Assembly: GCF_019216885.1 (NCBI RefSeq)
Contig: NZ_JAAQRC020000001.1
Location: 2,480,001-2,544,000 of the forward strand
From: Methylobacterium sp. SyP6R
GTDB lineage: Bacteria > Pseudomonadota > Alphaproteobacteria > Rhizobiales > Beijerinckiaceae
Length of the DNA stretch: 64,000 bases
Direction: 5' to 3'
The position numbers and the translations under genes were made by a program. How positions within the stretch are numbered: position 1 is the first letter of the stretch; each line of letters opens with the position of its first letter. This document shows positions 1-64,000 of the stretch, in pieces. The notes under the pieces are model-generated. The model worked only from the letters and a program-made list of their open reading frames with translations, did no database searches and was not told where the DNA came from.

Positions 1-413
1 GCCCGCATCTCCCGCCGGGCCGTGCGGAACGACAGCCCCTCGAAGACCGCCGACAGGGCGATGACCCCGACATTGATCCAGGGCGCCGTCACCGGCTCGG
101 GGCGGTGCAGCTTCTCGACGCCCTCGTAGACCGCGTAGGCGCCGCCCAGCGTGAAGATCAGCAGCGCGACGACGAAGGACCAGAAATACAGTTCCAGCCC
201 GTGCCCGAAATTGTGGCTGTCGTCGGCCGGCCGGGCCGCACGCCGCATCCCGTAGAGCAGCAGGCCCTGGTTGCCGGTGTCGACGAAGGAATGCACGGCC
301 TCCGTGAACATCGCCCCCGACCCGGTATAGGACGCCGCGGCGAGCTTGGTGACCGCGATGGCGAGGTTGCCGGCCAGCGCCGCATAGACGACGAGCTTCG
401 ATCCCGACGGCAA
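1..413 (-). CDS. Cation diffusion facilitator (CDF) family transporter, 3' end outside the window
   Basis: Partial gene; the C-terminal part lies beyond the left edge. The visible 137 residues show two or three hydrophobic membrane segments and the CDF hallmark GAMFTEAVHSFVDTGNQ, whose acidic/His/Asp residues form the metal site in transmembrane helix 2, followed by HNFGHGLELYFWSF. CDF proteins are proton-coupled exporters of Zn, Fe, Mn, Co or Ni from the cytoplasm; the metal cannot be told here. The frame opens straight after the stop codon of the upstream MFS gene (TGA-GCC-TTG), so TTG at 413 is the only upstream start; otherwise an internal ATG would lose the first helix. The 3-bp gap to the efflux pair suggests co-transcription. 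Confidence 0.82.
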   Translation of the reverse strand, partial: MPSGSKLVVYAALAGNLAIAVTKLAAASYTGSGAMFTEAVHSFVDTGNQGLLLYGMRRAARPADDSHNFGHGLELYFWSFVVALLIFTLGGAYAVYEGVEKLHRPEPVTAPWINVGVIALSAVFEGLSFRTARREMR

Positions 414-416
414 GGC

Positions 417-2012
417 TCAGTGCCCCCCGACCGGGGCCTCGCCGCCGCGCTTCACGTTCTTGAGGATCATCGCCAGCGGCACCGCGCAGGCCGAGACGAT
501 GGCGAGCGCCCAGAACACGTCGATATAGGCGAGGAACGCCGACTGGGTCTGGACCTGCTGGCCGATCCAGGCGGTGGCCTGGCCCTGGGCATCGACCATG
601 CTGGCGCCGCGGGTGGCGAAGAACTGCGTCGCGGCCCGCAAGCTCTCCTGGTAGGCCGGCTCCGAGGGCACGACGTGCTCGACGAGCCGGCTGGTGTGGA
701 ATTGCTGGCGGTAGGCCAGGATGTTCTGGGCGAGCGACACGCCCATCGAACCGCCGACGTTGCGCGCGACGTTGATCAGCGCCGAGGCCTGGTCGGTCTG
801 GTCCTTGGTAATGCCCTCGTAGGAGGCGGCGGTGATCGACAGGAAGATCATCGGCAGGCCGAGCCCGATATAGATTCGCGACCAGACGAAGAAGCCGAAG
901 TTGAGATCGCCATAGAGATTCGTCAGGTCGTACATCGCGAAGGCGATGATGGTGGCACCCGTGGCGATCAGGTATTTCGGCTGGACGAAGCCCGAGAGGC
1001 GGCCGACCACGAACATCATCATCGCGGTGACGATGCCGCCGGGCGAGAGCGCCAGGCCGGCCCAGGTGGCGGTGTAGCCGAAATAATCCTGGAGCAGTTG
1101 CGGCAGGAACTGCGTCGTGGCGATCAGGATGGCGCCGGTGGCGAGCATCACCAGAAAGCAGGAGCCGAACTGGCGTTTGCCCAAAAGGCGCAGGTCGATG
1201 ACCGGGTTCTTGTGGTTCAGCTCCCACGGGATCATCGCCACGAACGACGCCACCATCAGGCAGGCGAAGACCACGATCAGGTTCGAGCCGAACCAGTCCT
1301 TGCGCTGGCCCTCGTCGAGGACGACCTCGAGCGAACCCAGGAAGGTCGCCACCAAGAGAAAGCCGACGATATCGAAGCGCACGCCGTCTCGGCGCAGGCG
1401 CTTCCTCTCCTCGATCGCGGATTTCGGGTCCTGGACCAGCCACCAGATCAACAACAGGGCGATCACGCCGACCGGGGCGTTGATGAGGAAGCACCAGTGC
1501 CAGGAATACTGGTCGGAAAGCCAGCCGCCCAGCGTCGGGCCGACCACGGGGGCGACCACGATGGCGACGCCGTAGAGGGCGAAGGCCTGGCCGCGCTTCT
1601 CCGGCGGGAAGGAATCGGCCAGGATCGACTGCGCCAGCGGCGCCATGCCGCCGCCGCCGAGCCCCTGAAGGATCCGGAAGAACAGCAGCGATTCGAGGCT
1701 CCAGGCGAGGCCGCACAGCACCGAGGAGACGGTGAACAGCGCGATCGCCGCCATGAAGAAGGCTTTGCGCCCATAGCGCTTGGCGAGGAAGCTCGACGCC
1801 GTGAGGACGATCGCGTTGGCGACGAGGTAGCTCGTCACCACCCAGGCCGCCTCGTCGGGGCCCACCGCCAGCCCGCCGGCGATGTAGCGCAGGGCCACGT
1901 TGGCGATCGTGGTGTCGAGCACCTCCATGAAGGTGGCGAGCGCCACCACCATGGCGATGATCCAGGGATTGTGGTCGCCGGCGGCGCTGTCGGCGGGGTT
2001 CTGGGCGCTCAT
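417..2012 (-). CDS. emrB: DHA2-family MFS drug efflux transporter, EmrB/QacA type
   Basis: 531-aa integral membrane protein with about 14 predicted helices, the usual size of DHA2 drug:proton antiporters. Near the N terminus it carries the family motif LDTTIANVAL (residues about 31-40), later RILQGLGGGGMAPL (motif B) and a motif C region around VVGPTLGGWL. It should export hydrophobic toxic compounds across the inner membrane, and with an EmrA adaptor and an outer-membrane channel, out of the cell. It begins 10 bp after the stop of the emrA-like gene, in the canonical emrAB order. Start chosen at ATG 2012 because the longer frame runs back through the upstream adaptor gene. The substrate is unknown. 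Confidence 0.9.
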   Translation of the reverse strand: MSAQNPADSAAGDHNPWIIAMVVALATFMEVLDTTIANVALRYIAGGLAVGPDEAAWVVTSYLVANAIVLTASSFLAKRYGRKAFFMAAIALFTVSSVLCGLAWSLESLLFFRILQGLGGGGMAPLAQSILADSFPPEKRGQAFALYGVAIVVAPVVGPTLGGWLSDQYSWHWCFLINAPVGVIALLLIWWLVQDPKSAIEERKRLRRDGVRFDIVGFLLVATFLGSLEVVLDEGQRKDWFGSNLIVVFACLMVASFVAMIPWELNHKNPVIDLRLLGKRQFGSCFLVMLATGAILIATTQFLPQLLQDYFGYTATWAGLALSPGGIVTAMMMFVVGRLSGFVQPKYLIATGATIIAFAMYDLTNLYGDLNFGFFVWSRIYIGLGLPMIFLSITAASYEGITKDQTDQASALINVARNVGGSMGVSLAQNILAYRQQFHTSRLVEHVVPSEPAYQESLRAATQFFATRGASMVDAQGQATAWIGQQVQTQSAFLAYIDVFWALAIVSACAVPLAMILKNVKRGGEAPVGGH

Positions 2013-2022
2013 CGGCGGCTGC

Positions 2023-3288
2023 CTAGCGCACCCGCACCGTCGGGACGATCGACATGCCGGGGCCGATCGAGACGTCCTTCGGCCAGTCCTCGACGGTGAT
2101 CTTGACGGGGACGCGCTGCACCACCTTGACGTAGTTGCCGGTGGCGTTCTCCGCCGGCAGCAGGCTGAAGGCGGTGCCGGAGCCCGGCTGCACCGAGGCG
2201 ACCGTGCCGGTGATCTTGCGCTCCGGATAGGCGTCGATCTCGATATCGACCTTCTGGCCCGGGCGCATGTCGGTGATCTGGGTCTCCTTGAAGTTCGCCG
2301 TGACCCAGATGTCGTCCGGCACGAACATGCTGAGGGCCTGGCCGGCCTGCGCGAACTGCCCGACCGCACCGGTCAGCCGCACCACCCGGCCGGGTTGGGC
2401 CGTGGTGATGGTCGTGTAGTCGAGGTTGAGCCTGGCCTGCGCCACCTGCGACCTCGCTTGGGCGAGGCTCGCCTCGGCGCCGGCCTTCTGCGCCTGGAGC
2501 GAGCCGATCTGGCGCTGCGCCACCGTGACGGCGGCGTTGGCCCGGTCGAAACTCGCCTGCTGCTGCTGCAGGTTCGAGGTCGATTGCTGCGATTGCTGCA
2601 CCGAACCGGCGCCGCGCTGGGCGAGGTCCTGGTAGCGCGCGGCATCCTGCTTGGCGAATTGCAACGCCGCCTTGGCTTGCTCGACCTGGGCCTTGGCCTC
2701 CTGGATGCTGCCCTGTTGCGCCTGGATCTGGGCCTCGAAACCCTGGATCTGGGCTTGCGCCGACTGGACCTGCGCCTGCGCCTGCTGGAGCGCTACCTCG
2801 TAGTCGCGCTTGTCGATCTGGAACAACACCGCGCCGGTCTCGACATGCTGGTTGTCGGTCACCGGCACGGCGGTGATGTAGCCCGAGACCTTGGGCGCGA
2901 CCGCGAACTGGCGCGCATCGACGAAAGCGTCGTCGGTGCTCTCGTAGGGGTGGACGGCGGTCAGCCAGTACCAGTAGCCGGCGGCGCCCGAGAGCAGCAG
3001 AAGAACCGCGCCGAGGACGAACCAGAGCGGATGGCGGCGGATGACGCTCGGCTTCTTCTTCCCCGCATCGCCCTCGTCGCCCCGGCCGTCCGAGGTCTTC
3101 TCGTCGGCGTCCTTGCCCGCCGCCTCGTCCTGCGGGGCATGCTCGCGGAGCGCCCGGGTGTTCTCGCGGAGCGCGCGCGTGTTCTCGGCACGCGTATCGT
3201 CGGCCCGGGCCTCATCGCCCCGCGCCACGATGGGCGCCGGCGCGGCCCGTCCCGCGGCAGCCTCCGCCCGCGACTGATCGTCCAGCAT
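2023..3288 (-). CDS. emrA: HlyD/EmrA-family membrane fusion (adaptor) protein
   Basis: 421-aa periplasmic adaptor of a tripartite efflux pump. An unusually long charged cytoplasmic tail (residues 1-85) contains two adjacent copies of ENTRALR (about 35-48); one transmembrane helix follows (about 90-109, ending GYWYWLTAVHP). Then comes the biotinyl-lipoyl half motif (DDAFVDARQFAVAPKVSGYI), a long Gln/Ala-rich coiled-coil hairpin (about 155-290) and the C-terminal lipoyl/beta-barrel part with GQALSMFVPDDIWVTANF. The downstream emrB-like gene is 10 bp away. ATG 3288 is preferred because upstream codons in frame encode no conserved sequence; the ribosome site is weak, so the start is uncertain by a few codons. 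Confidence 0.87.
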   Translation of the reverse strand: MLDDQSRAEAAAGRAAPAPIVARGDEARADDTRAENTRALRENTRALREHAPQDEAAGKDADEKTSDGRGDEGDAGKKKPSVIRRHPLWFVLGAVLLLLSGAAGYWYWLTAVHPYESTDDAFVDARQFAVAPKVSGYITAVPVTDNQHVETGAVLFQIDKRDYEVALQQAQAQVQSAQAQIQGFEAQIQAQQGSIQEAKAQVEQAKAALQFAKQDAARYQDLAQRGAGSVQQSQQSTSNLQQQQASFDRANAAVTVAQRQIGSLQAQKAGAEASLAQARSQVAQARLNLDYTTITTAQPGRVVRLTGAVGQFAQAGQALSMFVPDDIWVTANFKETQITDMRPGQKVDIEIDAYPERKITGTVASVQPGSGTAFSLLPAENATGNYVKVVQRVPVKITVEDWPKDVSIGPGMSIVPTVRVR

Positions 3289-3472
3289 GTCGTGAATTCC
3301 ACGCGACGGTCGGGAGCCGACCGGGCAAGGCGCCCGCCTCGGCACGGAAGACGCTGGGGCAGCGGCGTGGGTTCCGCAGTGCGGCAAAAAAACGGACGGA
3401 GGCCTGGATGACGCGGCCCCGCGGGCCGTGCCACGCCATCCGGAGACGGGGCCAGGGCGCAAAAGGGGAGAT

Positions 3473-3503
3473 TTACCGAAACGTAAGCTTACCAAAAGCT
3501 AAC
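3473..3503. promoter_or_regulatory. Imperfect 15-bp direct repeat between emrA and the HdeD-like gene
   Basis: Two copies of TTACC-x-AAA-xx-TAA start at 3473 and 3489, 16 bp apart, i.e. on nearly the same DNA face. A perfect palindrome GTAAGCTTAC (3483-3492) overlaps them. The block ends one base before the sigma-EcfG-like promoter of the rightward gene and sits about 190 bp upstream of emrA. The arrangement suits an operator for a dimeric or tandem-binding repressor, but no regulator gene is adjacent, so the function is inferred. Confidence 0.35.
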
Positions 3504-3528
3504 GGAACGGTCGCGCTCCATCCACGTT
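3504..3528 (+). promoter_or_regulatory. Sigma-EcfG-type promoter of the HdeD-like gene
   Basis: GGAAC (3504-3508), 16-bp spacer, CGTT (3525-3528): an exact match to the alphaproteobacterial general-stress promoter consensus. It lies about 50 bp upstream of the ATG at 3580, a sensible leader length. It places an HdeD-like membrane protein under the stress response encoded at 52 kb. Confidence 0.7.
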
Positions 3529-3579
3529 CACCTCTTGCAAGGCTGGACCTTGGCGGCCCTCGTCCCGGAGGATGATCGC

Positions 3580-4230
3580 ATGAGTACCGCTTCACCCCTT
3601 CCCAACATGGGGCCTGGCAGCGCCTCCCCTTACGGCAGCGCGAACGATCCGCTCGTCCGCCTCAATGCGATGAGCGCGGTGCTCGCCCGCAACTGGTGGC
3701 TGATCGCGCTTCGCGGAGCGTTCGCGATCCTGTTCGGCGCGATCGCGCTGATCGCGCCGGGCGCCACCCTGCTGACCCTGGTGATCTTCTTCTCGGCCTA
3801 CATGCTGGTCGACGGCATCACCGAGATCGTCGCGGCGGTGCGGGCGGCGGAGCGGCACGAGCGCTGGGGCTACCTGCTCGCTGCCGGCCTGCTCAACATC
3901 CTGGTCGGCGTGATCGCCTTCCTGATGCCGGGCAGCGCACTCGTCGCCTTCATCTACCTCATCGCCGCCTGGGCGCTGGTGACCGGTGCCCTGATGATCG
4001 CCGCCGCCTTCCGGCTCCACCTCGACCACGGCCGCTGGTGGCTGGGGATCGGCGGGGCGCTCTCGGTCCTGTTCGCGATCGCGCTCGTCGCCAGCCCGGC
4101 CCTGTCGCTCCTCGTCCTGACCTACTGGATGGGCGGCTACGCCATCGCCTTCGGGGCGTTCATGCTGGTTCTCGCCTTCCGGCTGCGCAGCCGGCATGTC
4201 GGGACGGGTGGGGCGATGCGGCGGGCCTGA
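3580..4230 (+). CDS. HdeD family membrane protein (DUF308)
   Basis: 216-aa protein with six evenly spaced hydrophobic helices after a 40-residue soluble N terminus, typical of DUF308/HdeD proteins; repeating helix pairs such as LRGAFAILFGAIALIAPG and LLNILVGVIAFLMPG are the family pattern. In Escherichia coli HdeD is linked to acid stress resistance at high cell density; the mechanism is unknown. Start at ATG 3580 has GGAGGA eight bases upstream; a TTG 45 bp earlier would extend the frame but has no good ribosome site. An exact GGAAC-N16-CGTT promoter precedes it, so general stress control is likely. Confidence 0.85.
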   Translation: MSTASPLPNMGPGSASPYGSANDPLVRLNAMSAVLARNWWLIALRGAFAILFGAIALIAPGATLLTLVIFFSAYMLVDGITEIVAAVRAAERHERWGYLLAAGLLNILVGVIAFLMPGSALVAFIYLIAAWALVTGALMIAAAFRLHLDHGRWWLGIGGALSVLFAIALVASPALSLLVLTYWMGGYAIAFGAFMLVLAFRLRSRHVGTGGAMRRA

Positions 4231-4265
4231 GCGACCCGGTCGGTGACCGACTATGGCGCAGGCTT

Positions 4266-4292
4266 CCCCCCTCCCCCTCTGCGGGGGAGGGG
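4266..4292. repeat. Palindromic C/G-rich intergenic repeat (REP-like hairpin)
   Basis: CCCCTCCCCC-TCTG-CGGGGGAGGGG forms a near-perfect hairpin between the convergent HdeD-like and fumarase genes. It is one of about ten hairpins of the same design in the window, whose loops fall into a few types (CTGCGG, CGTGTG, GCGGGC). It may also serve as a transcription stop. Confidence 0.6.
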
Positions 4293-4345
4293 AAACCCGC
4301 GCCCGGCATTTCTCCGAATGCCCTGCGCCTTCGAGAATCACCCCG

Positions 4346-5857
4346 TCAGGCCGGCGCCATCTCCCGCACCGGGCGGCGCCAGCGGGCCGGGCCGTCGCGG
4401 TGGACCGAGGTGCCGGCGGCATCCACCGCCACCGTGACCGGCATGTCCTCGACGATGAATTCGTGGATCGCCTCCATGCCGAGATCGGCGAAGGCCAGCA
4501 CCCGCGCCGACTTGATCGCCTTCGAGACGAGGTAGGCGGCGCCCCCGACCGCGATCAGGTAGGCCGCGCCATGGCGGGCGATGGTCTCGACGGCCGCCGG
4601 GCCCCGCTCGGCCTTGCCGACCATGACGAGAAGGCCGGTCTGCGACAGGATCGGCTCCAGGAACTTGTCCATCCGGGTCGCGGTGGTCGGGCCGGCCGGA
4701 CCCACTGCCTCGTCGCCGACCGCATCGACCGGGCCGACATAGTAGATCGCCCGGTCGCGCAGATCGACCGGCAGGGGCTCGCCGGCCTCCAGCATCCGGG
4801 TCAGGCGCAAATGCGCCGCATCGCGCCCGGTGAGCAGGCGGCCCGAGAGCAGCAGGGTCTCGCCGGCGCGCCAGGTCGCCACCTCCTCGCGGGTCAGCCG
4901 GTCGAGATCGACCCGCCGCCCGGCCGCCGTCGCGACGCTGATGTCCTGCGGCCAGAGGTCGAGGGAGGGCGGGGTGAAGACCGCCGGCCCGCTGCCGTCG
5001 AGGATGAAATGCGCGTGCCGGTCGGCGGCGCATTGCGGGATCAGGCCGACGGGGAGCGAGGCGGCATGGACCGGGAAGGTCTTGAGCTTCACATCCAGCA
5101 CCGTGGTGAGCCCGCCGAGCCCCTGCGCGCCGATTCCGAGCGCGTTGACCCGCTCGAAGATCTCGAGCCGCAATTCCTCTTCCTTGGAGGAAGGCCCGCG
5201 GGCGCGGATCTGCGGCAGGTCGATCGGATCGAGGAGCGAGAGCTTGGCGAGCGTCATCGCCTTTTCCGGCGAGCCGCCGACGCCGAGGCCGAGCATGCCG
5301 GGCGGGCACCAGCCGGCGCCCAACGTCTCGACGGTGCGCACCACCCAGTCGGCGACGGAATCGCTCGGGTTGAGGGCGGCGAACTTCGCCTTGTTCTCCG
5401 AGCCGCCGCCCTTCGCCGCGACATGGACCTCGACGGTGTCGCCGGCCACCATCTCGACATGGAGCATGGCCGGCGCGTTGTCGCCGGTGTTGCGGCGGCC
5501 GAAGAGCGGTTCAGAGACGACGGAGGCGCGCAACGGGTTGCGCTCCTCGCGCCAGGCCCGGCGCACGCCCTCGTCGACGATCTCCTGGAGCGAGCGGTTC
5601 GAGACGATGCGGGCGCCAAGCCCGATCTTCATGAACACTTGCGCGGTTCCGGTATCCTGGCAGATCGGCCGGCGGCCGAAGGCGGCCATGCGCGAATTGA
5701 CCAGGATCTGCGCCATCGCGTCCCGCGCCGCCGGGCTCTCCTCGCGGCGCCACGCCTCGGCGAGGTTCTGGATGTAGTCCGCCGGGTGGTAGTACGAGAT
5801 GAATTGCAGGGCGTCGGCGATGGAGGCGACCAGGTCGTCTTCGCGGATGGTGGCCAT
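4346..5857 (-). CDS. fumA: Fumarate hydratase, class I (iron-sulfur)
   Basis: 503-aa cytoplasmic TCA-cycle enzyme interconverting fumarate and malate. It is the homodimeric class I type, with N-terminal and C-terminal (beta) domains fused, and of normal length. The three cysteines that hold the 4Fe-4S cluster are visible: C66 in RRPICQDTGTAQVF, C184 in GAGWCPPGMLG and C276 in GLIPQCAADRHAHF. KGGGSENKAKFAAL and the C-terminal PTTATRMD and VGKAERGP segments are also characteristic. GGAGG lies eight bases before the ATG at 5857. Flanking intergenic regions carry palindromic repeats; no operon partner. Confidence 0.95.
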   Translation of the reverse strand: MATIREDDLVASIADALQFISYYHPADYIQNLAEAWRREESPAARDAMAQILVNSRMAAFGRRPICQDTGTAQVFMKIGLGARIVSNRSLQEIVDEGVRRAWREERNPLRASVVSEPLFGRRNTGDNAPAMLHVEMVAGDTVEVHVAAKGGGSENKAKFAALNPSDSVADWVVRTVETLGAGWCPPGMLGLGVGGSPEKAMTLAKLSLLDPIDLPQIRARGPSSKEEELRLEIFERVNALGIGAQGLGGLTTVLDVKLKTFPVHAASLPVGLIPQCAADRHAHFILDGSGPAVFTPPSLDLWPQDISVATAAGRRVDLDRLTREEVATWRAGETLLLSGRLLTGRDAAHLRLTRMLEAGEPLPVDLRDRAIYYVGPVDAVGDEAVGPAGPTTATRMDKFLEPILSQTGLLVMVGKAERGPAAVETIARHGAAYLIAVGGAAYLVSKAIKSARVLAFADLGMEAIHEFIVEDMPVTVAVDAAGTSVHRDGPARWRRPVREMAPA

Positions 5858-5917
5858 GGTGGTCCTCCCGAAATGGTTACAGGATTTACCGCACCTTTTA
5901 TTCGCAGAGCGCGGGAT

Positions 5918-6064
5918 CCCCTCTCCCGTGTGGGAGAGGGGTAGGGGTGAGGGTGATACGCTTCAGGATGAGACGCTGAGCGTCGTGCCGGTAGCTTCAC
6001 GGTCGAGATCAATTCTTAACCGTAGCACCCTCACCCCCAGCCCCTCTCCCACACGGGAGAGGGG
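5918..6064. repeat. Composite inverted repeat, copy X (two facing GTGTGGG hairpins)
   Basis: Two palindromes, CCCCTCTCCC-GTGT-GGGAGAGGG (5918-5941) and its complement (6041-6064), face each other across about 100 bp. Each is followed inward by GGTGAGGGTG/CACCCTCACC, so the whole block is a large inverted repeat. A second block of the same design, including a shared stretch GTGATACGCTTCAG, is at 26345-26485. It fills most of the 239-bp gap between the fumarase gene and the CoA-transferase gene and resembles bacterial interspersed mosaic elements. Confidence 0.65.
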
Positions 6065-6096
6065 AGAGTGCTCCACTGGTCAACGTGAGAGCGAAG

Positions 6097-7251
6097 CTAC
6101 GCCGCAAATTCCCGCCGGATCGCCTCGCTGTGCTCGCCGATCCCCGGCACCCGTCCCAGCACCGGCGCCTGGCCGTTGCGGAGCGCCGGCGGGGCGACGA
6201 TCGAGGCCGGGCCGGCATGGGTCTCGACGGTCACCCGACGAAGCGCCGGATGCGAGACGAGGTCGGCGAGCCCGTTGACGAAGCCGTAGGCCGTGCCGGC
6301 CTCGCGCAGCCGTGCCGCCGCCTCGTCACGGCTCAACTCGGCGAAGACCTGCGCCACCACCGCATCGACCTCGGGCCGGTTCGCCACCCGGGCGTTGTTG
6401 CTCTCGAAGCCGGGGCGCGACGGCAGGTCGGGCTGGCGCAGGAACCCGGCGCAGAACTTCACCCATTCGCGTTCGTTCTGGATCGAGAGCAGCACCAGGG
6501 CCCCGTCCCGGGTCGGGAAGGCGCCGTAGGGGCAGATCGACGGATGAGCGAGGCCGACCCGTTGCGGCGCCCGGCCGGTGCCCTCGAAATAGAGCAAGGG
6601 CACGTTCATCCAGTCGGCCATGCCGTCGAACAGGCTGACCTCGAGCTTGGCGCCCTCGCCGGTGATGCCCCGCGCGATCAGCGCTTCCAGCACCGCCGCG
6701 TGGGCCGCCATGCCGCAGGCGATGTCGCAGACCGACACCCCGACCCGCCCCGGGCCGGCGGGATGCCCGGTGATCTCGGCCAAGCCGCTCTCGGCCTGGA
6801 CCAGTAGGTCGTAGGCCTTCATGTCGGAGTAGGAATGGCCGGCACCGTAGCCGGTCACGTCCACGGTGATGAGCCGGGGGTAGCGCGCCCGCAAGTCATC
6901 CGAGCCGAAACCCGCCCGGGCGGCGGCGCCCGGCGCGAGGTTCTGGATGAACACGTCGGCCTTTTCCAGCACCGCGTGCAGGAGCCGCGCGTCGCCCGGG
7001 TCCTTGATGTCGGCGACCAGGCTCTCCTTGCCGCGGTTGAGCCAGACGAAATAGCTCGCCAGCCCGTTCACCGCGGCATCGTAGCCGCGGGCGAAGTCGC
7101 CCTCCGGCCGCTCGATCTTGATGACGCGGGCGCCCGCGTCGGCGAGGCGCGAGGAGCAGTAGGGGGCCGCCACCGCCTGCTCGAGCGCCACCACGGTCAG
7201 GCCTGCGAGCGGCAGGACCCTATTCCCCACAGCCCCACTCCCCGCCGCCAT
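6097..7251 (-). CDS. Family III CoA-transferase (CaiB/BaiF)
   Basis: 384-aa enzyme of the family that moves CoA between carboxylic acids. It opens with LPLAGLTVVALEQAVAAPYCSSRLADAGARVIKIERP-type sequence, the conserved CoA-binding N terminus, and has NRGKESLVADIK near residue 72-83. Asp176 in VSVCDIACG sits where the family places its catalytic Asp. It starts 5 bp after the stop of the aldehyde dehydrogenase gene, so the two are almost certainly one operon: aldehyde oxidised to acid, then acid activated as CoA ester. The natural acid is unknown; names such as formyl-, succinyl- or L-carnitine-CoA transferase cannot be separated by sequence reading alone. Confidence 0.88.
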   Translation of the reverse strand: MAAGSGAVGNRVLPLAGLTVVALEQAVAAPYCSSRLADAGARVIKIERPEGDFARGYDAAVNGLASYFVWLNRGKESLVADIKDPGDARLLHAVLEKADVFIQNLAPGAAARAGFGSDDLRARYPRLITVDVTGYGAGHSYSDMKAYDLLVQAESGLAEITGHPAGPGRVGVSVCDIACGMAAHAAVLEALIARGITGEGAKLEVSLFDGMADWMNVPLLYFEGTGRAPQRVGLAHPSICPYGAFPTRDGALVLLSIQNEREWVKFCAGFLRQPDLPSRPGFESNNARVANRPEVDAVVAQVFAELSRDEAAARLREAGTAYGFVNGLADLVSHPALRRVTVETHAGPASIVAPPALRNGQAPVLGRVPGIGEHSEAIRREFAA

Positions 7252-7256
7252 GATCG

Positions 7257-8693
7257 TCAGACCCCGTGCTTGATCGCGATCATCTTCATCGAGCCGAAGC
7301 CGTAGAGGGCCTCGAAGCCCTTCTCGCGGCCGTGGCCCGAGCCCTTCACGCCGCCGAAGGGCAGCTCGACGCCGCCACCCGCACCGTAATTGTTGACGAA
7401 GACCTGGCCCGACTTGATGCCCTTCGACAGGCGCAGCGCCTTGCCGAGATCCGAGGTCCAGATGCCGGCGGCGAGCCCGTACTCGGTGCCGTTCGCCACC
7501 TTCAGCGCCTCGGCCTCGTCGCGCACCCGGATCGCCACCAGGACCGGCCCGAAGATTTCTTCTTGCGCCAGGCGGTGGTCCGGCGGCACGTCGCCGATCA
7601 GGGTCGGGCGAACGTAGTAGCCGTCGCCCGGCACGTTGGTGCCGAGTTCGCCCTCGGCCAGGATGGTCAGGCCGTCGCGGCGGGCCAGATCGATGTAGCC
7701 CTGCACCCGCTCGCACTGCTTGGCGTTGACAACGGGGCCGAGGTCGAGGTCCTGCTCGCCCGAGCCGACGCGCAGGTCCTTGAAGCGTTGCGCGAGATCG
7801 GCGGTGAAGCTGTCGTAGATCTTATCCTCGATCACCACGCGGGACCCGGCCGAGCAGGTCTGGCCGGCATTCTGGGTGATCGCCTTGACGATGACGGTGC
7901 CAGCCTCGGACAGGTCGGCATCCGCGAAGACCACCTGGGGCGACTTGCCGCCGAGTTCGAGCGTGACCGGAATCGTGTTCTTGGCCGCCGCCGTCTGGAT
8001 CAGCGTGCCGACCTCGCGCGAGCCGGTGAAGCTGATGTGGTGGATGCCCTTGTGCGAGGCCAGAGCCGCACCCGCCTCCTCGCCGAGGCCGGTCACCACG
8101 TTGAGGCTGCCGGCCGGGAAGCCGGCCTCGGCCGCGAGCTTGGCGAGGTGGAGCGCCGAGAGCGAGGTATCCTCGGCGGGCTTCAGCACCACGGCGTTGC
8201 CCATGGCGAGCGCCGGGGCGACCGAGCGGCCGGTCATCTGGAGCGGATAGTTCCACGGCACGATCACGCCGACGACGCCGTGCGGCTCGTAGACGGTCAT
8301 CACGGTGAAGCCGTTCTGGAACGGGATCGTGTCGCCATGCACCTTGTCGGCGGCGCCGCCGTAATACTCGAAGTAGCGGGCGCAGACCTGGGCGTCGTTG
8401 CGGGCGAGGGTCATCGGCTTGCCGACGTCCTCGCTCTCCATCTTCGCCAGGAGTTCGGCGTCGCGGCGGATCAGCTCGGCGAGCTTCAGCAGCAGCCGGC
8501 CGCGGGAGGCGGCGTCGAGCCGGCCCCACTCGCCGTCCATGGCGGCGTGGCCGGCCTTCACGGCGGCGTCGATCTCCTGGGCACCACCGCGGGCGATGCG
8601 GGCCATCTCCTGGCCGTGCGACGGGTTGAGCACCGGCAGGCTCGCCTCGCTGCCGATCCAGGTCCCGCCGATGAAGTGCTGATGGGCGTTCAT
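7257..8693 (-). CDS. NAD(P)-dependent aldehyde dehydrogenase
   Basis: 478-aa member of the ALDH superfamily, normal length. The catalytic Cys is in QNAGQTCSAGSRV, the general-base Glu in VTLELGGKSPQVV, and the nucleotide-binding region includes VPWNYPLQMTGRSVAPALA and FTGSREVG. Sequence style is like betaine- or gamma-aminobutyraldehyde dehydrogenases, but specificity cannot be read off. GGAGA precedes the ATG at 8693. Transcribed ahead of, and only 5 bp from, the family III CoA-transferase gene. The 136 bp upstream hold no recognisable operator. Confidence 0.92.
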   Translation of the reverse strand: MNAHQHFIGGTWIGSEASLPVLNPSHGQEMARIARGGAQEIDAAVKAGHAAMDGEWGRLDAASRGRLLLKLAELIRRDAELLAKMESEDVGKPMTLARNDAQVCARYFEYYGGAADKVHGDTIPFQNGFTVMTVYEPHGVVGVIVPWNYPLQMTGRSVAPALAMGNAVVLKPAEDTSLSALHLAKLAAEAGFPAGSLNVVTGLGEEAGAALASHKGIHHISFTGSREVGTLIQTAAAKNTIPVTLELGGKSPQVVFADADLSEAGTVIVKAITQNAGQTCSAGSRVVIEDKIYDSFTADLAQRFKDLRVGSGEQDLDLGPVVNAKQCERVQGYIDLARRDGLTILAEGELGTNVPGDGYYVRPTLIGDVPPDHRLAQEEIFGPVLVAIRVRDEAEALKVANGTEYGLAAGIWTSDLGKALRLSKGIKSGQVFVNNYGAGGGVELPFGGVKGSGHGREKGFEALYGFGSMKMIAIKHGV

Positions 8694-8829
8694 GCGTCTC
8701 CCTCCCGTGGCGGCGGGCCGCACTGTCGGCGGCCGGCCAGCTGTTGGGCGCGGTGTTAGCGCGCCGGGAGGAGGGATTCCAATACGATCGACGGGCGTGC
8801 GCGATAGAATCGCGATATGGCGCGCGCCG

Positions 8830-10623
8830 TCAGCAGTGCCGTTGCGCGGCGAGGGTCTGCCGGGCGATCTCGGCGGCGAGCGGGATGTCCTCGATCGGCG
8901 TCTCGTCCAGAAAGGCGCGAGCGACGAGGGCGAGGTCGATCCAGGCCTCGGCGGCCGGCAGCTTGCGCCGGCCGCGCCCGACCATGGCTCCGCCATCCGC
9001 CCCGGCCTCGACCGCCTTGGCGATCCAGGCGAGCTGCTCGCCCCAATGCGACCGCCGCGGACCGACGATCCGGGTGAGCACCGCGTCCTGCTTCTTCCGG
9101 CCGGCGGTGAGCGTCGTGGCGACGATCGTCGCCATGTCCGTCTCGAACCAGCTGGCCGGGAAGTGGTAGGCCTTCGCCCACATCGCCGAGGCGGCGAGCG
9201 CCGCCCTGGTCGCCGCCGCCGACCGGCGCTCCTCCGGCAGCCCGTCGAGGAGCTGCGCCACGATCGCGCCGGCTTCCAGCCGCGCCGGGGCGATCGGCGG
9301 CAGGCCGACCGCGTCGAGGACGCGCAGCAATGCGAAGGGCGGCGGCTCGCCCGCCGCCAGGCCGGTGGCGAGGCCGTGGGCGATCAGGTCGCGGACGAAA
9401 TCCGGCGAGGTGTCGACGCAGTCGATGGCCCGCGCGACCTCGCCGAGGAACCGGGCCGCGCCCTCGGGGCCGAGATCGTCCTGCAGCATGGCCTCGCGCA
9501 GGCCGTGGCCGTGCTTCATCAGGAGGGCGGCAAAGACGTGCCGGTCGCCCTCGCCGACCTGCGCGAAGACGCTCTGTGCCCCGGCGCCGTCGCAGCCGGT
9601 GGCGACGAAGCGGACGGCGCGCGCCGGCGCGGAGCCCTCGGCCAGCCGCAAGGCCCCGCCCCGCTCGCGGCAGGCCGCGACCGCGGCGCCGACGGGCTCC
9701 TGGAGCTCGCCCGGCAGCCAGGGCCGCATCGCGGCCAGCCGGCCGGCGCTCACCGCCGAGACCTGCCCCTGCCGTGCGGCCGCGGCGAGGCGCTCCGCCA
9801 CGGCCCGGGCGATCTGCGGGTCCGGATCGAGGAGCCAGCCGAGCGCCGCCTCGCGCATCGCCGGCACGTCCGAGTCGATCATGATGCCGACCGACATGAT
9901 GCGGACCGGGTCGGGGAAGACCGCGAACTGCTCGGCGAATTGCTCGTGGATCAGGAACGGGTCGTGATCCATCGCCTCGGCGGCCTGCGCGAAATCGGCC
10001 GCCATCTCCTCCGGGGTCGGCGGCTCCGCGCCCTCGACCGAGTCCAGCGCCGCCCCGGCGATCAGGTCGCGCATCGTCTCCGGCAGCGGCAGCCGCGCCG
10101 CGATGAATTGATGGGCGATGCCGAGGAGCAGGTCGGGCGTCAGCGCGCCGGTCTCGGCGGCTTCCTCCAGGCGCTCGAACAGCCCCAGCAGGATGACCGC
10201 GGCCGCGCCCCCCGGCTCCGCCTCGACGGCCATGCGGCACTCGCCGAGCGTGCTGCCGAGCAGCATCAGGAGGGCCGTGCAGCGGTCATCGTCGCGCCGC
10301 GTCCTGCGGCCTTCCTCCACCAGGAGATCGAACAGGGTCTCGGGGGCGCCGTCGAGGGAGACGATCTCGGCCATCAGGTCCGGGACGGGCGCGGCGGGTG
10401 CGCCGGACCGGATAGCCTCGGCGAGCCGGTCGGCGAGGACGGTCAGGAGCGTGCGCGACATCGCATCCCCATCCGCGGCGACCGCTTCAGCGGATGGTCC
10501 GTCCGGGACTGCCCTTCCGGTCGCCTTCCTTCCGGCAGCCTTCTTGGCTGCCGTCTTCCGGGTGGACGCGGGCTTGTTGCCGGCGGCCTTCCTGCCGGCA
10601 GATGTCGTGACGGTCCTGGCCAT
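8830..10623 (-). CDS. Uncharacterised 597-aa helical protein with a Lys/Ala-rich histone-like N-terminal tail
   Basis: I do not recognise a named family. Residues 1-40 form a basic, low-complexity tail rich in K/A/R/T (TRKTAAKKAAGRKATG), like the tails of bacterial histone-H1-like proteins and often DNA-binding. The rest is predicted mostly alpha-helical, with HEAT-like stretches such as DVPAMREAALGWLLDPDPQIARAVAERLA (about residues 250-280). Without visible signal peptide or membrane helices it should be cytoplasmic. ATG 10623 was chosen because the basic tail begins there and AGG lies upstream. It stands alone between the aldehyde dehydrogenase operon and a small secreted protein gene. Function unknown; a scaffold or nucleoid-associated role is only a guess. 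Confidence 0.75.
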   Translation of the reverse strand: MARTVTTSAGRKAAGNKPASTRKTAAKKAAGRKATGRAVPDGPSAEAVAADGDAMSRTLLTVLADRLAEAIRSGAPAAPVPDLMAEIVSLDGAPETLFDLLVEEGRRTRRDDDRCTALLMLLGSTLGECRMAVEAEPGGAAAVILLGLFERLEEAAETGALTPDLLLGIAHQFIAARLPLPETMRDLIAGAALDSVEGAEPPTPEEMAADFAQAAEAMDHDPFLIHEQFAEQFAVFPDPVRIMSVGIMIDSDVPAMREAALGWLLDPDPQIARAVAERLAAAARQGQVSAVSAGRLAAMRPWLPGELQEPVGAAVAACRERGGALRLAEGSAPARAVRFVATGCDGAGAQSVFAQVGEGDRHVFAALLMKHGHGLREAMLQDDLGPEGAARFLGEVARAIDCVDTSPDFVRDLIAHGLATGLAAGEPPPFALLRVLDAVGLPPIAPARLEAGAIVAQLLDGLPEERRSAAATRAALAASAMWAKAYHFPASWFETDMATIVATTLTAGRKKQDAVLTRIVGPRRSHWGEQLAWIAKAVEAGADGGAMVGRGRRKLPAAEAWIDLALVARAFLDETPIEDIPLAAEIARQTLAAQRHC

Positions 10624-10759
10624 GGGACAACCTCGGCAGCGGCGGGAGCCGACCCGGACTGCTCCGGGGCTCTCTTCGCTCAAACTGCCGGGGCCGCGGC
10701 CGGTTGCCAAGGCGTGGACGGCGCGCGGCGCACTCCGTCCACGCCTGGCGGCGGTCGGG

Positions 10760-11044
10760 TTACCGGCTGCCGCTGTTGCCACTACCCTGCGGCACCGCCC
10801 GGGACGGCTGGCCGGCATTGCCGCCGGCGGCCGAGTTGCCGGTGACGGTCGAGGCGCCGTTCGGTCCGGGCGCCACCACGCCGCCGGCGCTGCCGCCGGT
10901 GTTGTTCGGCATTGGCGCGACGGTGCCGGTGGTCGCCGGCCCCGTCTTCATGGTGCCGGGGGCCGTGGACGGGGCGGCGGTCTGGGCCGAGGCCGCGCCG
11001 GCGACGAGAAGGCCGGCGGCGAGTCCGGCGAGAATCGAACGCAT
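10760..11044 (-). CDS. Small secreted Gly/Asn/Pro/Thr-rich protein
   Basis: 94-aa protein with a clean signal peptide (MRSILAGLAAGLLVAGAASA, cleavage after A20) and a mature part of low complexity rich in G, A, P, T and N without cysteines. It resembles short periplasmic proteins common in Methylobacterium with no assigned function. AGGAG lies seven bases before ATG 11044. A near-consensus sigma-EcfG promoter lies 47 bp upstream, hinting at stress or stationary-phase expression. Confidence 0.7.
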   Translation of the reverse strand: MRSILAGLAAGLLVAGAASAQTAAPSTAPGTMKTGPATTGTVAPMPNNTGGSAGGVVAPGPNGASTVTGNSAAGGNAGQPSRAVPQGSGNSGSR

Positions 11045-11090
11045 GCTGCTCTCCTGTCGGATCCTGAATTTGTGAGATCCTGGACCCGAC

Positions 11091-11115
11091 AACGTGCGCG
11101 AACTGGCATGGTTCG
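11091..11115 (-). promoter_or_regulatory. Near-consensus sigma-EcfG-type promoter (one mismatch)
   Basis: On the minus strand CGAAC (GGAAC in consensus), a 16-bp spacer and CGTT, ending 47 bp upstream of the small secreted protein start at 11044. One mismatch in the -35 makes this weaker evidence than the exact sites of the stress island. Confidence 0.4.
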
Positions 11116-11122
11116 ACTTTAT

Positions 11123-12265
11123 TTAACTTTGCTGCGCGATGACGCGGCGCAGCATCGCGCAGCATTCCTCCAGATCGGATAGGCCGATCGACTCGTCGGG
11201 CCGGTGCGCCTCGGCGATGCGGCCGGGCCCGCAGATGATCGACGGGATGCCGGCGGCCTGGAACAGGCCGGCCTCGGTGCCGTAGCTCACCGCCCCCTGC
11301 GCCGGCCGGCCCGACCAGGCCTCGGCGAGGCCGCGCAAGGGGGCGTCGTCGGCAAGATCGAGAGCCGGGTAGAGCGACAGGATCTCGCTCTCGACCGCCA
11401 CCGCGCGCCCGGCCGCCTGGAGCGGCGCCACGAGATCGCGGATGCCGGCCTGGAGCGCGTCGTGGATCGTCATCGGGTCGACCCCCGGCACCGCCCGGGC
11501 CTCCCACTCGACCCGGCAGGTATCGGGCACGACGTTGACCCCGGTGCCGCCGGCGATCACCCCGACCTGGAGCGTCGAGGCGGCCGGCTCGAACAGCGGG
11601 TGGAACGGCCCCTGGCGCGAAAACCCCTCGTGCAGGCTGCGCACCAGCCCGACGATGTCGGCGGCGAGATGCACGGCGTTGTCGGCGAGGTCCGGCCGAG
11701 ACGAATGCCCGGCCCGGCCGCGCACGGTGAGGCGCCCGGCCACCTTGCCCTTGTGGCGCAGGACCGGCCGCATCTCCGAGGGCTCGCCGACGATGCAGCC
11801 CTCGGGCGCCGCGCAGAGTTCGGACAGCCGCGCGATCATGTGGCGGACGCCGACGCACCCGACCTCCTCGTCGTAGGACAAGGCGAGGTGGATCGGCCGG
11901 GTGGGCTTTGCCTGCACCATCTCGGGGACCAGGGCGAGCATGCAGGCGACGAAGCCCTTCATGTCGACCGCACCCCGCCCGACCAGCCGGTCGCCCATCC
12001 GGCGCAAGGTGAAAGGGTCGCCGCTCCAGCCCTCGCCGGCCGGCACCACGTCGAGATGGCCCGACAGGACGATGCCCGGCACGTCGCGCGGGCCGATCGT
12101 GGCGAACAGGTTGGCGCGGTCGCCCTCCGGCCCCGGCAGCACGGTCGCCTCGACGCCGTGGCGGGCGAGGTAGGCCCGCACGAGGTCCACGATCGTGCCG
12201 TTCGGCGTGCGGCAGACGGAGGGGATCGCGACGAGGTCGGAGAGAAGGGCGGCGGCGTCGGTCAT
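11123..12265 (-). CDS. argE: Acetylornithine deacetylase (ArgE), M20 family metallohydrolase
   Basis: 380-aa M20 peptidase-family hydrolase. Metal ligands and base are visible in order: SGHLDVVPAG (His, about 69), GRGAVDMKG (bridging Asp), YDEEVGCVG (catalytic Glu pair), GEPSEM and the C-terminal AEAHRPDE (His). A lid/dimerisation domain with GRAGHSSRPDLADNAVH lies between. ArgE removes the acetyl group from N2-acetylornithine in arginine synthesis; other amide substrates are possible in this family. It is divergent from a class III aminotransferase gene, a context that also fits N-acyl amino acid breakdown. ATG 12265 chosen; upstream frame shows no homology. Confidence 0.85.
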   Translation of the reverse strand: MTDAAALLSDLVAIPSVCRTPNGTIVDLVRAYLARHGVEATVLPGPEGDRANLFATIGPRDVPGIVLSGHLDVVPAGEGWSGDPFTLRRMGDRLVGRGAVDMKGFVACMLALVPEMVQAKPTRPIHLALSYDEEVGCVGVRHMIARLSELCAAPEGCIVGEPSEMRPVLRHKGKVAGRLTVRGRAGHSSRPDLADNAVHLAADIVGLVRSLHEGFSRQGPFHPLFEPAASTLQVGVIAGGTGVNVVPDTCRVEWEARAVPGVDPMTIHDALQAGIRDLVAPLQAAGRAVAVESEILSLYPALDLADDAPLRGLAEAWSGRPAQGAVSYGTEAGLFQAAGIPSIICGPGRIAEAHRPDESIGLSDLEECCAMLRRVIAQQS

Positions 12266-12578
12266 CGGGATCTCGCTGGCTGTCCGGAAATCATAGTCCG
12301 AGACGCCCGGCAGGCTCCGGCGGAAAGCCGTCCGCCGCGGCAGAACCTGCGGCCGGAGACGGCCGGCACGGCAGGAAAGGGCCGCTTCCCGCGGGTGCGG
12401 GCCCCCGAGGGAGTTGCCAGGTGACAATTCCAGCGGTGCGCCGGGCCCGCCCGCCATCATTTCTGCCGCCCACCCCCGCCAAACCCGCACCCCGCGCGGC
12501 GCCACGGGGCCAGATCGGCGGAAAATCCCGCAGCCCCCGCTTAGTCTGCCGGGCATCGCCGCCCCGGAGCCTGACGCC
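12266..12578. other. 313-bp divergent intergenic region
   Basis: Lies between the ArgE-like gene (left) and the aminotransferase gene (right) and must hold both promoters. It is very GC-rich with several short GGCCGG-type inverted repeats, but I see no convincing operator, small gene or RNA. Confidence 0.5.
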
Positions 12579-13958
12579 ATGCGCCCCAATTCCCTGATCG
12601 AGCTCGATCGCGACCACCTCATCCATCCGGTGATCTCGTGGAAGGGGCACGAGGCGCGCGGCGCCACGGTGCTGCAATCGGCCAAGGGCGCGTATCTCAC
12701 CGATGCCGAGGGCCACACCCTGCTCGACGGGTTCTCGGGCCTGTGGTGCGTCAATGTCGGCTACGGCCACGAATCGATCGTCGAGGTGGCGGCCGAGCAG
12801 ATGCGCCGGCTGCCCTACGCCACCGGCTACTTCCACTTCTCGAGCGAGCCGGCGATCCGTCTCGCCGCCCGCCTCGCCGAGCTGGCGCCGGGCGATCTCA
12901 ACCACGTCTACTTCACGCTGGGCGGCTCGGACGCGGTCGATTCGGCGGTGCGGTTCATCCGCTACTACTACAACGTCACCGGCCGGCCGACGAAGAAGCA
13001 CATGATCGCCCTGGAGCGGGGCTATCACGGCTCCTCGACCATCGGCGCCGGACTGACCGCGATTCCCGCCTTCCACGACGGCTTCGACGCGCCGACCACG
13101 CTCCAGCACCACATCCCCTCGCCCTATCCCTACCGCAACCCGGCCGGCGACTCGGACGAGGCGGTGATCGCCGCCTCGGTGGCGGCGCTGAAGGCGAAGG
13201 TCGAGGAACTCGGCGCCGACAACGTCGCGGCCTTCTTCGCCGAGCCGATCCAGGGCTCGGGCGGCGTGATCGTGCCGCCGGACGGCTGGCTGAAGGCGAT
13301 GCGCGAGGCGGCCCGCGAGCTCGACATCCTGTTCGTCGCCGACGAGGTCATCACCGGCTTCGGCCGCACCGGCCCGCTCTTCGGCTGCGAGCATGACGGC
13401 GTGGTGCCGGACCTGATGACCACCGCCAAGGGCCTGACCTCGGGCTACAGCCCGATGGGCGCGGTGCTGATGTCGGACCGGATCTACCGCGCCATCGCCG
13501 ATCATGCGCCAGCCGGCAAGCCGATCGGCCACGGCTTCACCTACTCGGCCCACCCGGTCAGCGCCGCGGTCGGCCTCGAAGTGCTGCGGCTCTACACCGA
13601 GGGCGGCATCCTGGAGAACGGGCGTCGGGCCGGCGAGCGCTTCACCGCGGGCCTCAAGCGCCTCGCCGACCATCCCCTCGTCGGCGACGTGCGGGTGCGC
13701 GGCCTGCTGGCCGGCGTCGAACTCGTCACCGACAAGGCGAAGCGCACCAAGCCCTCGGCCGATCTCGGCATCTCCGGCCACCTCGCCCGGTTCGGCTACA
13801 AGAACGGCGTGATCTTCCGCGCCTTCGCCGACGACATCGTCGGCTTCGCCCCGCCGCTCTGCTGCACGGACGAGGACATCGACACCCTGCTCGCCCGCTT
13901 CGAACAGACGCTGAACGACGTCCTCGACGTCGCCGACGTGCGCGCCGCGCTGGCGTGA
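12579..13958 (+). CDS. Class III (omega) aminotransferase, aspartate aminotransferase family
   Basis: 459-aa PLP enzyme of fold type I. The PLP-linked Lys is in MTTAKGLTSGYSPMGAVLMS, the cofactor-ring Asp in DILFVADEVITGFGRTG, and the phosphate/substrate region in VYFTLGGSDAVDSAVRF. The N-terminal segment TLLDGFSGLWCVNVGYGH is typical of pyruvate- or putrescine-type omega-aminotransferases. It moves an amino group from an amine or omega-amino acid to a keto acid such as pyruvate; the exact amine is unknown. It precedes the tartrate dehydrogenase-like gene by 14 bp and is divergent from the ArgE-like gene, suggesting joint use of an organic nitrogen/acid source. Confidence 0.9.
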   Translation: MRPNSLIELDRDHLIHPVISWKGHEARGATVLQSAKGAYLTDAEGHTLLDGFSGLWCVNVGYGHESIVEVAAEQMRRLPYATGYFHFSSEPAIRLAARLAELAPGDLNHVYFTLGGSDAVDSAVRFIRYYYNVTGRPTKKHMIALERGYHGSSTIGAGLTAIPAFHDGFDAPTTLQHHIPSPYPYRNPAGDSDEAVIAASVAALKAKVEELGADNVAAFFAEPIQGSGGVIVPPDGWLKAMREAARELDILFVADEVITGFGRTGPLFGCEHDGVVPDLMTTAKGLTSGYSPMGAVLMSDRIYRAIADHAPAGKPIGHGFTYSAHPVSAAVGLEVLRLYTEGGILENGRRAGERFTAGLKRLADHPLVGDVRVRGLLAGVELVTDKAKRTKPSADLGISGHLARFGYKNGVIFRAFADDIVGFAPPLCCTDEDIDTLLARFEQTLNDVLDVADVRAALA

Positions 13959-13972
13959 AAGGACGTTTGACC

Positions 13973-15058
13973 ATGACGACCAAGAACCGCCACTACCGCA
14001 TCGCGGTCATCCCCGGCGACGGCATCGGCAAGGAAGTGGTGCCGGAGGGCGTCCGCATCCTGGAGGCCGCCGCGGAGAAGTTCGGCTTCCGCCTCGACCT
14101 CCAGCACCACGCCTTCGGCTCCTGCAACTACTACGCCGAGCACGGCACGATGCTGCCGGCGAACTGGAAGGAGATCCTGACGCCGACCGACGCGATCTTC
14201 TTCGGCGCCGTCGGCTGGCCGGCCACCGTGCCGGATCACATCTCGCTCTGGGGCTCGCTGCTCCAGTTCCGGCGCGAGTTCGACCAGTACGTCAACCTGC
14301 GCCCGGTCCGGCTGATGCCGGGCGTGCCCTGCCCGCTCGCCGGCCGCGAGCCCGGCGACATCGACTTCTACGTCGTGCGCGAGAACACCGAGGGCGAGTA
14401 TTCGTCGGTCGGCGGCACGATGTATCCGGGCACCGAGCGGGAGATCGTGATCCAGGAGACGGTGATGAGCCGTCACGGCGTCGACCGGATCCTGAAATTC
14501 GCCTTCGATCTCGCCCAGTCGCGGCCGAAGAAGCACCTGACCTCGGCCACCAAGTCGAACGGCATCGCCATCACGATGCCGTACTGGGACCAGCGCGTCG
14601 AGGCGATGGGCGAGCGCTACCCCGAGGTGCGTCGCGACAAGTATCACATCGACATCTTGACCGCCCACTTCGTGCTGAACCCGGACCGGTTCGACGTGGT
14701 GGTGGGCTCGAACCTCTTCGGCGACATCCTGTCGGATCTCGGCCCGGCCTGCACCGGCACGATCGGCATCGCGCCGTCGGCCAACATCAACCCGGAGGGA
14801 CGCTTTCCCTCCTTGTTCGAGCCCGTCCACGGCTCGGCGCCGGACATCGCCGGCAAGGGCATCGCCAACCCGGTGGGCCAGATCTGGACCGCCGCGATGA
14901 TGCTGGAGCATCTCGGGGAAGTGGAGGCGGCGAACGCCATCGTGGCGGCGATCGAGACCGCGCTCCGCGAACCGGCGTCGCGCACCCGCGACCTCAAGGG
15001 GACTGCGACGACCCGCGAGGCGGCCGACGCGGTGCTGCGGGCTTTTGCTGCGGCGTGA
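13973..15058 (+). CDS. ttuC: Tartrate dehydrogenase/decarboxylase (D-malate dehydrogenase family)
   Basis: 361-aa member of the isocitrate/isopropylmalate dehydrogenase family. IAVIPGDGIGKEVVPEG opens the fold; NLRPVRLMPGVPCPL and DFYVVRENTEGEYSSVGG carry the substrate arginines and NAD site; GSNLFGDILSDLGPACTGTIG holds the metal-binding Asp residues. The insert FGAVGWPATVPDHISLWGSLL is the tartrate dehydrogenase pattern rather than LeuB. Reactions: oxidation of (+)- or meso-tartrate and oxidative decarboxylation of D-malate with NAD and Mn2+. ATG 13973 follows AAAGGA; an in-frame start 18 bp upstream overlaps the previous stop and is less likely. Operon with the aminotransferase. Confidence 0.9.
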   Translation: MTTKNRHYRIAVIPGDGIGKEVVPEGVRILEAAAEKFGFRLDLQHHAFGSCNYYAEHGTMLPANWKEILTPTDAIFFGAVGWPATVPDHISLWGSLLQFRREFDQYVNLRPVRLMPGVPCPLAGREPGDIDFYVVRENTEGEYSSVGGTMYPGTEREIVIQETVMSRHGVDRILKFAFDLAQSRPKKHLTSATKSNGIAITMPYWDQRVEAMGERYPEVRRDKYHIDILTAHFVLNPDRFDVVVGSNLFGDILSDLGPACTGTIGIAPSANINPEGRFPSLFEPVHGSAPDIAGKGIANPVGQIWTAAMMLEHLGEVEAANAIVAAIETALREPASRTRDLKGTATTREAADAVLRAFAAA

Positions 15059-15062
15059 GATG

Positions 15063-15102
15063 GATCGAGGCCGGACGCCTGAGCGCGTCCGGCCTCTCGA
15101 TC
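15063..15102. terminator. Bidirectional intrinsic terminator
   Basis: GATCGAGGCCGGACGC (15063-15078) pairs with GCGTCCGGCCTCTCGATC (15085-15102) around a six-base loop, giving a very stable stem between the convergent tartrate dehydrogenase and rhodanese genes; its right arm overlaps the rhodanese stop codon. No strong U-tract on either side. Confidence 0.65.
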
Positions 15103-15544
15103 AGGCGTCCTTCGCCAGCGCGAAGCCCTCGTCCACCCACCCGGTCACTCCACCGATCATCACCTTCACCGGCAAGCCGAGTTCGGCCAGATGCAGGGCG
15201 GCCTTGTCGGCACCGTTGCAGTGGGGACCGGCGCAATAGACAACGAACAGCGTGCCGGCGGGCCACTCGGCCATGCGCCGGGGCGTCATCTTGCCCCGCG
15301 GCAGGTTCAGCGCGCCGGGGACGTAACCCTTCGCATAGAGGACCGGCCCGCGCACGTCGAGGAGCACGAAGCCGGGCGCATTCATCGCCGACTTTCCTTG
15401 CGCCGAATGTCCTTGCGCCGAATGTCCTTGCGCGAAGGCGGCGTGCACGTCGGCGCAATCGGTCTCGAAGGCGAGGCGCCGGGCGTAATGCGCCGCGACC
15501 TCGGCGGGGAGAGCGGGCGGAACGGCGGTGACGGGATTCGGCAT
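15101..15544 (-). CDS. Rhodanese-domain protein with a 3 x AQG(H/K)S insert
   Basis: 147-aa single-domain rhodanese. FVLLDVRGPVLYAKGYVPGALNLPRG (about 59-84) and the active-site loop VVYCAGPHCNGADKAALHLA are clear; C104 is the persulfide-forming Cys, with C109 five residues on. It likely handles sulfane sulfur or acts as a sulfur carrier in the cytoplasm. An oddity is three tandem 15-bp units encoding AQGHS-AQGHS-AQGKS (residues 38-52) between the N-terminal helices and the first beta strand, a likely slippage-prone repeat. Divergent from the GlxA-type regulator gene. Confidence 0.85.
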   Translation of the reverse strand: MPNPVTAVPPALPAEVAAHYARRLAFETDCADVHAAFAQGHSAQGHSAQGKSAMNAPGFVLLDVRGPVLYAKGYVPGALNLPRGKMTPRRMAEWPAGTLFVVYCAGPHCNGADKAALHLAELGLPVKVMIGGVTGWVDEGFALAKDA

Positions 15545-15662
15545 GGCGGCTGTGCTCCGTTGCGGGTCGGCGCCGCCCTTGGAACGGCGCGTCGAGCCGG
15601 CCTATCCTGCGGCCTTCCCCTCCGGCCCGAGACCGGGCCGCCTGCCGTTCCGCGTCGAGATC

Positions 15663-16658
15663 GTGCCAAATCGCTCCGCCTTTCCGAACACCCCGTCCGG
15701 CCCGCGCGTCGCGGTGCTGGCCTATGACGGCCTGTGCACCTTCGAGTTCGGCGTCGCCTACGAGGTGTTCGGGCTGCCGCGGCCCGAGGCGGGTCCGGGC
15801 TGGTACCGCTACGCGGTCTGCGCGGTGGAGCCGGGGCCGCTCAGGGCCGGGGGTGGCCTCACGGTCGCGGTCGAGGGCGGGCTGGAGGTGCTGGCGGAGG
15901 CCGACCTGATCGTCGTGCCGGGCTGGCGGGCGATCGACGCCCCCGTGCCGCCGGACCTCGCGCGGGCCCTGGGCGAGGCCCATGCCGGCGGTGCCCGGCT
16001 GATGTCGTTGTGCTCCGGCCTCGCGGTCCTGGCCGCGACCGGTCTCCTCGACGGGCGGCGGGCCACGACCCATTGGCGCTACGCGGATGCGATCCGGGCG
16101 CGTCACCCCGCCATCGCTCTCGATCCCGATGTGCTCTACGTCGACGAGGGCCGGATCCTGACCGCCGCCGGCAGCGCCGCCGGCATCGATCTCTGCCTCC
16201 ACGTCGTGCGCGGCGATTTCGGACCCGACCTCGCCAACCGCGTCGCGCGCCGCCTCGTCGTACCGCCGCACCGGGCGGGCGGCCAGGCCCAGTTCATCGA
16301 GGCGCCGGTCCCGCGCGAGCGCGAGGCGGCCCGTCTCGGGCCAGTGTTCGACGCGATGCGGGCAGGCCTGCACGAGGACCGGCCGCTTTCCGCGATGGCG
16401 CGGCTCGCCGGGATGAGCCTGCGCACCTTCCAGCGCCGGTTCATCGCGGCGACCGGCCTGCCGCCGGGCGAATGGATCATCGCCGAGCGGCTGCGCCTCG
16501 CCCGGGAGATGCTGGAACGGCCGGGCGCCGTGTCGCTCGCGGAGGTCGCCGAGGCGAGCGGGTTTCGCAGCCCGTCGACCTTACGCCACCACTTCCGGAC
16601 GCGGCTCGGCACCAGCCCGGCGGCCTATCGGCGGAGCTTTTCCGGGCGCCGTGCCTAA
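15663..16658 (+). CDS. GlxA-family transcriptional regulator (DJ-1/PfpI-like domain plus AraC HTH)
   Basis: 331-aa regulator. Residues about 12-180 form a DJ-1/PfpI-like domain with the nucleophile-elbow-type Cys in RLMSLCSGLAVLAATG; residues about 230-325 form the AraC double helix-turn-helix (MARLAGMSLRTFQRRF, then LAEVAEASGFRSPSTLRHHF). Members sense small nitrogenous or thiol metabolites and activate catabolic genes (e.g. choline/carnitine breakdown). GTG 15663 is the likely start; an in-frame ATG at 15528 would overlap the start of the divergent rhodanese gene and adds unconserved sequence. The divergent rhodanese is a plausible target. Confidence 0.82.
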   Translation: MPNRSAFPNTPSGPRVAVLAYDGLCTFEFGVAYEVFGLPRPEAGPGWYRYAVCAVEPGPLRAGGGLTVAVEGGLEVLAEADLIVVPGWRAIDAPVPPDLARALGEAHAGGARLMSLCSGLAVLAATGLLDGRRATTHWRYADAIRARHPAIALDPDVLYVDEGRILTAAGSAAGIDLCLHVVRGDFGPDLANRVARRLVVPPHRAGGQAQFIEAPVPREREAARLGPVFDAMRAGLHEDRPLSAMARLAGMSLRTFQRRFIAATGLPPGEWIIAERLRLAREMLERPGAVSLAEVAEASGFRSPSTLRHHFRTRLGTSPAAYRRSFSGRRA

Positions 16659-19108
16659 GCGGCCGGCCCGACGCCCCGCCGCTGCCCGATCGCCCCCGCC
16701 AGCATCCGCGAGAGCTGCTCGGCCGAGTACGGCTTGTGCAGCAGCGGGAAGCCGTGGGATCCCTCCTGCGCCAGGACGTGGCTGTAGCCGGAGGTGAGCA
16801 GCACCGGCAGGCCGGGATGGCGCCGGCGCAGGGCCTTGGCGAGCTCGATGCCGCCCATGCCGGGCATCACCACGTCGGAGAACACGGCGTCGTAAGCGCC
16901 ATCCTGGCCCAGCACGTCGAGGGCGGCCTCGGCACTGGTGACCCAGTCGGCGACGTAGCCGAGATCGCCGAGGATCTGCGCGGCGAAGCGACCGACCCCG
17001 ACATTGTCCTCGACGAGCAGCACCCGCTGGCCGGCCCGGGCCGGCGCCAGGCCCTCGTCCGCGGGCGGCGCCTCGGCTCCCTCGGCGGGCGCCGCCACCT
17101 CGGGCAGGTAGAGGATGAAGGTCGAGCCCTCGCCGAGCCGGCTCGTCACGTCGACGTCGCCGCCGGATTGCTTGGCGAAGCCGAAGACTTGGCTCAAGCC
17201 TAAGCCCGTGCCCTTGCCGACCTCCTTGGTGGTGAAGAACGGCTCGAAGATCTTTTCCATCACCGCCGGGCTCATGCCGGCGCCGGTATCCGTCAGCGAG
17301 ATCGCCGCGAAGGGCCCCCGTGCGGCGGCGTGGCCGCGGATCTCGGGCTTTGCCGCCCCGCAGGCGACGCCGAGCGTCAGCGTCCCCTCCCCTTCCATCG
17401 CGTCGCGGGCATTGACCGCCATGTTGATGAGGGCGGTCTCGAACTGGCTGAGATCGGCGCGCACGAAGCACGGCCGGTCGGGGCCTTGCGTCACCACGCG
17501 GATGCGCGCGCCCGTCACCGTGTCGAGCATGTCGGCGACGCCCTGGAGGCGGGCGACGACGTCGAACACCTCCGGCGCGAGCGCCTGGCGGCGGGCGAAG
17601 GCGAGGAGCTGGCCGGTGAGCTTGGCGGCGCGGTCCACCGTGTCGGAGACCGCGTCGAGGTAGCGGCGTTTGCGCGCCTCCGGCAGCTCGGGCCGGCGCA
17701 GGAAATCCACCGAGGAGCGGATGATGGTCAAGAGGTTGTTGAAGTCGTGGGCGACGCCCCCGGTCAGCTGGCCCACCGCCTCCATCTTCTGCGACTGGCG
17801 AAGCGCCTCCTCGGCCTGGACGAGGCGCTGCGCGCGATCGCGCTGCTCCGTCACGTCGCGGGCGACACAGTACAGGTTGCCCTCGAACGGCACCGCCCGC
17901 CACGACAGGGTGCGGTAGCCCCCATCCCGGGTGCGGAACCGGTTCTCGAACGACAGGGTCGGCGCCCCGGAGCCGAGGCGCCGGATCTCGTCGCGGGTCC
18001 GGTCCTGGTCGTCCGGGTGCTCGAGCCAGGCGGAAGTCTGCCCCACCACCTCGTCGGGCCGCCAGCCGAGCGTCGCCGTCCAGGCCGGGTTGACGCTGAG
18101 CCAGACGCCGTCGGCATCGGCCACCCCCAGCATGTCGCGGCTCACCTGCCAGATCCGGTCGCGCTCGGCGGTGCGGGTCGCGACCTGCCGCTCCAGGGTC
18201 TCGTTGAGGCCGCGCAGGGCCTCTTCCAGCCGGCGCTGGGCGGTGATGTCGTTGAACAGGACCGCGACGTGCCGGTCCTCCGGCGCATCGACCCGGAAGG
18301 CGTGCACCTCGTACCAGCGCTCGCCCAGCGCCCGGGCCGGCTGGACGAAGCGGACCGGCTCGCCGGTCGACGCCACCCGGCCGTAGAGGTCGAACCAGTG
18401 CGGCTCGTGGTCGGGGGCCAGCTCGCGCATCCAGCGCCCGGCCGCGTCCGCGAGGCCGGTCTGGCGGGCGAAGGCGGGATTGACCTCGAGGAAGCGGTAA
18501 TCCTCGGCCTTGCCCTCCGGGCCGAAGCGCAGGGCGATGACGCAGAAGCCGGCATCGATCGCCTCGAACAGGGTGCGGTAGCGCGCCTCGCTGCGCCGCA
18601 ACGCCTCCTCGGCCCGCCGCCGGCCGGTGATGTCGATGATGAATTCGAAGCCGGTGCCGTCGTCGAGGCGGGTCGCCGCGCACAAGGCCCAGAACCGCGA
18701 GCCGTCCTTGCGCAGATATTCGCGCTCGGTCGAATCCGAGCGGCCCCGCGCCTGGAGCTCGGCGATGACGCGCCGGGAGGTCGCCTGCCATTCCGGCGGC
18801 ACCAGCGTGGCGCCGGTGAGCCGGCCCCGGCCCAGATCCTCGCGGCTGTAGCCGCTCATCGCCAGGAAGGTGTCGTTGGCCTCCAGCACCCGGCCGGCCA
18901 TGTCGAAGACGATCGCCCCGACCGTCTCGACGCCGAGCGCCGCCCGCAGGCGCGGATCGACGAGGGGCTCGCCGATCGGCCGCCAGGGACGGTCGGCCTC
19001 CGCGAGGGCCGCCTCGGCCTCCGCCCGCGCCTGCTCCGCCGCCGCCAGGGCGGCCCGCAACCGCGCATTCTCCGCGACGAGGTCCGGGACGTGTCCGGGA
19101 TCCGCCAT
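16655..19108 (-). CDS. Hybrid sensor histidine kinase: three PAS domains, HisKA/HATPase, receiver
   Basis: 817-aa cytoplasmic hybrid kinase without predicted membrane helices. Order: N-terminal coiled coil (about 10-45), PAS-1 (about 55-165, with [25 protein letters not shown]), PAS-2 (about 175-300), linker coil, PAS-3 (about 310-430), HisKA with the phospho-His near 455 ([14 protein letters not shown]), HATPase (N box [14 protein letters not shown] boxes DTGAGMS and [14 protein letters not shown]), then a receiver (about 700-805) with acceptor Asp near 743 in [22 protein letters not shown] precedes ATG 19108. Its stop overlaps by 4 bp, tail to tail, with the GlxA-type gene. Signal and output partner unknown. 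Confidence 0.9.
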
Positions 19109-19313
19109 TCCTCTCCCACCCGCACCGGCGCCGCGCGGCCTGTCCGCGCCTTTCGCCTCATCCCCGCGGGCCCATATAGCGGAGGCGGGCGGCCCGTCTC
19201 CACCCTTCCACCCGCGACCATCGGCGCAGTGCCGAGGGGCGCTCGCATTGCGGCGCGGCCGGGAAGGCCGCATATCTGGGGCGGCCCCGCCGCGTCGGGG
19301 CGGGAGGCGTTTC

Positions 19314-19802
19314 GTGGCGATCCAACCGACTCGTTGCAGCAACGCGGCCCTGCGCCGGGCGACGCGCAGCGTCGGGCAGCTCTACGACGACGCCCTGGCG
19401 CCGAGCGGCCTGCGCACGACGCAGTTCGGCCTCCTCGGCACGATCCGCCGCCTCGGCGAACCGACCATGGGCGAACTGGCCGAGGCGATGGTGATGGACC
19501 TCTCGGGCCTCGCCCACACCCTCAAGCCCCTGACCCGCGACGGCTATGTCAGCGTGGTGCCCGATCCCCGGGACCGCCGGGCGCGGCGCATCGCCCTGAC
19601 GGAAGCGGGCGCCGCCAAGCTCGCGGAGGCGACGCCTCTGTGGCGGACGGCCCAGGACCGGTTCGATGCCGCCTTCGGGCCCGAGCGGGCGGGCCTGCTG
19701 CGCGACCTGCTGCACGAGCTGGCGCTGCCGGGATTCCGGGCGGCGTTCGGGGAGGACGGCGGCGTGCGCGAGGCAGCCTCGGGACAGGGCCGGGCGGGCT
19801 GA
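19314..19802 (+). CDS. MarR-family transcriptional regulator
   Basis: 162-aa winged-helix repressor-type protein. LGEPTMGELAEAMVMDLSGL and the wing VSVVPDPRDRRARRIALTEAG (about residues 50-100) are the MarR DNA-binding core, flanked by the N- and C-terminal dimerisation helices. GTG 19314 is chosen because GGGAGG lies just upstream and the remaining protein matches family length. It diverges from the hybrid kinase gene (205 bp between starts). Ligand and targets unknown. Confidence 0.82.
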   Translation: MAIQPTRCSNAALRRATRSVGQLYDDALAPSGLRTTQFGLLGTIRRLGEPTMGELAEAMVMDLSGLAHTLKPLTRDGYVSVVPDPRDRRARRIALTEAGAAKLAEATPLWRTAQDRFDAAFGPERAGLLRDLLHELALPGFRAAFGEDGGVREAASGQGRAG

Positions 19803-19883
19803 CGTTTCGGTGCGTTCAAGCATTCACCTTCATGGTACACGACAGCGGCCTGAAGCCCGCCGGCCATGGCCTCTCCCACCCGC

Positions 19884-20007
19884 GACCTCATCCTGAGGTG
19901 TTAGTCGATCTTCGATCGACTAACCTCGAAGGAGGGCTCCAGGGATCGCAAAGACTTGTGGAGCCCTCCTTCGAGGCTCCTTTCAGTCGCACCTCAGGAT
20001 GAGGTCG
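19884..20007. repeat. Long interrupted palindrome, CCTCATCCTGAGGTG type, copy 1
   Basis: Left end GACCTCATCCTGAGGTG (19884-19900) is complemented at the right end by CACCTCAGGATGAGGTC (19990-20006), with inner arms CCTCGAAGGAGGGCTCCAGG versus GGAGCCCTCCTTCGAGG. The whole 124-bp block can form one long hairpin/cruciform. A diverged second copy with the same left flank (CTTCCCACCCGC-) is at 37772-37911. It occupies the middle of the 405-bp gap between the MarR and LysR genes. Confidence 0.7.
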
Positions 20008-20207
20008 CTGATGGGACAGGTCGGAGCCGCATGTGAGCGGCCCTGTCGTGTACTGTGCTTCACCTCGCTCAAGCCTTCCTCGGCGCTTGTTCGAGTATCG
20101 AGAATGGAATCGCGACAAATTTTTCTTTATCATCACGGTTCACGACGCAGGAAAGCGGCGCGGGTGCCGGCGCAACAGCGGCCATCGCTCTCCCACTTGC
20201 GAATACC

Positions 20208-21137
20208 TCACGGCCTCGCACGCCCCCGCTCCTCCGCCGCCATCCCGCGGGCGAGGTGCTGGAGGAGCTTGGCGGCTGCGGGCGAGAGCTGGCGGCCGAG
20301 CCGCGTGACGATCCTCGCCTCGACCCCGTCGAGCCCCGGATCGGCGAGCGGCAGGGCCACCAGGATGCCGTCGGCGATCTCCTGCGCGGCGCAGAAGGCC
20401 GGCAGCAGCGTCACGCCGGTGCCGGAGGCGGCGAACTGCTTGAGCACGCCGATCGAGCCGGTGATCAGCGCCGGATCGAGCCGCACGCCCTCCGCCCGCT
20501 CGGCCGCCGCGATGATCTGCCGGATGCCGTAGGCCGGGTGCATCGTGCCGAGGCGGTGGCCGGCGAGGGCGGCGAGGCGCACCGGGCCCGGATGGGCGGC
20601 GAGCGGGTGGGCGGTATGCACCAGCACCCGGATCGGATGCGGCATCGCCAGGTGGGTGCGCAGGCGCGGCTCCGGCGGCGGGTTGTAGACGAGGCCGAGA
20701 TGCGCCTCGTCCTCGACGACCCGGCGCACCACGTCGTTGGTGGCCGCGAGATCGAGGGTCATGGTCAGGTCGGGGTGGCGGGCCCAGAAGCCCTGGAGCA
20801 GACCCGACATCAGGTCGCCGATGAAGCCCTCGCCGAGCACCACGTCGATATGCCCGCGGCGCAGGCCCTTCAGCTCGGTGAGCTTGGCCAGGATGTCCTC
20901 CCGGTCGGAGGCCTGGCGCCGGTAATAGTCGAGGAGGAGGCTGCCTGCCGGCGTCGCCCGCACGCCGCGGCGGTGGCGCTCGATCAAGGGCGTGGCGAGC
21001 TGCCCCTCCATCTGGACGATCTGGCGGCTCACCGCCGAGGCGTTGACGTTGAGCTTGTCGGCCGCGGCGCGGACCGAGCCGCAACCGACGGCTTCCGCGA
21101 GATAGCGCAGGCAGCGCTCGTCGAGGCTGTGTTGCAT
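20208..21137 (-). CDS. LysR-family transcriptional regulator
   Basis: 309-aa LTTR. The N-terminal helix-turn-helix is AVGCGSVRAAADKLNVNASAVSRQI (about residues 15-40), followed by the linker helix and a periplasmic-binding-protein-like effector domain (about 90-295) with EGFIGDLMSGLL and GSIGVLKQFAASGTGVTLLP. GGAGGG lies upstream of ATG 21137. It is divergent from, and 151 bp away from, the dehydrogenase/ALDH/DUF3100 operon, which is very likely its target; the inducer would be the substrate of that pathway. Confidence 0.88.
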   Translation of the reverse strand: MQHSLDERCLRYLAEAVGCGSVRAAADKLNVNASAVSRQIVQMEGQLATPLIERHRRGVRATPAGSLLLDYYRRQASDREDILAKLTELKGLRRGHIDVVLGEGFIGDLMSGLLQGFWARHPDLTMTLDLAATNDVVRRVVEDEAHLGLVYNPPPEPRLRTHLAMPHPIRVLVHTAHPLAAHPGPVRLAALAGHRLGTMHPAYGIRQIIAAAERAEGVRLDPALITGSIGVLKQFAASGTGVTLLPAFCAAQEIADGILVALPLADPGLDGVEARIVTRLGRQLSPAAAKLLQHLARGMAAEERGRARP

Positions 21138-21166
21138 CGGGTCGTCCCTCCCGCCCACCGGGTGCG

Positions 21167-21176
21167 TTGCCGGCAA
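21167..21176. promoter_or_regulatory. Candidate LysR operator, palindrome TTGCCGGCAA
   Basis: A perfect 10-bp palindrome TTGCCGGCAA lies 30 bp upstream of the LysR start and 113 bp upstream of the divergent operon, where an autoregulatory LTTR site is expected. It is short and its T-N-A geometry is not the classical T-N11-A, so this is tentative. Confidence 0.3.
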
Positions 21177-21288
21177 GTCAACGCAAAATACCGGCCAACC
21201 GCGTTCCGCTCAACGCCGACCTGCCCCAGTCTCCGGTTCCCAGAGGGGCGCCGCAGCGGAGCGGCGCCGGTTCCGGGAGACAGCGAAC

Positions 21289-22155
21289 ATGCGGACGATC
21301 GGCGTCATCGGGCTCGGCAACATGGGCCGGGGCATGGCCCTCTCGCTGCGGCGGCGGGGCTTCGAGGTCATGGGCTACGACCCGGCCCCCGCCGCCCGCG
21401 AGGCCTCGGCGGCGGACGACATCGCCATCACCGAAGGGCCATCCGCCCTCTGGCGGGACTGCGAGGCGATCGTGCTGTCGCTGCCGAATCCCGAGGTGGT
21501 GGAGGCCGTGCTGCTCGGGTCCGACGGGCCGCTCCACGGCGCCAAGCCCGGCCTGCTGATCGTCGACACCTCGACCTCGGACCCGGCGGTCACCCGCCGC
21601 ATCGCGGCGGCGCTCGCGCCGGCGGGCATCGACCTGATCGACGCGCCGGTGAGCGGCGGGCCGAAGGGCGCGCATGCCGCGACCCTCACCATGGTGATCG
21701 GCGGCAGCGACCGGGCGGTGGCCCTGGCCGAGCCGGTGCTCGCGGCCATGAGCGCGACGCGGGTCCATGTCGGCGGCGTCGGCGCCGGCCACGTCACCAA
21801 GCTCGCCAACAACCTGCTCTGCGCCGCCCATCTCATCACCGCCGCGGAAGCCGTGCGGATGGCGAAGGACGCGGGCGTCGATCCCGAGCGCCTGCTCGCC
21901 GGGATCAATGCCGGCTCGGGCCGCAGCGGCGTGACGCAGGTCAACTTCCCGACCTGGGTGCTCAACGGCGCCTTCGATTCCGGCTTCACCATGAAGCTGA
22001 TGCGCAAGGACGTGCGGCTCGCCGAGAGCCTGATCGGGGCGCTTGCCCTCGACCTGCCGCTTTCGGGAGAGGCCGCCCGGCTCTGGCGCGACAGCGTCGC
22101 GGTCGCCCCCGACGACGCCGACTTCAACGCCATCGTCAAGCTCCAGCTCGCCTGA
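21289..22155 (+). CDS. NAD(P)-dependent beta-hydroxyacid dehydrogenase (3-hydroxyisobutyrate dehydrogenase family)
   Basis: 288-aa oxidoreductase. IGVIGLGNMGRGMALSL is the N-terminal Rossmann dinucleotide site; LLIVDTSTSDPAVTRRI and DAPVSGGPKGAHAATLTMVIGG are the substrate region; the catalytic Lys is in GHVTKLANNLLCAAHL (about residue 167). Family members oxidise 3-hydroxyisobutyrate, tartronate semialdehyde and similar acids. First gene of a three-gene operon with an aldehyde dehydrogenase and a DUF3100 membrane protein, so it probably turns an imported hydroxy acid into a semialdehyde that the next enzyme oxidises. Confidence 0.88.
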   Translation: MRTIGVIGLGNMGRGMALSLRRRGFEVMGYDPAPAAREASAADDIAITEGPSALWRDCEAIVLSLPNPEVVEAVLLGSDGPLHGAKPGLLIVDTSTSDPAVTRRIAAALAPAGIDLIDAPVSGGPKGAHAATLTMVIGGSDRAVALAEPVLAAMSATRVHVGGVGAGHVTKLANNLLCAAHLITAAEAVRMAKDAGVDPERLLAGINAGSGRSGVTQVNFPTWVLNGAFDSGFTMKLMRKDVRLAESLIGALALDLPLSGEAARLWRDSVAVAPDDADFNAIVKLQLA

Positions 22156-22172
22156 ACCCAGGAGATCCCATC

Positions 22173-23702
22173 ATGACCGAGACCCGCCCGCAGGCGCTCG
22201 CCGCCCTCCTGCGCCCGTACTTCCCCGAGACGACCACCATCGGTTCTTGGGTGGATGGCCGCATCGTCCCCGGCACCGGCGAGAATGTGCGCCTCGTCGA
22301 TCCCTCGACCGGCCTGACGCTCGCCGAATACCCGGATGCCGGGCCCGACATAGTCGCCGAGGCCGCCCGTGCGGCGAAAGTCGGCCAGGCCCGCTGGGCC
22401 GCGCTGACGGGCGCCGCCCGCGGCCGGGTGATGCAGGAGATCGCCCGCGTCATCCGCGCCGAGGTCGAGGGGCTGGCCCGCCTCGAGGCGCTGAATGCCG
22501 GCAAGCCGATCCGCGATTGCCGCGGCGAGGCGACCAAGGTCGCCGAGATGTTCGAGTATTATGCCGGCTGGGCCGACAAGCTCCATGGCGAGGTGATCCC
22601 GGTCCCGACCAGCCACCTCAACTATACAAGGCGCGAGCCCCTCGGCGTCGTGCTCCAGATCACGCCCTGGAACGCCCCGGTCTTCACCTGCGGCTGGCAG
22701 CTCGCCCCGGCGCTCGCCGCCGGCAACGCGGTGCTGCTCAAGCCCTCGGAGCTCACCCCCCTCACCTCGCTGGCGGTGGCGGCCCTCGCCGAGCGGGCCG
22801 GGCTGCCCGCGGGCGTCGTCAACGTGCTCGCCGGCTACGGCCACACCACCGGCCAGGCGGCCCTCGCCGAGAAGGCCGTGACCAAGGTGGTCTTCGTCGG
22901 CTCGCCGGCCACCGGCGCGAAGATCGCCGAGAGCGCCGCGCGGCATCTCAAGCCCTGCGTGCTCGAACTCGGCGGCAAGTCGGCCAACATCGTCTTCGCC
23001 GATGCCGACCTGGAGCGGGCCTGCCTCGGCGCGCAGGCTGCGATCTTCGCCGGTGCCGGCCAGTCCTGCGTCGCCGGCTCGCGGCTCCTCGTCGAGCGGC
23101 CGGTCTACGACCGCTTCGTCGCCATGCTGGCGGCGGGCGCCGAGCGCATCCGCGTCGGCGATCCCCTCGATCCCGAGACCGAAATCGGGCCGATCAACAA
23201 CGCTACCCAGTACCGGCACGTCCTCGCGATGATCCGCGGCGGCCTCGATCAAGGAGCGACGCTCGCCGCCGGCAGCGACGGCACCCCCGCCGAGGGCGGC
23301 TTCTACGTGCGCCCGACGATCCTCGCCCAGGCCGACAATTCCATGGACTGCGCCCGCACCGAGATCTTCGGACCGGTCGTGACGGTGATCCCGTTCGACA
23401 CGGAGGAGGAGGCGGTCGCCATCGCCAACGATTCCGAGTTCGGGCTGGCCGGCGCGGTCTGGACCCGCGATGTCGGCCGCGCCCACCGGGTCGCGGCCCA
23501 GGTCCGGGCCGGCACCTTCTGGATCAACGCCTACAAGACCATCCACGTCTCCTCGCCCTTCGGCGGCTCGGGGCGGAGCGGCTACGGGCGCTCCAGCGGC
23601 CTCGAGGCCCTGCACGAATACACCCAGGTCAAGAGCGTCTGGGTCGAGACCGCCGCCGCTCCCGCCGCCTCCTTCGGCTACGCCCCCGGCGTCGGCGCCT
23701 GA
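22173..23702 (+). CDS. NAD(P)-dependent aldehyde dehydrogenase
   Basis: 509-aa ALDH. Catalytic Cys in FAGAGQSCVAGSRLLVE, base Glu in CVLELGGKSANIVFADADLE, and cofactor segments ITPWNAPVFTCGWQLAPALA and FVGSPATGAKIAESA. It starts 17 bp after the dehydrogenase stop with AGGAG upstream and precedes the DUF3100 gene by 59 bp. Likely oxidises the semialdehyde made by the first enzyme of the operon. It is only distantly similar to the other aldehyde dehydrogenase at 7.3-8.7 kb. Confidence 0.92.
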   Translation: MTETRPQALAALLRPYFPETTTIGSWVDGRIVPGTGENVRLVDPSTGLTLAEYPDAGPDIVAEAARAAKVGQARWAALTGAARGRVMQEIARVIRAEVEGLARLEALNAGKPIRDCRGEATKVAEMFEYYAGWADKLHGEVIPVPTSHLNYTRREPLGVVLQITPWNAPVFTCGWQLAPALAAGNAVLLKPSELTPLTSLAVAALAERAGLPAGVVNVLAGYGHTTGQAALAEKAVTKVVFVGSPATGAKIAESAARHLKPCVLELGGKSANIVFADADLERACLGAQAAIFAGAGQSCVAGSRLLVERPVYDRFVAMLAAGAERIRVGDPLDPETEIGPINNATQYRHVLAMIRGGLDQGATLAAGSDGTPAEGGFYVRPTILAQADNSMDCARTEIFGPVVTVIPFDTEEEAVAIANDSEFGLAGAVWTRDVGRAHRVAAQVRAGTFWINAYKTIHVSSPFGGSGRSGYGRSSGLEALHEYTQVKSVWVETAAAPAASFGYAPGVGA

Positions 23703-23761
23703 TCCCTCCCGGTCCGGGGGCGGCGGCCTCCGGACCGTCCCCCCGCACCGGAGACCGATCG

Positions 23762-25147
23762 ATGACGAGCGCCACCCTGGCGACCGGCAATCCCGCCGTC
23801 GCGCCCGTGACCCAACCCGTGCCCCCTCCCGCGACTCGTGCCGGCCGCGCCGGCATCCTGGTCCTGTTCCTCCTCGCCCTCGTGGTGGTGACGATCGCAG
23901 AGGCGATCGGCAACGTCGCCATCCCGCTCGGCCACGGCAAGATCATCCTCCTGCCCCTGCTCTGGGCCCTGCTGATGGGCGGCGGCCTCGGACTTGCCGC
24001 GCCGCGCCTGCCCCGCGCCTTGCGGCTGCCCGTCTCGCTCCAGCACGCCGCAGGCGCGATCCTCCAGCCGGCGCTTCTCCTCTTCGTCGCCAAGCTCGGC
24101 CTCCTCGTCGGCGGCTCGCTGCCGAAGATCCTGAGCGCCGGCTGGGCCCTCGCCTTCCAGGAATTCGGCCACTTCTTCGGCACGATGGTGTTCGGCCTGC
24201 CCGTGGCGCTACTCCTCGGGCTCAAGCGCGAGGCGATCGGCGCCACCTTCTCGGTCGGGCGCGAGCCCAGCCTCGCGATCATCGGCGAGCGCTTCGGCAT
24301 GGACTCGCCGGAAGGCCGCGGCGTGCTCGCCGAGTACCTGACCGGCACGGTGTTCGGCGCGGTGTTCATCGCGGTGCTCGCCGGGCTGATCGCCAGCCTC
24401 GGCATCTTCAACCCGCTGGCGCTCGCCATGGGGGCCGGGGTCGGGTCGGGCAGCATGATGGCGGCGGCGTCCGGCGCCATCGCGGCGCAGCAGACCCCCG
24501 AGATGGCGAAGGAGGTGGCCACCTTCGCGGCGGCGAGCAACCTCATCACCACCACCATCGGCACCTACTTCACCCTGTTCCTGTCCCTGCCCTTCACGAT
24601 CTGGGCCTACGGCGTGCTGGAGCCGATTCTGGGCCGCGGTCGCGGACGGACCGAGGCCGCCGCCGCGCCGACCGAGGTGGTGACGGCGCATGCCGCGCCT
24701 GCCTTCGGCCTGCCGGCGCTGATCCTGATCTGGCTCGCCACGGCCGTGTTCGGGCTCATCGGCAACCGGCTCACCTACGGCACGCCGATCGACGGGCAGG
24801 TGCTGATCGGTGCCGGGATCATCGTCGCCGCGGTGGCGGTGGGCGAGGTGCTCTACCGCCTCGCCGGGCGCCGGCTGCCGGCGGTGGTGTGGGTCTCGCT
24901 GATCGGCATGGCGCTCACCTATCCGGGCACGCCGTTCTCGGCCGAGATCGCCGCGGCGACGGGCCGGATCAACTTCCTGGCGCTCGCCACCCCGATCCTC
25001 GCCTTCGCGGGCCTGTCGCTCGCCAAGGATTTCCCGGCCTTCCGGCGCCTCGGCTGGCGCATCGTGGTGGTGTCGTTCATGGCCAATGCCGGCACGTTCC
25101 TCGGCGCGGCGCTGATCGCCCAGTTCTGGATGCATCCGCCGGTGTGA
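23762..25147 (+). CDS. DUF3100 family multi-helix membrane protein, probable transporter
   Basis: 461-aa integral membrane protein with about 12 hydrophobic helices in two similar halves; the small-residue-rich loop LALAMGAGVGSGSMMAAASGAIAA near residue 225 recalls substrate sites of secondary carriers. It matches my recollection of DUF3100 proteins, which are uncharacterised. Third gene of the operon regulated by the divergent LysR, after two oxidoreductases, so import of the hydroxy-acid substrate is the simplest inference. GGAG lies before ATG 23762. Confidence 0.78.
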   Translation: MTSATLATGNPAVAPVTQPVPPPATRAGRAGILVLFLLALVVVTIAEAIGNVAIPLGHGKIILLPLLWALLMGGGLGLAAPRLPRALRLPVSLQHAAGAILQPALLLFVAKLGLLVGGSLPKILSAGWALAFQEFGHFFGTMVFGLPVALLLGLKREAIGATFSVGREPSLAIIGERFGMDSPEGRGVLAEYLTGTVFGAVFIAVLAGLIASLGIFNPLALAMGAGVGSGSMMAAASGAIAAQQTPEMAKEVATFAAASNLITTTIGTYFTLFLSLPFTIWAYGVLEPILGRGRGRTEAAAAPTEVVTAHAAPAFGLPALILIWLATAVFGLIGNRLTYGTPIDGQVLIGAGIIVAAVAVGEVLYRLAGRRLPAVVWVSLIGMALTYPGTPFSAEIAAATGRINFLALATPILAFAGLSLAKDFPAFRRLGWRIVVVSFMANAGTFLGAALIAQFWMHPPV

Positions 25148-25233
25148 ACGGAGCGCGACGGGTAACCCTCCCCCCTCTGCGGGGAAAATCCCTCTTAAAA
25201 TCAAGCGCGGGATCCCCTCTCCCGTGTGGGCTA

Positions 25234-26090
25234 GGCGGTGTGGACTCTTGGGGTTCCCTTTGCGGGTGGGGAGTGATTCAAGGCTGCTTTTTGGGGGGCC
25301 GCCTTGGGAGTTCTGGATCGTCTCGTTCTCAGCGATGGTCAGTGGGAGCGCTTATCCCCCCTGATCATCGGCCGGCCGGATCAACGCGGCTCGACCGGAC
25401 GCGACAACCGCATGTTCGTGGAGGGCGTGCTCTGGATCGTGCGCACCGGCGCACCGTGGCGCGACCTGCCCGAGGCGTTCGGCGACTGGAACAGCGTGTT
25501 CCGCCGCTTCAGTCGCTGGAGCCAGAAGGGCGTGTGGTGGCGCATTTTCGAGGCGATGGCTGACGATCCCGACTTTGAGTACCTGATCGTCGACTCCACG
25601 ATCGTGCGCGCTCACCAACATGCGGCGGGCGCAAAAAAAGGGGGTCTGATGATCCGCCCGATCAGGCACTGGGCCGGTCCCGCGGCGGCCTGAGCACCAA
25701 GATCCACTTGGTCGTACGCGGCCTTGGCTGTCCGATCCGGTTTGCCCTCACGGCGGGGCAGAAAGGCGATGCGCCCCAGGCCGAGGCGCTCCTGGCGGAT
25801 CTCCCTGCTGCGGTGGTCCTGGCCGATGCGGCCTACGACAGTAATCGGCTGCGCGAGGCGATTGCCGGCAAGGGCGCCACGGCTGTGATCCCGAACAATC
25901 CCTCACGCGCCAAGAAGTACGAGCTCGACACGGCGCTCTATACCGAGAGGCACCTGATTGAGTGCTGCTTCTCCAAGCTCAAGCAGTTCCGGCGTGTCGC
26001 CACACGCTACGAGAAAACAGCCCGCAACTATGCCGCAGTGGTCACCATCGCCGCCATCGTCCTATGGCTCAGGTAACTGTCCACACCGCC
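25234..26090 (+). mobile_element. IS5 family (IS427-group-like) insertion sequence, 857 bp, complete
   Basis: Terminal inverted repeats are GGCGGTGTGGAC (25234-25245) and its exact complement GTCCACACCGCC (26079-26090). TA is duplicated on both sides (25232-25233, 26091-26092) within a CTAG target. Length, ends, TA duplication and the two-frame transposase fit the IS427 group. It inserted exactly into the CTAG at the left tip of the MITE-like element. The copy looks intact and potentially active. Confidence 0.88.
25304..26076 (+). CDS. IS5-family transposase, two frames joined by a -1 frameshift
   Basis: Frame 1 (25304-25693) holds the N-terminal HTH region (LSDGQWERLSPLI, GAPWRDLPEAFGDWNSVFRRF) and the first catalytic Asp in LIVDSTIVRAHQHAAGAKK. 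At A7G (25633-25640, AAAAAAAG) a -1 shift moves into the second frame, which continues DQALGRSRGGLSTKIH and carries the second Asp in VVLADAAYDSNRLR and the Glu in YTERHLIECCFSKLKQFRRV. All DDE residues are present. The heptamer is the usual programmed frameshift site of this group, so the break is regulatory, not decay. TTG 25304 is the probable start. Confidence 0.88.
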
Positions 26091-26344
26091 TAGCGTGTTC
26101 ACACTTCTCCGTTCGAGAGCTTCTCCCGGTGAAGGTCGCGCGCCTCTCCTCCCCCCGGCGATCCCGGGCTTGCCCGGAATCGCTGCAAGTTGTGGGGAGG
26201 AGCCGGAGGTGGGGGTGGTGCCGGAGAGATTTCGGCGGTGCCTCCTGCACCACCCCCACCCCTAACCCCTCCCCACAAGGGGGAGGGGAAAGCGCCCTCT
26301 TTTACAATGAGTTGGGCTTCAGAGACGTTGTGTGAATCCGCTAG

Positions 26345-26485
26345 CCCGTGTGGGAGAGGGGTAGGGGTGAGGGTGATACGCTTCAGTATGAAACGAAGAG
26401 CGTCGAGCTGTCAGCACGACATTCAGAGCTTTACGCGGAAGCGTGTCACCCTCACCCCCGGCCCCTCTCCCACACGGGAGAGGGG
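26345..26485. repeat. Composite inverted repeat, copy Y
   Basis: Same design as 5918-6064: CCCGTGTGGGAGAGGGGTAGGGG at the left, then GGTGAGGGTGATACGCTTCAG, about 60 diverged bases, then CACCCTCACC and CCCCTCTCCCACACGGGAGAGGGG (26462-26485). Its left palindrome is split: the outer half now lies at 25213-25230 because the MITE-like element and then the IS landed in its centre. Confidence 0.6.
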
Positions 26486-26567
26486 AGGCACGCCACAACT
26501 TTCCCCGGACAGCCCTGCCGCAGAGGGGGGAGGGTTCGGGCGCGAGCCCTCGACCCGACGATCTCCC

Positions 26568-27212
26568 CTAAACCCGATACTTCCCGTTCCGCTTCACCAG
26601 CACGGTCGTGCCCACCGGCACCCGGTTGTAGAGATCGACCACGTCCTCGTTGAGCATCCGCACGCAGCCCGAGGACATCTGTTCGCCGATGCTCCAGGGT
26701 TCGTTGGTGCCGTGGATGCGGAACAGGATGTCGCGGCCGCCCTGGTAGAGGTAGAGGGCGCGGGCGCCGAGGGGGTTGTCGAGGCCGCCCTTGCGCGAGC
26801 GCGGCAGGTCGGGGTGGAGGCTGACCATCTTGGCGGTCGGACCCCAATCGGGCCAGACGCCCTTGCGGCCGACCGTGGCGGTGCCCTTCCACGAGAAGCC
26901 GAGCTTGCCGACGCCGACGCCGTAGCGGCGCGCCTGGCCGCCCTCCTGGACGAGGTAGAGGAAGCGCTCGTCGATATCGACCACGACGGTGCCGGGCTTC
27001 TCCAGGCCGGTATAGGCGACGGTCTGGGGCCGGTATTTCGGGTCCATCCGGCTGCGGTCGACCAGCGGCACGTCGTAGGGCTGGTCGGGCATGCTGCCGA
27101 TGTACCAGGCCGCGTCCGGATCCACGGCCGCGACGTTCGCAGGCCCACGGGAATTGCAGGCCGCGAGCGGCAGCCCGGCGAGGAGGGCGAGGACGAGACG
27201 GCGCGGGAGCAT
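26568..27212 (-). CDS. L,D-transpeptidase (YkuD domain) lipoprotein
   Basis: 214-aa enzyme. A short signal peptide ends in a lipobox (LLAGLPLAAC, Cys about residue 19), so it should be anchored to an outer membrane or remain periplasmic. The YkuD catalytic signature is complete: HGTNEPWSIGEQMSSGCVRM, with catalytic His, Ser, Gly and Cys. These enzymes make 3-3 peptidoglycan cross-links or attach proteins to it. ATG 27212 is chosen since the signal peptide starts there; a TTG 21 bp upstream is possible. Divergent neighbours and flanking repeats suggest it is monocistronic. Confidence 0.9.
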   Translation of the reverse strand: MLPRRLVLALLAGLPLAACNSRGPANVAAVDPDAAWYIGSMPDQPYDVPLVDRSRMDPKYRPQTVAYTGLEKPGTVVVDIDERFLYLVQEGGQARRYGVGVGKLGFSWKGTATVGRKGVWPDWGPTAKMVSLHPDLPRSRKGGLDNPLGARALYLYQGGRDILFRIHGTNEPWSIGEQMSSGCVRMLNEDVVDLYNRVPVGTTVLVKRNGKYRV

Positions 27213-27316
27213 GCGGGCGCAACCTTTCGGCAAGAATTCACCTCATGCCTACCCGCTCCCGGACGCCCGGGTTGTGTCCTCCCGGCCTCAACCCCCGCGA
27301 AACCGGGTGGCGACAA

Positions 27317-29707
27317 TCAGGCCGCCGCCATCCCGGCGGGCCGCGCGGAGGCCGCGACGAGCCGGCGGATCTCGGCCGCCGGCACCGGCCGGCCGAACAG
27401 GAAGCCCTGCACCTCGCCGCAGCCGCAGCCCCGAAGGATGGCGAGCTGCGCCTCGGTCTCGACGCCCTCCGCCAGGGTGGTGATGCCGAGGCTGGCGCCA
27501 AGCCCGATCACCGCCTGCACGATCGCCATCGCGGTGGCCTCGCGGCCGAGCGCCGCGGTGAACGAGCGGTCGATCTTGATCTTGTCGAACGGAAAGGCCT
27601 GCAGGTAGCTCAGCGAGGCGTAGCCGGTGCCGAAATCGTCGATGGCGATCCGCACGCCCAGGGCGCGCAGCCGGTGCAGAACCGCCAGGTTGGCGGTCGT
27701 CTCCTCCAGCATCACCTGCTCGGTGATCTCCAGTTCGAGCCGGGACGGGTCGAGGCCGGATTCGGCGAGCGCCCGGGCCACGGTGCCGACGAGGTCGGGC
27801 GTGCGGAACTGGGCCGGCGAGAGGTTGACGGCGACCCGGATGCCCGCCGGCCAGCCGGCGGCCTCGCGGCAGGCCTGACGCAGCACCCACTCGCCCAAGG
27901 GCGCGATCAGCCCCGTCTCCTCGGCGACCGGGATGAACGCGCCCGGCGAGACGAAGCCCCGCTCCGGATGGCGCCAGCGCAGGAGCGCCTCGCAGCCCGT
28001 CGCCGCGAGGCTGCGCGCGTCGACGAGGGGCTGGTAATGGACCTCCAGCGCCTCCGCGGCGATGGCGGCGCGCAGGTCGCGCTCCAGGGCGCGGCGGTTC
28101 TGGAGCGCCGCGTCCATGGCGGGCTCGAACAGGCGCCGGGTGCGCCGCCCGTCGGCCTTGGCGGCGTAGAGCGCGGTGTCGGCCTTGCGCAGGAGCCCGT
28201 CGGGGTCGTCGCCGTGCTCGGGGGCGAGCGCGATGCCGATGCTGGCCCCGATCGTGACGTCCTGGCCGTCGAGCGCGAAGGGCCGGCCGAGGGCGGCGAC
28301 GATCCGGTCGGCGAGGGCGAGCAGGACGTCCCGCCTCGCGGGGCTCAGGATCGCGAATTCGTCGCCGCCGAGCCGCGCCACCAGCCCGTCGGGCCCGAGG
28401 CAGGCGCGCAGGCGCTCGGCGACCTCGCGCAGCAGCGCGTCGCCCGCCGGGTGGCCGAGGGTGTCGTTGACGAGCTTGAAATGGTCGAGGTCGAGGCAGA
28501 GCAGGCCGAGACCCGTGCCCGATGCCGCCGCCTCGGCCAGCCGTTCGTGGAACAGGACCCGGTTCGGCAGCCCGGTCAGGGCGTCGTGATGGGCCATGTG
28601 GGCGATGCGCTGCTCGGCCCGGCGCTGCTCGGTCACGTCGACGCAGGCCGTCAGGGTGGCGCGCCGGCCCTCGAACGGGATCGGGCCGGAAAAGACCTCG
28701 ACGTCGATCAGGCTGCCGTCGCGGCGGCGGTGGCGCTGGGACGGGCCGGACGCCTCCGAGGCGATCAGGTCGCCGTCCGAGAACCCCAAAAAGTCCTCGC
28801 GCGAGAAGCCGTAATGGCCGGTGGCGGCATCGTTCACCGCCAGCACCGCCCCGTCCTCGCCCGAGAGCCACATCGGCACCGGGTTGTGCTCAAACAGCAG
28901 GCGGGCCGAGGCCTCCCGGGCCTTCAGGTCGCCGATATCGGTGAGGGTGACGCCGAGCAACTCGCCCATCGCCGCGACCTCGATGCGCAGGTGCAGCATC
29001 CCCCCGTCGGGCCGCGGATAGGAGCCCTCGAAGCTGCCGGCCGTGCCGTCGAGGGCCGCCACCAGGCGATCCAGGGTCGCCGAGGTCCGCAGGTGCGGCA
29101 GCAGCGTGGTCAGGCGCTGCCACTGCGCCGTCTCGACGGTGGCGCGCAGCATCGCGGCCGCGGCGGCGTTGAGTGCGAGGATCCGGAAGTCGCACACCGC
29201 GCCGTTCGCGTCGCGCAGGGCAGCCGCCGCCACCATGCCCTGCCGGGTCGAGCGAAAGAGGGTCTTGAGGAGGTTCGTGCGTGCGGCGTCGCCGGCGAGG
29301 CATAGCAGCACCAGGCGCTCGCCGGCTTTCGTCGCGAGCGGCAGGCCGAGCATCCCGGTGGTGTAGGCGACGCCCCCGGCCACCCGGGCACAAGGCGCGC
29401 GGACCGGCTCGTCCGTGGCGAGCGCGTCGCCCACGACCTCGCGCAGGGACTGCGCGAGCCCGCCCGGCAGGTCGTCGAGGGCGATGCCCGCCCCCTCGCG
29501 GCCGAGCCAGCCCTCGAACGCCTCGCCGACCCAGAGCAGGCAGAGATGGGAGGCCTGCCCGCCCACCAGGGCGGACCGGCTCGCCATGCGGCCGAGATTG
29601 CCCAGCACCAGGTCCTCGTAGGCCGGCAGCCCCCGGGCGGCGGCCCGGGCGGCGCGCCAGCGGTGCAGCAGCCCCTCGGTGCCGTCGCCCTTCGCGTTCC
29701 CGCTCAT
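27317..29707 (-). CDS. PAS-GGDEF-EAL bifunctional cyclic-di-GMP enzyme
   Basis: 796-aa cytoplasmic signalling protein. N-terminal sensory region (about 1-250, PAS/GAF-like with TRQGMVAAAALRDANGAVCDFRILALN), a PAS domain (about 255-375, ending TEQRRAEQRI), GGDEF (about 380-540) with an intact GGDEF motif near 447-451 (ARLGGDEFAIL), and EAL (about 555-790) with EALLRW near 573, plus IDDFGTGYASLSYLQ and the metal/base residues around NLSPAQFR. Both active sites look intact; no RxxD inhibitory site precedes GGDEF. It can make and/or break cyclic-di-GMP; net activity cannot be read. ATG 29707 preferred to an upstream start that lacks homology. Confidence 0.9.
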   Translation of the reverse strand: MSGNAKGDGTEGLLHRWRAARAAARGLPAYEDLVLGNLGRMASRSALVGGQASHLCLLWVGEAFEGWLGREGAGIALDDLPGGLAQSLREVVGDALATDEPVRAPCARVAGGVAYTTGMLGLPLATKAGERLVLLCLAGDAARTNLLKTLFRSTRQGMVAAAALRDANGAVCDFRILALNAAAAAMLRATVETAQWQRLTTLLPHLRTSATLDRLVAALDGTAGSFEGSYPRPDGGMLHLRIEVAAMGELLGVTLTDIGDLKAREASARLLFEHNPVPMWLSGEDGAVLAVNDAATGHYGFSREDFLGFSDGDLIASEASGPSQRHRRRDGSLIDVEVFSGPIPFEGRRATLTACVDVTEQRRAEQRIAHMAHHDALTGLPNRVLFHERLAEAAASGTGLGLLCLDLDHFKLVNDTLGHPAGDALLREVAERLRACLGPDGLVARLGGDEFAILSPARRDVLLALADRIVAALGRPFALDGQDVTIGASIGIALAPEHGDDPDGLLRKADTALYAAKADGRRTRRLFEPAMDAALQNRRALERDLRAAIAAEALEVHYQPLVDARSLAATGCEALLRWRHPERGFVSPGAFIPVAEETGLIAPLGEWVLRQACREAAGWPAGIRVAVNLSPAQFRTPDLVGTVARALAESGLDPSRLELEITEQVMLEETTANLAVLHRLRALGVRIAIDDFGTGYASLSYLQAFPFDKIKIDRSFTAALGREATAMAIVQAVIGLGASLGITTLAEGVETEAQLAILRGCGCGEVQGFLFGRPVPAAEIRRLVAASARPAGMAAA

Positions 29708-29834
29708 CCGATCCGATCCGAACCCGCACCGTCCCGGCGATAGACCTCGCAGGTCTTCCGGATGGTTAAAATGAGCCGGCTTTCGAACGGATCGGCGCAA
29801 GGCAAGGTGAAGATTCCGCGAATGCGCGGCGTTG

Positions 29835-31385
29835 CTATCCGAGCGCGACCTCGATCAGGAACGGCCCGCGCCGGCCGAGCGCCCCCTTGAGGGTATCGAC
29901 GAACTGGGCCAGGGTCTCGACCCGGCGCCCCTCGACGCCGTAGCCCCGCGCCAGGCTCACCCAGTCGATCGGCGGGTCGTCGAGGGTCAGCATGTCGATT
30001 GCCTTGCGGCCCGGATTGGCGCCGACATTGGTCAGTTCGTGGCGCAGGATCGCGTAGGAGCGGTTGGCCCAGATCAGCGTCACCACGTCGAGGCGCTCGC
30101 GGGCCTGGGTCCACAGCGCCTGGGCGGTGTAGAGGGCGCTGCCATCGGCCTGGAGCGAGATCACCTTGCGGTCCGGGCAGGCCACCGCGGCGCCGGTCGC
30201 CATCGGGATGCCGAGCCCGATCGACCCGCCGGTGAGCTGGAGCCAGGTATGGGGCGCCGCCGCATGGGTGGCGGGAAAGAAGTTGCGCCCCGTCGTCACC
30301 GACTCGTCGCAGACGATCGCGCCCTCGGGGATCAGCGCGCCGAGCACGCGGCCGATCGCGTCCTGGTCGAGGCGCCCGTCCCCCGGCAGGTCGGGGCGGG
30401 ACAGCGGCGGCAGCGGCGCCTCTTCCGGCGCACCGACCGCCTCGGCGAGGCGGGCGAGCGCATCGATCTGGTCCTGCTCCGGCGTGGCGAGAGCGAAGAC
30501 GTCGCAGGTGGGGCTTGCGAGCGCGCTCGGCTTGCCCGGATAGGCGAAGAACGCCACCGGGAGCGTCGCGCCGACCAGGATGACATGCTTGTAGGGCGCC
30601 AGCACCTCGCGGGCCGGATCGACCGGATAGGGCAGGCGCTCGATCGGCACCGTGCCGGCGCCGCGGTCGATGCGGGCGTTCGACGTCATGGCGAGCAGCT
30701 TCGCGCCGGTCTTTTCCGCGATGCGGGCGGCGAGCCGCCGTCCCTCGTCGCGCACCGCCCGGTCGCCGAGATGCAGCAGCACCGGCTCGCCGCTGCGCAA
30801 GGCGGCGACCGCATGCGCGATCGCCTCGTCGCTCGCCCGCGGCCGCTCAGGCGTCGCCGGCAGGGGGGCGATGCCGGAGCCCTCCTCCCAGGCGGTGTCG
30901 GCGGGCAGGATCAGGGTGGCGACGCCCCCGGGCGCCGTGCGGGCGGCGACGATGGCGTCGGCCCCGTCCGCCGCCACCGCCTTGGCGCTCAATCCCGTGC
31001 GGACCCAGGCCGAGACCGGGCCGGCCAGCCCCTCGATGTCGGAGGTCAGCGGCGCGTCGAAGGTGCGGTGATAGGTGGCGTGCTCGCCCACGATGTTGAC
31101 GAGGGGCGAGCGGGCGCGGCGCGCATTGTGCAGGTTGGCGATGCCGTTGCCGAGGCCTGGCCCGAGATGCAGGAGCGTCGAGGCCGGCTTGTCGGCCATG
31201 CGGGCATAGCCGTCGGCGGCGCCCGTCGCCCCGCCCTCGAACAGGCATAGCACCGCCCGCATCCCCTCGACCCGGTCGAGGGCGGCGACGAAGTGCATCT
31301 CCGAGGTGCCCGGATTGGTGAAGCACACCTCGACGCCCCCCGCCACCAGGGTGCGCACCAGGCTCTCGGCCCCGTTCATCGCCAT
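29835..31385 (-). CDS. Thiamine-diphosphate enzyme, acetolactate synthase large-subunit family
   Basis: 516-aa ThDP enzyme. Pyr domain with the activating Glu in VLCLFEGGATGAADGYARM (about residue 51), a central domain (about 190-330) and the PP domain with the cofactor motif around VISLQADGSALYTAQALWTQA and WANRSYAIL. It is shorter than the IlvB used in valine/isoleucine synthesis and no small subunit gene follows, so a decarboxylase or other carboligase (benzoylformate decarboxylase-like) is possible. AGAGGA precedes ATG 31385. Monocistronic; substrate unknown. Confidence 0.85.
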   Translation of the reverse strand: MAMNGAESLVRTLVAGGVEVCFTNPGTSEMHFVAALDRVEGMRAVLCLFEGGATGAADGYARMADKPASTLLHLGPGLGNGIANLHNARRARSPLVNIVGEHATYHRTFDAPLTSDIEGLAGPVSAWVRTGLSAKAVAADGADAIVAARTAPGGVATLILPADTAWEEGSGIAPLPATPERPRASDEAIAHAVAALRSGEPVLLHLGDRAVRDEGRRLAARIAEKTGAKLLAMTSNARIDRGAGTVPIERLPYPVDPAREVLAPYKHVILVGATLPVAFFAYPGKPSALASPTCDVFALATPEQDQIDALARLAEAVGAPEEAPLPPLSRPDLPGDGRLDQDAIGRVLGALIPEGAIVCDESVTTGRNFFPATHAAAPHTWLQLTGGSIGLGIPMATGAAVACPDRKVISLQADGSALYTAQALWTQARERLDVVTLIWANRSYAILRHELTNVGANPGRKAIDMLTLDDPPIDWVSLARGYGVEGRRVETLAQFVDTLKGALGRRGPFLIEVALG

Positions 31386-31708
31386 CGGCGTCTCCTCTCG
31401 CGCGGGCATCTGTCGGCCCGGTTCGGGTTTGCGGTCTGGTGATAGGGGATTTCGGTGCGGGCCGTGAGGGCGTGGGGGACATGGGTGGGCGCCGTGACGC
31501 CCGGCTTCACGGCGGCCTTCCCTGCGGGCGATGATAGGCTGAGCGTGGAGGCGTTCACACTCGATCGCTCATCACGGACGCCGGAGCGGACGGTCGAACG
31601 ACGACCGTGAGCCTCGATGCGGCTCCGGGCGAGGGAGCACCGCAACCACCGCCCCCCTAGCACGTTCGTTGCACCGTGCGGCGGGCAGCGCGCCCGGTGG
31701 AGGCTCCG
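31386..31708. other. 323-bp divergent intergenic region
   Basis: Holds the promoters of the ThDP enzyme (left) and the zinc peptidase (right). Short inverted repeats such as GGGCGCCGTGACGCCC (31490-31505) are visible, but no recognisable operator, RNA or small gene. Confidence 0.45.
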
Positions 31709-32770
31709 ATGAAATTGTTCCAGTGCCAGTCCTGCGGCAACATCCTGTATTTCGAGAACCGGACCTGCCAGCGCTGCGGCCACCGCCTCGCCTACCTGCC
31801 GGAGACCCGCACGCTCTCGGCGCTGGAGCCGGCAGGCGGTGAGGACTGGACGCCGCTCGCCGCCCGCGACCGGCCGAGCCGGTTCTGCGCCAACGCGGTG
31901 CACGACACCTGCAACTGGCTGGTGCCGCCGGGCTCGGGCGACACCTTCTGCCTCGCCTGCCGCCACAACGGCACCATCCCCGACGTGTCGAATCCGGACC
32001 ACCTCGCCAAGTGGCGCGAGATGGAATTTGCCAAGCACCGGCTGTTCTACAGCCTGCTGCGCTGGAACCTGCCGCTGCAGACCCGGGCCGAGGATCCCGA
32101 GCACGGGCTGATCTTCCATTTCCTGGCCGATCCGCCGGAGAACCAGGGCCCGAAGGTGATGACCGGCCACGACAACGGCGTCATCACCATCGCGCTCGTC
32201 GAGGCCGACGATGCCGAGCGCGAGAAGCGCCGGCGCGAGATGGGCGAACCCTACCGCACCCTGCTCGGGCATTTCCGCCACGAGGTCGGGCACCATTACT
32301 GGGACCTGCTGGTGCGCGATGCCGGCCGGCTGGACGCCTGCCGGGCAATGTTCGGCGACGATTCGCAGGATTACAACGCCGCGCTCCAGCGCCACTACGA
32401 GCAGGGTACGCCGGCCAACTGGCAGGAGAACTTCGTCTCGGCCTACGCCACCACTCATCCGTGGGAGGATTTCGCCGAGACCTGGGCCCATTACCTGCAC
32501 ATCGTCGACACGCTGGAGATGGCGAGCGCCTTCGGCATGCAGGTCCATCCGCTCCTCGACGCCGGCGGCGAGCTCGCCGCGCGGATCGACTTCGACCCCT
32601 ACGAGGCGCAGAGCATCGAGCAGATCATGAAGGCCTGGCTGCCCTTCGTGTTCGCGCTCAACAGCGTCAACCGGGCGATGGGCCAGGGCGACCTCTACCC
32701 CTTCGTGCTGGCCCCGCCGGTGATCGCCAAGCTCGGCTTCATCCACGGCCTCGTCCATGGGACGATCTGA
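31709..32770 (+). CDS. Putative zinc-binding metallopeptidase with zinc-ribbon N terminus
   Basis: 353-aa cytoplasmic protein. An N-terminal zinc ribbon (FQCQSCGN and CQRCG, residues 5-25) is followed by a second Cys set (FCANAVHDTC and FCLACR, about 67-95), then a peptidase-like domain with HEVGHHYWDLL near residue 190, a canonical HExxH zinc motif, and a downstream Glu/His region WEDFAETWAHYLHI. It matches the uncharacterised 'putative zinc-binding peptidase' family often linked to transglutaminase/alpha-E operons, though none is present here. GGAGG lies six bases before ATG 31709. Substrate unknown. Confidence 0.82.
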   Translation: MKLFQCQSCGNILYFENRTCQRCGHRLAYLPETRTLSALEPAGGEDWTPLAARDRPSRFCANAVHDTCNWLVPPGSGDTFCLACRHNGTIPDVSNPDHLAKWREMEFAKHRLFYSLLRWNLPLQTRAEDPEHGLIFHFLADPPENQGPKVMTGHDNGVITIALVEADDAEREKRRREMGEPYRTLLGHFRHEVGHHYWDLLVRDAGRLDACRAMFGDDSQDYNAALQRHYEQGTPANWQENFVSAYATTHPWEDFAETWAHYLHIVDTLEMASAFGMQVHPLLDAGGELAARIDFDPYEAQSIEQIMKAWLPFVFALNSVNRAMGQGDLYPFVLAPPVIAKLGFIHGLVHGTI

Positions 32771-32923
32771 CGGACAAAATCTGATGGACCATATCTGACG
32801 TAAAGGGATGCGCCTTACCGTCCCGGCCGTAGCCTCCGCGGCCGGGGCGGTCCATGATGGGGCAACGTGCCCGACGAATCGGGCCGCCTCGCCCGCATCA
32901 GCGGGCCCCAGGAGGGACGCCGA

Positions 32924-33922
32924 ATGAAGCTCGCCAGCCTCAAGCACGGCCGCGACGGCCGCCTCGTCGTGGTCTCGCGCGACCTGACCCGCGCCACCGA
33001 CGCCTTCATCGTGGTACCGACCCTGCAGCAGGCCCTCGACGACTGGGAGCGCTACGCCCCGGCGCTGAACGCCCTGGCCGAGCAGCTCGAACACGGCTCG
33101 GTGCCCTCGTTCCGCTTCCACGAGCACGATTGCGCCGCCCCCCTGCCGCGGGCCTATGCCCGCCGGCACGCCGCCGCCTGGCCGAGCTACCCGGCCCTGC
33201 TGCGCCAGGCCGCGGGCGCCGAGGCGCCGGCCGGCGAGGCGGGGCTCCTCGTGCCCGCCGCCTCCGACGGGTTCCTCGGGCCCCGCGACCGGCTCACGCC
33301 CGACGACCCGGCGGCCTCCCTCGATCTCGCGGCGGGCCTCGCGGTGATCACCGGCGACGTAGGCCCCGGCGCCGATGCGGCCGCCGCCGGGGACGCCATC
33401 CGGCTGGTGACCCTGGTGGCGGAGGTGATCCGCCACGACCGCCTGCGGCCGGACGGGCTCGACCTCGACGGGGCCGAGGCGCCGGCGCTCGCCGCGAGCC
33501 TCGCACCCGTGGTGGTCACCCCCGACGAGCTGGGCGATGCCTGGCGGGACGGCGCCCTGCACCGCCCGCTGCTGGTGAGCCGCAACGGCAAGGCGCTCGG
33601 CTGCCCCGAGGCCGGGACCGATCTCGGCCGCAGCCTCGTCGCCCTGGTGGCGGAGGCGGCGCGCCACCGTGCGCTCGGCGCCGGCACGATCGTCAGCGCC
33701 GGTCCGGTCTCCAACCGCGGCATCGACGGCGGCCCGGGCCGCCCCGCCGCCGAGGGCGGCGCCGGCTATGCCTGCCTCTCCGAGGCCCGCGCCGCCGAGG
33801 CCCTGACCGGCGGCTGGGTCCGCACCCCCTACCTCGCGGCCGGCGACCGCCTGCGGGTCGAGATGAAGGATGCCGGCGGGCACTCGATCTTCGGGGCGAT
33901 CGAGCACGACGTGACCGGCTGA
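32924..33922 (+). CDS. Fumarylacetoacetate hydrolase (FAH) family protein
   Basis: 332-aa protein matching the N-terminal and catalytic layout of FAH-like proteins: MKLASLKHGRDGRLVVVSRDL opens the N-terminal domain, a metal/substrate region around LDLAAGLAVITGDV follows, and the C-terminal segment has GAGTIVSAGPVSNRG and the LxxGDRLRVEMKDAGG strand. FAH proteins cleave or decarboxylate beta-diketo or 2-oxo acids. GGAGGG lies upstream of ATG 32924; an earlier in-frame ATG at 32867 lacks a ribosome site. Substrate unknown. Confidence 0.78.
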   Translation: MKLASLKHGRDGRLVVVSRDLTRATDAFIVVPTLQQALDDWERYAPALNALAEQLEHGSVPSFRFHEHDCAAPLPRAYARRHAAAWPSYPALLRQAAGAEAPAGEAGLLVPAASDGFLGPRDRLTPDDPAASLDLAAGLAVITGDVGPGADAAAAGDAIRLVTLVAEVIRHDRLRPDGLDLDGAEAPALAASLAPVVVTPDELGDAWRDGALHRPLLVSRNGKALGCPEAGTDLGRSLVALVAEAARHRALGAGTIVSAGPVSNRGIDGGPGRPAAEGGAGYACLSEARAAEALTGGWVRTPYLAAGDRLRVEMKDAGGHSIFGAIEHDVTG

Positions 33923-33933
33923 CGCAGAGACGG

Positions 33934-33969
33934 CCGGCGCGCCGCCTCAGGGCGCGCCGGTTGTGCTGG
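33934..33969 (+). terminator. Intrinsic terminator-like hairpin after the FAH gene
   Basis: CCGGCGCGCC (33934-33943) pairs with GGCGCGCCGG (33951-33960) around a seven-base loop, followed by TTGTGCTGG. Twelve bases downstream of the FAH stop. The U-tract is weak. Confidence 0.6.
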
Positions 33970-34147
33970 CAGTAAAACGCAACCGATAACCTTGAATCAC
34001 ACCATGGCAGCGCCGTTGAGCGAAGGCATTAGGTATTTGTTCGGAATTTGACGCAACAAACGGCAAGTGCCGATGTTGCGCGCGCGGAAGTGCAATCTTC
34101 GATTGCAGTCGATCCGGCCGCCATCTTGATGAGCGTCCGCCCCATCG

Positions 34148-35401
34148 ATGCGACCCTGCCTGGATCTCGCCCTCCGTCTCGACCGCTTCCGGCGCTGCCG
34201 GAGCGGGACGGTCATCGTCATCCTCGGCCTGCTGCTGCCGCTCCTGGCGATGGGATCGGTCGGCGTCGCCGAGATCACCGAGGTGATGCTGGCGAAGGCG
34301 AAGCTCCAGGGCAACGTCGACGCGGCAGCGCTCCAGGGCGCGGGCGAATTCGGGGTCGACCAGTCCTCCGCCACGCAGGAGCGAACCCGCCTCTACGCCG
34401 ACGCTATGGCAGAGCCCCTGCGCCTGCGCTGGACGATCACCTCGACGGCCACGGTCGATGCCGCGTCGCGCGCGGTGACGGTGAGCCAGACCGCGCACCG
34501 CGCCTCGTTCTTCCGCAGCTTGCTGCCGCCGGGCGGCTGGAACCTCGCCGCCACCGCGACGGCGGTCCGCACCGCGCGCAAGCCGCTCTGCGTGCTCGGC
34601 GCGCAGGGAAGCGGCCCCCTCGGCATCGGGGCCTCCACCATCGCGTTGCAGGGTAGCTCGGTGATCACGGCTGGCGACTGCCTCGTCCAGAGCAACGCCG
34701 ACCTGAATGCGGGCGCAGGCACCGCCCTGTGGGCCGGCGAGGCACGGGCCGCCGGCAGCGCCTCCGGCCCGATCCGTCCGGCCCCGGTGACCGACGCGCC
34801 GTCGATGCCGGACCCGTTCGCGGCCATGAGGATCGACACACCGCTCTCGCTCTGCGACACGTCGATCAACATCGGGATGGGCACCACGTATCTCAAGCCC
34901 GGCGTCCATTGTGCCGCCATCGCGGTGCTCGGATCGGCCAATCTCGTCCTCGAGCCCGGCGAGCATTATTTCATCGGCCCCGCCCTGAGCATCAGCGGGA
35001 ATTCGACGGTGACCGGCACCGACGTCGTCCTCATTCTCAAGACCGCCGCCGCGGCGCAGATCACCGGCAATGCCGTCTTGAACCTGGAAGGCCGCAAGAG
35101 CGGGCCCTATGCGGGTTTCGTGCTGATCACGGATCGCACTTTCATCAGCGACGTCGAGATCTCGACCACCAACGCCCGCAAGCTCGTCGGCACGATCTAC
35201 CTGCCGAATGCGAGCCTCACGGTGCGCGGCACCAACACCAAGATCGCCGACCAGTCGCCCTGGACGGTGGTGGTGGCACGTACGATCCGAACGATGGGGA
35301 GTGCCAACCTCGTCATCAATGCGAACTACAACTCCTCCACCATCCCGGTCCCGGCCGGCGTCGGCCCGGCGAAGGACCAGCCGGTGCGCCTGGCGCAGTG
35401 A
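34148..35401 (+). CDS. TadG-like pilus-assembly-related protein
   Basis: 417-aa protein with a TadE/TadG-type N terminus: a short charged leader, one transmembrane helix (about 20-42, GTVIVILGLLLPLLAMGSVG) and an adjacent conserved Glu, then ADAAALQGA-like sequence. The large exported part has a cysteine-containing region (about 155-255) and beta-rich repeats ending in LVGTIYLPNASLTVRG and ADQSPWTVVVARTI, seen in TadG C termini. TadG proteins act in Flp/Tad tight-adherence pili, but no other tad gene is in the window, so it is an orphan. The 225 bp upstream are less GC-rich than the surroundings and include an AT-rich patch near 33970-34070, which may hint at acquisition. Confidence 0.72.
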   Translation: MRPCLDLALRLDRFRRCRSGTVIVILGLLLPLLAMGSVGVAEITEVMLAKAKLQGNVDAAALQGAGEFGVDQSSATQERTRLYADAMAEPLRLRWTITSTATVDAASRAVTVSQTAHRASFFRSLLPPGGWNLAATATAVRTARKPLCVLGAQGSGPLGIGASTIALQGSSVITAGDCLVQSNADLNAGAGTALWAGEARAAGSASGPIRPAPVTDAPSMPDPFAAMRIDTPLSLCDTSINIGMGTTYLKPGVHCAAIAVLGSANLVLEPGEHYFIGPALSISGNSTVTGTDVVLILKTAAAAQITGNAVLNLEGRKSGPYAGFVLITDRTFISDVEISTTNARKLVGTIYLPNASLTVRGTNTKIADQSPWTVVVARTIRTMGSANLVINANYNSSTIPVPAGVGPAKDQPVRLAQ

Positions 35402-35414
35402 CCGGCCGGCATCC

Positions 35415-36749
35415 CTACTCGATCACCTGATCGTCCCCCGCCAGCGCGAGGCGGCGCAGGGAACCCAGCGCCCGCGCGAGATCGGCCCGCGACGGCGTCG
35501 CGAGGGCGAGCCGGACGGCGTTCGGGGCGTGGCCCGGGCTGACCGCGAAGGAAGAGGCGGGAATGAGCGCGATCCCCCGCCGCAGGGCCGCCGCCGCATA
35601 GGCCTCGGCCCGCCAGGTCTCCGGCAGCGTGAGCCAGAGGTGATAGGCCGCCGGGTCGCCCGTCACCGGCAGGCCGGCGAGGCAGTCCCGGGCGATCGCC
35701 TGCCGCTCGGCCGCGTCGATCCGCTTGGCGCGCTCGAGCCGGGCGGCGGATCCGTCCTCCATCCAGCGGGTGCCGGCGGCGAGCGCCACCCCCATCGCGC
35801 TCCACCCGCCCTGGCGCACCGATACCGCGAGGCTTTCCGCCATCTCGGGCGGGCTCACGATCATCCCGACCGTCAGGCCCGGCATGACGCGTTTCGACAG
35901 GCTGTCGACCAGGATCGCGCGCTCGGGCGCCAGGGCGGCGAGCGGGGTCGTCTCGCGCAGGAAGCTGTAGACCGCATCCTCGACGGCCGTGAGCCCGGTC
36001 TGCGTCAGGACAGCGGCGATCTCCGCCCGGCGCTCGGGTCCCATCGTCAGCCCGAGCGGGTTCTGCAGTGTCGGCTGCAGGTAGAGCCCGCTCAGCGGCG
36101 CGGCGCGGTGGGCCTGGAGGATGGCGTCGGGCCGGACGCCCTCGCCGTCGAAGGCAAGCGGCACGAGAGCGATGCCGAGCCGCGCCGCGATGCCCCGGAT
36201 CACCGGATAGGTCAGCGGCTCGCAGCCGATGCGCTCCCCCGGCGGGGCGAGCGTCGCCAGGGCGGCGGCGAGCCCCTGGCGGCCGTTGCCGGTGAACAGG
36301 ATCCCGTCCGGATCGGGGGCGAAACCGTCGCGGGCGAGGAAGCGCGCGGCGACCATCCGCGCCTGCGGCGTGCCAGCCGGGCCGTAGAGGGTCAGCGCCG
36401 CCTCGATCGCCCCGCGCCCGAGCCCGGCCAAGGTCTCGGCGAGCAGCGCCTCCTGCTCGGGCAGGCGCGACATGGTGCGCTGGAGATCGAGCGCGTGCGG
36501 CGGCGGCTCGGGCCGGATCGGCTCCGCTGCGCCGAGATCGGAGCGGATATAGGTGCCGCGCCCGACCTCGCCGAGGACGAGGCCGCGCCGGGCCAGCTCG
36601 GCATAGACCCGGCTCGCCGTCGAGACCGCGATGCCGCGGGCATAGGCGAAGTCGCGCTGCGGCGGCAGCCGCTCGCCCGGGCGCAGCCGCCCCTCGGCGA
36701 TCTCCGCCGCCACCGCATCGGCGATCCCCCGGTAATCCAGGCCTGCCAT
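35415..36749 (-). CDS. MocR-family regulator (GntR winged helix fused to aminotransferase fold)
   Basis: 444-aa regulator. Residues 1-70 form a GntR winged helix (LRPGERLPPQRDFAYARGIAVSTASRVYAELARRG); residues about 90-440 form a fold-type-I aminotransferase domain with the PLP Lys near 286 (ILVDSLSKRVMPGLTVG) and ASFAVSPGHAPNAVRLAL at the end. MocR proteins bind PLP or an amino-acid adduct and often regulate their own and a divergent gene. Two direct repeats lie just upstream of its start. ATG 36749 chosen. The divergent neighbour is a small DUF1127 gene; the regulated pathway is not evident. Confidence 0.85.
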   Translation of the reverse strand: MAGLDYRGIADAVAAEIAEGRLRPGERLPPQRDFAYARGIAVSTASRVYAELARRGLVLGEVGRGTYIRSDLGAAEPIRPEPPPHALDLQRTMSRLPEQEALLAETLAGLGRGAIEAALTLYGPAGTPQARMVAARFLARDGFAPDPDGILFTGNGRQGLAAALATLAPPGERIGCEPLTYPVIRGIAARLGIALVPLAFDGEGVRPDAILQAHRAAPLSGLYLQPTLQNPLGLTMGPERRAEIAAVLTQTGLTAVEDAVYSFLRETTPLAALAPERAILVDSLSKRVMPGLTVGMIVSPPEMAESLAVSVRQGGWSAMGVALAAGTRWMEDGSAARLERAKRIDAAERQAIARDCLAGLPVTGDPAAYHLWLTLPETWRAEAYAAAALRRGIALIPASSFAVSPGHAPNAVRLALATPSRADLARALGSLRRLALAGDDQVIE

Positions 36750-36750
36750 T

Positions 36751-36783
36751 ATTGCTCCGAGCACAATGTTTCGATTGCTCCGA
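36751..36783. promoter_or_regulatory. Candidate MocR operator: direct repeats ATTGCTCCGA
   Basis: ATTGCTCCGA occurs at 36751-36760 and again at 36774-36783, 23 bp apart (about two helical turns). GAGCA...TGCTC (36759-36780) also forms an inverted repeat between them. Tandem direct repeats immediately upstream of the regulator's start codon are the usual MocR/PdxR binding arrangement, so autoregulation and control of the divergent DUF1127 gene are likely. Confidence 0.55.
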
Positions 36784-36855
36784 CATTCGTATCGGTACAA
36801 TCCTGGCGATGCAATCCCGGCCGGACTGCCTTCCCCCCTGCTCGGATCGACCGTC

Positions 36856-37053
36856 ATGCCTGCCGTCTCACTCCCCTTCCCCCGTTCCGCTTCCGACCCT
36901 CGGCCACCCCGCCCGGCCCTGCTGCGCCTATGGTGGCGGCGCGCCCGGGACCGCGGGGTGCTCGCCGATCTCACGCCCGCACAGATGCGGGATACCGGTC
37001 TCGATCCGGCCGTGGTGCGGCGCGAGAGCGTGAAGCCGTTCTGGCGGGCCTGA
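36856..37053 (+). CDS. DUF1127 small protein (YjiS-like)
   Basis: 65-aa protein with the DUF1127 helical core RARDRGVLADLTPAQMRDTGLDPAVV followed by REsVKPFWRA, the usual C terminus in alphaproteobacteria. Small arginine-rich DUF1127 proteins have been tied to phosphate and carbon metabolism and RNA turnover in related species. ATG 36856 was chosen as it gives family length; a longer in-frame start at 36766 overlaps the MocR operator. Divergent from MocR. Confidence 0.75.
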   Translation: MPAVSLPFPRSASDPRPPRPALLRLWWRRARDRGVLADLTPAQMRDTGLDPAVVRRESVKPFWRA

Positions 37054-37150
37054 CCACACCGACCGGCGAAACGCCCTATGCCGCCCGCCCCCTGGTCACC
37101 GGCGCGGCGATGGCGCTACGTTAGGGCTCCGCACGCCCGGAGCCCCCTCG

Positions 37151-37594
37151 ATGCCGGATACCGAGACCCTTCCCGACCTCGTCGGCACCGTCCCGGAGAC
37201 GGTCGTCCGTCCGGCGATCCACCTCGACCACTGCGTCATCCACGTCTCGGACTGGGAGCGCTCCACCGCCTTCTACCGGGACATCCTCGGCGCGGAGGTC
37301 ATCCCGGTCGGGCGGGGCTTCGCCTACCGCTTCGGCGGCGTGCAGTTGAACTGCCACGGCCCGGGCCAGATCGGCGAGCCCCGGGCTCGGACCCCGGTGA
37401 TGCCCGGCAACAGCGACCTGTGCTTCCGCTGGCACGGCCCGATCGAGGAGGCGATCGTCCATCTCGAGCGGCACGGCGTCCCGGTCGAGATGGGGCCGGT
37501 GCCGCGGCATGGTGCGGTGGGCGAGGGCATCAGCGTCTATTTCCGGGATCCGGACGGGTCGCTCATGGAGTTCATCACCTATCCGGTGGTGTGA
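37151..37594 (+). CDS. VOC-family (glyoxalase/bleomycin-resistance fold) protein
   Basis: 147-aa single-module vicinal-oxygen-chelate protein. The N-terminal metal His is in IHLDHCVIHVSDWERSTAFYRDILGAEV, internal FAYRFGGVQLNCHGPG and the C-terminal metal Glu in YFRDPDGSLMEFITYPV. Members act on dicarbonyl, catechol or antibiotic substrates with a divalent metal. A decayed fragment of its N-terminal coding sequence lies 3 kb downstream at 40150-40213. Its stop codon overlaps the start of a two-hairpin repeat, which may terminate it. Confidence 0.85.
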   Translation: MPDTETLPDLVGTVPETVVRPAIHLDHCVIHVSDWERSTAFYRDILGAEVIPVGRGFAYRFGGVQLNCHGPGQIGEPRARTPVMPGNSDLCFRWHGPIEEAIVHLERHGVPVEMGPVPRHGAVGEGISVYFRDPDGSLMEFITYPVV

Positions 37595-37718
37595 GACGAA
37601 ATCCGGAAGGTCACGTCCGGATTTCGTCTCACGAGCCCGCAACGGTGAAGCTTCGCTTCACACACCTGAGCGAAGCCGATTTCCGCATCGCGAAGCGATC
37701 AGCCGGAAATCGTACGAG
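37593..37718 (+). repeat. Two-hairpin repeat family, copy A
   Basis: Begins with a perfect 14-bp stem GAGACGAAATCCGG (37593-37606) / CCGGATTTCGTCTC (37617-37630), then GAGCCCGC..GAGCGAAGCC, then a second hairpin CGATTTCCG-ATCGC-gaa-GCGAT-CGGAAATCG, ending CGTACGAG. It starts on the stop codon of the VOC gene and probably serves as its terminator. Copies B (38235-38331, minus) and C (43113-43220) share the plan. Confidence 0.65.
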
Positions 37719-37771
37719 AGCTGTTGGATCGGCGATCACGGCATCGCACGGGATGAGTCCTTCCCACCCGC

Positions 37772-37911
37772 AACCTCATCCTAAGGTGCTGGCGATCATA
37801 GATCGCAGACTGAAAGCAGCCTCGAAGGAGGCTCCAGCAGGCTCCGTGATCCCTGGGGCCCTCCTTCGAGGTCAGTCGGAGCACAATCGACTAGCACCCC
37901 AGGATGAGGCC
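37772..37911. repeat. Long interrupted palindrome, CCTCATCCT type, copy 2
   Basis: AACCTCATCCTAAGGTGC (37772-) is complemented by GCACCCCAGGATGAGGCC near 37894-37911; inner parts CCTCGAAGGAGG and CCTCCTTCGAGG also pair. Both sequence and flank (CCTTCCCACCCGC) match copy 1 at 19884-20007 with several substitutions. Confidence 0.6.
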
Positions 37912-38234
37912 GAGAAGGGGATGAAGCGTATTGATCGGTCAAGCAGGCTCCGGGAGCATATCACCCGGTTTTCGCACGACGGCTGCCCAAGATCGCGACC
38001 GGAGCTCTTTCATCATGCGCGTGTCGGTCGCGCGCAAGCGTCGGCGGACCGCTCGTAATCCATCAGTCTGAATCCATCAGTCTGACCCTGCGGCAAGCTG
38101 CCCGGGTGGTGCGTCGGGTGCCGATGCTCTTGCGACGAAGAATCGATCGCTTCCCTCGTGGGAGGCCTCCACGACGATCGCTCGGATTTGTCCCGGACGC
38201 GCCATTTGCGCCCGGTCCTCATGTTTCGGAATTG

Positions 38235-38331
38235 TCATACGCTTTCCGACTGATCGCTTCGCGATGCGGAAATCGGCTTCGCTCGCACGCCGCGCGGGCT
38301 GGTGATACGAAATCCGGAAGTGATCTTCCGG
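38235..38331 (-). repeat. Two-hairpin repeat family, copy B
   Basis: Read on the minus strand it gives CCGGATTTCGTATCACCAGCCCGCGCGGCG, GAGCGAAGCCGATTTCCGCATCGCGAAGCGATCAGTCGGAAAGCGTATGAC: the same body as copies A and C. The outer stem is partly lost. The 861-bp gene-free stretch 37595-38455 between the VOC and chemoreceptor genes consists mainly of repeats A, B and the long palindrome; the remaining bases and the chemoreceptor leader show no clear gene or operator. Confidence 0.6.
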
Positions 38332-38455
38332 GCCGACGCTCAGGCATCGATGTAAGTTCTTAATCAATTTGTATAAAATTTGTGCGACTTGATCGAGCTT
38401 ATGCCCGAGATCGGGATCGCTGCCGGTTCAAGCCCGCTCCCTGAAAGACCGCTGG

Positions 38456-40126
38456 ATGATGACGATCAAATTGAGGCTTATCGCCTTGCTGGCCGGCATC
38501 GGCCTGGTCCTGTTTGCGACTGTAGGGATCGGGAATGTCGCGCTTCATTGGAATCATCAAAGCCTCAAGACGATTTTCGACGATCGCATCGTCTGTCTTC
38601 GGCAGTTCAGCATCATTCGCGACGCGTACGACGATGTGTTCGACGTCTCGCGCCTGCTGCGCAGCAAGCAGATTGCGCACCAAGAGGCCAAGGAAAAGAT
38701 CGAAGGCGATCTGTCACGATTGCATGCGCAATGGATCGACTATCTGAACAGCTATTTGACCCCGGAAGAGAAGATTCTCGCCAAGGACCTACAGGAGCAG
38801 ATCGACAGAAATCACGCCATCGCAGCCGAGATCCTCAAACGCCTCGCCGCCGGGAGCACCTCGGAGTTCGAGACCACCCATGCGGATTTGCTGAAGGGCA
38901 TGCAGGCCACCAATCTCACGCTCGGCAAGCTGACCACGCTCCAGGTCCGTGAAGCGGAGGCGGAATTCCGACGCTCCGAGACCAATGCGGGCTGGTCGCG
39001 CCTCGCTCTTCTGTCCGCGCTCGTCGTCGCGCTCGTCAGCATCGCCTACGGCGTCTACACGATCGTCATGCAGGTCACCCGCCCGCTCGGCCGCCTCGTC
39101 AGCGTGCTCCAGCGCATGGCCCGCGGCGAGATCGATGCGGAGATCGGGGAAGCCGGCCGCCGCGACGAGATCGGCGCGGTGGGCAAGGCGGTCGAGGGCA
39201 TCAAGGCGATGGTCGCCCGCAGGGCCGCCGAGGAGGCCGAGGTCAAACGCCGCGCCGACGAGGCCGCGGCAGCCGAGCGCAAGCGCACGATGGTCGAACT
39301 GGCCGACGGTTTCGAGCGCGCGGTCGGCGGCATCGTCGGCATGGTGTCGTCCTCGGCCACCGAACTCCAGGCCACCGCCCAGCAGATGACGGCCATCGCC
39401 ACCGAGACGGCGTCCCAGTCCACCACCGTCGCCGCCGCCGCGGAACAGGCGGCTGCGAACGTCAACACCGTCGCGGTCGCCTCCGAGGAGCTGGGCTCGT
39501 CGGTGGTCGAGATCGGCCGGCAGGTCTCCGGCTCGGCGCGGCTGGCCCAGTCGGCGGTGGGAGCGGCCGACCAGACCGGCCACCTGGTCCAGGCGCTGCA
39601 AGCCACCTCGGCCCGGATCGGGGACATGGTGGGCCTGATCGCCACGATCGCCGGCCAGACCAACCTTCTGGCGCTCAACGCGACGATCGAGGCGGCGCGC
39701 GCCGGCGCGGCGGGGCGCGGCTTCGCCGTGGTGGCGAGCGAGGTGAAGGCGCTTGCCGCCCAGACCGCCAGGGCGACCGATGAGATCGGGCGCCAGATCG
39801 GCGAGGTGCAGGGGGTCACCGCCCAGGCCGTGACGGCGATCGGCGGCATCACCGAGCGGATCCGCGAGATCGACAGCGTGGCGACCTCGCTCGCCGCAGC
39901 GGTGGAGCAGCAGGGCGCGGCGACGCAGGAGATCGTCCGCAACGTCGCTCAGGCCTCCGTCGGCACCAACGAGGTGACCGGCAACATCGTCGGCGTGGCG
40001 CAGGCCTCCGAGGAGACCGGGGCCGCGGCCGGCCAGGTCCTGTCGGCCGCCTCCGAGCTGTCGCGCCAGTCCGAGCATCTCGGCGGGGAGGTCGCCCGCT
40101 TCCTCGCGACCATCCGGGCTGCCTGA
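38456..40126 (+). CDS. Methyl-accepting chemotaxis protein
   Basis: 556-aa transmembrane chemoreceptor. First membrane helix about 7-27, a periplasmic four-helix-bundle sensor of about 155 residues (30-185), second helix about 190-210 (LALLSALVVALVSIAYGVYTIVM), HAMP domain (RPLGRLVSVLQRMARGEIDAEIG, about 212-265), then the signalling coiled coil with the conserved hairpin tip IATIAGQTNLLALNATIEAARAG and VVASEVKALAAQTARATDEI. The ligand is unknown. The first 500 bases are less GC-rich and use more varied codons than the signalling half, suggesting the sensor domain was swapped in. Start ATG 38456 or 38459. Confidence 0.92.
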   Translation: MMTIKLRLIALLAGIGLVLFATVGIGNVALHWNHQSLKTIFDDRIVCLRQFSIIRDAYDDVFDVSRLLRSKQIAHQEAKEKIEGDLSRLHAQWIDYLNSYLTPEEKILAKDLQEQIDRNHAIAAEILKRLAAGSTSEFETTHADLLKGMQATNLTLGKLTTLQVREAEAEFRRSETNAGWSRLALLSALVVALVSIAYGVYTIVMQVTRPLGRLVSVLQRMARGEIDAEIGEAGRRDEIGAVGKAVEGIKAMVARRAAEEAEVKRRADEAAAAERKRTMVELADGFERAVGGIVGMVSSSATELQATAQQMTAIATETASQSTTVAAAAEQAAANVNTVAVASEELGSSVVEIGRQVSGSARLAQSAVGAADQTGHLVQALQATSARIGDMVGLIATIAGQTNLLALNATIEAARAGAAGRGFAVVASEVKALAAQTARATDEIGRQIGEVQGVTAQAVTAIGGITERIREIDSVATSLAAAVEQQGAATQEIVRNVAQASVGTNEVTGNIVGVAQASEETGAAAGQVLSAASELSRQSEHLGGEVARFLATIRAA

Positions 40127-40149
40127 GAGGGTTTGCGGACGATGACGTC

Positions 40150-40213
40150 GGACGGCACCGTCCTGGAGACGGTCGCCCGTCCGGCGATCCATGTCGCCCG
40201 CCGCGTCAACCGC
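40150..40213 (+). pseudogene. Decayed fragment of the VOC gene N-terminal region
   Basis: Bases 40153-40190 differ at only two of 38 positions from 37183-37220 in the VOC gene, and similarity then fades. In that frame it would read GTVLETVARPAIHVARRV against GTVPETVVRPAIHLDHCV. There is no matching downstream part and no intact frame. It is the remnant of a duplication placed after the chemoreceptor gene. Confidence 0.6.
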
Positions 40214-40294
40214 ACGTCGCCCTTGGGTGGCTGAAGCCTTTTCCGACGAAGGGGATACCGGTTCGTCGAAGACAATGCGGCAAAGCAAAAACTC

Positions 40295-40333
40295 AGAGCG
40301 TTTCGCGATGGCAGCGCGATCGTGACGCGCTCT
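40295..40333. terminator. Terminator-like inverted repeat at the lldR stop
   Basis: AGAGCG-TTCGCGAT (40295-40309) pairs imperfectly with ATCGTGACGCGCTCT (40319-40333), overlapping the lldR stop codon, between the convergent chemoreceptor and lldR genes. Confidence 0.45.
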
Positions 40334-41111
40334 AACGATCGGCCTTCCGCGTCGAGACGCGGCCGCCGTTCAGCCGGCGCAGGGAGACCTGAAGCCGGGC
40401 CTCGGACGCCTTGATCTCGTTCAGGGCCCGGTGGGTGTAGTGGATATGCGCCTCGGCCGCGTCGCCGGCCTCCTCGACCTTGCCCGCCATCACGCTCTCG
40501 TAGATCGCCCGGTGCTGGGCCCGGAGCTGGTCGCGCGTTTCCGGGCGTGAGAACAGCAGCTCCCGGTTCTCGATCACGCCCTGCCGGAGCATGCCGGACA
40601 GGGCGCGCATCGTGTGCAGGACGACGAGGTTGTGGCTCGCCTCGTAGACCGCGATGTGCAGGTCGACATCCGCATCGGCCTCCTGGCGCTGCACGCCGCC
40701 CTCGTGGGCGCGGTCGATGCGCTCCATGCAGGCGGTGAGCCGCTCGCGGTCGACATCGTTCGCGCGCTCGGCGGCGAGGCGCGCCGCCATGCGCTCGGTC
40801 GTCGCCCGGAACTCGAGGTAATCGTCCACGACCTCCGCGTGCGAGGCGATGAGCGCGATCAGCGGATCGGTGATCTCGCTGCCGAGGGAGGCGACGGAGC
40901 GACCGGCCGGCGTCGACACGATGAGACCCTCGTCCTCCAGGATCTTGATGCCCTGGCGCAGGGTCGGGCGCGACACGTTGAGCTGCACCGCCAGATCGCG
41001 CTCGGGCAGCAGGAGGTCGCCCGGGCTGAGGGCGCCTTCGAGGATCAGATCCTTGAGGTGACGGGCCGTGCTCTCGGCGACGCTCCCGCCCTTGATCGGC
41101 TCCGGCTCCAT
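40332..41111 (-). CDS. lldR: FadR-subfamily GntR regulator, probable L-lactate regulator LldR
   Basis: 259-aa regulator. Winged helix at residues about 10-75 (SPGDLLLPERDLAVQLNVSRPTLRQGIKILEDEGLI), then an all-helical FCD ligand domain (about 95-235) with metal-type residues in DVDLHIAVYEASHN, HMR-like region and HRAIYESVMAGKVEEA. It is divergent from the lactate permease and lldD genes, and a perfect FadR-type operator lies between. Expected role: repress the lactate genes until L-lactate (or another 2-hydroxyacid) binds. Confidence 0.85.
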   Translation of the reverse strand: MEPEPIKGGSVAESTARHLKDLILEGALSPGDLLLPERDLAVQLNVSRPTLRQGIKILEDEGLIVSTPAGRSVASLGSEITDPLIALIASHAEVVDDYLEFRATTERMAARLAAERANDVDRERLTACMERIDRAHEGGVQRQEADADVDLHIAVYEASHNLVVLHTMRALSGMLRQGVIENRELLFSRPETRDQLRAQHRAIYESVMAGKVEEAGDAAEAHIHYTHRALNEIKASEARLQVSLRRLNGGRVSTRKADR

Positions 41112-41184
41112 CCCGTGCTCCCACTCGCCGGCTCCAACTCGCCGCCGGCCTCCGGACTGTAACGCGGGTAAGCGCCATGTCCAG

Positions 41185-41214
41185 TTGACGCGCTTGGTAA
41201 AATCATTTTACCAA
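41185..41214 (+). promoter_or_regulatory. LldR/FadR-type operator with adjacent -35-like element
   Basis: TTGGTAAAA (41194-41202), three-base spacer, TTTTACCAA (41206-41214): a perfect inverted repeat containing the FadR-subfamily core TGGT..ACCA. TTGACG (41185-41190) directly precedes it, so a bound regulator would block RNA polymerase. It lies 83 bp from the lldR start and 156 bp from the permease start. Confidence 0.75.
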
Positions 41215-41369
41215 TGCGCAGCCATCGGCTCATAGGACAAGCCAAGGCTTCGACGCGGATCGGTGAGAGCGGCATCCGGCCCCTGCGCGTACGCCACGCG
41301 CCCAGGGGTGACGATGGAGGCTGCCCGATCGCCGCGCGGACCGAGAACCTGCAACGGGAGGACGACGCA

Positions 41370-43037
<1,668 letters not shown>

Positions 43038-43112
43038 GGCCATCGGGCCGGGGCACCCCCCGGCCCTCCCCCGTTCGATGCCTGCGGCGGCGCCGTGCGC
43101 CCGCGGAGCCCT

Positions 43113-43220
43113 GAGACGAGATCCGGTCGATCGCTTCCGGATCTCGTCTCGCCAGCCCGCGCGGCGCTTGAGCGAAGCCGCTTTCCGCATCGCGAAGCGA
43201 TCAATCGGAAAGCGTACGAG
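43113..43220 (+). repeat. Two-hairpin repeat family, copy C, forming the lldD leader
   Basis: Perfect 14-bp stem GAGACGAGATCCGG (43113-43126) / CCGGATCTCGTCTC (43137-43150), then the shared body and second hairpin CGCTTTCCG-ATCGC-gaa-GCGAT-CGGAAAGCG, ending CGTACGAG. Compared with copy A both stems differ by paired changes that keep base pairing. The repeat ends exactly one base before the lldD ATG and contributes GGAAAG, the only ribosome-site-like sequence there. Confidence 0.65.
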
Positions 43221-44366
43221 ATGCGACTGAAGAGCTGCCACAGCTTCCACGATTTCCGGCGCATGGCGAAGGCGCGCCTGCCCGGACCGATCTTCGACTA
43301 CATCGACGGCGGTGCCGACGACGAGGTCACCTACCGGCGCAACACGACCGCCTTCGACCGGTGCGACCTGGTGCCGAACGTCCTGCGCGGCGTCGGCGAG
43401 ATCGACATGTCCGTGACCGTGATGGGCCAGCGGCTCGCCCTGCCGGTCTATTGCTCGCCCACCGCCCTGCAGCGGCTGTTCCACCACCAGGGCGAGCGGG
43501 CCGTCGCGGCGGCGGCCGGCAAGTACGGGACGATGTTCGGCGTCTCCTCGCTCGGCACCGTGAGCCTCGAGGAGGCCCGCCGGATCAGCGGCGGTCCCCA
43601 GGTCTACCAGTTCTACTTCCACAAGGACCGCGGCCTGAACCGCGCGATGATGGCCCGCGCCAAGGAGGCCGGCATCGAGGTCATGATGCTGACCGTCGAC
43701 AGCATCACCGGCGGCAACCGCGAGCGCGACAAGCGGACGGGCTTCTCGATCCCGTTCCGGCTCACCCTCGGCGGCATGATGCAGTTCGCGCTCAAGCCCG
43801 CCTGGGGGATCAACTACGTCACCCACGAGAGCTTCAAGCTGCCGCAGCTCGACGGCCATGTCGACATGGGCGACGGCGCGCTGTCGATCAGCCGCTACTT
43901 CACCGAGATGCTCGATCCCAGCCTGTCCTGGGACGACGTGGCGGCGATGGTGCGGGACTGGGGCGGCCAGTTCTGCCTGAAGGGCGTGATGTCGGTGGAG
44001 GATGCCAAGCGCGCGGTCGAGATCGGCTGCACCGGCATCATCCTGTCGAACCACGGCGGCCGTCAGCTCGACGGCTCGCGCACGGCCTTCGACCAGCTCG
44101 CCGAGATCGTCGACGCGGTGGGCGACCGGATCGACGTGATCATGGATGGCGGGGTGCAACGCGGCACGCACGTGCTCAAGGCGCTGTCCCTCGGCGCGAA
44201 GGCCGTCGGTCTCGGCCGCTACTACCTGTTCCCGCTCGCGGCGGCGGGGCAGGCCGGGGTCGAGCGGGCGCTCGGCCTGATGCGGACCGAGATCGAGCGG
44301 GACATGCGCCTGATGGGGTGTTCCTCCGTCGATCAGCTGACACGCAGCAACCTGCGGTTTTCCTGA
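43221..44366 (+). CDS. lldD: FMN-dependent L-lactate dehydrogenase
   Basis: 381-aa FMN-dependent 2-hydroxyacid dehydrogenase that oxidises L-lactate to pyruvate and feeds electrons to the respiratory chain from the inner face of the membrane. FDYIDGGADDEVTYRRNTTAF opens the fold, FMN contacts in YCSPTALQRLFH and the signature SNHGGRQLDGSRTAF contains the catalytic His and substrate Arg. The membrane-anchoring loop LGGMMQFALKPAWGINYV is present. It starts one base after a repeat element rather than after a normal leader, so translation may depend on that structure. Shares the lactate regulon with lctP and lldR. Confidence 0.92.
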   Translation: MRLKSCHSFHDFRRMAKARLPGPIFDYIDGGADDEVTYRRNTTAFDRCDLVPNVLRGVGEIDMSVTVMGQRLALPVYCSPTALQRLFHHQGERAVAAAAGKYGTMFGVSSLGTVSLEEARRISGGPQVYQFYFHKDRGLNRAMMARAKEAGIEVMMLTVDSITGGNRERDKRTGFSIPFRLTLGGMMQFALKPAWGINYVTHESFKLPQLDGHVDMGDGALSISRYFTEMLDPSLSWDDVAAMVRDWGGQFCLKGVMSVEDAKRAVEIGCTGIILSNHGGRQLDGSRTAFDQLAEIVDAVGDRIDVIMDGGVQRGTHVLKALSLGAKAVGLGRYYLFPLAAAGQAGVERALGLMRTEIERDMRLMGCSSVDQLTRSNLRFS

Positions 44367-44510
44367 GGGGGCGACCTGCTCTCTTCGATCGTCGAGGCAG
44401 GTCTACACGGAATACCGGAGGGCACGCGATGCGCCTCCCGGAAAACCCTATTCCGGGCAGGGCTATCCGGGGAAACCTTCGTCCAGACAAATTCAGCGCG
44501 GGTTTCCCCT

Positions 44511-44533
44511 CTCCCCGCGGGCGGGGAGAGGGC
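44511..44533. repeat. Palindromic repeat, GCGGGC-loop type
   Basis: CCTCTCCCC-GCGGGC-GGGGAGAGG forms a hairpin about 145 bp after lldD and may end its transcript. The 649-bp gene-free stretch 44367-45015 holds this hairpin, a related G/C-rich inverted pair near 44585-44670, and MITE-like copy 2; no gene is evident. Confidence 0.6.
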
Positions 44534-44683
44534 TGCGTCTCCGTTCAGGAGACGCAGCAAGCGGAGGCGAAGCCGAAGCGAGGGTGAGGGGGTATTTCCG
44601 GATGAGACTCCTCCGGCAACCCCCCCTCACCCTCGCCCTGGGGGCTCGCCGCTCCCCCTGGACGGGGGATCGGCCCTCTCCCC

Positions 44684-44957
44684 GCCCGCGGGGCTACCGC
44701 ATTCACACATCTCGGTCTGGGTGCTTTCCCCTTGGAAGGTAGCGCGCCTCTCCTCCCCAGGCGATCTCGGGCTTGCCCGAGATCGCTCAAGCTTGTGGGG
44801 AGGAGTTGGAGGTGGGGGTGGTGCCGCGTAGAGCACCGAGGCTTCTCCGGCACCACCCCCACCCCTAACCCCTCCCCACAAGGGGGAGGGGAAAGCGCGC
44901 ACATTTACAGAGGCTTAGCTCTCAGAGGAGAAGTGTGAATCCGCTAGGCCCGCGGGG
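44684..44957. mobile_element. MITE-like element, copy 2, with 10-bp target duplications
   Basis: The element (44694-44947, 254 bp) has end repeats CTACCGCATTCACACATCTC and GAGAAGTGTGAATCCGCTAG (17 of 20 complementary). Inside are the same features as copy 1: hairpin GATCTCGGGCTTGCCCGAGATC and the C-rich/G-rich pair ending AACCCCTCCCCACAAGGGGG. GCCCGCGGGG flanks it exactly on both sides (44684-44693, 44948-44957). Joining the flanks restores an ordinary palindromic repeat CTCCCC-GCCCGCGGGG-AGAG, so the element inserted at the repeat's centre. No coding capacity. Confidence 0.75.
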
Positions 44958-45015
44958 AGAGGGGGAGACCCTAGCCTTTTCCTTTCCCCGAAAAGCCCTG
45001 CTTTCCGGGGGTGCC

Positions 45016-45777
45016 TCACAACCCCGACACCAGATGCCCCCCGTCCACCGGCAGCGTCGCCCCGGTCATCCAGCCCGACGCATCGCCGGCCAGCAGCAGG
45101 AAGGCGCCGTCGAGGTCCTCCGGCCGGCCGAGCCGGCGCATCGGGATGCGCTTGAGCATCGCCTGGCCGGGCGCCGTCTCGAAGAACTCGCGGTTGATGT
45201 CGGTGCCGATATAGCCCGGCGCCAGCGCGTTGACCCGGATGCCGTAGCGGGCCCATTCGAGGCCGAGCGCCTGGGTCATCTGCACCACGCCGGCCTTCGA
45301 CACCGTGTAGGGCGCGACCCCGCCGGCGACCCTGAGGCCCAGGATCGACGCGATATTGACGATGACGCCGCCGCGTCCGGCCTCGCGCCAGGCCCGGGCC
45401 GCGCTGGTCGAGACCGCCCAGACGCCGCGCAGGTTGGTGTCGATCACCCGGTCGAAGGTCGCGATGTCGACGTCGATCGCCGCCCCGCCCTCGGCGATGC
45501 CGGCATTGTTGACCACCACGTCGGGCAGGGCGTGCAGGCTGGCGAAGGCGGCCGTCACCGAATCCGGGTCGGCGACATCGAGGGCGACGGCATGGGCCTC
45601 AGGGGCTCCGGCGCTCGCCAGATCCCGCACCAGGGCGTCGAGCTTCTCCTTGCGCCGCGCCGCCACGGTGACGGCGGCACCGCAACGCGCGCAGAGGCGC
45701 GCGAAATGATCGCCGAGGCCGCCCGAGGCCCCGGTGACGAGGACGTGGCGGCCCTTCAGGCCTGCGGCGAGATCCAT
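45016..45777 (-). CDS. Short-chain dehydrogenase/reductase (SDR)
   Basis: 253-aa classical SDR. Cofactor site VLVTGASGGLGDHFARL, the NNAG motif in VVVNNAGIAEGG, the catalytic Ser in IVNIASILGLRV and YTVSK (Tyr/Lys), with the C-terminal PGYIGTDINREFF segment and PVDGGHLVSGL. The Arg pair after the first strand (AARRKEKL) suggests NADP(H) preference. GGGGA precedes ATG 45777. Substrate unknown. Confidence 0.9.
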   Translation of the reverse strand: MDLAAGLKGRHVLVTGASGGLGDHFARLCARCGAAVTVAARRKEKLDALVRDLASAGAPEAHAVALDVADPDSVTAAFASLHALPDVVVNNAGIAEGGAAIDVDIATFDRVIDTNLRGVWAVSTSAARAWREAGRGGVIVNIASILGLRVAGGVAPYTVSKAGVVQMTQALGLEWARYGIRVNALAPGYIGTDINREFFETAPGQAMLKRIPMRRLGRPEDLDGAFLLLAGDASGWMTGATLPVDGGHLVSGL

Positions 45778-45843
45778 GGCGTGTCCCCCGATCGTGGTCC
45801 GGGCCTGCCTCGTTCGCGGGCAGGCCTCGTCGGTCCTTGAGCC

Positions 45844-46290
45844 TCAGCCGGTCCGCATCCGGGCGAGCTGCTGGTTGGTCATCTCGAGGCGGTGGGCGAG
45901 TTCGCGCATCACCGCGATGGCGATCTGCGGGAACTGGCTCAGGAGTTCGAGGAAGACCCGCCGGTCGATGCGGAGCGCCGTCGTCGGCACCACCGCGGTC
46001 ACGGTGGCGGAGCGGGGCTGGTCGGCCAGGATGCCCATCTCGCCGACGAGCGCGTTGGCGCCGAGCAGCGCCAGGCGGATCGGCCCCTGCGGCCCGTCGA
46101 GCGTCACGGCCGCCTCGCCCTCCAGGATCAGGTAGGCGGCATCCGCCGCGTCGCCCCGGTCGAAGAAGCGCTGGCCGTCGGCGAAATGCACCCGCTCGCT
46201 GGTGAAGGCGAGCAGCTTCAGGCGGGCCGGATCCACCTCGCGGAACATCGGCACTTGGCGCAGCGACTGCACCTCGGTCTCAAGCGTCAT
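45844..46290 (-). CDS. Cyclic-nucleotide-binding domain protein
   Basis: 148-aa single CAP-like cyclic-nucleotide-binding domain without a DNA-binding helix. The phosphate-binding cassette is complete: LVGEMGILADQPRSATVTAV has the Glu and Arg that hold the cyclic phosphate and ribose. The C-terminal helix MRELAHRLEMTNQQLARM resembles the C helix that transmits binding. It overlaps the ABC-like gene by ATGA, so both are translationally coupled and probably made together. The obvious inference is that cyclic AMP or GMP regulates the ABC-like partner. Confidence 0.85.
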   Translation of the reverse strand: MTLETEVQSLRQVPMFREVDPARLKLLAFTSERVHFADGQRFFDRGDAADAAYLILEGEAAVTLDGPQGPIRLALLGANALVGEMGILADQPRSATVTAVVPTTALRIDRRVFLELLSQFPQIAIAVMRELAHRLEMTNQQLARMRTG

Positions 46291-49200
46291 GCCTTCACAT
46301 CCTGCTCGACGCGCGCCGGTTCCGGCCCCGTCTCGTCCTCGGCGCGTGCGGAGACTGCCGCAGCCGGCGCCGCAGCGCCAGCCCCCGCCATCGTCTCTTC
46401 GGGGGATGCCGCGGGTCCGGCGGGCCTCTCCGGACCCTGGATCTGCGTGCCGGCGGCCTGCAGCACCAGGGCGAACCGGTCGGCGACGCGGTCGTTCGGC
46501 AGCACCACCACGAGGCTGTTCTCGCGGCCGTACCGCTCCAAGAGCAGGCCCAGCACCGTGCGGGCGCGGGCCTCGCCCATCGGCGACAGGGCGCCGTCGA
46601 GGACGAGCAGGTCCGGCCGGCGGATCAGGGCCCGGACCAGGCTCACCACCGCGCGCTGGACGCTCGACAGGAAGCGCCCCTCGGGCCCGACCTGGTGATC
46701 GAGCCCGACCCGGGTGATGGCGGGGGCGAGCTGCATCTCCTGAACCAGCGCGGTGCCGGTCTTCGTCACGGTCTCGACGGCATCGGCGACCGACTGGTTG
46801 ACGCGGCCGAACAGGAGATTGTCGCGCAATGGCGCCGCTGGGCAGACCCGGTCGGGGTCGTAGAAATCGACGCCGCCCATCCCGGCCTCGTCGAGGGTGA
46901 TGCGCAGCTCTGCCCGCGCCTCGACCATCCGCTCGCGGAAGGCGTCGTCGATCAGGCCGAGGCGGTGGCGGGGCTCGATATAGGCGAGCGGCAGGGCCAT
47001 GAGCCGGGTCGCATCGGCCGAGCCGTAGCGGCCGAGCCCGATCCAGCGCCGCCGGATGCGGTTGAGCGTGCCGCCGCCATGGCGCTCGGCGGAGGCCTCG
47101 GTGGCCGTGCGGCGGGCGAGGATCGCCTCGTATTCCGGCAATTCGTCGGCGGAGAGGAACGAGAACTGCTCGAAGAGCGGATGGCCGCTCGGCAGGCCGC
47201 GGAAGATTTCCAGCATGGTCGCGGCGATGCGCTCGCCCATGGTGACGAGGTCGTCGGCGAGCCCGGTGCGGTCGAGGACGAGGCGCACCACCGCGTGCTC
47301 GGCGAGCGCCCGGCCGGTCAGCGCCGTGGTGGTCGGCACGCCGAACAAGAGGTTCTCGGCCACCGTCGCCTGGCGGTTGTAGCGGGCGGGGTCGAACGGC
47401 TCGACGAGATGCGCGTGCCCCTCCGCCGCCAGGCGCTCGCGGAAGGCGATCCGCGCCTCGATCAGCCGCGCGGCGAGGTCCGGGTGGCGCTCGGGATCGA
47501 CCTGGCCGAGGAGGCCGAAGCGGTAGACCTCCTCGCCCATGCCGATGCGGGTGAGCCAGTCGAGGATCAGGGCATCGAGGGCGGCGGCATCCGGGACGCC
47601 GGCCTGCTCGTAATCGGTCCAGTCGGCCGGGAAGGGCTCGACCGGGTTGCCGGTGCGGCGGGCCTCGGCGAGCGCCTTGGCGTCCATCGCCGCCGCCTCG
47701 GGTGGGCGGCGGTTGAGGCCGTACACGATGTTGTCGCGCAAGGACCCCGGAAACAGGATCGGATCGACCCCCGCATAGGCGATGCGCCGGGTGAGCGCCG
47801 CGCCGGACCATTCGGCGAGGTCGTGGTCGTTGAGGGTGAGCCGTCCCGAGGTCGGCACCACGCGCCGCGCCAGCACCCGCGCGAAGGTCGAGGCCGCCGG
47901 ACCGCCGTCGCTGACGATGCCGACGATCGCCGGCAGGTCCAGGGACAGCGAGACGTTGGCGAGCACCGGCCCGTGCGGCTCCTGGACGCCGACGCCCTCG
48001 GCGGCAAGGCGCCCGCACAGGCTCTCGTCGCGGCCGGGAGCGTCGAGCCCGAGGAGCCGCTCGGGCAGGAATTGCTGCAGCACCTGCTCGTACTTCACCT
48101 GCACGTCGAGGCGCTGCTGGTCCCAGTCGATCAGTTCTTTCAGCGGCGGCGGCAGGTCGCGATAGGCGGCGATCACCGCGACCAGCTGGCCGATGCTGAG
48201 CTGGCCCTTGAGGGCGAAGTAGCCGCCGATGCAGTAGAACAGGAACGGCGTCATCTGGGCAAGCAGGTTGTTCAGGAACTTGACCATGAACTTGCGCCGG
48301 TAGATGCGCAGGCGCAGGTCGAACAGCCCGCCGAGGCGATGGCCGATCTCGGCCCGCTCCCAGGCTTCGGCCCCGTTGGAATGCACCGCCGCGATGCCGT
48401 CCACCACCTCGCCGACCCGGCCGGCGAGGCGGCGGGAGGCGAGCTGGCGCTGGCGCCCGAGGCGCAGCAATTCGCGCCGCAGGCGCGGGATGACCACGAA
48501 CTGCACCCCCACCACCCCGGCGGCGAGCAGCCCGAGCCAGACGTTCTGGAGCAGGATGAAGGCCATCGCGGTGGCGGCCTGGGTACCGAGGAACGCCGGC
48601 AGGATGTAGGCGTCGCCGATGAAGCCGCCGATCGGCTCGACCTCGTCGCGGATGATGGTGGCGACCTCGGACGCCTTGGTGTGGCGCAGGGCCTCGGGCG
48701 AGAAGCGCATGATCAGCGAGAACAGCTGGTAGCGCAGGCGTCGCAACATCCGCTCGCCGAGCGCCCCCTTGGCCACGTTGATCCAGTACTTGAAGGCGCC
48801 GTTGATCAGCACCAGCAGCAGGAACATCGAGGAGAGGCCGAACAGGAGCTCGAACCGGTCGACGTCGAAGCCCGGAAACAGCGAGATGTCGTGGCCGAAC
48901 CAGTCCGGCATCTGCAGGCGCAGCACCAGGAACTTGGCGGTCTCGTTGCCCTTCTCGAAGGCGTGGCCCTGGATCGCCTCGTTGACGATGCGCCGCGGCA
49001 GGTCGAGGGAGGCGAAGTAGAGCGGGAGCGAGGCCAGCACGACGGCGCAGATGAGGATCTGGTCGCGCTTCGAGTGCCGCCAGATGTAGCGGAACAGGCT
49101 GCGGTCGAGGCCGCCCGAGGCGTCGGCGGCCTCCGGATCGTTGCCGAAGCGGGCCGCTTCCGCCCTGTCCTCCCCGGCGGCGCGGTCCCCGCGCGGGACG

Positions 49201-49298
49201 GCCCGACCGTCGCCCGCCGCCGGAGGCAGCTCCCCCCTGGGCAGATCCTCCTTAGAGACGACCCCTGTCCGCTCCGCCGTCCCCGCCCCGCCGCTCAT
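46287..49298 (-). CDS. ABC-exporter-like membrane protein with degenerate, expanded nucleotide-binding domain
   Basis: 1003-aa protein. A hydrophilic N terminus (about 1-60) is followed by an ABC exporter membrane domain (about 65-400, with SLPLYFASLDLPRRIVNEAI and a six-helix pattern). The following NBD lacks every ATPase motif: Walker A reads VSDGGPAASTF without the Lys (about 465), the signature is LSSVQRA (about 877) instead of LSGGQ, Walker B ends VLDGAL without the Glu, and the switch His is replaced (VLPNDRVADR). About 300 extra residues split the NBD, and the post-Q-loop motif appears three times (RDNIVYGL, AENLLFGV, RDNLLFGR). It cannot hydrolyse ATP in the normal way. Its coupling to a cyclic-nucleotide-binding protein suggests regulated channel or sensory function, but this is inference. 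ATG 49298 chosen. Confidence 0.85.
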   Translation of the reverse strand: MSGGAGTAERTGVVSKEDLPRGELPPAAGDGRAVPRGDRAAGEDRAEAARFGNDPEAADASGGLDRSLFRYIWRHSKRDQILICAVVLASLPLYFASLDLPRRIVNEAIQGHAFEKGNETAKFLVLRLQMPDWFGHDISLFPGFDVDRFELLFGLSSMFLLLVLINGAFKYWINVAKGALGERMLRRLRYQLFSLIMRFSPEALRHTKASEVATIIRDEVEPIGGFIGDAYILPAFLGTQAATAMAFILLQNVWLGLLAAGVVGVQFVVIPRLRRELLRLGRQRQLASRRLAGRVGEVVDGIAAVHSNGAEAWERAEIGHRLGGLFDLRLRIYRRKFMVKFLNNLLAQMTPFLFYCIGGYFALKGQLSIGQLVAVIAAYRDLPPPLKELIDWDQQRLDVQVKYEQVLQQFLPERLLGLDAPGRDESLCGRLAAEGVGVQEPHGPVLANVSLSLDLPAIVGIVSDGGPAASTFARVLARRVVPTSGRLTLNDHDLAEWSGAALTRRIAYAGVDPILFPGSLRDNIVYGLNRRPPEAAAMDAKALAEARRTGNPVEPFPADWTDYEQAGVPDAAALDALILDWLTRIGMGEEVYRFGLLGQVDPERHPDLAARLIEARIAFRERLAAEGHAHLVEPFDPARYNRQATVAENLLFGVPTTTALTGRALAEHAVVRLVLDRTGLADDLVTMGERIAATMLEIFRGLPSGHPLFEQFSFLSADELPEYEAILARRTATEASAERHGGGTLNRIRRRWIGLGRYGSADATRLMALPLAYIEPRHRLGLIDDAFRERMVEARAELRITLDEAGMGGVDFYDPDRVCPAAPLRDNLLFGRVNQSVADAVETVTKTGTALVQEMQLAPAITRVGLDHQVGPEGRFLSSVQRAVVSLVRALIRRPDLLVLDGALSPMGEARARTVLGLLLERYGRENSLVVVLPNDRVADRFALVLQAAGTQIQGPERPAGPAASPEETMAGAGAAAPAAAVSARAEDETGPEPARVEQDVKA

Positions 49299-49406
49299 CG
49301 TGGTCTGCCGCCTCAAGAATCCCGCCCGGATCCCGTCCGCCTGTGTAGAGGGCGGGAGCGGGACTGGAAACCGGCGCCGTGCCGGCGCGCACCGGCCGAA
49401 TCCGCC

Positions 49407-49625
49407 TCAATCCCGGTGGGGATGGTCCTTGCGGGTGGTCAGGCCGCCGATCGGCTCGTCGCCGAACTGGCGGTTCGGCTGGGGCGAGTCACCCGGCTCC
49501 TCGGTCGTGGTCGGGTGCGGGCTGCCCTCTTCGGCGGGCATCGGCGGCGGGGCGGCCCGGTTCGGGGCGGGCGCGGTCTCGGGATGCGCGGCGGCCTCCC
49601 GGCTCACCATGGTCTTGTTGGTCAT
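49407..49625 (-). CDS. Small hydrophilic Pro/Glu-rich protein (72 aa), probable stress gene
   Basis: 72-aa protein beginning MTNKTMVSREAAAHP and rich in P, E, T and N, without hydrophobic segments; likely disordered and cytoplasmic. I recognise no family. GGAG lies ten bases before ATG 49625, and an exact GGAAC-N16-CGTT promoter lies 66 bp upstream. This promoter, and the neighbouring KGG and phyR/nepR genes, support a real stress-induced gene. Confidence 0.6.
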   Translation of the reverse strand: MTNKTMVSREAAAHPETAPAPNRAAPPPMPAEEGSPHPTTTEEPGDSPQPNRQFGDEPIGGLTTRKDHPHRD

Positions 49626-49690
49626 CGGCGGCTCCAGGCACGAGGGTGCGGCAGGCGGCCGCAGGCCGCTCCACCGCGGAGTCCGGGGCG

Positions 49691-49715
49691 AACGCCGGCC
49701 CACCCGCCCGGTTCC
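49691..49715 (-). promoter_or_regulatory. Sigma-EcfG-type promoter of the 72-aa gene
   Basis: On the minus strand GGAAC (49715-49711), 16-bp spacer, CGTT (49694-49691): exact consensus, 66 bp before the start at 49625. Confidence 0.65.
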
Positions 49716-49877
49716 ACCTCAGGTCCGGCCGGTGCGGCCAAGTTTCGTCGTCTGCGAGAAGTTTCGCCGTCTGCGAGAGGTGTTAGCTCAAGTCGCCGAC
49801 GTGACGCGACGTGGCGACAGCCCGACCTGTACTGCCCCGAATCGGGACCATCAGTCGGACGGCCCGCATGCGTGGCA

Positions 49878-49902
49878 GGAACCATCATTTGCGCTGAAGG
49901 TT
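49878..49902 (+). promoter_or_regulatory. Near-consensus sigma-EcfG-type promoter of the KGG gene
   Basis: GGAAC (49878-49882), 16-bp spacer, GGTT (consensus CGTT), 34 bp upstream of the KGG protein start. One mismatch in the -10, but the location in the stress island and the stress-protein product support it. Confidence 0.5.
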
Positions 49903-49935
49903 GTCCGGACTGAGAACCCCGCCAAGGAGGCAAAC

Positions 49936-50130
49936 ATGGCAACCGGAAATTCGACCTCGAAGCGCGGCTTCGCATCCATGGATCTGGAGCGCCAGCGCGA
50001 GATCGCCAGCAAGGGCGGCCGCAGCGTGCCGGCCGAGAAGCGCTCCTTCTCGCAGGACCGCGAACTGGCCTCGTCGGCCGGCCGCAAGGGTGGGCAGGCT
50101 TCGGGCAGCGGCCGCGCCACCGACGAGTGA
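49936..50130 (+). CDS. KGG-repeat general stress protein
   Basis: 64-aa hydrophilic protein with two spaced KGG motifs (IASKGGRSVP and AGRKGGQASG), the hallmark of the stress-induced GsiB/YciG-type KGG family, thought to act like small hydrophilins or LEA proteins that protect during desiccation. AAGGAGG lies six bases before ATG 49936. Located in the general stress island with a near-consensus sigma-EcfG promoter. Confidence 0.85.
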   Translation: MATGNSTSKRGFASMDLERQREIASKGGRSVPAEKRSFSQDRELASSAGRKGGQASGSGRATDE

Positions 50131-50351
50131 AGGCCGGATCCCGTCGAGCCGGAACCGCCCGGCGGACGGATGATCTCCATGACCGGGCCCGCCTCGCGCT
50201 ACCCCGCTCCAGGGGACCCATCGAGACCCGCCCGTTGAGACCCGCGCTCATGCGCCGGAGGGAGCCAGCCTCGCCTCCGGCGCATCAGCATGGGCCGTGA
50301 CGACGGTTCAGGACGACATATCGTCGAATGTCGCGCTTCCGGACGCGACGA

Positions 50352-50390
50352 AGCACCCCGGGCGCCACGGCGCCCGGGGTGCTCTTCGTT
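50352..50390. terminator. Strong bidirectional intrinsic terminator
   Basis: AGCACCCCGGGCGCC (50352-50366) and GGCGCCCGGGGTGCT (50369-50383) form a 15-bp stem between the KGG gene and the leftward 68-aa gene; TCTTCGTT follows on the plus strand and CTTCGTCG on the minus. Confidence 0.75.
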
Positions 50391-50402
50391 CGACCCCTGT
50401 CG

Positions 50403-50609
50403 TCAGGCGGCGAGGGGCCGCGCCGTGACCACGAGGTTGCGCCGCGCCAGGGCCGGGCAGACCACGTCGTCGACCGGCCGCACGGCAGTGACGCCGGCCA
50501 GAAGGCTGGCGAGCCGGTCGGCATCGGGCTCGACGTGACCGTCGCGATGAACCCGCTCCGGAGGCGGCGGCTGAGGCGAGGGCACCTCGTATTCGCGCAG
50601 ATCGATCAT
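50403..50609 (-). CDS. Hypothetical 68-aa protein
   Basis: 68-aa product beginning MIDLREYEVPSPQPPPPERV, no signal or membrane helix, no family recognised. It starts 38 bp downstream of the 172-aa gene and ends just before a terminator, so it is probably the last gene of that transcript and would share its stress promoter. The ribosome site is weak, making this the least certain gene of the island. Confidence 0.45.
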   Translation of the reverse strand: MIDLREYEVPSPQPPPPERVHRDGHVEPDADRLASLLAGVTAVRPVDDVVCPALARRNLVVTARPLAA

Positions 50610-50647
50610 GACGGGGATCCGGTGGATGTCTGACGGGGCGGCGCCCG

Positions 50648-51166
50648 TCAGAGCGTCGCGACGGGGGTCGGAGAGACGGAAGCCGGCAGGACGTCGCCGG
50701 CATCGGCGAGGCAGCGGCTCGGCAGCAGGCGACGGGCCTCGTGGCCGGCGAGCCCGCTGATCGCCCCCTCGCAGCCCTCCGGCATCCGCCGCACGGCCTG
50801 GCCGGCGGGAGCTGGATCGCGCTGCGCCACCGGAGTGCCGGTGCGCTCGCGCACGGTGACGTGGGGGATCGCGGTGTCGCGGGCGACGAGCGTCGTGTTG
50901 CGGGTGGCGTCGGCCTGGTAGACGATGTCGCCGGCGGCGTTGCGCAGGGTGACCTTGGCCGCACCGAGCCCGGTGATCTCGACTGCGACCGGGACCTGCG
51001 CCTTCGCGGCCGGCCGGACCGGCGCGAGACGATCGCCCTTGAGCGCCGCCTGCTCGACGGCCGGACGGGCGACCGCCCCGACGGAATGCTCGATCAGCGG
51101 CTGCCCGACCAGGGTGAGGAACGCGGCCGGAACCGTAACACCGAGGAAGAAGTGCGGGCGGAGCAT
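50648..51166 (-). CDS. Uncharacterised 172-aa exported or membrane-anchored protein, stress-promoter controlled
   Basis: 172-aa protein with an N-terminal hydrophobic segment (MLRPHFFLGVTVPAAFLTLVG) able to act as signal or anchor, and a polar remainder with VTLRNAAGDIVYQADATRNTTLVARD, a beta-rich stretch, and two late cysteines. No family recognised. GAGGG lies before ATG 51166. An exact GGAAC-N17-CGTT promoter lies 40 bp upstream. Many Methylobacterium stress islands carry such small envelope proteins. Confidence 0.65.
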   Translation of the reverse strand: MLRPHFFLGVTVPAAFLTLVGQPLIEHSVGAVARPAVEQAALKGDRLAPVRPAAKAQVPVAVEITGLGAAKVTLRNAAGDIVYQADATRNTTLVARDTAIPHVTVRERTGTPVAQRDPAPAGQAVRRMPEGCEGAISGLAGHEARRLLPSRCLADAGDVLPASVSPTPVATL

Positions 51167-51205
51167 ACGCGTGGCCCTCGCGGCGAAGCTTGAGAATGCT
51201 TCCTT

Positions 51206-51231
51206 AACGCGGATCCTCCGCAAGTCGTTCC
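51206..51231 (-). promoter_or_regulatory. Sigma-EcfG-type promoter of the 172-aa gene
   Basis: On the minus strand GGAAC (51231-51227), 17-bp spacer, CGTT (51209-51206): exact consensus, 40 bp upstream of the start at 51166. Confidence 0.65.
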
Positions 51232-51381
51232 CGCGTCCGTGCCTGGACGGGACAATTCATGCCGCGAATGCGGCGGAGCCCGTCAATCACTCGTTAACCA
51301 GCCCAGATGCGGGTCGCGTGGCGATCAAGCGCAGCAATTTCGCCACAGGCAACGAAAAAGCATCGCCGATCGCAGCTGCAC

Positions 51382-51407
51382 GGAACCTTGTCGCGGAGAT
51401 TCTCGTT
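51382..51407 (+). promoter_or_regulatory. Sigma-EcfG-type promoter of a small RNA
   Basis: GGAAC (51382-51386), 17-bp spacer, CGTT (51404-51407): exact consensus on the plus strand with no plus-strand protein gene downstream. Transcription should begin near 51413-51416. Confidence 0.7.
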
Positions 51408-51413
51408 GATATG

Positions 51414-51508
51414 GCAACCCGGCCACCTGGTCCTCCCCGCATTCCCCTTGTGCATTGGCCGGAAACTCTTTCAACGGGCCGGATCCCGATCCGGCCCGTT
51501 CTTTTGTA
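51414..51508 (+). ncRNA. Candidate general-stress small RNA, GsrN-like
   Basis: About 95 nt between an exact sigma-EcfG promoter and an intrinsic terminator. The 5' part folds by CCGGCCA (51419-51425) pairing with TGGCCGG (51456-51462), leaving a 30-nt loop rich in C with TCCTCCCC (51431-51438) and TTCCCC, which can pair with ribosome-binding sites. The 3' part is the terminator AACGGGCCGGAT-CCCG-ATCCGGCCCGTT followed by CTTTTG. The plan (sigma-factor-controlled, C-rich 5' loop, terminator hairpin, beside phyR/nepR) matches the Caulobacter sRNA GsrN, which regulates katG mRNA. Open reading frames through here are not supported by a ribosome site. Converges on phyR. Confidence 0.7.
51473..51508 (+). 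terminator. Intrinsic terminator of the small RNA
   Basis: Twelve-bp perfect stem AACGGGCCGGAT (51473-51484) / ATCCGGCCCGTT (51489-51500), four-base loop, then CTTTTGTATT. It is the strongest plus-strand terminator in the window and has no protein gene upstream to serve. Confidence 0.85.
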
Positions 51509-51536
51509 TTGGGCCTGGACGTTCGGGAGCGGCCAA

Positions 51537-51584
51537 GTCTAGCGGAAGCATGGTCTAGCGGAAGCATGGTCCAGCGGAAGCAGG
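51537..51584. repeat. Three tandem 16-bp repeats
   Basis: GTCTAGCGGAAGCATG occurs twice in a row (51537-51552, 51553-51568) followed by GTCCAGCGGAAGCAGG (51569-51584). Located between the small RNA and phyR; purpose unknown. The rest of 51585-51775 shows no gene. Confidence 0.6.
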
Positions 51585-51775
51585 CGCGGTGCGCATGCGC
51601 GGGTCACCGCCCACTCACCCATTCGGCGATACCGCCCCCGCCTTTCGACGGTTCGCCATCATCCAGAACGCTCCGAAGGACATGATTCCCGAAACGACGA
51701 AGCCCCGGCACCCGCCTGCCGGCGGGCCCAGGGCTTTGTCCCGAACTGCGCGTCGCGATTCGCGTGGAGGCGGCG

Positions 51776-52579
51776 TCAGGCGCTCGCGCGGGCCTCGCGG
51801 CGGCGGGCGCTCTGCTGGAAGAACAGCGCTTGGCTGATCACCGCCGAGACGTTGGCGGGCTGGAAGGGCTTCGCGATGAGGAAGGCCGGCTCGGGCCGCT
51901 CGCCGGTGAGGAAGCGCTCCGGATAGGCCGTGATGAAGATCACCGGCACTTCGAACGACTTCAGGAGATCGTTGACCGCGTCGAGGCCCGACGAGCCGTC
52001 GGCGAGCTGGATGTCGGCGAGGATCAGGCCGGGGCGCTTGCTGGAGGCGAGCTTGACCGCCTCGGTCCGCGTCCGGGCGACGCCGGTGACGTTGTGGCCC
52101 AGGCCCTCCACCAGGGCCTCGAGGTCCATGGCGATCAAGGGCTCGTCCTCGATGATGAGGATCTCGGTCGCCATGTCGGCGGCGAGTTCGCGGCCGGCCT
52201 CGTCGACGAGGTCGCGGACCTCGGAGACGTCGACGCCCAGGATGGTGGCGGCGTCCTCCTCGGAGAAGCCCTCCAGGCAGGAGAGCAGGAAGGCCTGGCG
52301 CGGCAGCGGCGTGATCTGGCCGAGCCGTACCTCGGCCGGCAGGTCGTGCTGGGTCTGCTCGGTCTGGCCGTTGACCGAGAGCGAGTTCCAGATCCGGGTG
52401 AAGACGCGGAACAGGTCGGCCTTGACGTTGGTGCTGCGCCCGAGGGTCTCGGGCTCGTTCACGAGCGTTTCGAGCGTCGCGGCCACGTAGGCATCGCCGG
52501 CCACCTGGCTGCCCGTGAGGGCGCGCGCGTAGCGGCGCAGGTAGGGCAGGTGCTGCACCACGAGTTGTGCTGTCGACAT
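51776..52579 (-). CDS. phyR: PhyR, general stress response master regulator (anti-anti-sigma)
   Basis: 267-aa response regulator. Residues 1-125 are an EcfG-sigma-like domain (sigma2-like LPYLRRYARALTGSQVAGDAYV; sigma4-like TPLPRQAFLLSCLEGFSEEDAATIL) lacking a DNA-binding role; residues about 137-257 are a receiver with acid pocket IIEDEP and phospho-acceptor Asp189 in LILADIQLADG. On phosphorylation PhyR releases its sigma-like domain and captures NepR, freeing sigma-EcfG. First described in Methylobacterium extorquens. It is divergent from nepR, each with its own exact sigma-EcfG promoter, forming positive feedback. No kinase gene is adjacent. Confidence 0.96.
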   Translation of the reverse strand: MSTAQLVVQHLPYLRRYARALTGSQVAGDAYVAATLETLVNEPETLGRSTNVKADLFRVFTRIWNSLSVNGQTEQTQHDLPAEVRLGQITPLPRQAFLLSCLEGFSEEDAATILGVDVSEVRDLVDEAGRELAADMATEILIIEDEPLIAMDLEALVEGLGHNVTGVARTRTEAVKLASSKRPGLILADIQLADGSSGLDAVNDLLKSFEVPVIFITAYPERFLTGERPEPAFLIAKPFQPANVSAVISQALFFQQSARRREARASA

Positions 52580-52628
52580 TCAGGTCCCCTTGGTGTTGCC
52601 GTTTTACGCGCGTCGGCCCTCATGCCTC

Positions 52629-52653
52629 AACGCCGTGCGCCCGCATTCGTTCC
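52629..52653 (-). promoter_or_regulatory. Sigma-EcfG promoter of phyR
   Basis: On the minus strand GGAAC (52653-52649), 16-bp spacer, CGTT (52632-52629): exact consensus, 50 bp upstream of the phyR ATG. Confidence 0.8.
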
Positions 52654-52663
52654 GGGCAAGCGC

Positions 52664-52688
52664 GGAACTGACCGCGCCGGCGCGCGTT
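52664..52688 (+). promoter_or_regulatory. Sigma-EcfG promoter of nepR
   Basis: GGAAC (52664-52668), 16-bp spacer, CGTT (52685-52688): exact consensus, about 80 bp upstream of nepR. Back-to-back with the phyR promoter, the two -35 elements being 10 bp apart. Confidence 0.8.
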
Positions 52689-52768
52689 GTCGCCGCAGCG
52701 CGACCCGGCATACCGGGCGCCATGGCATCGCCTTGTCCGCGTGTCCAGGACGGGCGAAGGGGAACGGC

Positions 52769-53023
52769 ATGATCGACGGCAAGGGGATGCAAGGTCCCGG
52801 GATGCAAGCCCCGCGGACGCCCCGGGACGAGGATGATCCCGCGGCAGGGCCCGAGCAGCCCGCCCTCGACCGCAACGTGCAGGGGCGCATCGGCTCGCAC
52901 CTGCGTGCCATGTATGACGAACTGATGCAGCAGCCTATTCCCGACCGCTTCGTCGATCTCATCGCCGAACTCGAGCGCAGCTCGGGACAGCTGCCACCGG
53001 ATGCGCCGCCGACGGAATCGTGA
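52769..53023 (+). CDS. nepR: NepR anti-sigma factor of the general stress response
   Basis: 84-aa protein with the NepR helices at residues about 37-70: VQGRIGSHLRAMYDELMQQ followed by PIPDRFVDLIAELE, the conserved pattern IGxxLRxxYDxxxxxPxPDRFxxLxxxL. NepR binds and silences sigma-EcfG until phosphorylated PhyR takes it away. The disordered N-terminal tail (Met/Gly/Pro-rich) is usual. AAGGGGAA precedes ATG 52769. The ecfG gene, which often follows nepR in other genera, is absent here; a minus-strand DUF1328 gene follows. Confidence 0.93.
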   Translation: MIDGKGMQGPGMQAPRTPRDEDDPAAGPEQPALDRNVQGRIGSHLRAMYDELMQQPIPDRFVDLIAELERSSGQLPPDAPPTES

Positions 53024-53111
53024 TCTGGACCACACGAGCGCCGCGGAGCAAGAACGCCGCCCCTCGAGGGGAGGGACGGCGCGAAGTCTCGACAGGTTCG
53101 ATCCGTCGATG

Positions 53112-53288
53112 TCAGAGCGTCGGCGAGCGGCCCCGCATCAGGCCGACCACGGCCGAGATGGCGAAGAGCACGACGGCGACGAAGAAGATGAGCTTGGCGG
53201 CCTCGACCGCGGTGCCGGCGATACCGCCGAACCCGAACAGCGCGGCCACCAGGGCGACGACGAGGAATGTGACAGCCCAACCCAGCAT
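53112..53288 (-). CDS. DUF1328 small membrane protein (YtjA-like)
   Basis: 58-aa protein with two transmembrane helices (MLGWAVTFLVVALVAALFGF and AAKLIFFVAVVLFAISAVVG), the standard DUF1328 layout. Such proteins are widespread and stress-linked, function unknown. AGAGGG precedes ATG 53288. Exact sigma-EcfG promoter 55 bp upstream. Confidence 0.9.
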   Translation of the reverse strand: MLGWAVTFLVVALVAALFGFGGIAGTAVEAAKLIFFVAVVLFAISAVVGLMRGRSPTL

Positions 53289-53342
53289 GGCGAGACCCTC
53301 TCTTGTCTGATTCTCTCGGCCCCCGGCCGATCGTGAGCAGAC

Positions 53343-53367
53343 AACGTCAAGCATGACCTTGGGTTCC
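53343..53367 (-). promoter_or_regulatory. Sigma-EcfG promoter of the DUF1328 gene
   Basis: On the minus strand GGAAC (53367-53363), 16-bp spacer, CGTT (53346-53343): exact consensus, 55 bp upstream of ATG 53288. Confidence 0.75.
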
Positions 53368-53436
53368 GCTTTGTCGCAGGTAGCGCAAACGGATCGGACC
53401 CCCCACATTGTCGGGACGGTCGGGGGGCGGCCGGGC

Positions 53437-53462
53437 GGAACTCCGGTTTCGCGCCACACGTT
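53437..53462 (+). promoter_or_regulatory. Sigma-EcfG promoter of the 66-aa membrane peptide
   Basis: GGAAC (53437-53441), 17-bp spacer, CGTT (53459-53462): exact consensus, 27 bp upstream of ATG 53489. Confidence 0.72.
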
Positions 53463-53488
53463 CTCACCGGCGTCTGGATGGAGGCTTG

Positions 53489-53689
53489 ATGATGATCCGT
53501 TCCAATGCCCTGCGTGCCGGCCTCGCGCTGCTCGCCTTGCTGGCGGGTCTTCTCACGGCCTCGCCGATGGTGGTGACAGGGATCCTCACGGCGATCGGTC
53601 TCGCGGGCGCCATCGCGCTCGCCGGGGCGCGGGCGCAGCAGGCACCGGCCCTCGTGCCGGTGCGGGTGCGCGACCGCCGGCGGCGCTAG
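53489..53689 (+). CDS. Small two-helix membrane protein (66 aa), stress-promoter controlled
   Basis: 66-aa peptide, MMIRSNALRAG then two hydrophobic segments (LALLALLAGLLTASPM and VVTGILTAIGLAGAIALAGA) and a basic tail ending RVRDRRRR. No named family. GGAGG lies at ideal spacing before the ATG, and an exact sigma-EcfG promoter precedes it, which together make a real gene likely despite the size. Confidence 0.7.
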   Translation: MMIRSNALRAGLALLALLAGLLTASPMVVTGILTAIGLAGAIALAGARAQQAPALVPVRVRDRRRR

Positions 53690-53847
53690 AACCGCCCTCC
53701 CCTGCCGGTCCCACCCGGGACCGGCTCCCTGTGCGGGACCGTGACGGCCCGCACACGTCTTCGCTTGCAGCCCGTGCGCTGCTCCTCGGCGGAGCACCGC
53801 GCGCCTGAATCGCTATTTCTCAGTCGATGTCCGAAGGTCGTCGCGCC

Positions 53848-54051
53848 TCAGCGCTGACGCTGCAATTCGCGCTCCCGGTGCCGCAGGCGCAGCAGCAGGT
53901 CGACCTGGTCGAGGGGTATGGGCTCGCCGTCCACCGTGCGCTCGTAGAACGAGCGCAGCGTCTGCCCGAGACGATGCTGGGCCTCGACGCAGATCGCCGG
54001 CAGGATCTGATCCTGAACGGCCTCCCGGGACGCACTCACTTCCTGTTTCAT
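53848..54051 (-). CDS. Second NepR-like protein
   Basis: 67-aa protein. Its C-terminal half, AQHRLGQTLRSFYERTVDGE then PIPLDQVDLLLRLRHRE, follows the NepR pattern (LGxxLRxxYxxxxxxPxPxxxxxLLxxL) with one extra residue before the Pro-x-Pro turn and without the DRF of true NepR. It may bind EcfG-type sigma factors or PhyR-like proteins as a paralogue, or have drifted to another role. No sigma-EcfG promoter was found upstream. ATG 54051 is assumed; the ribosome site is poor and an in-frame start up to 54201 is possible. Confidence 0.55.
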   Translation of the reverse strand: MKQEVSASREAVQDQILPAICVEAQHRLGQTLRSFYERTVDGEPIPLDQVDLLLRLRHRERELQRQR

Positions 54052-54271
54052 GGACCACTGGCCCCGCACCGTCGCACGGGTCCGAGGGAAAGGACGACCC
54101 ATGCCGAGACGAGACATTCTCATGGGACATGGTAAAGAAAGAGTTAAGATTTGTTCTTTGTTCACCATGCCGAAGGGGCTAACAGCCGCCCTGCGAATCA
54201 CCCCCTAGAGCTTAACCGTACAGCAACCTCTGTCGAGGGCCGTTACGCCCTGCGATGCCGCCGGCCCCGGC

Positions 54272-55945
54272 TCAGGCCTCGGCCGCCTGGAGCAGCCGGG
54301 CCGCGGCGGCCCGGGCCTCCTCGGTCACCGTGGCGCCGGCCAGCATCCGGGCGATCTCCTCCTGGCGCGGCACCGCCGCCAGCGGCTTCACCCGCGTGGC
54401 GACCCGGTCCGAGCCCTTCACCGCCTCCTTGGCGATCAGGAAATGCGTCGAGGCGCGGGCGGCGACCTGGGGCGCGTGGGTGACCGCCACGGTCTGAACC
54501 CGGGCCGAGAGCCGGGCGAGGCGGGCGCCGATCGCGTCCGCCACCGCACCGCCGACGCCGGTATCGATCTCGTCGAAGATCAGGGTCGGGGCCGAGCCCT
54601 TGTCGGCCAGCACCACCTTGAGGGCGAGCATGAAGCGCGACAACTCGCCGCCCGAGGCCACCTTCATCATCGGGCCGGGCCGGGTGCCCGGATTGGTCTG
54701 GGCCCAGAACTCGACCCGGTCGAGGCCGGCCGGATCGCGGGCCTCCGGATCGGTGGCGATCTCGGTGATGAAGCGGGCGCGCTCCAGCTTCAGCGGCGGC
54801 AACTCGGCCTGCACCGCCTTGTCGAGGGCGGAGGCCGCCTTGCGCCGGCCCTTGCTCAGGGCCTCCGCCTTCTCGAGATAGGCCGCGTCGGCACTCGCGA
54901 GATCGGCCTCGAGCCGGCCGAGCGCCTCCTCGCCGGCATCGATCACCGCCACGTCGCCCTCGTAGCGCTCGCGGAGCGCCGCGAGGTCGTCGACGGCGAC
55001 GTTGTACTTGCGGGCCGCGGCGCGCAGGCCGAACAGGCGCTCCTCGACCCGCTCCAGTTCGCGCGGGTCGAATTCCGCCGCCTGGAGCGCGTCCTCCAGG
55101 CTGGTGCGGGCCTCGTCGAGGGCGACCAGCGCATTGTCGAGGGCCGCGATGCTCGGCTCGACCAGGGACGGCGCCTGGGCCGCCCGCCGTTCGAGCTTGC
55201 GGAGCGCCGCCGAGAGATGGGCGGTGGGCGAGCCCTGGCCGGCGACGGCATCGAGGGCCTCGTTCAGTTCGCGGGCAACCTTCTCGCCCTGCTGCATCGC
55301 GGTGCGGCGCTCGGCGAGCTCCGTCTCCTCGCCGGCCTTGGGATCGAGGGCGGCCAGTTCCTCGACGGCGTGGCGCAGGAAGTCGACCTCCTTGCGGGCG
55401 GCCTCGACTCGGGCGCGGTGCTCGGACAGCGCGGTGCGGGCCTTGCGCACCCGGCGCGCAGACTCCGCCACCGCGGCCTGGCGGGCACTCAAGCCCCCGA
55501 AAGCATCGAGGATCGCCCGGTGGGTGGTCGAATCCGACAGGGCCCGGTCGTCGTGCTGGCCGTGGATCTCGACCAGCGCCGTCCCGATGGCGCGCAGGAC
55601 ATGTACGCCGACCGGCTGGTCGTTGACGAAGGCGCGGGTGCGCCCGTCCGCGACCTGGACCCGGCGCAGGATCAGGTCGCCCTCGGTGTCGATGTCGGAG
55701 GACGCCGCCAGCACCCGGGCCGGATGGTCGGCGGGCACGTCGAACACCGCAGTCACCTGGCCCTGCGCCTCGCCCTGACGCACCAGGCGGCCGTCACCGC
55801 GGCCGCCGAGCGCCAACGTGAAGGCGTCGAGGAGGATCGACTTGCCGGCGCCGGTCTCCCCGGTCAGGACGCTCAGGCCTTCGCGAAAGTTCAGCTCGAG
55901 CTTATCGATCAGGACGATGTCGCGGATCGCGAGCTGAACCAGCAT
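54272..55945 (-). CDS. recN: DNA repair protein RecN
   Basis: 557-aa SMC-like ATPase. N-terminal Walker A GETGAGKSILLDAFTLALGG (about 30-50), two long coiled-coil arms (about 150-370), and the C-terminal signature ASGGELSRFMLALKVVLAD with Walker B PTLIFDEIDTGVGG. Standard length. RecN loads at double-strand breaks and helps homologous repair. AAGGG precedes ATG 55945. It follows bamD in the same direction, the usual alphaproteobacterial order. Confidence 0.96.
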   Translation of the reverse strand: MLVQLAIRDIVLIDKLELNFREGLSVLTGETGAGKSILLDAFTLALGGRGDGRLVRQGEAQGQVTAVFDVPADHPARVLAASSDIDTEGDLILRRVQVADGRTRAFVNDQPVGVHVLRAIGTALVEIHGQHDDRALSDSTTHRAILDAFGGLSARQAAVAESARRVRKARTALSEHRARVEAARKEVDFLRHAVEELAALDPKAGEETELAERRTAMQQGEKVARELNEALDAVAGQGSPTAHLSAALRKLERRAAQAPSLVEPSIAALDNALVALDEARTSLEDALQAAEFDPRELERVEERLFGLRAAARKYNVAVDDLAALRERYEGDVAVIDAGEEALGRLEADLASADAAYLEKAEALSKGRRKAASALDKAVQAELPPLKLERARFITEIATDPEARDPAGLDRVEFWAQTNPGTRPGPMMKVASGGELSRFMLALKVVLADKGSAPTLIFDEIDTGVGGAVADAIGARLARLSARVQTVAVTHAPQVAARASTHFLIAKEAVKGSDRVATRVKPLAAVPRQEEIARMLAGATVTEEARAAAARLLQAAEA

Positions 55946-56057
55946 GCCACCCTTGCCGGGACGTGAAGAAGGAGATCGGGCGGGTATCTACAGCCGAACG
56001 GGCCGCGGCGCGAGTGCGCGCCACGGCCGCATGTTCAGGCTACGAGCCGCGAGGCTC

Positions 56058-56960
56058 TTACTGCGCCTCGGCGGTGCGCGTGTCCATCCCGATCACGCCG
56101 CGGAACGCCTTGCTGATCCAGGAGGCCTTCTCCTCGCGGGGCTGCAGGCCACCGCTCTGGAGCAGGTTGTAGGCGTCCTTGTACCAGGGCGAATCGGGGA
56201 AGTTGTGGCCGAGCACCGCCGCGGCGGTCTGCGCCTCGCCGGCGATGCCGAGCGCCATGTAGGCCTCGGCCAGGCGCTCCAGCGCCTCCTCGACGTGGCG
56301 GGTGGTCTGGTACTTGCTCACCACATCGCGAAAACGGTTGATCGCCGCCGGGAAGTTGCGCCGCTCGAGGTAGTAGCGGCCGATCTCCATCTCCTTGCCG
56401 GCGAGCTGGTCGCGGGTGATCTGGATCTTGGCCTTGGCGTCGGCGGCGTATTCCGAGGTCGGGTACTTCTGCACCAGCTCGGTGAGCGCCACGAGGGCCT
56501 TCTCGGAGCGGTCCTGGTCGCGGGTCACGTCCGGGATCTGCTTGTAATGCGACATCGCCAGCAGGTACTGGGCGTAGGCCGCGTCCTTCGAGCCCGGATG
56601 GCGCTGCAGGTAGCGCTTCGAGGCGGTTATCGCGTCCTCGTAGCGGCCGCCCTCGTAGTTCGAGTAGGCCGTCATCAGCACCGCCTTCCGCGACCAGTCG
56701 GAATAGGCGTATTGCTTGTCGAGGTCGTCGAACTTCTTCGTCGCGCCCTCGTAGTCCCGGTCCTCGAGCTTGGCGAGGCCCTGGCTGTAGAGCTTATTGG
56801 GCGGGACGTCGGGGACGACCTCGGTCTTGTACTTCTCGGACGCGAACGGGTTGATCGAGTCGATCGCGTCGCAACCGGCGAGCCCCAGGCCGCACGCCGC
56901 GAGCAGCACGGTCCGCAGAACGGTCACCTTCGCGTCGCGAAGCGGGTGGGCGAACGGCAT
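56058..56960 (-). CDS. bamD: Outer membrane assembly lipoprotein BamD
   Basis: 300-aa lipoprotein of the beta-barrel assembly machine. Signal peptide with lipobox LLAACGLGLAGCD (Cys about residue 30) and then about five TPR-like helix pairs (KLYSQGLAKLEDRDYEGATKKF, KAVLMTAYSNYEGGRYEDAI, and so on). Acts at the inner face of the outer membrane with BamA. GGGGAAGA lies before ATG 56960. Between lpxC and recN as in related genomes. Confidence 0.93.
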   Translation of the reverse strand: MPFAHPLRDAKVTVLRTVLLAACGLGLAGCDAIDSINPFASEKYKTEVVPDVPPNKLYSQGLAKLEDRDYEGATKKFDDLDKQYAYSDWSRKAVLMTAYSNYEGGRYEDAITASKRYLQRHPGSKDAAYAQYLLAMSHYKQIPDVTRDQDRSEKALVALTELVQKYPTSEYAADAKAKIQITRDQLAGKEMEIGRYYLERRNFPAAINRFRDVVSKYQTTRHVEEALERLAEAYMALGIAGEAQTAAAVLGHNFPDSPWYKDAYNLLQSGGLQPREEKASWISKAFRGVIGMDTRTAEAQ

Positions 56961-57212
56961 TCGGGTTCTTCCCCAAGCAAGCGGCCTTTGCGGCCGCTGA
57001 TCCATGAGCCCCTTAGCCCAGGCCGGCGCCACGCGCCAAGCCCGTCACGGCCACCGCGCCGGAGCGCGGAACCGTCGGTCGGGAGCCTCTCAACCCTGTG
57101 GGGCGAATGGGGCGCCAAGACGGCGCGAGGTGGTTGAAGTTCCGTGACTCGCCGCGGCGCGGCGACGAAATCGGCAGGATGTGGCCCCGCCGCAACGCGG
57201 AGCCGGAGGCCT

Positions 57213-58160
57213 TCAGAGTTCGGGCGCGTAGACGGCGGCGCCGAGGCCGACGCCGAACTCGGCGAAGACCGGCTCGCGGCGGGCGGCCGCTCCCTCGACG
57301 ATGGCGTAGTTGGCCCGGTCGGCGAAGAGCTCGCCGAGGACCGCCACGTTGAGGCCGTGACCGCCGCAGAAGGACTGGTAGGCGCCGAGGATCGGCAGGC
57401 CGGCGAGCGCGAGGTCGCCGACGGCGTCGAGGATCTTGTGGCGGACGAACTCGTCCGGGTAGCGCAGGCCTTCGGGGTTGACCACGCCGCCGTCGCCGAC
57501 CGCGACGGTGTTCTCCAGCGAGGCGCCGAGCGCGAAGCCGGCCTTCCAGTAGCGCTCGACGTCGCGCATCATCCCGAAGGTGCGGGCGCGGGCGATCTCG
57601 CGGCGATAGGCGGCGGGGGTGAGGGTCAGCGCCTTGCGGCTGCGGCCGATCACGGAGCTCTCGAAGTCGATCTCGACGTCGAGGTGGAAGCCGCGCTCGA
57701 ACGGGCGCAGCTCGGAATAGGCGCGGCCCTTCTCGGTCCGGACGGTCTTGAGCACCTTGATGAAGCGGCGGGGCGTGCCGCAGGAGGTGGTGCCGACCGC
57801 CTCGATCGCCGCCACGAAGGGGGCGGCGCTGCCGTCGAGGATCGGCATCTCGGGCCCGTCGATCTCGACGAGGCAATTGTCGATGCCGAGCCCGTAGAGA
57901 GCGGACATCAGGTGCTCGATGGTGGCGACGGCGCCGGTCTCGCGGCTGCCGATGACGGTGCAGAGCTCGGTGGCGCTGACCTGGGCGAACTGGGCCTGGA
58001 TCAGGCGGTCCCGGCCGTTCGCGAGGCCGGTGCGCAGGAAGGCGATGCCGTGATTCGCCTCCGCGGGATGGAGCGTGATCGAGACGGGGTTACCGGAGTG
58101 CACGCCGATGCCTGAAAGGCCCGCGGCGGAGCGTAGGGTCGTTTGCTGACTTGTTTTCAT
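57213..58160 (-). CDS. lpxC: UDP-3-O-acyl-N-acetylglucosamine deacetylase LpxC
   Basis: 315-aa zinc amidase making the first committed step of lipid A. Zinc His in ATIEHLMSALYGLGIDN (about 80) and RHKILDAVGDLALAG (His and Asp, about 225-240), catalytic His in SFCGGHGLNVAVL. Cytoplasmic. GAGGT precedes ATG 58160. Follows ftsZ, linking envelope synthesis with division. Confidence 0.95.
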   Translation of the reverse strand: MKTSQQTTLRSAAGLSGIGVHSGNPVSITLHPAEANHGIAFLRTGLANGRDRLIQAQFAQVSATELCTVIGSRETGAVATIEHLMSALYGLGIDNCLVEIDGPEMPILDGSAAPFVAAIEAVGTTSCGTPRRFIKVLKTVRTEKGRAYSELRPFERGFHLDVEIDFESSVIGRSRKALTLTPAAYRREIARARTFGMMRDVERYWKAGFALGASLENTVAVGDGGVVNPEGLRYPDEFVRHKILDAVGDLALAGLPILGAYQSFCGGHGLNVAVLGELFADRANYAIVEGAAARREPVFAEFGVGLGAAVYAPEL

Positions 58161-58548
58161 TACCTCAGCCCTCGGCCGCGACTCACCATCGTGTCCTGTT
58201 GCCAGGCTCACGTTTCGAGGCGATCCGTCCGTTGCTTGAAGCCCCTGTGGGTGTCAGTGCCGGCGGTTCCGCTCGGCCTTCGCCCTTGTGCGTAGGACAG
58301 CTATAGTCGCGCTCGAAAGCACGGCCAAATCACGGATTCTTACGATCTGTAACAGCCCCGGGGACCCGCTCCGGCCGCAAAAAACCGTGCTGCATCAAAA
58401 GCTTGAAGAACGCGTAAACCCCGAGGCCGGGGGGCCTCGGGGTGTGTCTTTTGGGCGGCACCACCCCCCTCGCGTGGCGGGATCGTGGCATACGCCACCA
58501 TCCCGCCGTCTCCGCCCAAAGGCGGAAGCGGTGGGCGGGGCTCCCGGC
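58161..58548. other. 388-bp intergenic region between ftsZ and lpxC
   Basis: Contains the ftsZ terminator (58416-58442) and must contain the lpxC promoter. Otherwise I see only a short imperfect inverted repeat (58482-58510) near the end of ftsZ, and no gene or RNA. Confidence 0.5.
58416..58442 (-). terminator. Intrinsic terminator of ftsZ
   Basis: On the minus strand CCCCGAGGCC-cccc-GGCCTCGGGG followed by TTTACG, about 110 bp after the ftsZ stop. It separates the fts genes from lpxC transcription. Confidence 0.75.
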
Positions 58549-60393
58549 TCAGTTCGCCTGGCGGCGCAGGAAAGCGGGGATCTCGAGCTGGTCGTCGTCC
58601 ATTCGGTTGCCGGCCGGCACCGTCCGGCCCTGCGGGTCGAGGTTGCCCTGCGCCGGGCGGTAGCCCTGGGGCTGCGCCTGGTAGCCGCCCTGCGGGGCGT
58701 ATTGCGGCGCGGGGCGCGGCGCGGGCTGGTGCTGCACCGGAGCCTGATGCGCGGGAGCCTGCGGCATCGGAGCCTGCATCCTGGGCGCCGGCTGCGGGGC
58801 ATGCGCCGCGGGAGCGGGCGCCTGGGCCGGGTGACCGGCCTCGTCCTCGCGCCGACCGCCGAAGCCGACGGTGGCGAGGCGGCGCAGCAGCGAGGTGCGC
58901 TTGGCGTCCGGGGTCACCTGCTGCACCGGCTCCTCGCCGCGGCTGGCCCGGATCTGGTTCTGGGCCGGCATCGGCAGGTCCTGGACCCGGGGCATGCGCG
59001 GCGCGCGCACCACCGCCGGGGAGGGCGGGATGAACGGGCCGGAGGCCATCGGCATCTGCGGCTCGGGCGCGGGCGCCGGGGCCGGCTCGTAGACCGGGGC
59101 CTGGCGCGGCTGGGCCGGAGTGATCTGGACCTCGTCGCGCATGAGGCTGGCGGCCTGGTGAGCGGCGGACAGGTCCATCCGGGCCGGCTCCGGCGCGGCG
59201 GGCTGGGCGTGCATCGGAGCATGCATCATTGGGGCATGCGCCACCGGCTCCGGTGCCGGGGCCCGCGCTACCGGGGCCTCGGCGGGACGAAAGGAGGCGG
59301 TGGAGGGGGGCGCCGAGGGGGCGGCGGCCCGGGCCCGGGCCTCGGCGCGCAGGCGCTCGGCGACCTCGGCGATGCGCTGCTCGGTCTGGGCGATCTCCGG
59401 CGAGCCGATCGCGTTGGCGTTGATCAGCGCCGGCTCGATGCCGGTGGCGACGACCGAGACCCGGATGATGCCGTCGAGGCTCTCGTCGAAGGTGGCGCCC
59501 AGGATGATGTTGGCGTCGGAATCGACCTCCTCGCGGATGCGGGTGGCGGCCTCGTCGAGCTCGTAGAGGGTGAGGTCGTTGCCGCCGGTGATCGAGATCA
59601 GCAGGCCGCGGGCGCCCTTCATCGAGACGTCGTCGAGGAGCGGGTTGGCGATCGCGGCTTCGGCGGCGCGGTTGGCGCGCTTCTCGCCCGACGCCTCGCC
59701 GGTGCCCATCATCGCCTTGCCCATGCCGCGCATGATCGCCCGCACGTCGGCGAAGTCGAGGTTGATGAGACCCTCCTTCACCATCAGGTCGGTGATGCAG
59801 GCGACGCCCGAATAGAGCACCTGGTCGGCCATCGCGAAGGCGTCGGCGAAGGTGGTCTTCTCGTTGGCGACCCGGAACAGGTTCTGGTTCGGGATCACGA
59901 TCAGGGTGTCGACGGCCTGCTGCAGCTCGTTGATGCCCGACTCGGCGGTGCGCATGCGGCGCACGCCCTCGAACTGGAACGGCTTCGTCACGACGCCGAC
60001 CGTCAGGATGCCCATGTCGCGGGCGGTGCGGGCGATGACCGGGGCGGCGCCGGTGCCGGTGCCGCCGCCCATGCCGGCGGTGATGAAGCACATGTGGGCG
60101 CCCGAGAGCTGATCGCGGATCTCGTCGATCACCTCCTCGGCGGCGGCGCGGCCGACGTCGGGCTGCGAGCCGGCGCCGAGGCCTTGCGTCACCCCGATGC
60201 CCATCTGGATCACGCGCTCGGCCTTCGAGGAGGTCAGCGCCTGGGCGTCGGTGTTGGCGACCACGAACTCGCAGCCGAGGAGGCCCGACTCGATCATGTT
60301 GTTGACGGCGTTGCCGCCGGCGCCGCCGACGCCGAACACGGTGATGCGGGGCTTCAGTTCGCGGATGTCCGGAGCTTGCAGGGAGATGGCCAT
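58549..60393 (-). CDS. ftsZ: Cell division protein FtsZ
   Basis: 614-aa tubulin-like GTPase that forms the division ring. GTP sites [14 protein letters not shown] (about 21-34) and the tubulin signature [16 protein letters not shown] (about 105-120); T7 loop [11 protein letters not shown]. The GTPase core ends near 320; a very long Pro/Ala/Gln/Met-rich linker (about 330-595) follows, with the conserved partner-binding tail [10 protein letters not shown] at the very end. Longer than the usual 500 or so residues because of the linker, which is common but extreme here. Start ATG 60393; 116 bp after ftsA. Confidence 0.97.
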
Positions 60394-60509
60394 GATGCGC
60401 GAGCCTCTGATGATCGTTACGTTTCTGGTGGCGCCTTGGACGGCGCCGTTTGCCGTCCCGCCTCTCCGGCGCGGCCCGTTTCCGGGGCCCGCGCCGGGAG
60501 GCGATCCCG

Positions 60510-61835
60510 TTAGAAGCTCTCCGCGAACCAGCGTCCGAACTTGGAGAGGTAGCTGTTGGAGACGAGGCCCGGGCGGCCGGACTGGCCGCGCGGCTCGAAA
60601 TGCTCGACGTGGGAGACCTGGGGGTAGACCAGGAGACCCACGGCGGCCGAGAAGGCCGGCCCCTTGGCGGCCTCGGGCAGCCCCTTGATCCCGAGCGGCC
60701 GGCCGATCCGGACCTGGCCCTGCAGGATGCGGCGGGCGACCTCGGGCAGGCCGACGAGCTGGCTGGCGCCCCCCGTCAGCACCACCCGGCGCCCGGCCTG
60801 GGCGGCGAAGCCCGCGTTGCGCAGGCGGTCGCGCACCAGTTCCAGCACCTCCTCGACCCGCGGGCGGATGATCCGCACGAGGTGCGACTTCGGGATGTGG
60901 TGCGGCAGGTCGCGCTCGTCCTCGTCGACGCCGTGGACCGCGATCATGTCGCGCTCGTCCGACGCCGTCGCCATGGCGGCGCCGTAGAGGGTCTTGAGCC
61001 GCTCGGCCGCCGCCACCCGGGTGGAGAGCCCGCGGGCGATGTCCATGGTGACGTGGTGGCCGCCGACCGCGAGCGCGTCGCAATGGACGAGGTGGCCGCC
61101 GGAAAAGACCCCGACGCTCGTCGTGCCGCCGCCCATGTCGACGACGGCCACACCCATCTCGGCCTCGTCGTCGACCAGCGCCGAGAGACCCGAGGCGTAG
61201 GGGGTGGCGATCACCGCCTCGACCCGCAGGTGGGTGTTCTCCACCGCCAGCATCAGGTTGCGGGCGGCGGCGATCTCGGCGGTGACGACGTGCAGGTCGA
61301 CGCCGAGGCGCTCGCCGAGCATGCCCGACGGATCGACCACCGCGCTCTGCTGATCGAGGGAATAGCCGGTCGGCAGGGCGTGCAGCACCGCGCGCCCCGG
61401 GCTGATGCTGTGGGTGCTCGCGGCCTCCAGCACCCGCTGCACGTCCGAGCCGGTGACGGCGCCGGTACGGACCGGGACCTTGGCGTCGAAATGCTGCGAG
61501 CCGAGCCGCCCGCCCGACAGGCTGACGATGACCGACTGCACCTCGACCCGGGCCATCCGCTCGGCGGCGTGGACCGCCTGGCGGATCGCGGTCTCGGCCG
61601 CCTCAAGATCGACCACGGCGCCGCCCTTGAGGCCGCCGGAGCGCTGGTGGCCGATGCCGATGATGCGGGCGAGGTGGGTACGGCCGCGTAAGGTGGACAG
61701 CGTCTCGACCGGCTGCAGCTCGGCGACGAGGCAGACGACCTTGCTGGTGCCGATGTCGAGCACCGACAGGGTCGCGCTGCGGCGCGCCGAGAGCGGCTTT
61801 AAGCGCGGCGTGAGACCGTGCTGGAGGAGACTCAT
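60510..61835 (-). CDS. ftsA: Cell division protein FtsA
   Basis: 441-aa actin-like ATPase that tethers FtsZ to the membrane. ATPase motifs: [17 protein letters not shown] (phosphate 1), [17 protein letters not shown] (phosphate 2), [16 protein letters not shown] (adenosine), and the C-terminal amphipathic helix [12 protein letters not shown] for membrane binding. Between ftsQ and ftsZ in the conserved order. Confidence 0.96.
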
Positions 61836-61920
61836 GACGCGACGCTCACCGGGGAGGACAAGGGGATCGGGGGGCTTGAGGAGCCGGGGTAACCGGCGGG
61901 CGTCACGTCTCGCGCGCGGG

Positions 61921-62940
61921 TCATGTCTCGGTTCCCTTCGGTTTCTTGGACTTCTTCTGGGCCTCCAGGCGCGCCGCCGCGCCCTCCTCGGTCAGCCGCA
62001 CCACCACCCGGTCGGGCAGCCGCAGGTCGACCGCGATGATGTCCTTCTCGAGCAGGCTCGACTCGGCCTCGAGCTTGACGAGGCGGGCCACCGCGTCGCG
62101 GGCGCCGGCCTCGGGCAGGCGGATGTCGATGCCGTCGAGCTTGAGGGTCCAGCGCCGGCCGGACACCAGGGTGCCGGCCCGGATGCGGTCCTTGAGCGGG
62201 CCCGCCGCCTCGAGGAGCGCCAGGTATTCCTTGGTGCGGGTGTTCGCCTCGTCGCCCACCACCAGCGGCAGGTTGGCGAAGCGGCCGTCGCGCATCTGGT
62301 CGATCACCGTGCCGTCGGCGGCGATCACGGCGATCTCGCCGTTGCGCTGCCACAGGGCGCTCGGCTCGCGCTCGGTCAGCGTGATCAGGAGCTCGCGCGG
62401 GTAGATCTTGCGGACCGAGACCGCGCCGATCAGCGGCACGGTGGAGAGACGGTCGCGCACGTCGACCACGCTGAGGAAGGGCAGCGAGTTGCGCTGGTCG
62501 ATGCCGGCGGCCTTCAGGATCTCGGACGAGTGCAGCTGCACCAGCCCCGAGATCGTGACCTTGTCGAGGCCGAAGCCGAGCGCCCGGGCGGCCATGTCGA
62601 AGGGCGTGCCGTAGCGGGCCGAGACCTCGGCATAGCCGCCGCCGGACACGAAGCCCGCCCCCGCGACGAGGCCGAAGAACCCGAAGGCCAGGCCCATCCC
62701 GAGATGGCGCGGCATCCGCCGCTCGATCGGCACCGCCACCGAGGCGCGGCGCGGGCGCAGGAACCGCGGCAGGACGCGGGCCAGCAGCGATTCGCCGAGG
62801 CGCGGGTCACCGACGCGCGCATCGCGCGCAGGCGCGCTCCAGGCCGGCGCCGCCCCGGGAGGGGGAGCGGTCATGCCGGCCTCCGCACCGGCATAGCCGG
62901 CGGCGGTCAGCGGCTCAGGGAAGCGTCCACCACCATCCAT
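61921..62940 (-). CDS. ftsQ: Cell division protein FtsQ
   Basis: 339-aa bitopic protein. Cytoplasmic tail about 1-78 (Pro/Ala/Arg-rich), one membrane helix (GMGLAFGFFGLVAGAGFVSG), then the periplasmic POTRA domain (ISGLVQLHSSEILKAAGI, LIGAVSVRKIYPRELLITLTER) and the beta domain with AVDLRLPDRVVVRLTEEG. It recruits FtsB/FtsL at the septum. Start ATG 62940 has no strong ribosome site; an in-frame ATG 66 bp later is possible. Confidence 0.94.
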   Translation of the reverse strand: MDGGGRFPEPLTAAGYAGAEAGMTAPPPGAAPAWSAPARDARVGDPRLGESLLARVLPRFLRPRRASVAVPIERRMPRHLGMGLAFGFFGLVAGAGFVSGGGYAEVSARYGTPFDMAARALGFGLDKVTISGLVQLHSSEILKAAGIDQRNSLPFLSVVDVRDRLSTVPLIGAVSVRKIYPRELLITLTEREPSALWQRNGEIAVIAADGTVIDQMRDGRFANLPLVVGDEANTRTKEYLALLEAAGPLKDRIRAGTLVSGRRWTLKLDGIDIRLPEAGARDAVARLVKLEAESSLLEKDIIAVDLRLPDRVVVRLTEEGAAARLEAQKKSKKPKGTET

Positions 62941-63443
62941 GGGGCGAGTTCACCGAAAACGATACCCGACACGGGCTGCGATCTCCGGCGCGGGGGCGCT
63001 TGGGTGGTCCGGGGTTCGCGTACCGGCCCGCCGCACCACCGTCATACCGGGCATCGGAGCCGGCATGGCGTCGTCGCGAAGGGTCGGCACGGCTCACGCC
63101 CGGCATCCAAGTGCTTGATGCGCCGTTAACCCCGACTGTCGAACTCGCTGGTAAATATCCGGTAAAATTTTCGCCCCGCGCACAGGGATCGCGTAACCCC
63201 GGAGCCCCCCGTCGCCGGGGGGCCACGCCCGGGCGGCGGGTCGGAGCGGGGCCTGCCGGCCGGTCGGGCAGAAGCCGGGAAGCGGCGCGTCTTCAAGAGC
63301 TTACATGCCGATCGGCCGGGCCGCGCCTGTATCGGGAGGTGGCCCCGGCGGGGAACGGGGCGCCCCCGACCGCGGCAAACCGGGACGGCCTGAATGGTTA
63401 CCGTCCGGGCCGCGCCGGGGCCGCGGCCCTGGTGATTCGCGAA
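62941..63443. other. 503-bp gene-free region between murB and ftsQ
   Basis: In most Rhizobiales ddlB lies here; no such frame is present. It holds a CCCCCC-GTCGCC-GGGGGG hairpin (63205-63222), several GC-rich inverted repeats and an AT-richer stretch near 63120-63175 (CGGTAAAATTTT) that could hold an ftsQ promoter. No gene or RNA is supported. Confidence 0.6.
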
Positions 63444-64000
63444 TCATCGCGCGGCGACGCCGATGCGCTTGATCTCCCAATGCAGGTCGATGCCGGAGGT
63501 CTCGCGCACCCGCGCCCGCACCTCCTCGCCCAGGCCCTCGATGTCGGCGGCGGTGGCGCCGCCGCGGTTGATCAGGAAGTTGCAGTGCATCTCCGACACC
63601 TGCGCGCCGCCGCGGGTCAGCCCGCGGCAGCCGGCGGCATCGACGAGCTGCCACGCCTTGGCCCCGTCCGGGTTCTTGAAAGTCGAGCCGCCGGTGCGCT
63701 CGCGGATCGGCTGCGCCGCCTCCCGGGCCGCGGTGACCCGGTCCATCTCGGCCTCGATCGACGCCCGGTCGCCGGGCCTGCCGCGATAGGTCGCCTGGGT
63801 GAAGATCAGGTCGGCGGGCGCCGCGCAGTGGCGGTAGGCGAACCCCATCTCCGAATGGGACAGGACGTGCAGGGCGCCCGAGCGATCGACGGCCCGGGCC
63901 TCGACCAGCACGTCGGTGGTCTCGCCGCCATGCGCCCCGGCATTCATCCTGAGCGCCCCGCCGATCGAGCCCGGGATGCCGCGATAGAAGGCGAGCCCGT
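63444..64000 (-). CDS. murB: UDP-N-acetylenolpyruvoylglucosamine reductase MurB, 5' end outside the window
   Basis: Partial gene, C-terminal about 185 residues. The last FAD-domain motif [19 protein letters not shown] is at the window edge; then the substrate domain with [13 protein letters not shown] (catalytic Ser), [19 protein letters not shown] and the terminal [11 protein letters not shown] (Glu). It reduces UDP-GlcNAc enolpyruvate to UDP-MurNAc in peptidoglycan synthesis. The stop codon lies inside a 14-bp palindrome TGATTCGCGAATCA (63433-63446). Confidence 0.95.

Follow-up and report, generated by a model that had tools for sequence, protein, structure and literature searches.

A phyR-linked small RNA gene with an EcfG-type promoter in Methylobacterium and its predicted pairing with phyR and nepR

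The intergenic region convergent with phyR in Methylobacterium sp. SyP6R very probably holds a small RNA (sRNA) gene driven by EcfG, as judged from sequence comparison. PhyR was first characterised in this genus. The account that we favour, with a probability of roughly 0.7, is that the locus encodes a trans-acting, EcfG-driven stress sRNA that would pair with mRNAs through its loop and feed back on the translation of nepR and phyR. What is new here is the predicted complementarity of the most accessible loop segment, UCCCCUU, to the Shine-Dalgarno sequences of both genes.

Promoter and layout of the predicted sRNA

The features of the locus lie in the window, that is, the whole stretch of 64,000 nucleotides that was analysed, and are given below with their strands.

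51382..51407, + strand: EcfG-type promoter of the sRNA, GGAAC-N17-CGTT, found by pattern; 108 of 110 genus loci retain the box
~51417..51505, + strand: sRNA, predicted transcript of ~89 nt, its start taken from the conserved block
51419..51462, + strand: predicted 5′ hairpin (fold), with stem 51419-51425 / 51456-51462 around the C-rich loop
51431..51438, + strand: first C-rich segment UCCUCCCC, with TCCTCCCC at these positions; present in 108 of 110 genus copies
51443..51450, + strand: proposed seed UCCCCUUG, with the TCCCCTT run at 51443-51449; kept in 109 of 110 genus copies
51473..51505, + strand: predicted intrinsic terminator (fold), with a 12-bp stem 51473-51484 / 51489-51500, then UUCUUUU
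51776..52579, − strand: phyR, convergent with the sRNA (Pfam PhyR_sigma2, PhyR_sigma-like and Response_reg)
52585..52592, − strand: Shine-Dalgarno CAAGGGGA of phyR, a predicted target by its complementarity to UCCCCUUG
52629..52653, − strand: EcfG-type box of phyR, found by pattern
52664..52688, + strand: EcfG-type box of nepR, found by pattern
52757..52763, + strand: Shine-Dalgarno AAGGGGA of nepR, a predicted target by its complementarity to UCCCCUU
52769..53023, + strand: nepR, anti-sigma factor, divergent from phyR (Pfam NepR, 2.3e-16)
52780..52787, + strand: another CAAGGGGA, within codons 4-7 of nepR, where pairing is also predicted

The original prediction, made from the letters of this stretch, had placed an exact stress-sigma promoter ahead of the RNA, and the box was found at 51382-51407 on the + strand. 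It follows the EcfG consensus of M. extorquens, which passages of PMC4814048 give as GAAC-N16,17-C/GGTT. In the 64-kb window, GGAAC-N16-18-CGTT was counted 8 times, compared with 0.92 expected from shuffles. The 7-bp 5′ stem, C-rich loop and 12-bp terminator stem with U-run that had been described were recovered by folding: the segment 51413-51508 has a predicted energy of −39.3 kcal/mol (z −4.18), and 0 of 200 shuffles folded equally well. In the predicted ensemble, UCCCCUU was unpaired with a probability of 0.93 and was the most accessible segment of the loop; its C-run (TCCCCTT in the DNA) was more accessible than the TCCTCCCC run at 51431-51438. A transcript start near 51414, as first proposed, is possible; the conserved RNA block begins instead at A51417, and our covariance models R1 and R2 matched the locus at 51416-51504 and 51416-51505, respectively.

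When Rfam 15 was searched at the gathering threshold, 0 matches were obtained in the window and 0 in seven related loci, and two sub-threshold matches at the locus were pieces of the terminator. The sRNA, which the original prediction considered possibly unannotated, belongs to no Rfam family by this search and, by all comparative evidence, is a real, unlisted gene.

An island of EcfG-type boxes spans 49691-53462 of the window, with the sRNA, phyR and nepR boxes among them. The others lie at 49715-49691 (− strand), at 49878-49902 (+ strand) ahead of the gene for a KGG stress protein (49936-50130, PF10685), at 51231-51206 (− strand), at 53367-53343 (− strand) ahead of the gene for a DUF1328 protein (53112-53285, PF07043), and at 53437-53462 (+ strand).

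Conservation in the genus and beyond

Positions 51340-51515 were used as the query against 111 same-genus genomes (Methylobacterium with Methylorubrum, our own genome included), and all 110 matching loci were fetched. The one genome without a match, G073, has 470 contigs and a completeness of 95%. A near-invariant RNA found in 110 of 111 genomes provides a defined gene for studies of the general stress response. The two loci whose boxes lack [CG]GTT (L082 and L095) carry TGTT. Among the 109 loci with the box inside the scanned stretch, the promoter spacer was 16 nt in 82 and 17 nt in 27, and CCCGGCC began 9-11 nt past the −10 element. Mean column conservation was 0.43 in the upstream flank, 0.996 in GGAAC, 0.51 in the spacer, 0.984 in CGTT, 0.50 in the gap, 0.979 in the hairpin, 0.75 in the linker, 0.83 in the terminator and 0.45 downstream. 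This profile, high in the box and hairpin and low between them, is expected of a promoter-RNA-terminator unit; stem, loop and promoter were conserved in relatives, as the original prediction called for, and the spacer, gap and flanks were not.

Within the loop, UCCCCUU was kept in all but one of the 110 genus copies, and two species (L024 and L054) carry UCCUCAACC in place of UCCUCCCC. A structure test on 31 sequences placed four of five measures above all 500 shuffles, the fifth being reached by 23 of 500. In the terminator, 7 of 11 aligned pairs had changes on both sides. Given that the 5′ stem had a single two-sided exchange (C-G to U-A, in three sequences of genus g20), compared with seven such pairs in the terminator, the stem is supported mainly by energy and invariance. 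A small GCAU/GUGC hairpin within the loop was paired in 91% of cells; because no pair in it was changed on both sides, it is not claimed as a structure.

In the window, about 270 nt separate the sRNA from the end of phyR. Across the genus, a convergent phyR lay within 43-611 nt of the sRNA at 106 of the 110 loci. At the other four (L005, L010, L014 and L070), phyR was not within the 1.5-2 kb fetched, and the sRNA and full box were intact; three genomes (G011, G064 and G016) have phyR 16-18 kb off, and in G101 it is on a different contig. That sRNA and box are intact in four unlinked genomes indicates that the sRNA does not depend on an adjacent phyR. A strict EcfG box was present within 110 nt of phyR in only 75 of 106 genus leaders and 8 of 22 leaders from the other three genera, which weakens the case for feedback.

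To cover the family, model R1, built on 34 sequences, was run on 298 genomes at E 0.01. Matches were obtained in 61, of which 53 had E < 1e-10 and fell in four genera, namely our own (25), g32 (Microvirga; 23), g20 (3) and g36 (2); the remaining eight were weak. By these matches, the sRNA family is one that reaches Microvirga and two further genera. Among 25 such loci (L136-L160), phyR was convergent in 22, and the box was kept by pattern in most of those scored (all except L137 and L140), with TGTT in L154 and a failure of the pattern in L141; L159 and L160 were weak matches having neither box nor phyR. Taken together, the comparative evidence in four genera gives strong support, at the level of sequence, to a C-rich-loop sRNA that is linked to phyR and has an EcfG-type promoter, in line with the general-stress sRNA first proposed.

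One genome, G182, has a second, divergent copy of the sRNA (L158, G182:C48:66602-66681) with its own EcfG box and no phyR within the 2 kb fetched; the CCCCGCAUUCCCCUUGUGCA core and CCCCGCATTCCCCTTGTGCA are kept, and the stem is changed. A scan for the exact 22-nt core found 105 stretches in named records. The 80 of these that were listed came from Methylobacterium, Methylorubrum, Microvirga, an unplaced Rhizobiales strain and MAGs, the last labelled Microvirga, Rhizobiaceae, Beijerinckiaceae or Methylorubrum. One copy with an EcfG box (L526) lies on an IMG/VR contig filed as viral, with no phyR in its 1339 bases, and is possibly a misfiled piece of chromosome. Another match lies at 2169300-2169386 of NZ_LR743510.1, which is 2.8 Mb long and entered as a plasmid of Methylobacterium bullatum.

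Model R2, run on 397 genomes of the order (a set outside which Caulobacteraceae lies), gave nothing convincing beyond the known genera. The weak matches (E 1e-4 to 0.01) were rejected; of those inspected (20 loci plus L190, the bodies of L181, L182 and L187 not included), most were terminator-like, and none had an EcfG box immediately ahead of it or a phyR match. One locus, L170, has a C-rich hairpin loop, UCCCCCUU, and no box.

Predicted pairing with phyR, nepR and katG

In our own 7.5-Mb genome, AAGGGGA stood 3-9 nt ahead of an ATG at 39 sites, compared with 15 for the reversed pattern, and both phyR and nepR were among the 39. Thirty of these sites start an open reading frame of at least 40 aa, and an EcfG box was found only at phyR and nepR. 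When the lists from our own genome, G049 and G340 were compared, nepR and phyR were the only families present in all three, a comparison that was not blind, since G049 and G340 were picked after AAGGGGA had been seen in their phyR and nepR. The same screen also contained phyR in G129. Four further clusters spanned two genomes; two of the four look like spurious reading frames, and two are presumably rplA-like and lpdA-like. In Microvirga G340, three genes (L402, L412 and L414) have both an AAGGGGA Shine-Dalgarno and an EcfG box and are candidate targets in that genus.

The phyR site was conserved throughout the clade: AGGGGA was found in 125 of 128 leaders (103 of 106 in the genus, the exceptions being L063, L096 and L097, and 22 of 22 in the other three genera), versus 4 of 27 in other families as counted by eye (L295, L300, L309 and L315). 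Among the 128, AAGGGGA accounted for 61 and CAGGGGA for 63; the 62 genus leaders (of 106) with CAGGGGA would form only six pairs with the seed. AGGGGA was likewise present in 4 of 4 phyR genes unlinked to the sRNA. For nepR, AGGGG was found in 77 and AAGGGG in 63 of 83 scorable leaders, whose starts were picked by anti-Shine-Dalgarno pairing; a cruder choice of starts gave AGGGGA in 70 of 118, and three g20 leaders were without AGGGG. The match of these Shine-Dalgarno sequences to the seed may reflect ribosome binding alone.

When 236 leaders of our own genome were ranked by helix and accessibility, nepR came second, but it owed this rank to the codon 4-7 site and not to its Shine-Dalgarno. 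phyR came only 12th, so that pairing scores by themselves would fail to pick it out. In a sample of 238 genes in 464 kb, taken with a crude caller that missed short genes such as nepR, AAGGGGA was found in 2 (phyR included) and AAGGGG in 5. These data leave nepR and/or phyR as tentative members of the real target set, at somewhat below even odds.

Other NepR-domain genes were surveyed at 17 loci of 19 PF18557 matches in three genomes, and were rejected as targets in our own genome, where 0 of 8 had AAGGGG ahead of the likely start. In one of them (L359, 228 aa), CAGGGGC lies about 13-19 nt ahead of the start; a G340 gene (L350) has CAAGGGGA directly ahead of a GTG. The long NepR-domain genes probably encode EcfG proteins, given their length and the NepR-like extension described in passages of PMC4814048.

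The original prediction had named katG in particular for a target check with the loop. In our own genome, the katG leader contains GGAAGGAGCC and no run of four Gs, and the same holds for L247 and L253. Seven of the 15 genus leaders (L245, L248, L250, L251, L254, L255 and L257), or 7 of 12 besides these three, have a run of at least four Gs at the Shine-Dalgarno, the start codons being the analyst's choice. Ahead of katG, the pattern found no EcfG box in the 15 genus leaders. Of 31 genomes, 15 had katG above the family cut-off, and 17 gave any match to it. katG was therefore rejected as the main target in our own genome and as a conserved target; it may still be a lineage-specific one, because 7 of 12 leaders from other species have the G-run. 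By sequence, the phyR and nepR Shine-Dalgarno sites seem to fit the loop better than katG does.

Proposed mechanism, rival readings and relation to known stress RNAs

Phosphorylated PhyR frees sigma-EcfG from NepR. The conserved promoter, RNA and terminator suggest that EcfG RNA polymerase would then start at ~51417 and end at the terminator at ~51505. The exposed seed UCCCCUU would pair with G-rich Shine-Dalgarno sites and alter translation, as for Caulobacter GsrN; action through pairing of the C-rich loop is likely. The best-supported targets in Methylobacterium and Microvirga would be nepR and phyR, each of which has an EcfG-type box in the window. The partner switch would thereby come under feedback after transcription. 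The sRNA would most likely repress by covering the Shine-Dalgarno, which is the usual effect of such covering. The net effect would be set by relative strength, since lower NepR would prolong and lower PhyR curb the response. Co-purification of nepR and sigT RNAs with Caulobacter GsrN (PMC5869019) favours this account, and the lack of a GsrN effect on a stress reporter there counts against it. It is possible, though doubtful, that this sRNA of Methylobacteriaceae is wired back on the switch, with a near-invariant UCCCCUU set against AGGGGA-type phyR and nepR sites and EcfG feeding back on the anti-sigma and anti-anti-sigma factor together.

Equally tentative is a reading in which a GsrN-type RNA would act on various G-rich stress-gene leaders (katG in some species) rather than on the core switch, and in which phyR and nepR would match merely as incidental ribosome-binding sites. 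Passages of PMC5869019 describe GsrN as working on katG by its C-rich loop, and this reading would account for the G-runs in 7 of 15 genus katG leaders, for the eleven of 236 leaders that rank above phyR, ten of them not nepR, and for the three further AAGGGGA genes with an EcfG box in Microvirga G340. It fits less well with a seed that is near-invariant although our own katG leader has no G-run and katG clears the cut-off in just 15 of 31 genomes, and with the recurrence of nepR and phyR, and nothing else, in all three screened genomes. The sRNA might also act as a general anti-Shine-Dalgarno mimic that lowers the translation of many mRNAs under stress through UCCUCCCC, which we take to resemble the 3′ end of 16S rRNA. 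UCCUCCCC is kept in 108 of 110 copies, and the top leader of the 236 pairs through it; however, it is predicted to be less accessible than UCCCCUU and gives way to UCCUCAACC in L024 and L054, and we consider this reading unlikely.

Two further readings are very improbable. If the element were merely a stress-induced terminator, or an antisense or insulator element for phyR, its convergent position about 270 nt from the phyR end and its symmetric terminator hairpin would be natural, but the sRNA and box are kept in four genomes with a distant phyR, conservation peaks in the hairpin loop whereas the terminator is variable, and the second copy in G182 has its own EcfG box and CCCCGCAUUCCCCUUGUGCA core with no phyR nearby. 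A small EcfG-dependent peptide is no easier to credit: open frames on the + strand do cross the sRNA in the window, but they do so mechanically, the near-invariant loop has indels of 1 and 2 nt across species, and upstream ATGs, where present, lie in different frames. By these indels and frames the sRNA looks non-coding, in keeping with the earlier view that no protein gene reads in this direction. The feedback account on nepR and phyR stays the one that we prefer.

The original prediction had likened both architecture and genomic setting to those of Caulobacter GsrN. The architecture holds, with an EcfG-type promoter and a C-rich loop, and linkage to phyR is as for GsrN-like genes elsewhere; the C. 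crescentus gene itself lies away from the general stress response (GSR) locus. In passages of PMC5869019, GsrN acts on katG through a C-rich loop, nepR and sigT RNAs co-purified with it, it left a transcriptional reporter of the GSR unaffected, and the study saw no evidence that it regulates sigT or NepR; GsrN-like genes are predicted there in Caulobacteraceae, Rhizobiaceae, Brucella, R. palustris and B. diazoefficiens, and the word Methylobacterium is absent from the main text. Shared with GsrN are thus a promoter of the EcfG/sigT class, an exposed C-rich 5′ loop (predicted here) and relatives near GSR regulators, whereas the conserved partner of the Methylobacterium sRNA is not katG. Since the katG feature is missing in our own genome and the likeness seen is one of architecture, we regard the sRNA as GsrN-like in its working and do not file it as GsrN. 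A second known RNA of similar layout, ReC64 of Rhizobium etli, is described in passages of PMC3892343 as an EcfG1-dependent 88-nt ncRNA with an EcfG promoter downstream of phyR-tcrY. As described there, it resembles our sRNA in length (about 88 nt), promoter and intergenic position near phyR, but it lies downstream of a histidine kinase gene.

The passages on the topic in Methylobacterium papers named no GSR sRNA, phyR is absent from the main text of PMC9320726 (dRNA-seq of Methylorubrum DM4), and no report of this RNA in Methylobacterium was recognised in the open-licence literature seen in part. Control of EcfG3 in M. extorquens 'possibly by a small RNA' is suspected in a passage of PMC4814048. 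If the pairing with nepR and phyR is real, RNA-level feedback could set the amplitude and shut-off of the clade's stress response, the wiring would be of the kind sought and not found for Caulobacter GsrN in the passages cited, and the sRNA would be a candidate for part of the post-transcriptional control suspected in M. extorquens.

Among 27 phyR loci from other families, an EcfG box, a C-rich hairpin and a terminator were found at L297, L306 and L316; L323, a wider stretch of L294, had the box and C-rich hairpin, with no terminator found. The core of L306 is similar to that of our sRNA, a likeness equalled by 6 of 2000 shuffles; the share of shuffles that did as well was 11% for L297, 100% for L316, 5% for L323 and 59% for L332. 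Model R2 gave 15.1 bits at L316, 8.2 at L306 and 6.9 at L323, and none at L297, with other hits in the same loci at up to 16.0. What the other families appear to have in common with our sRNA is its kind (EcfG box, linkage to phyR, C-rich loop), R2 scoring no higher than other hits. In four other families of the order, L297, L306, L316 and L323 are candidates for such an sRNA close to phyR.
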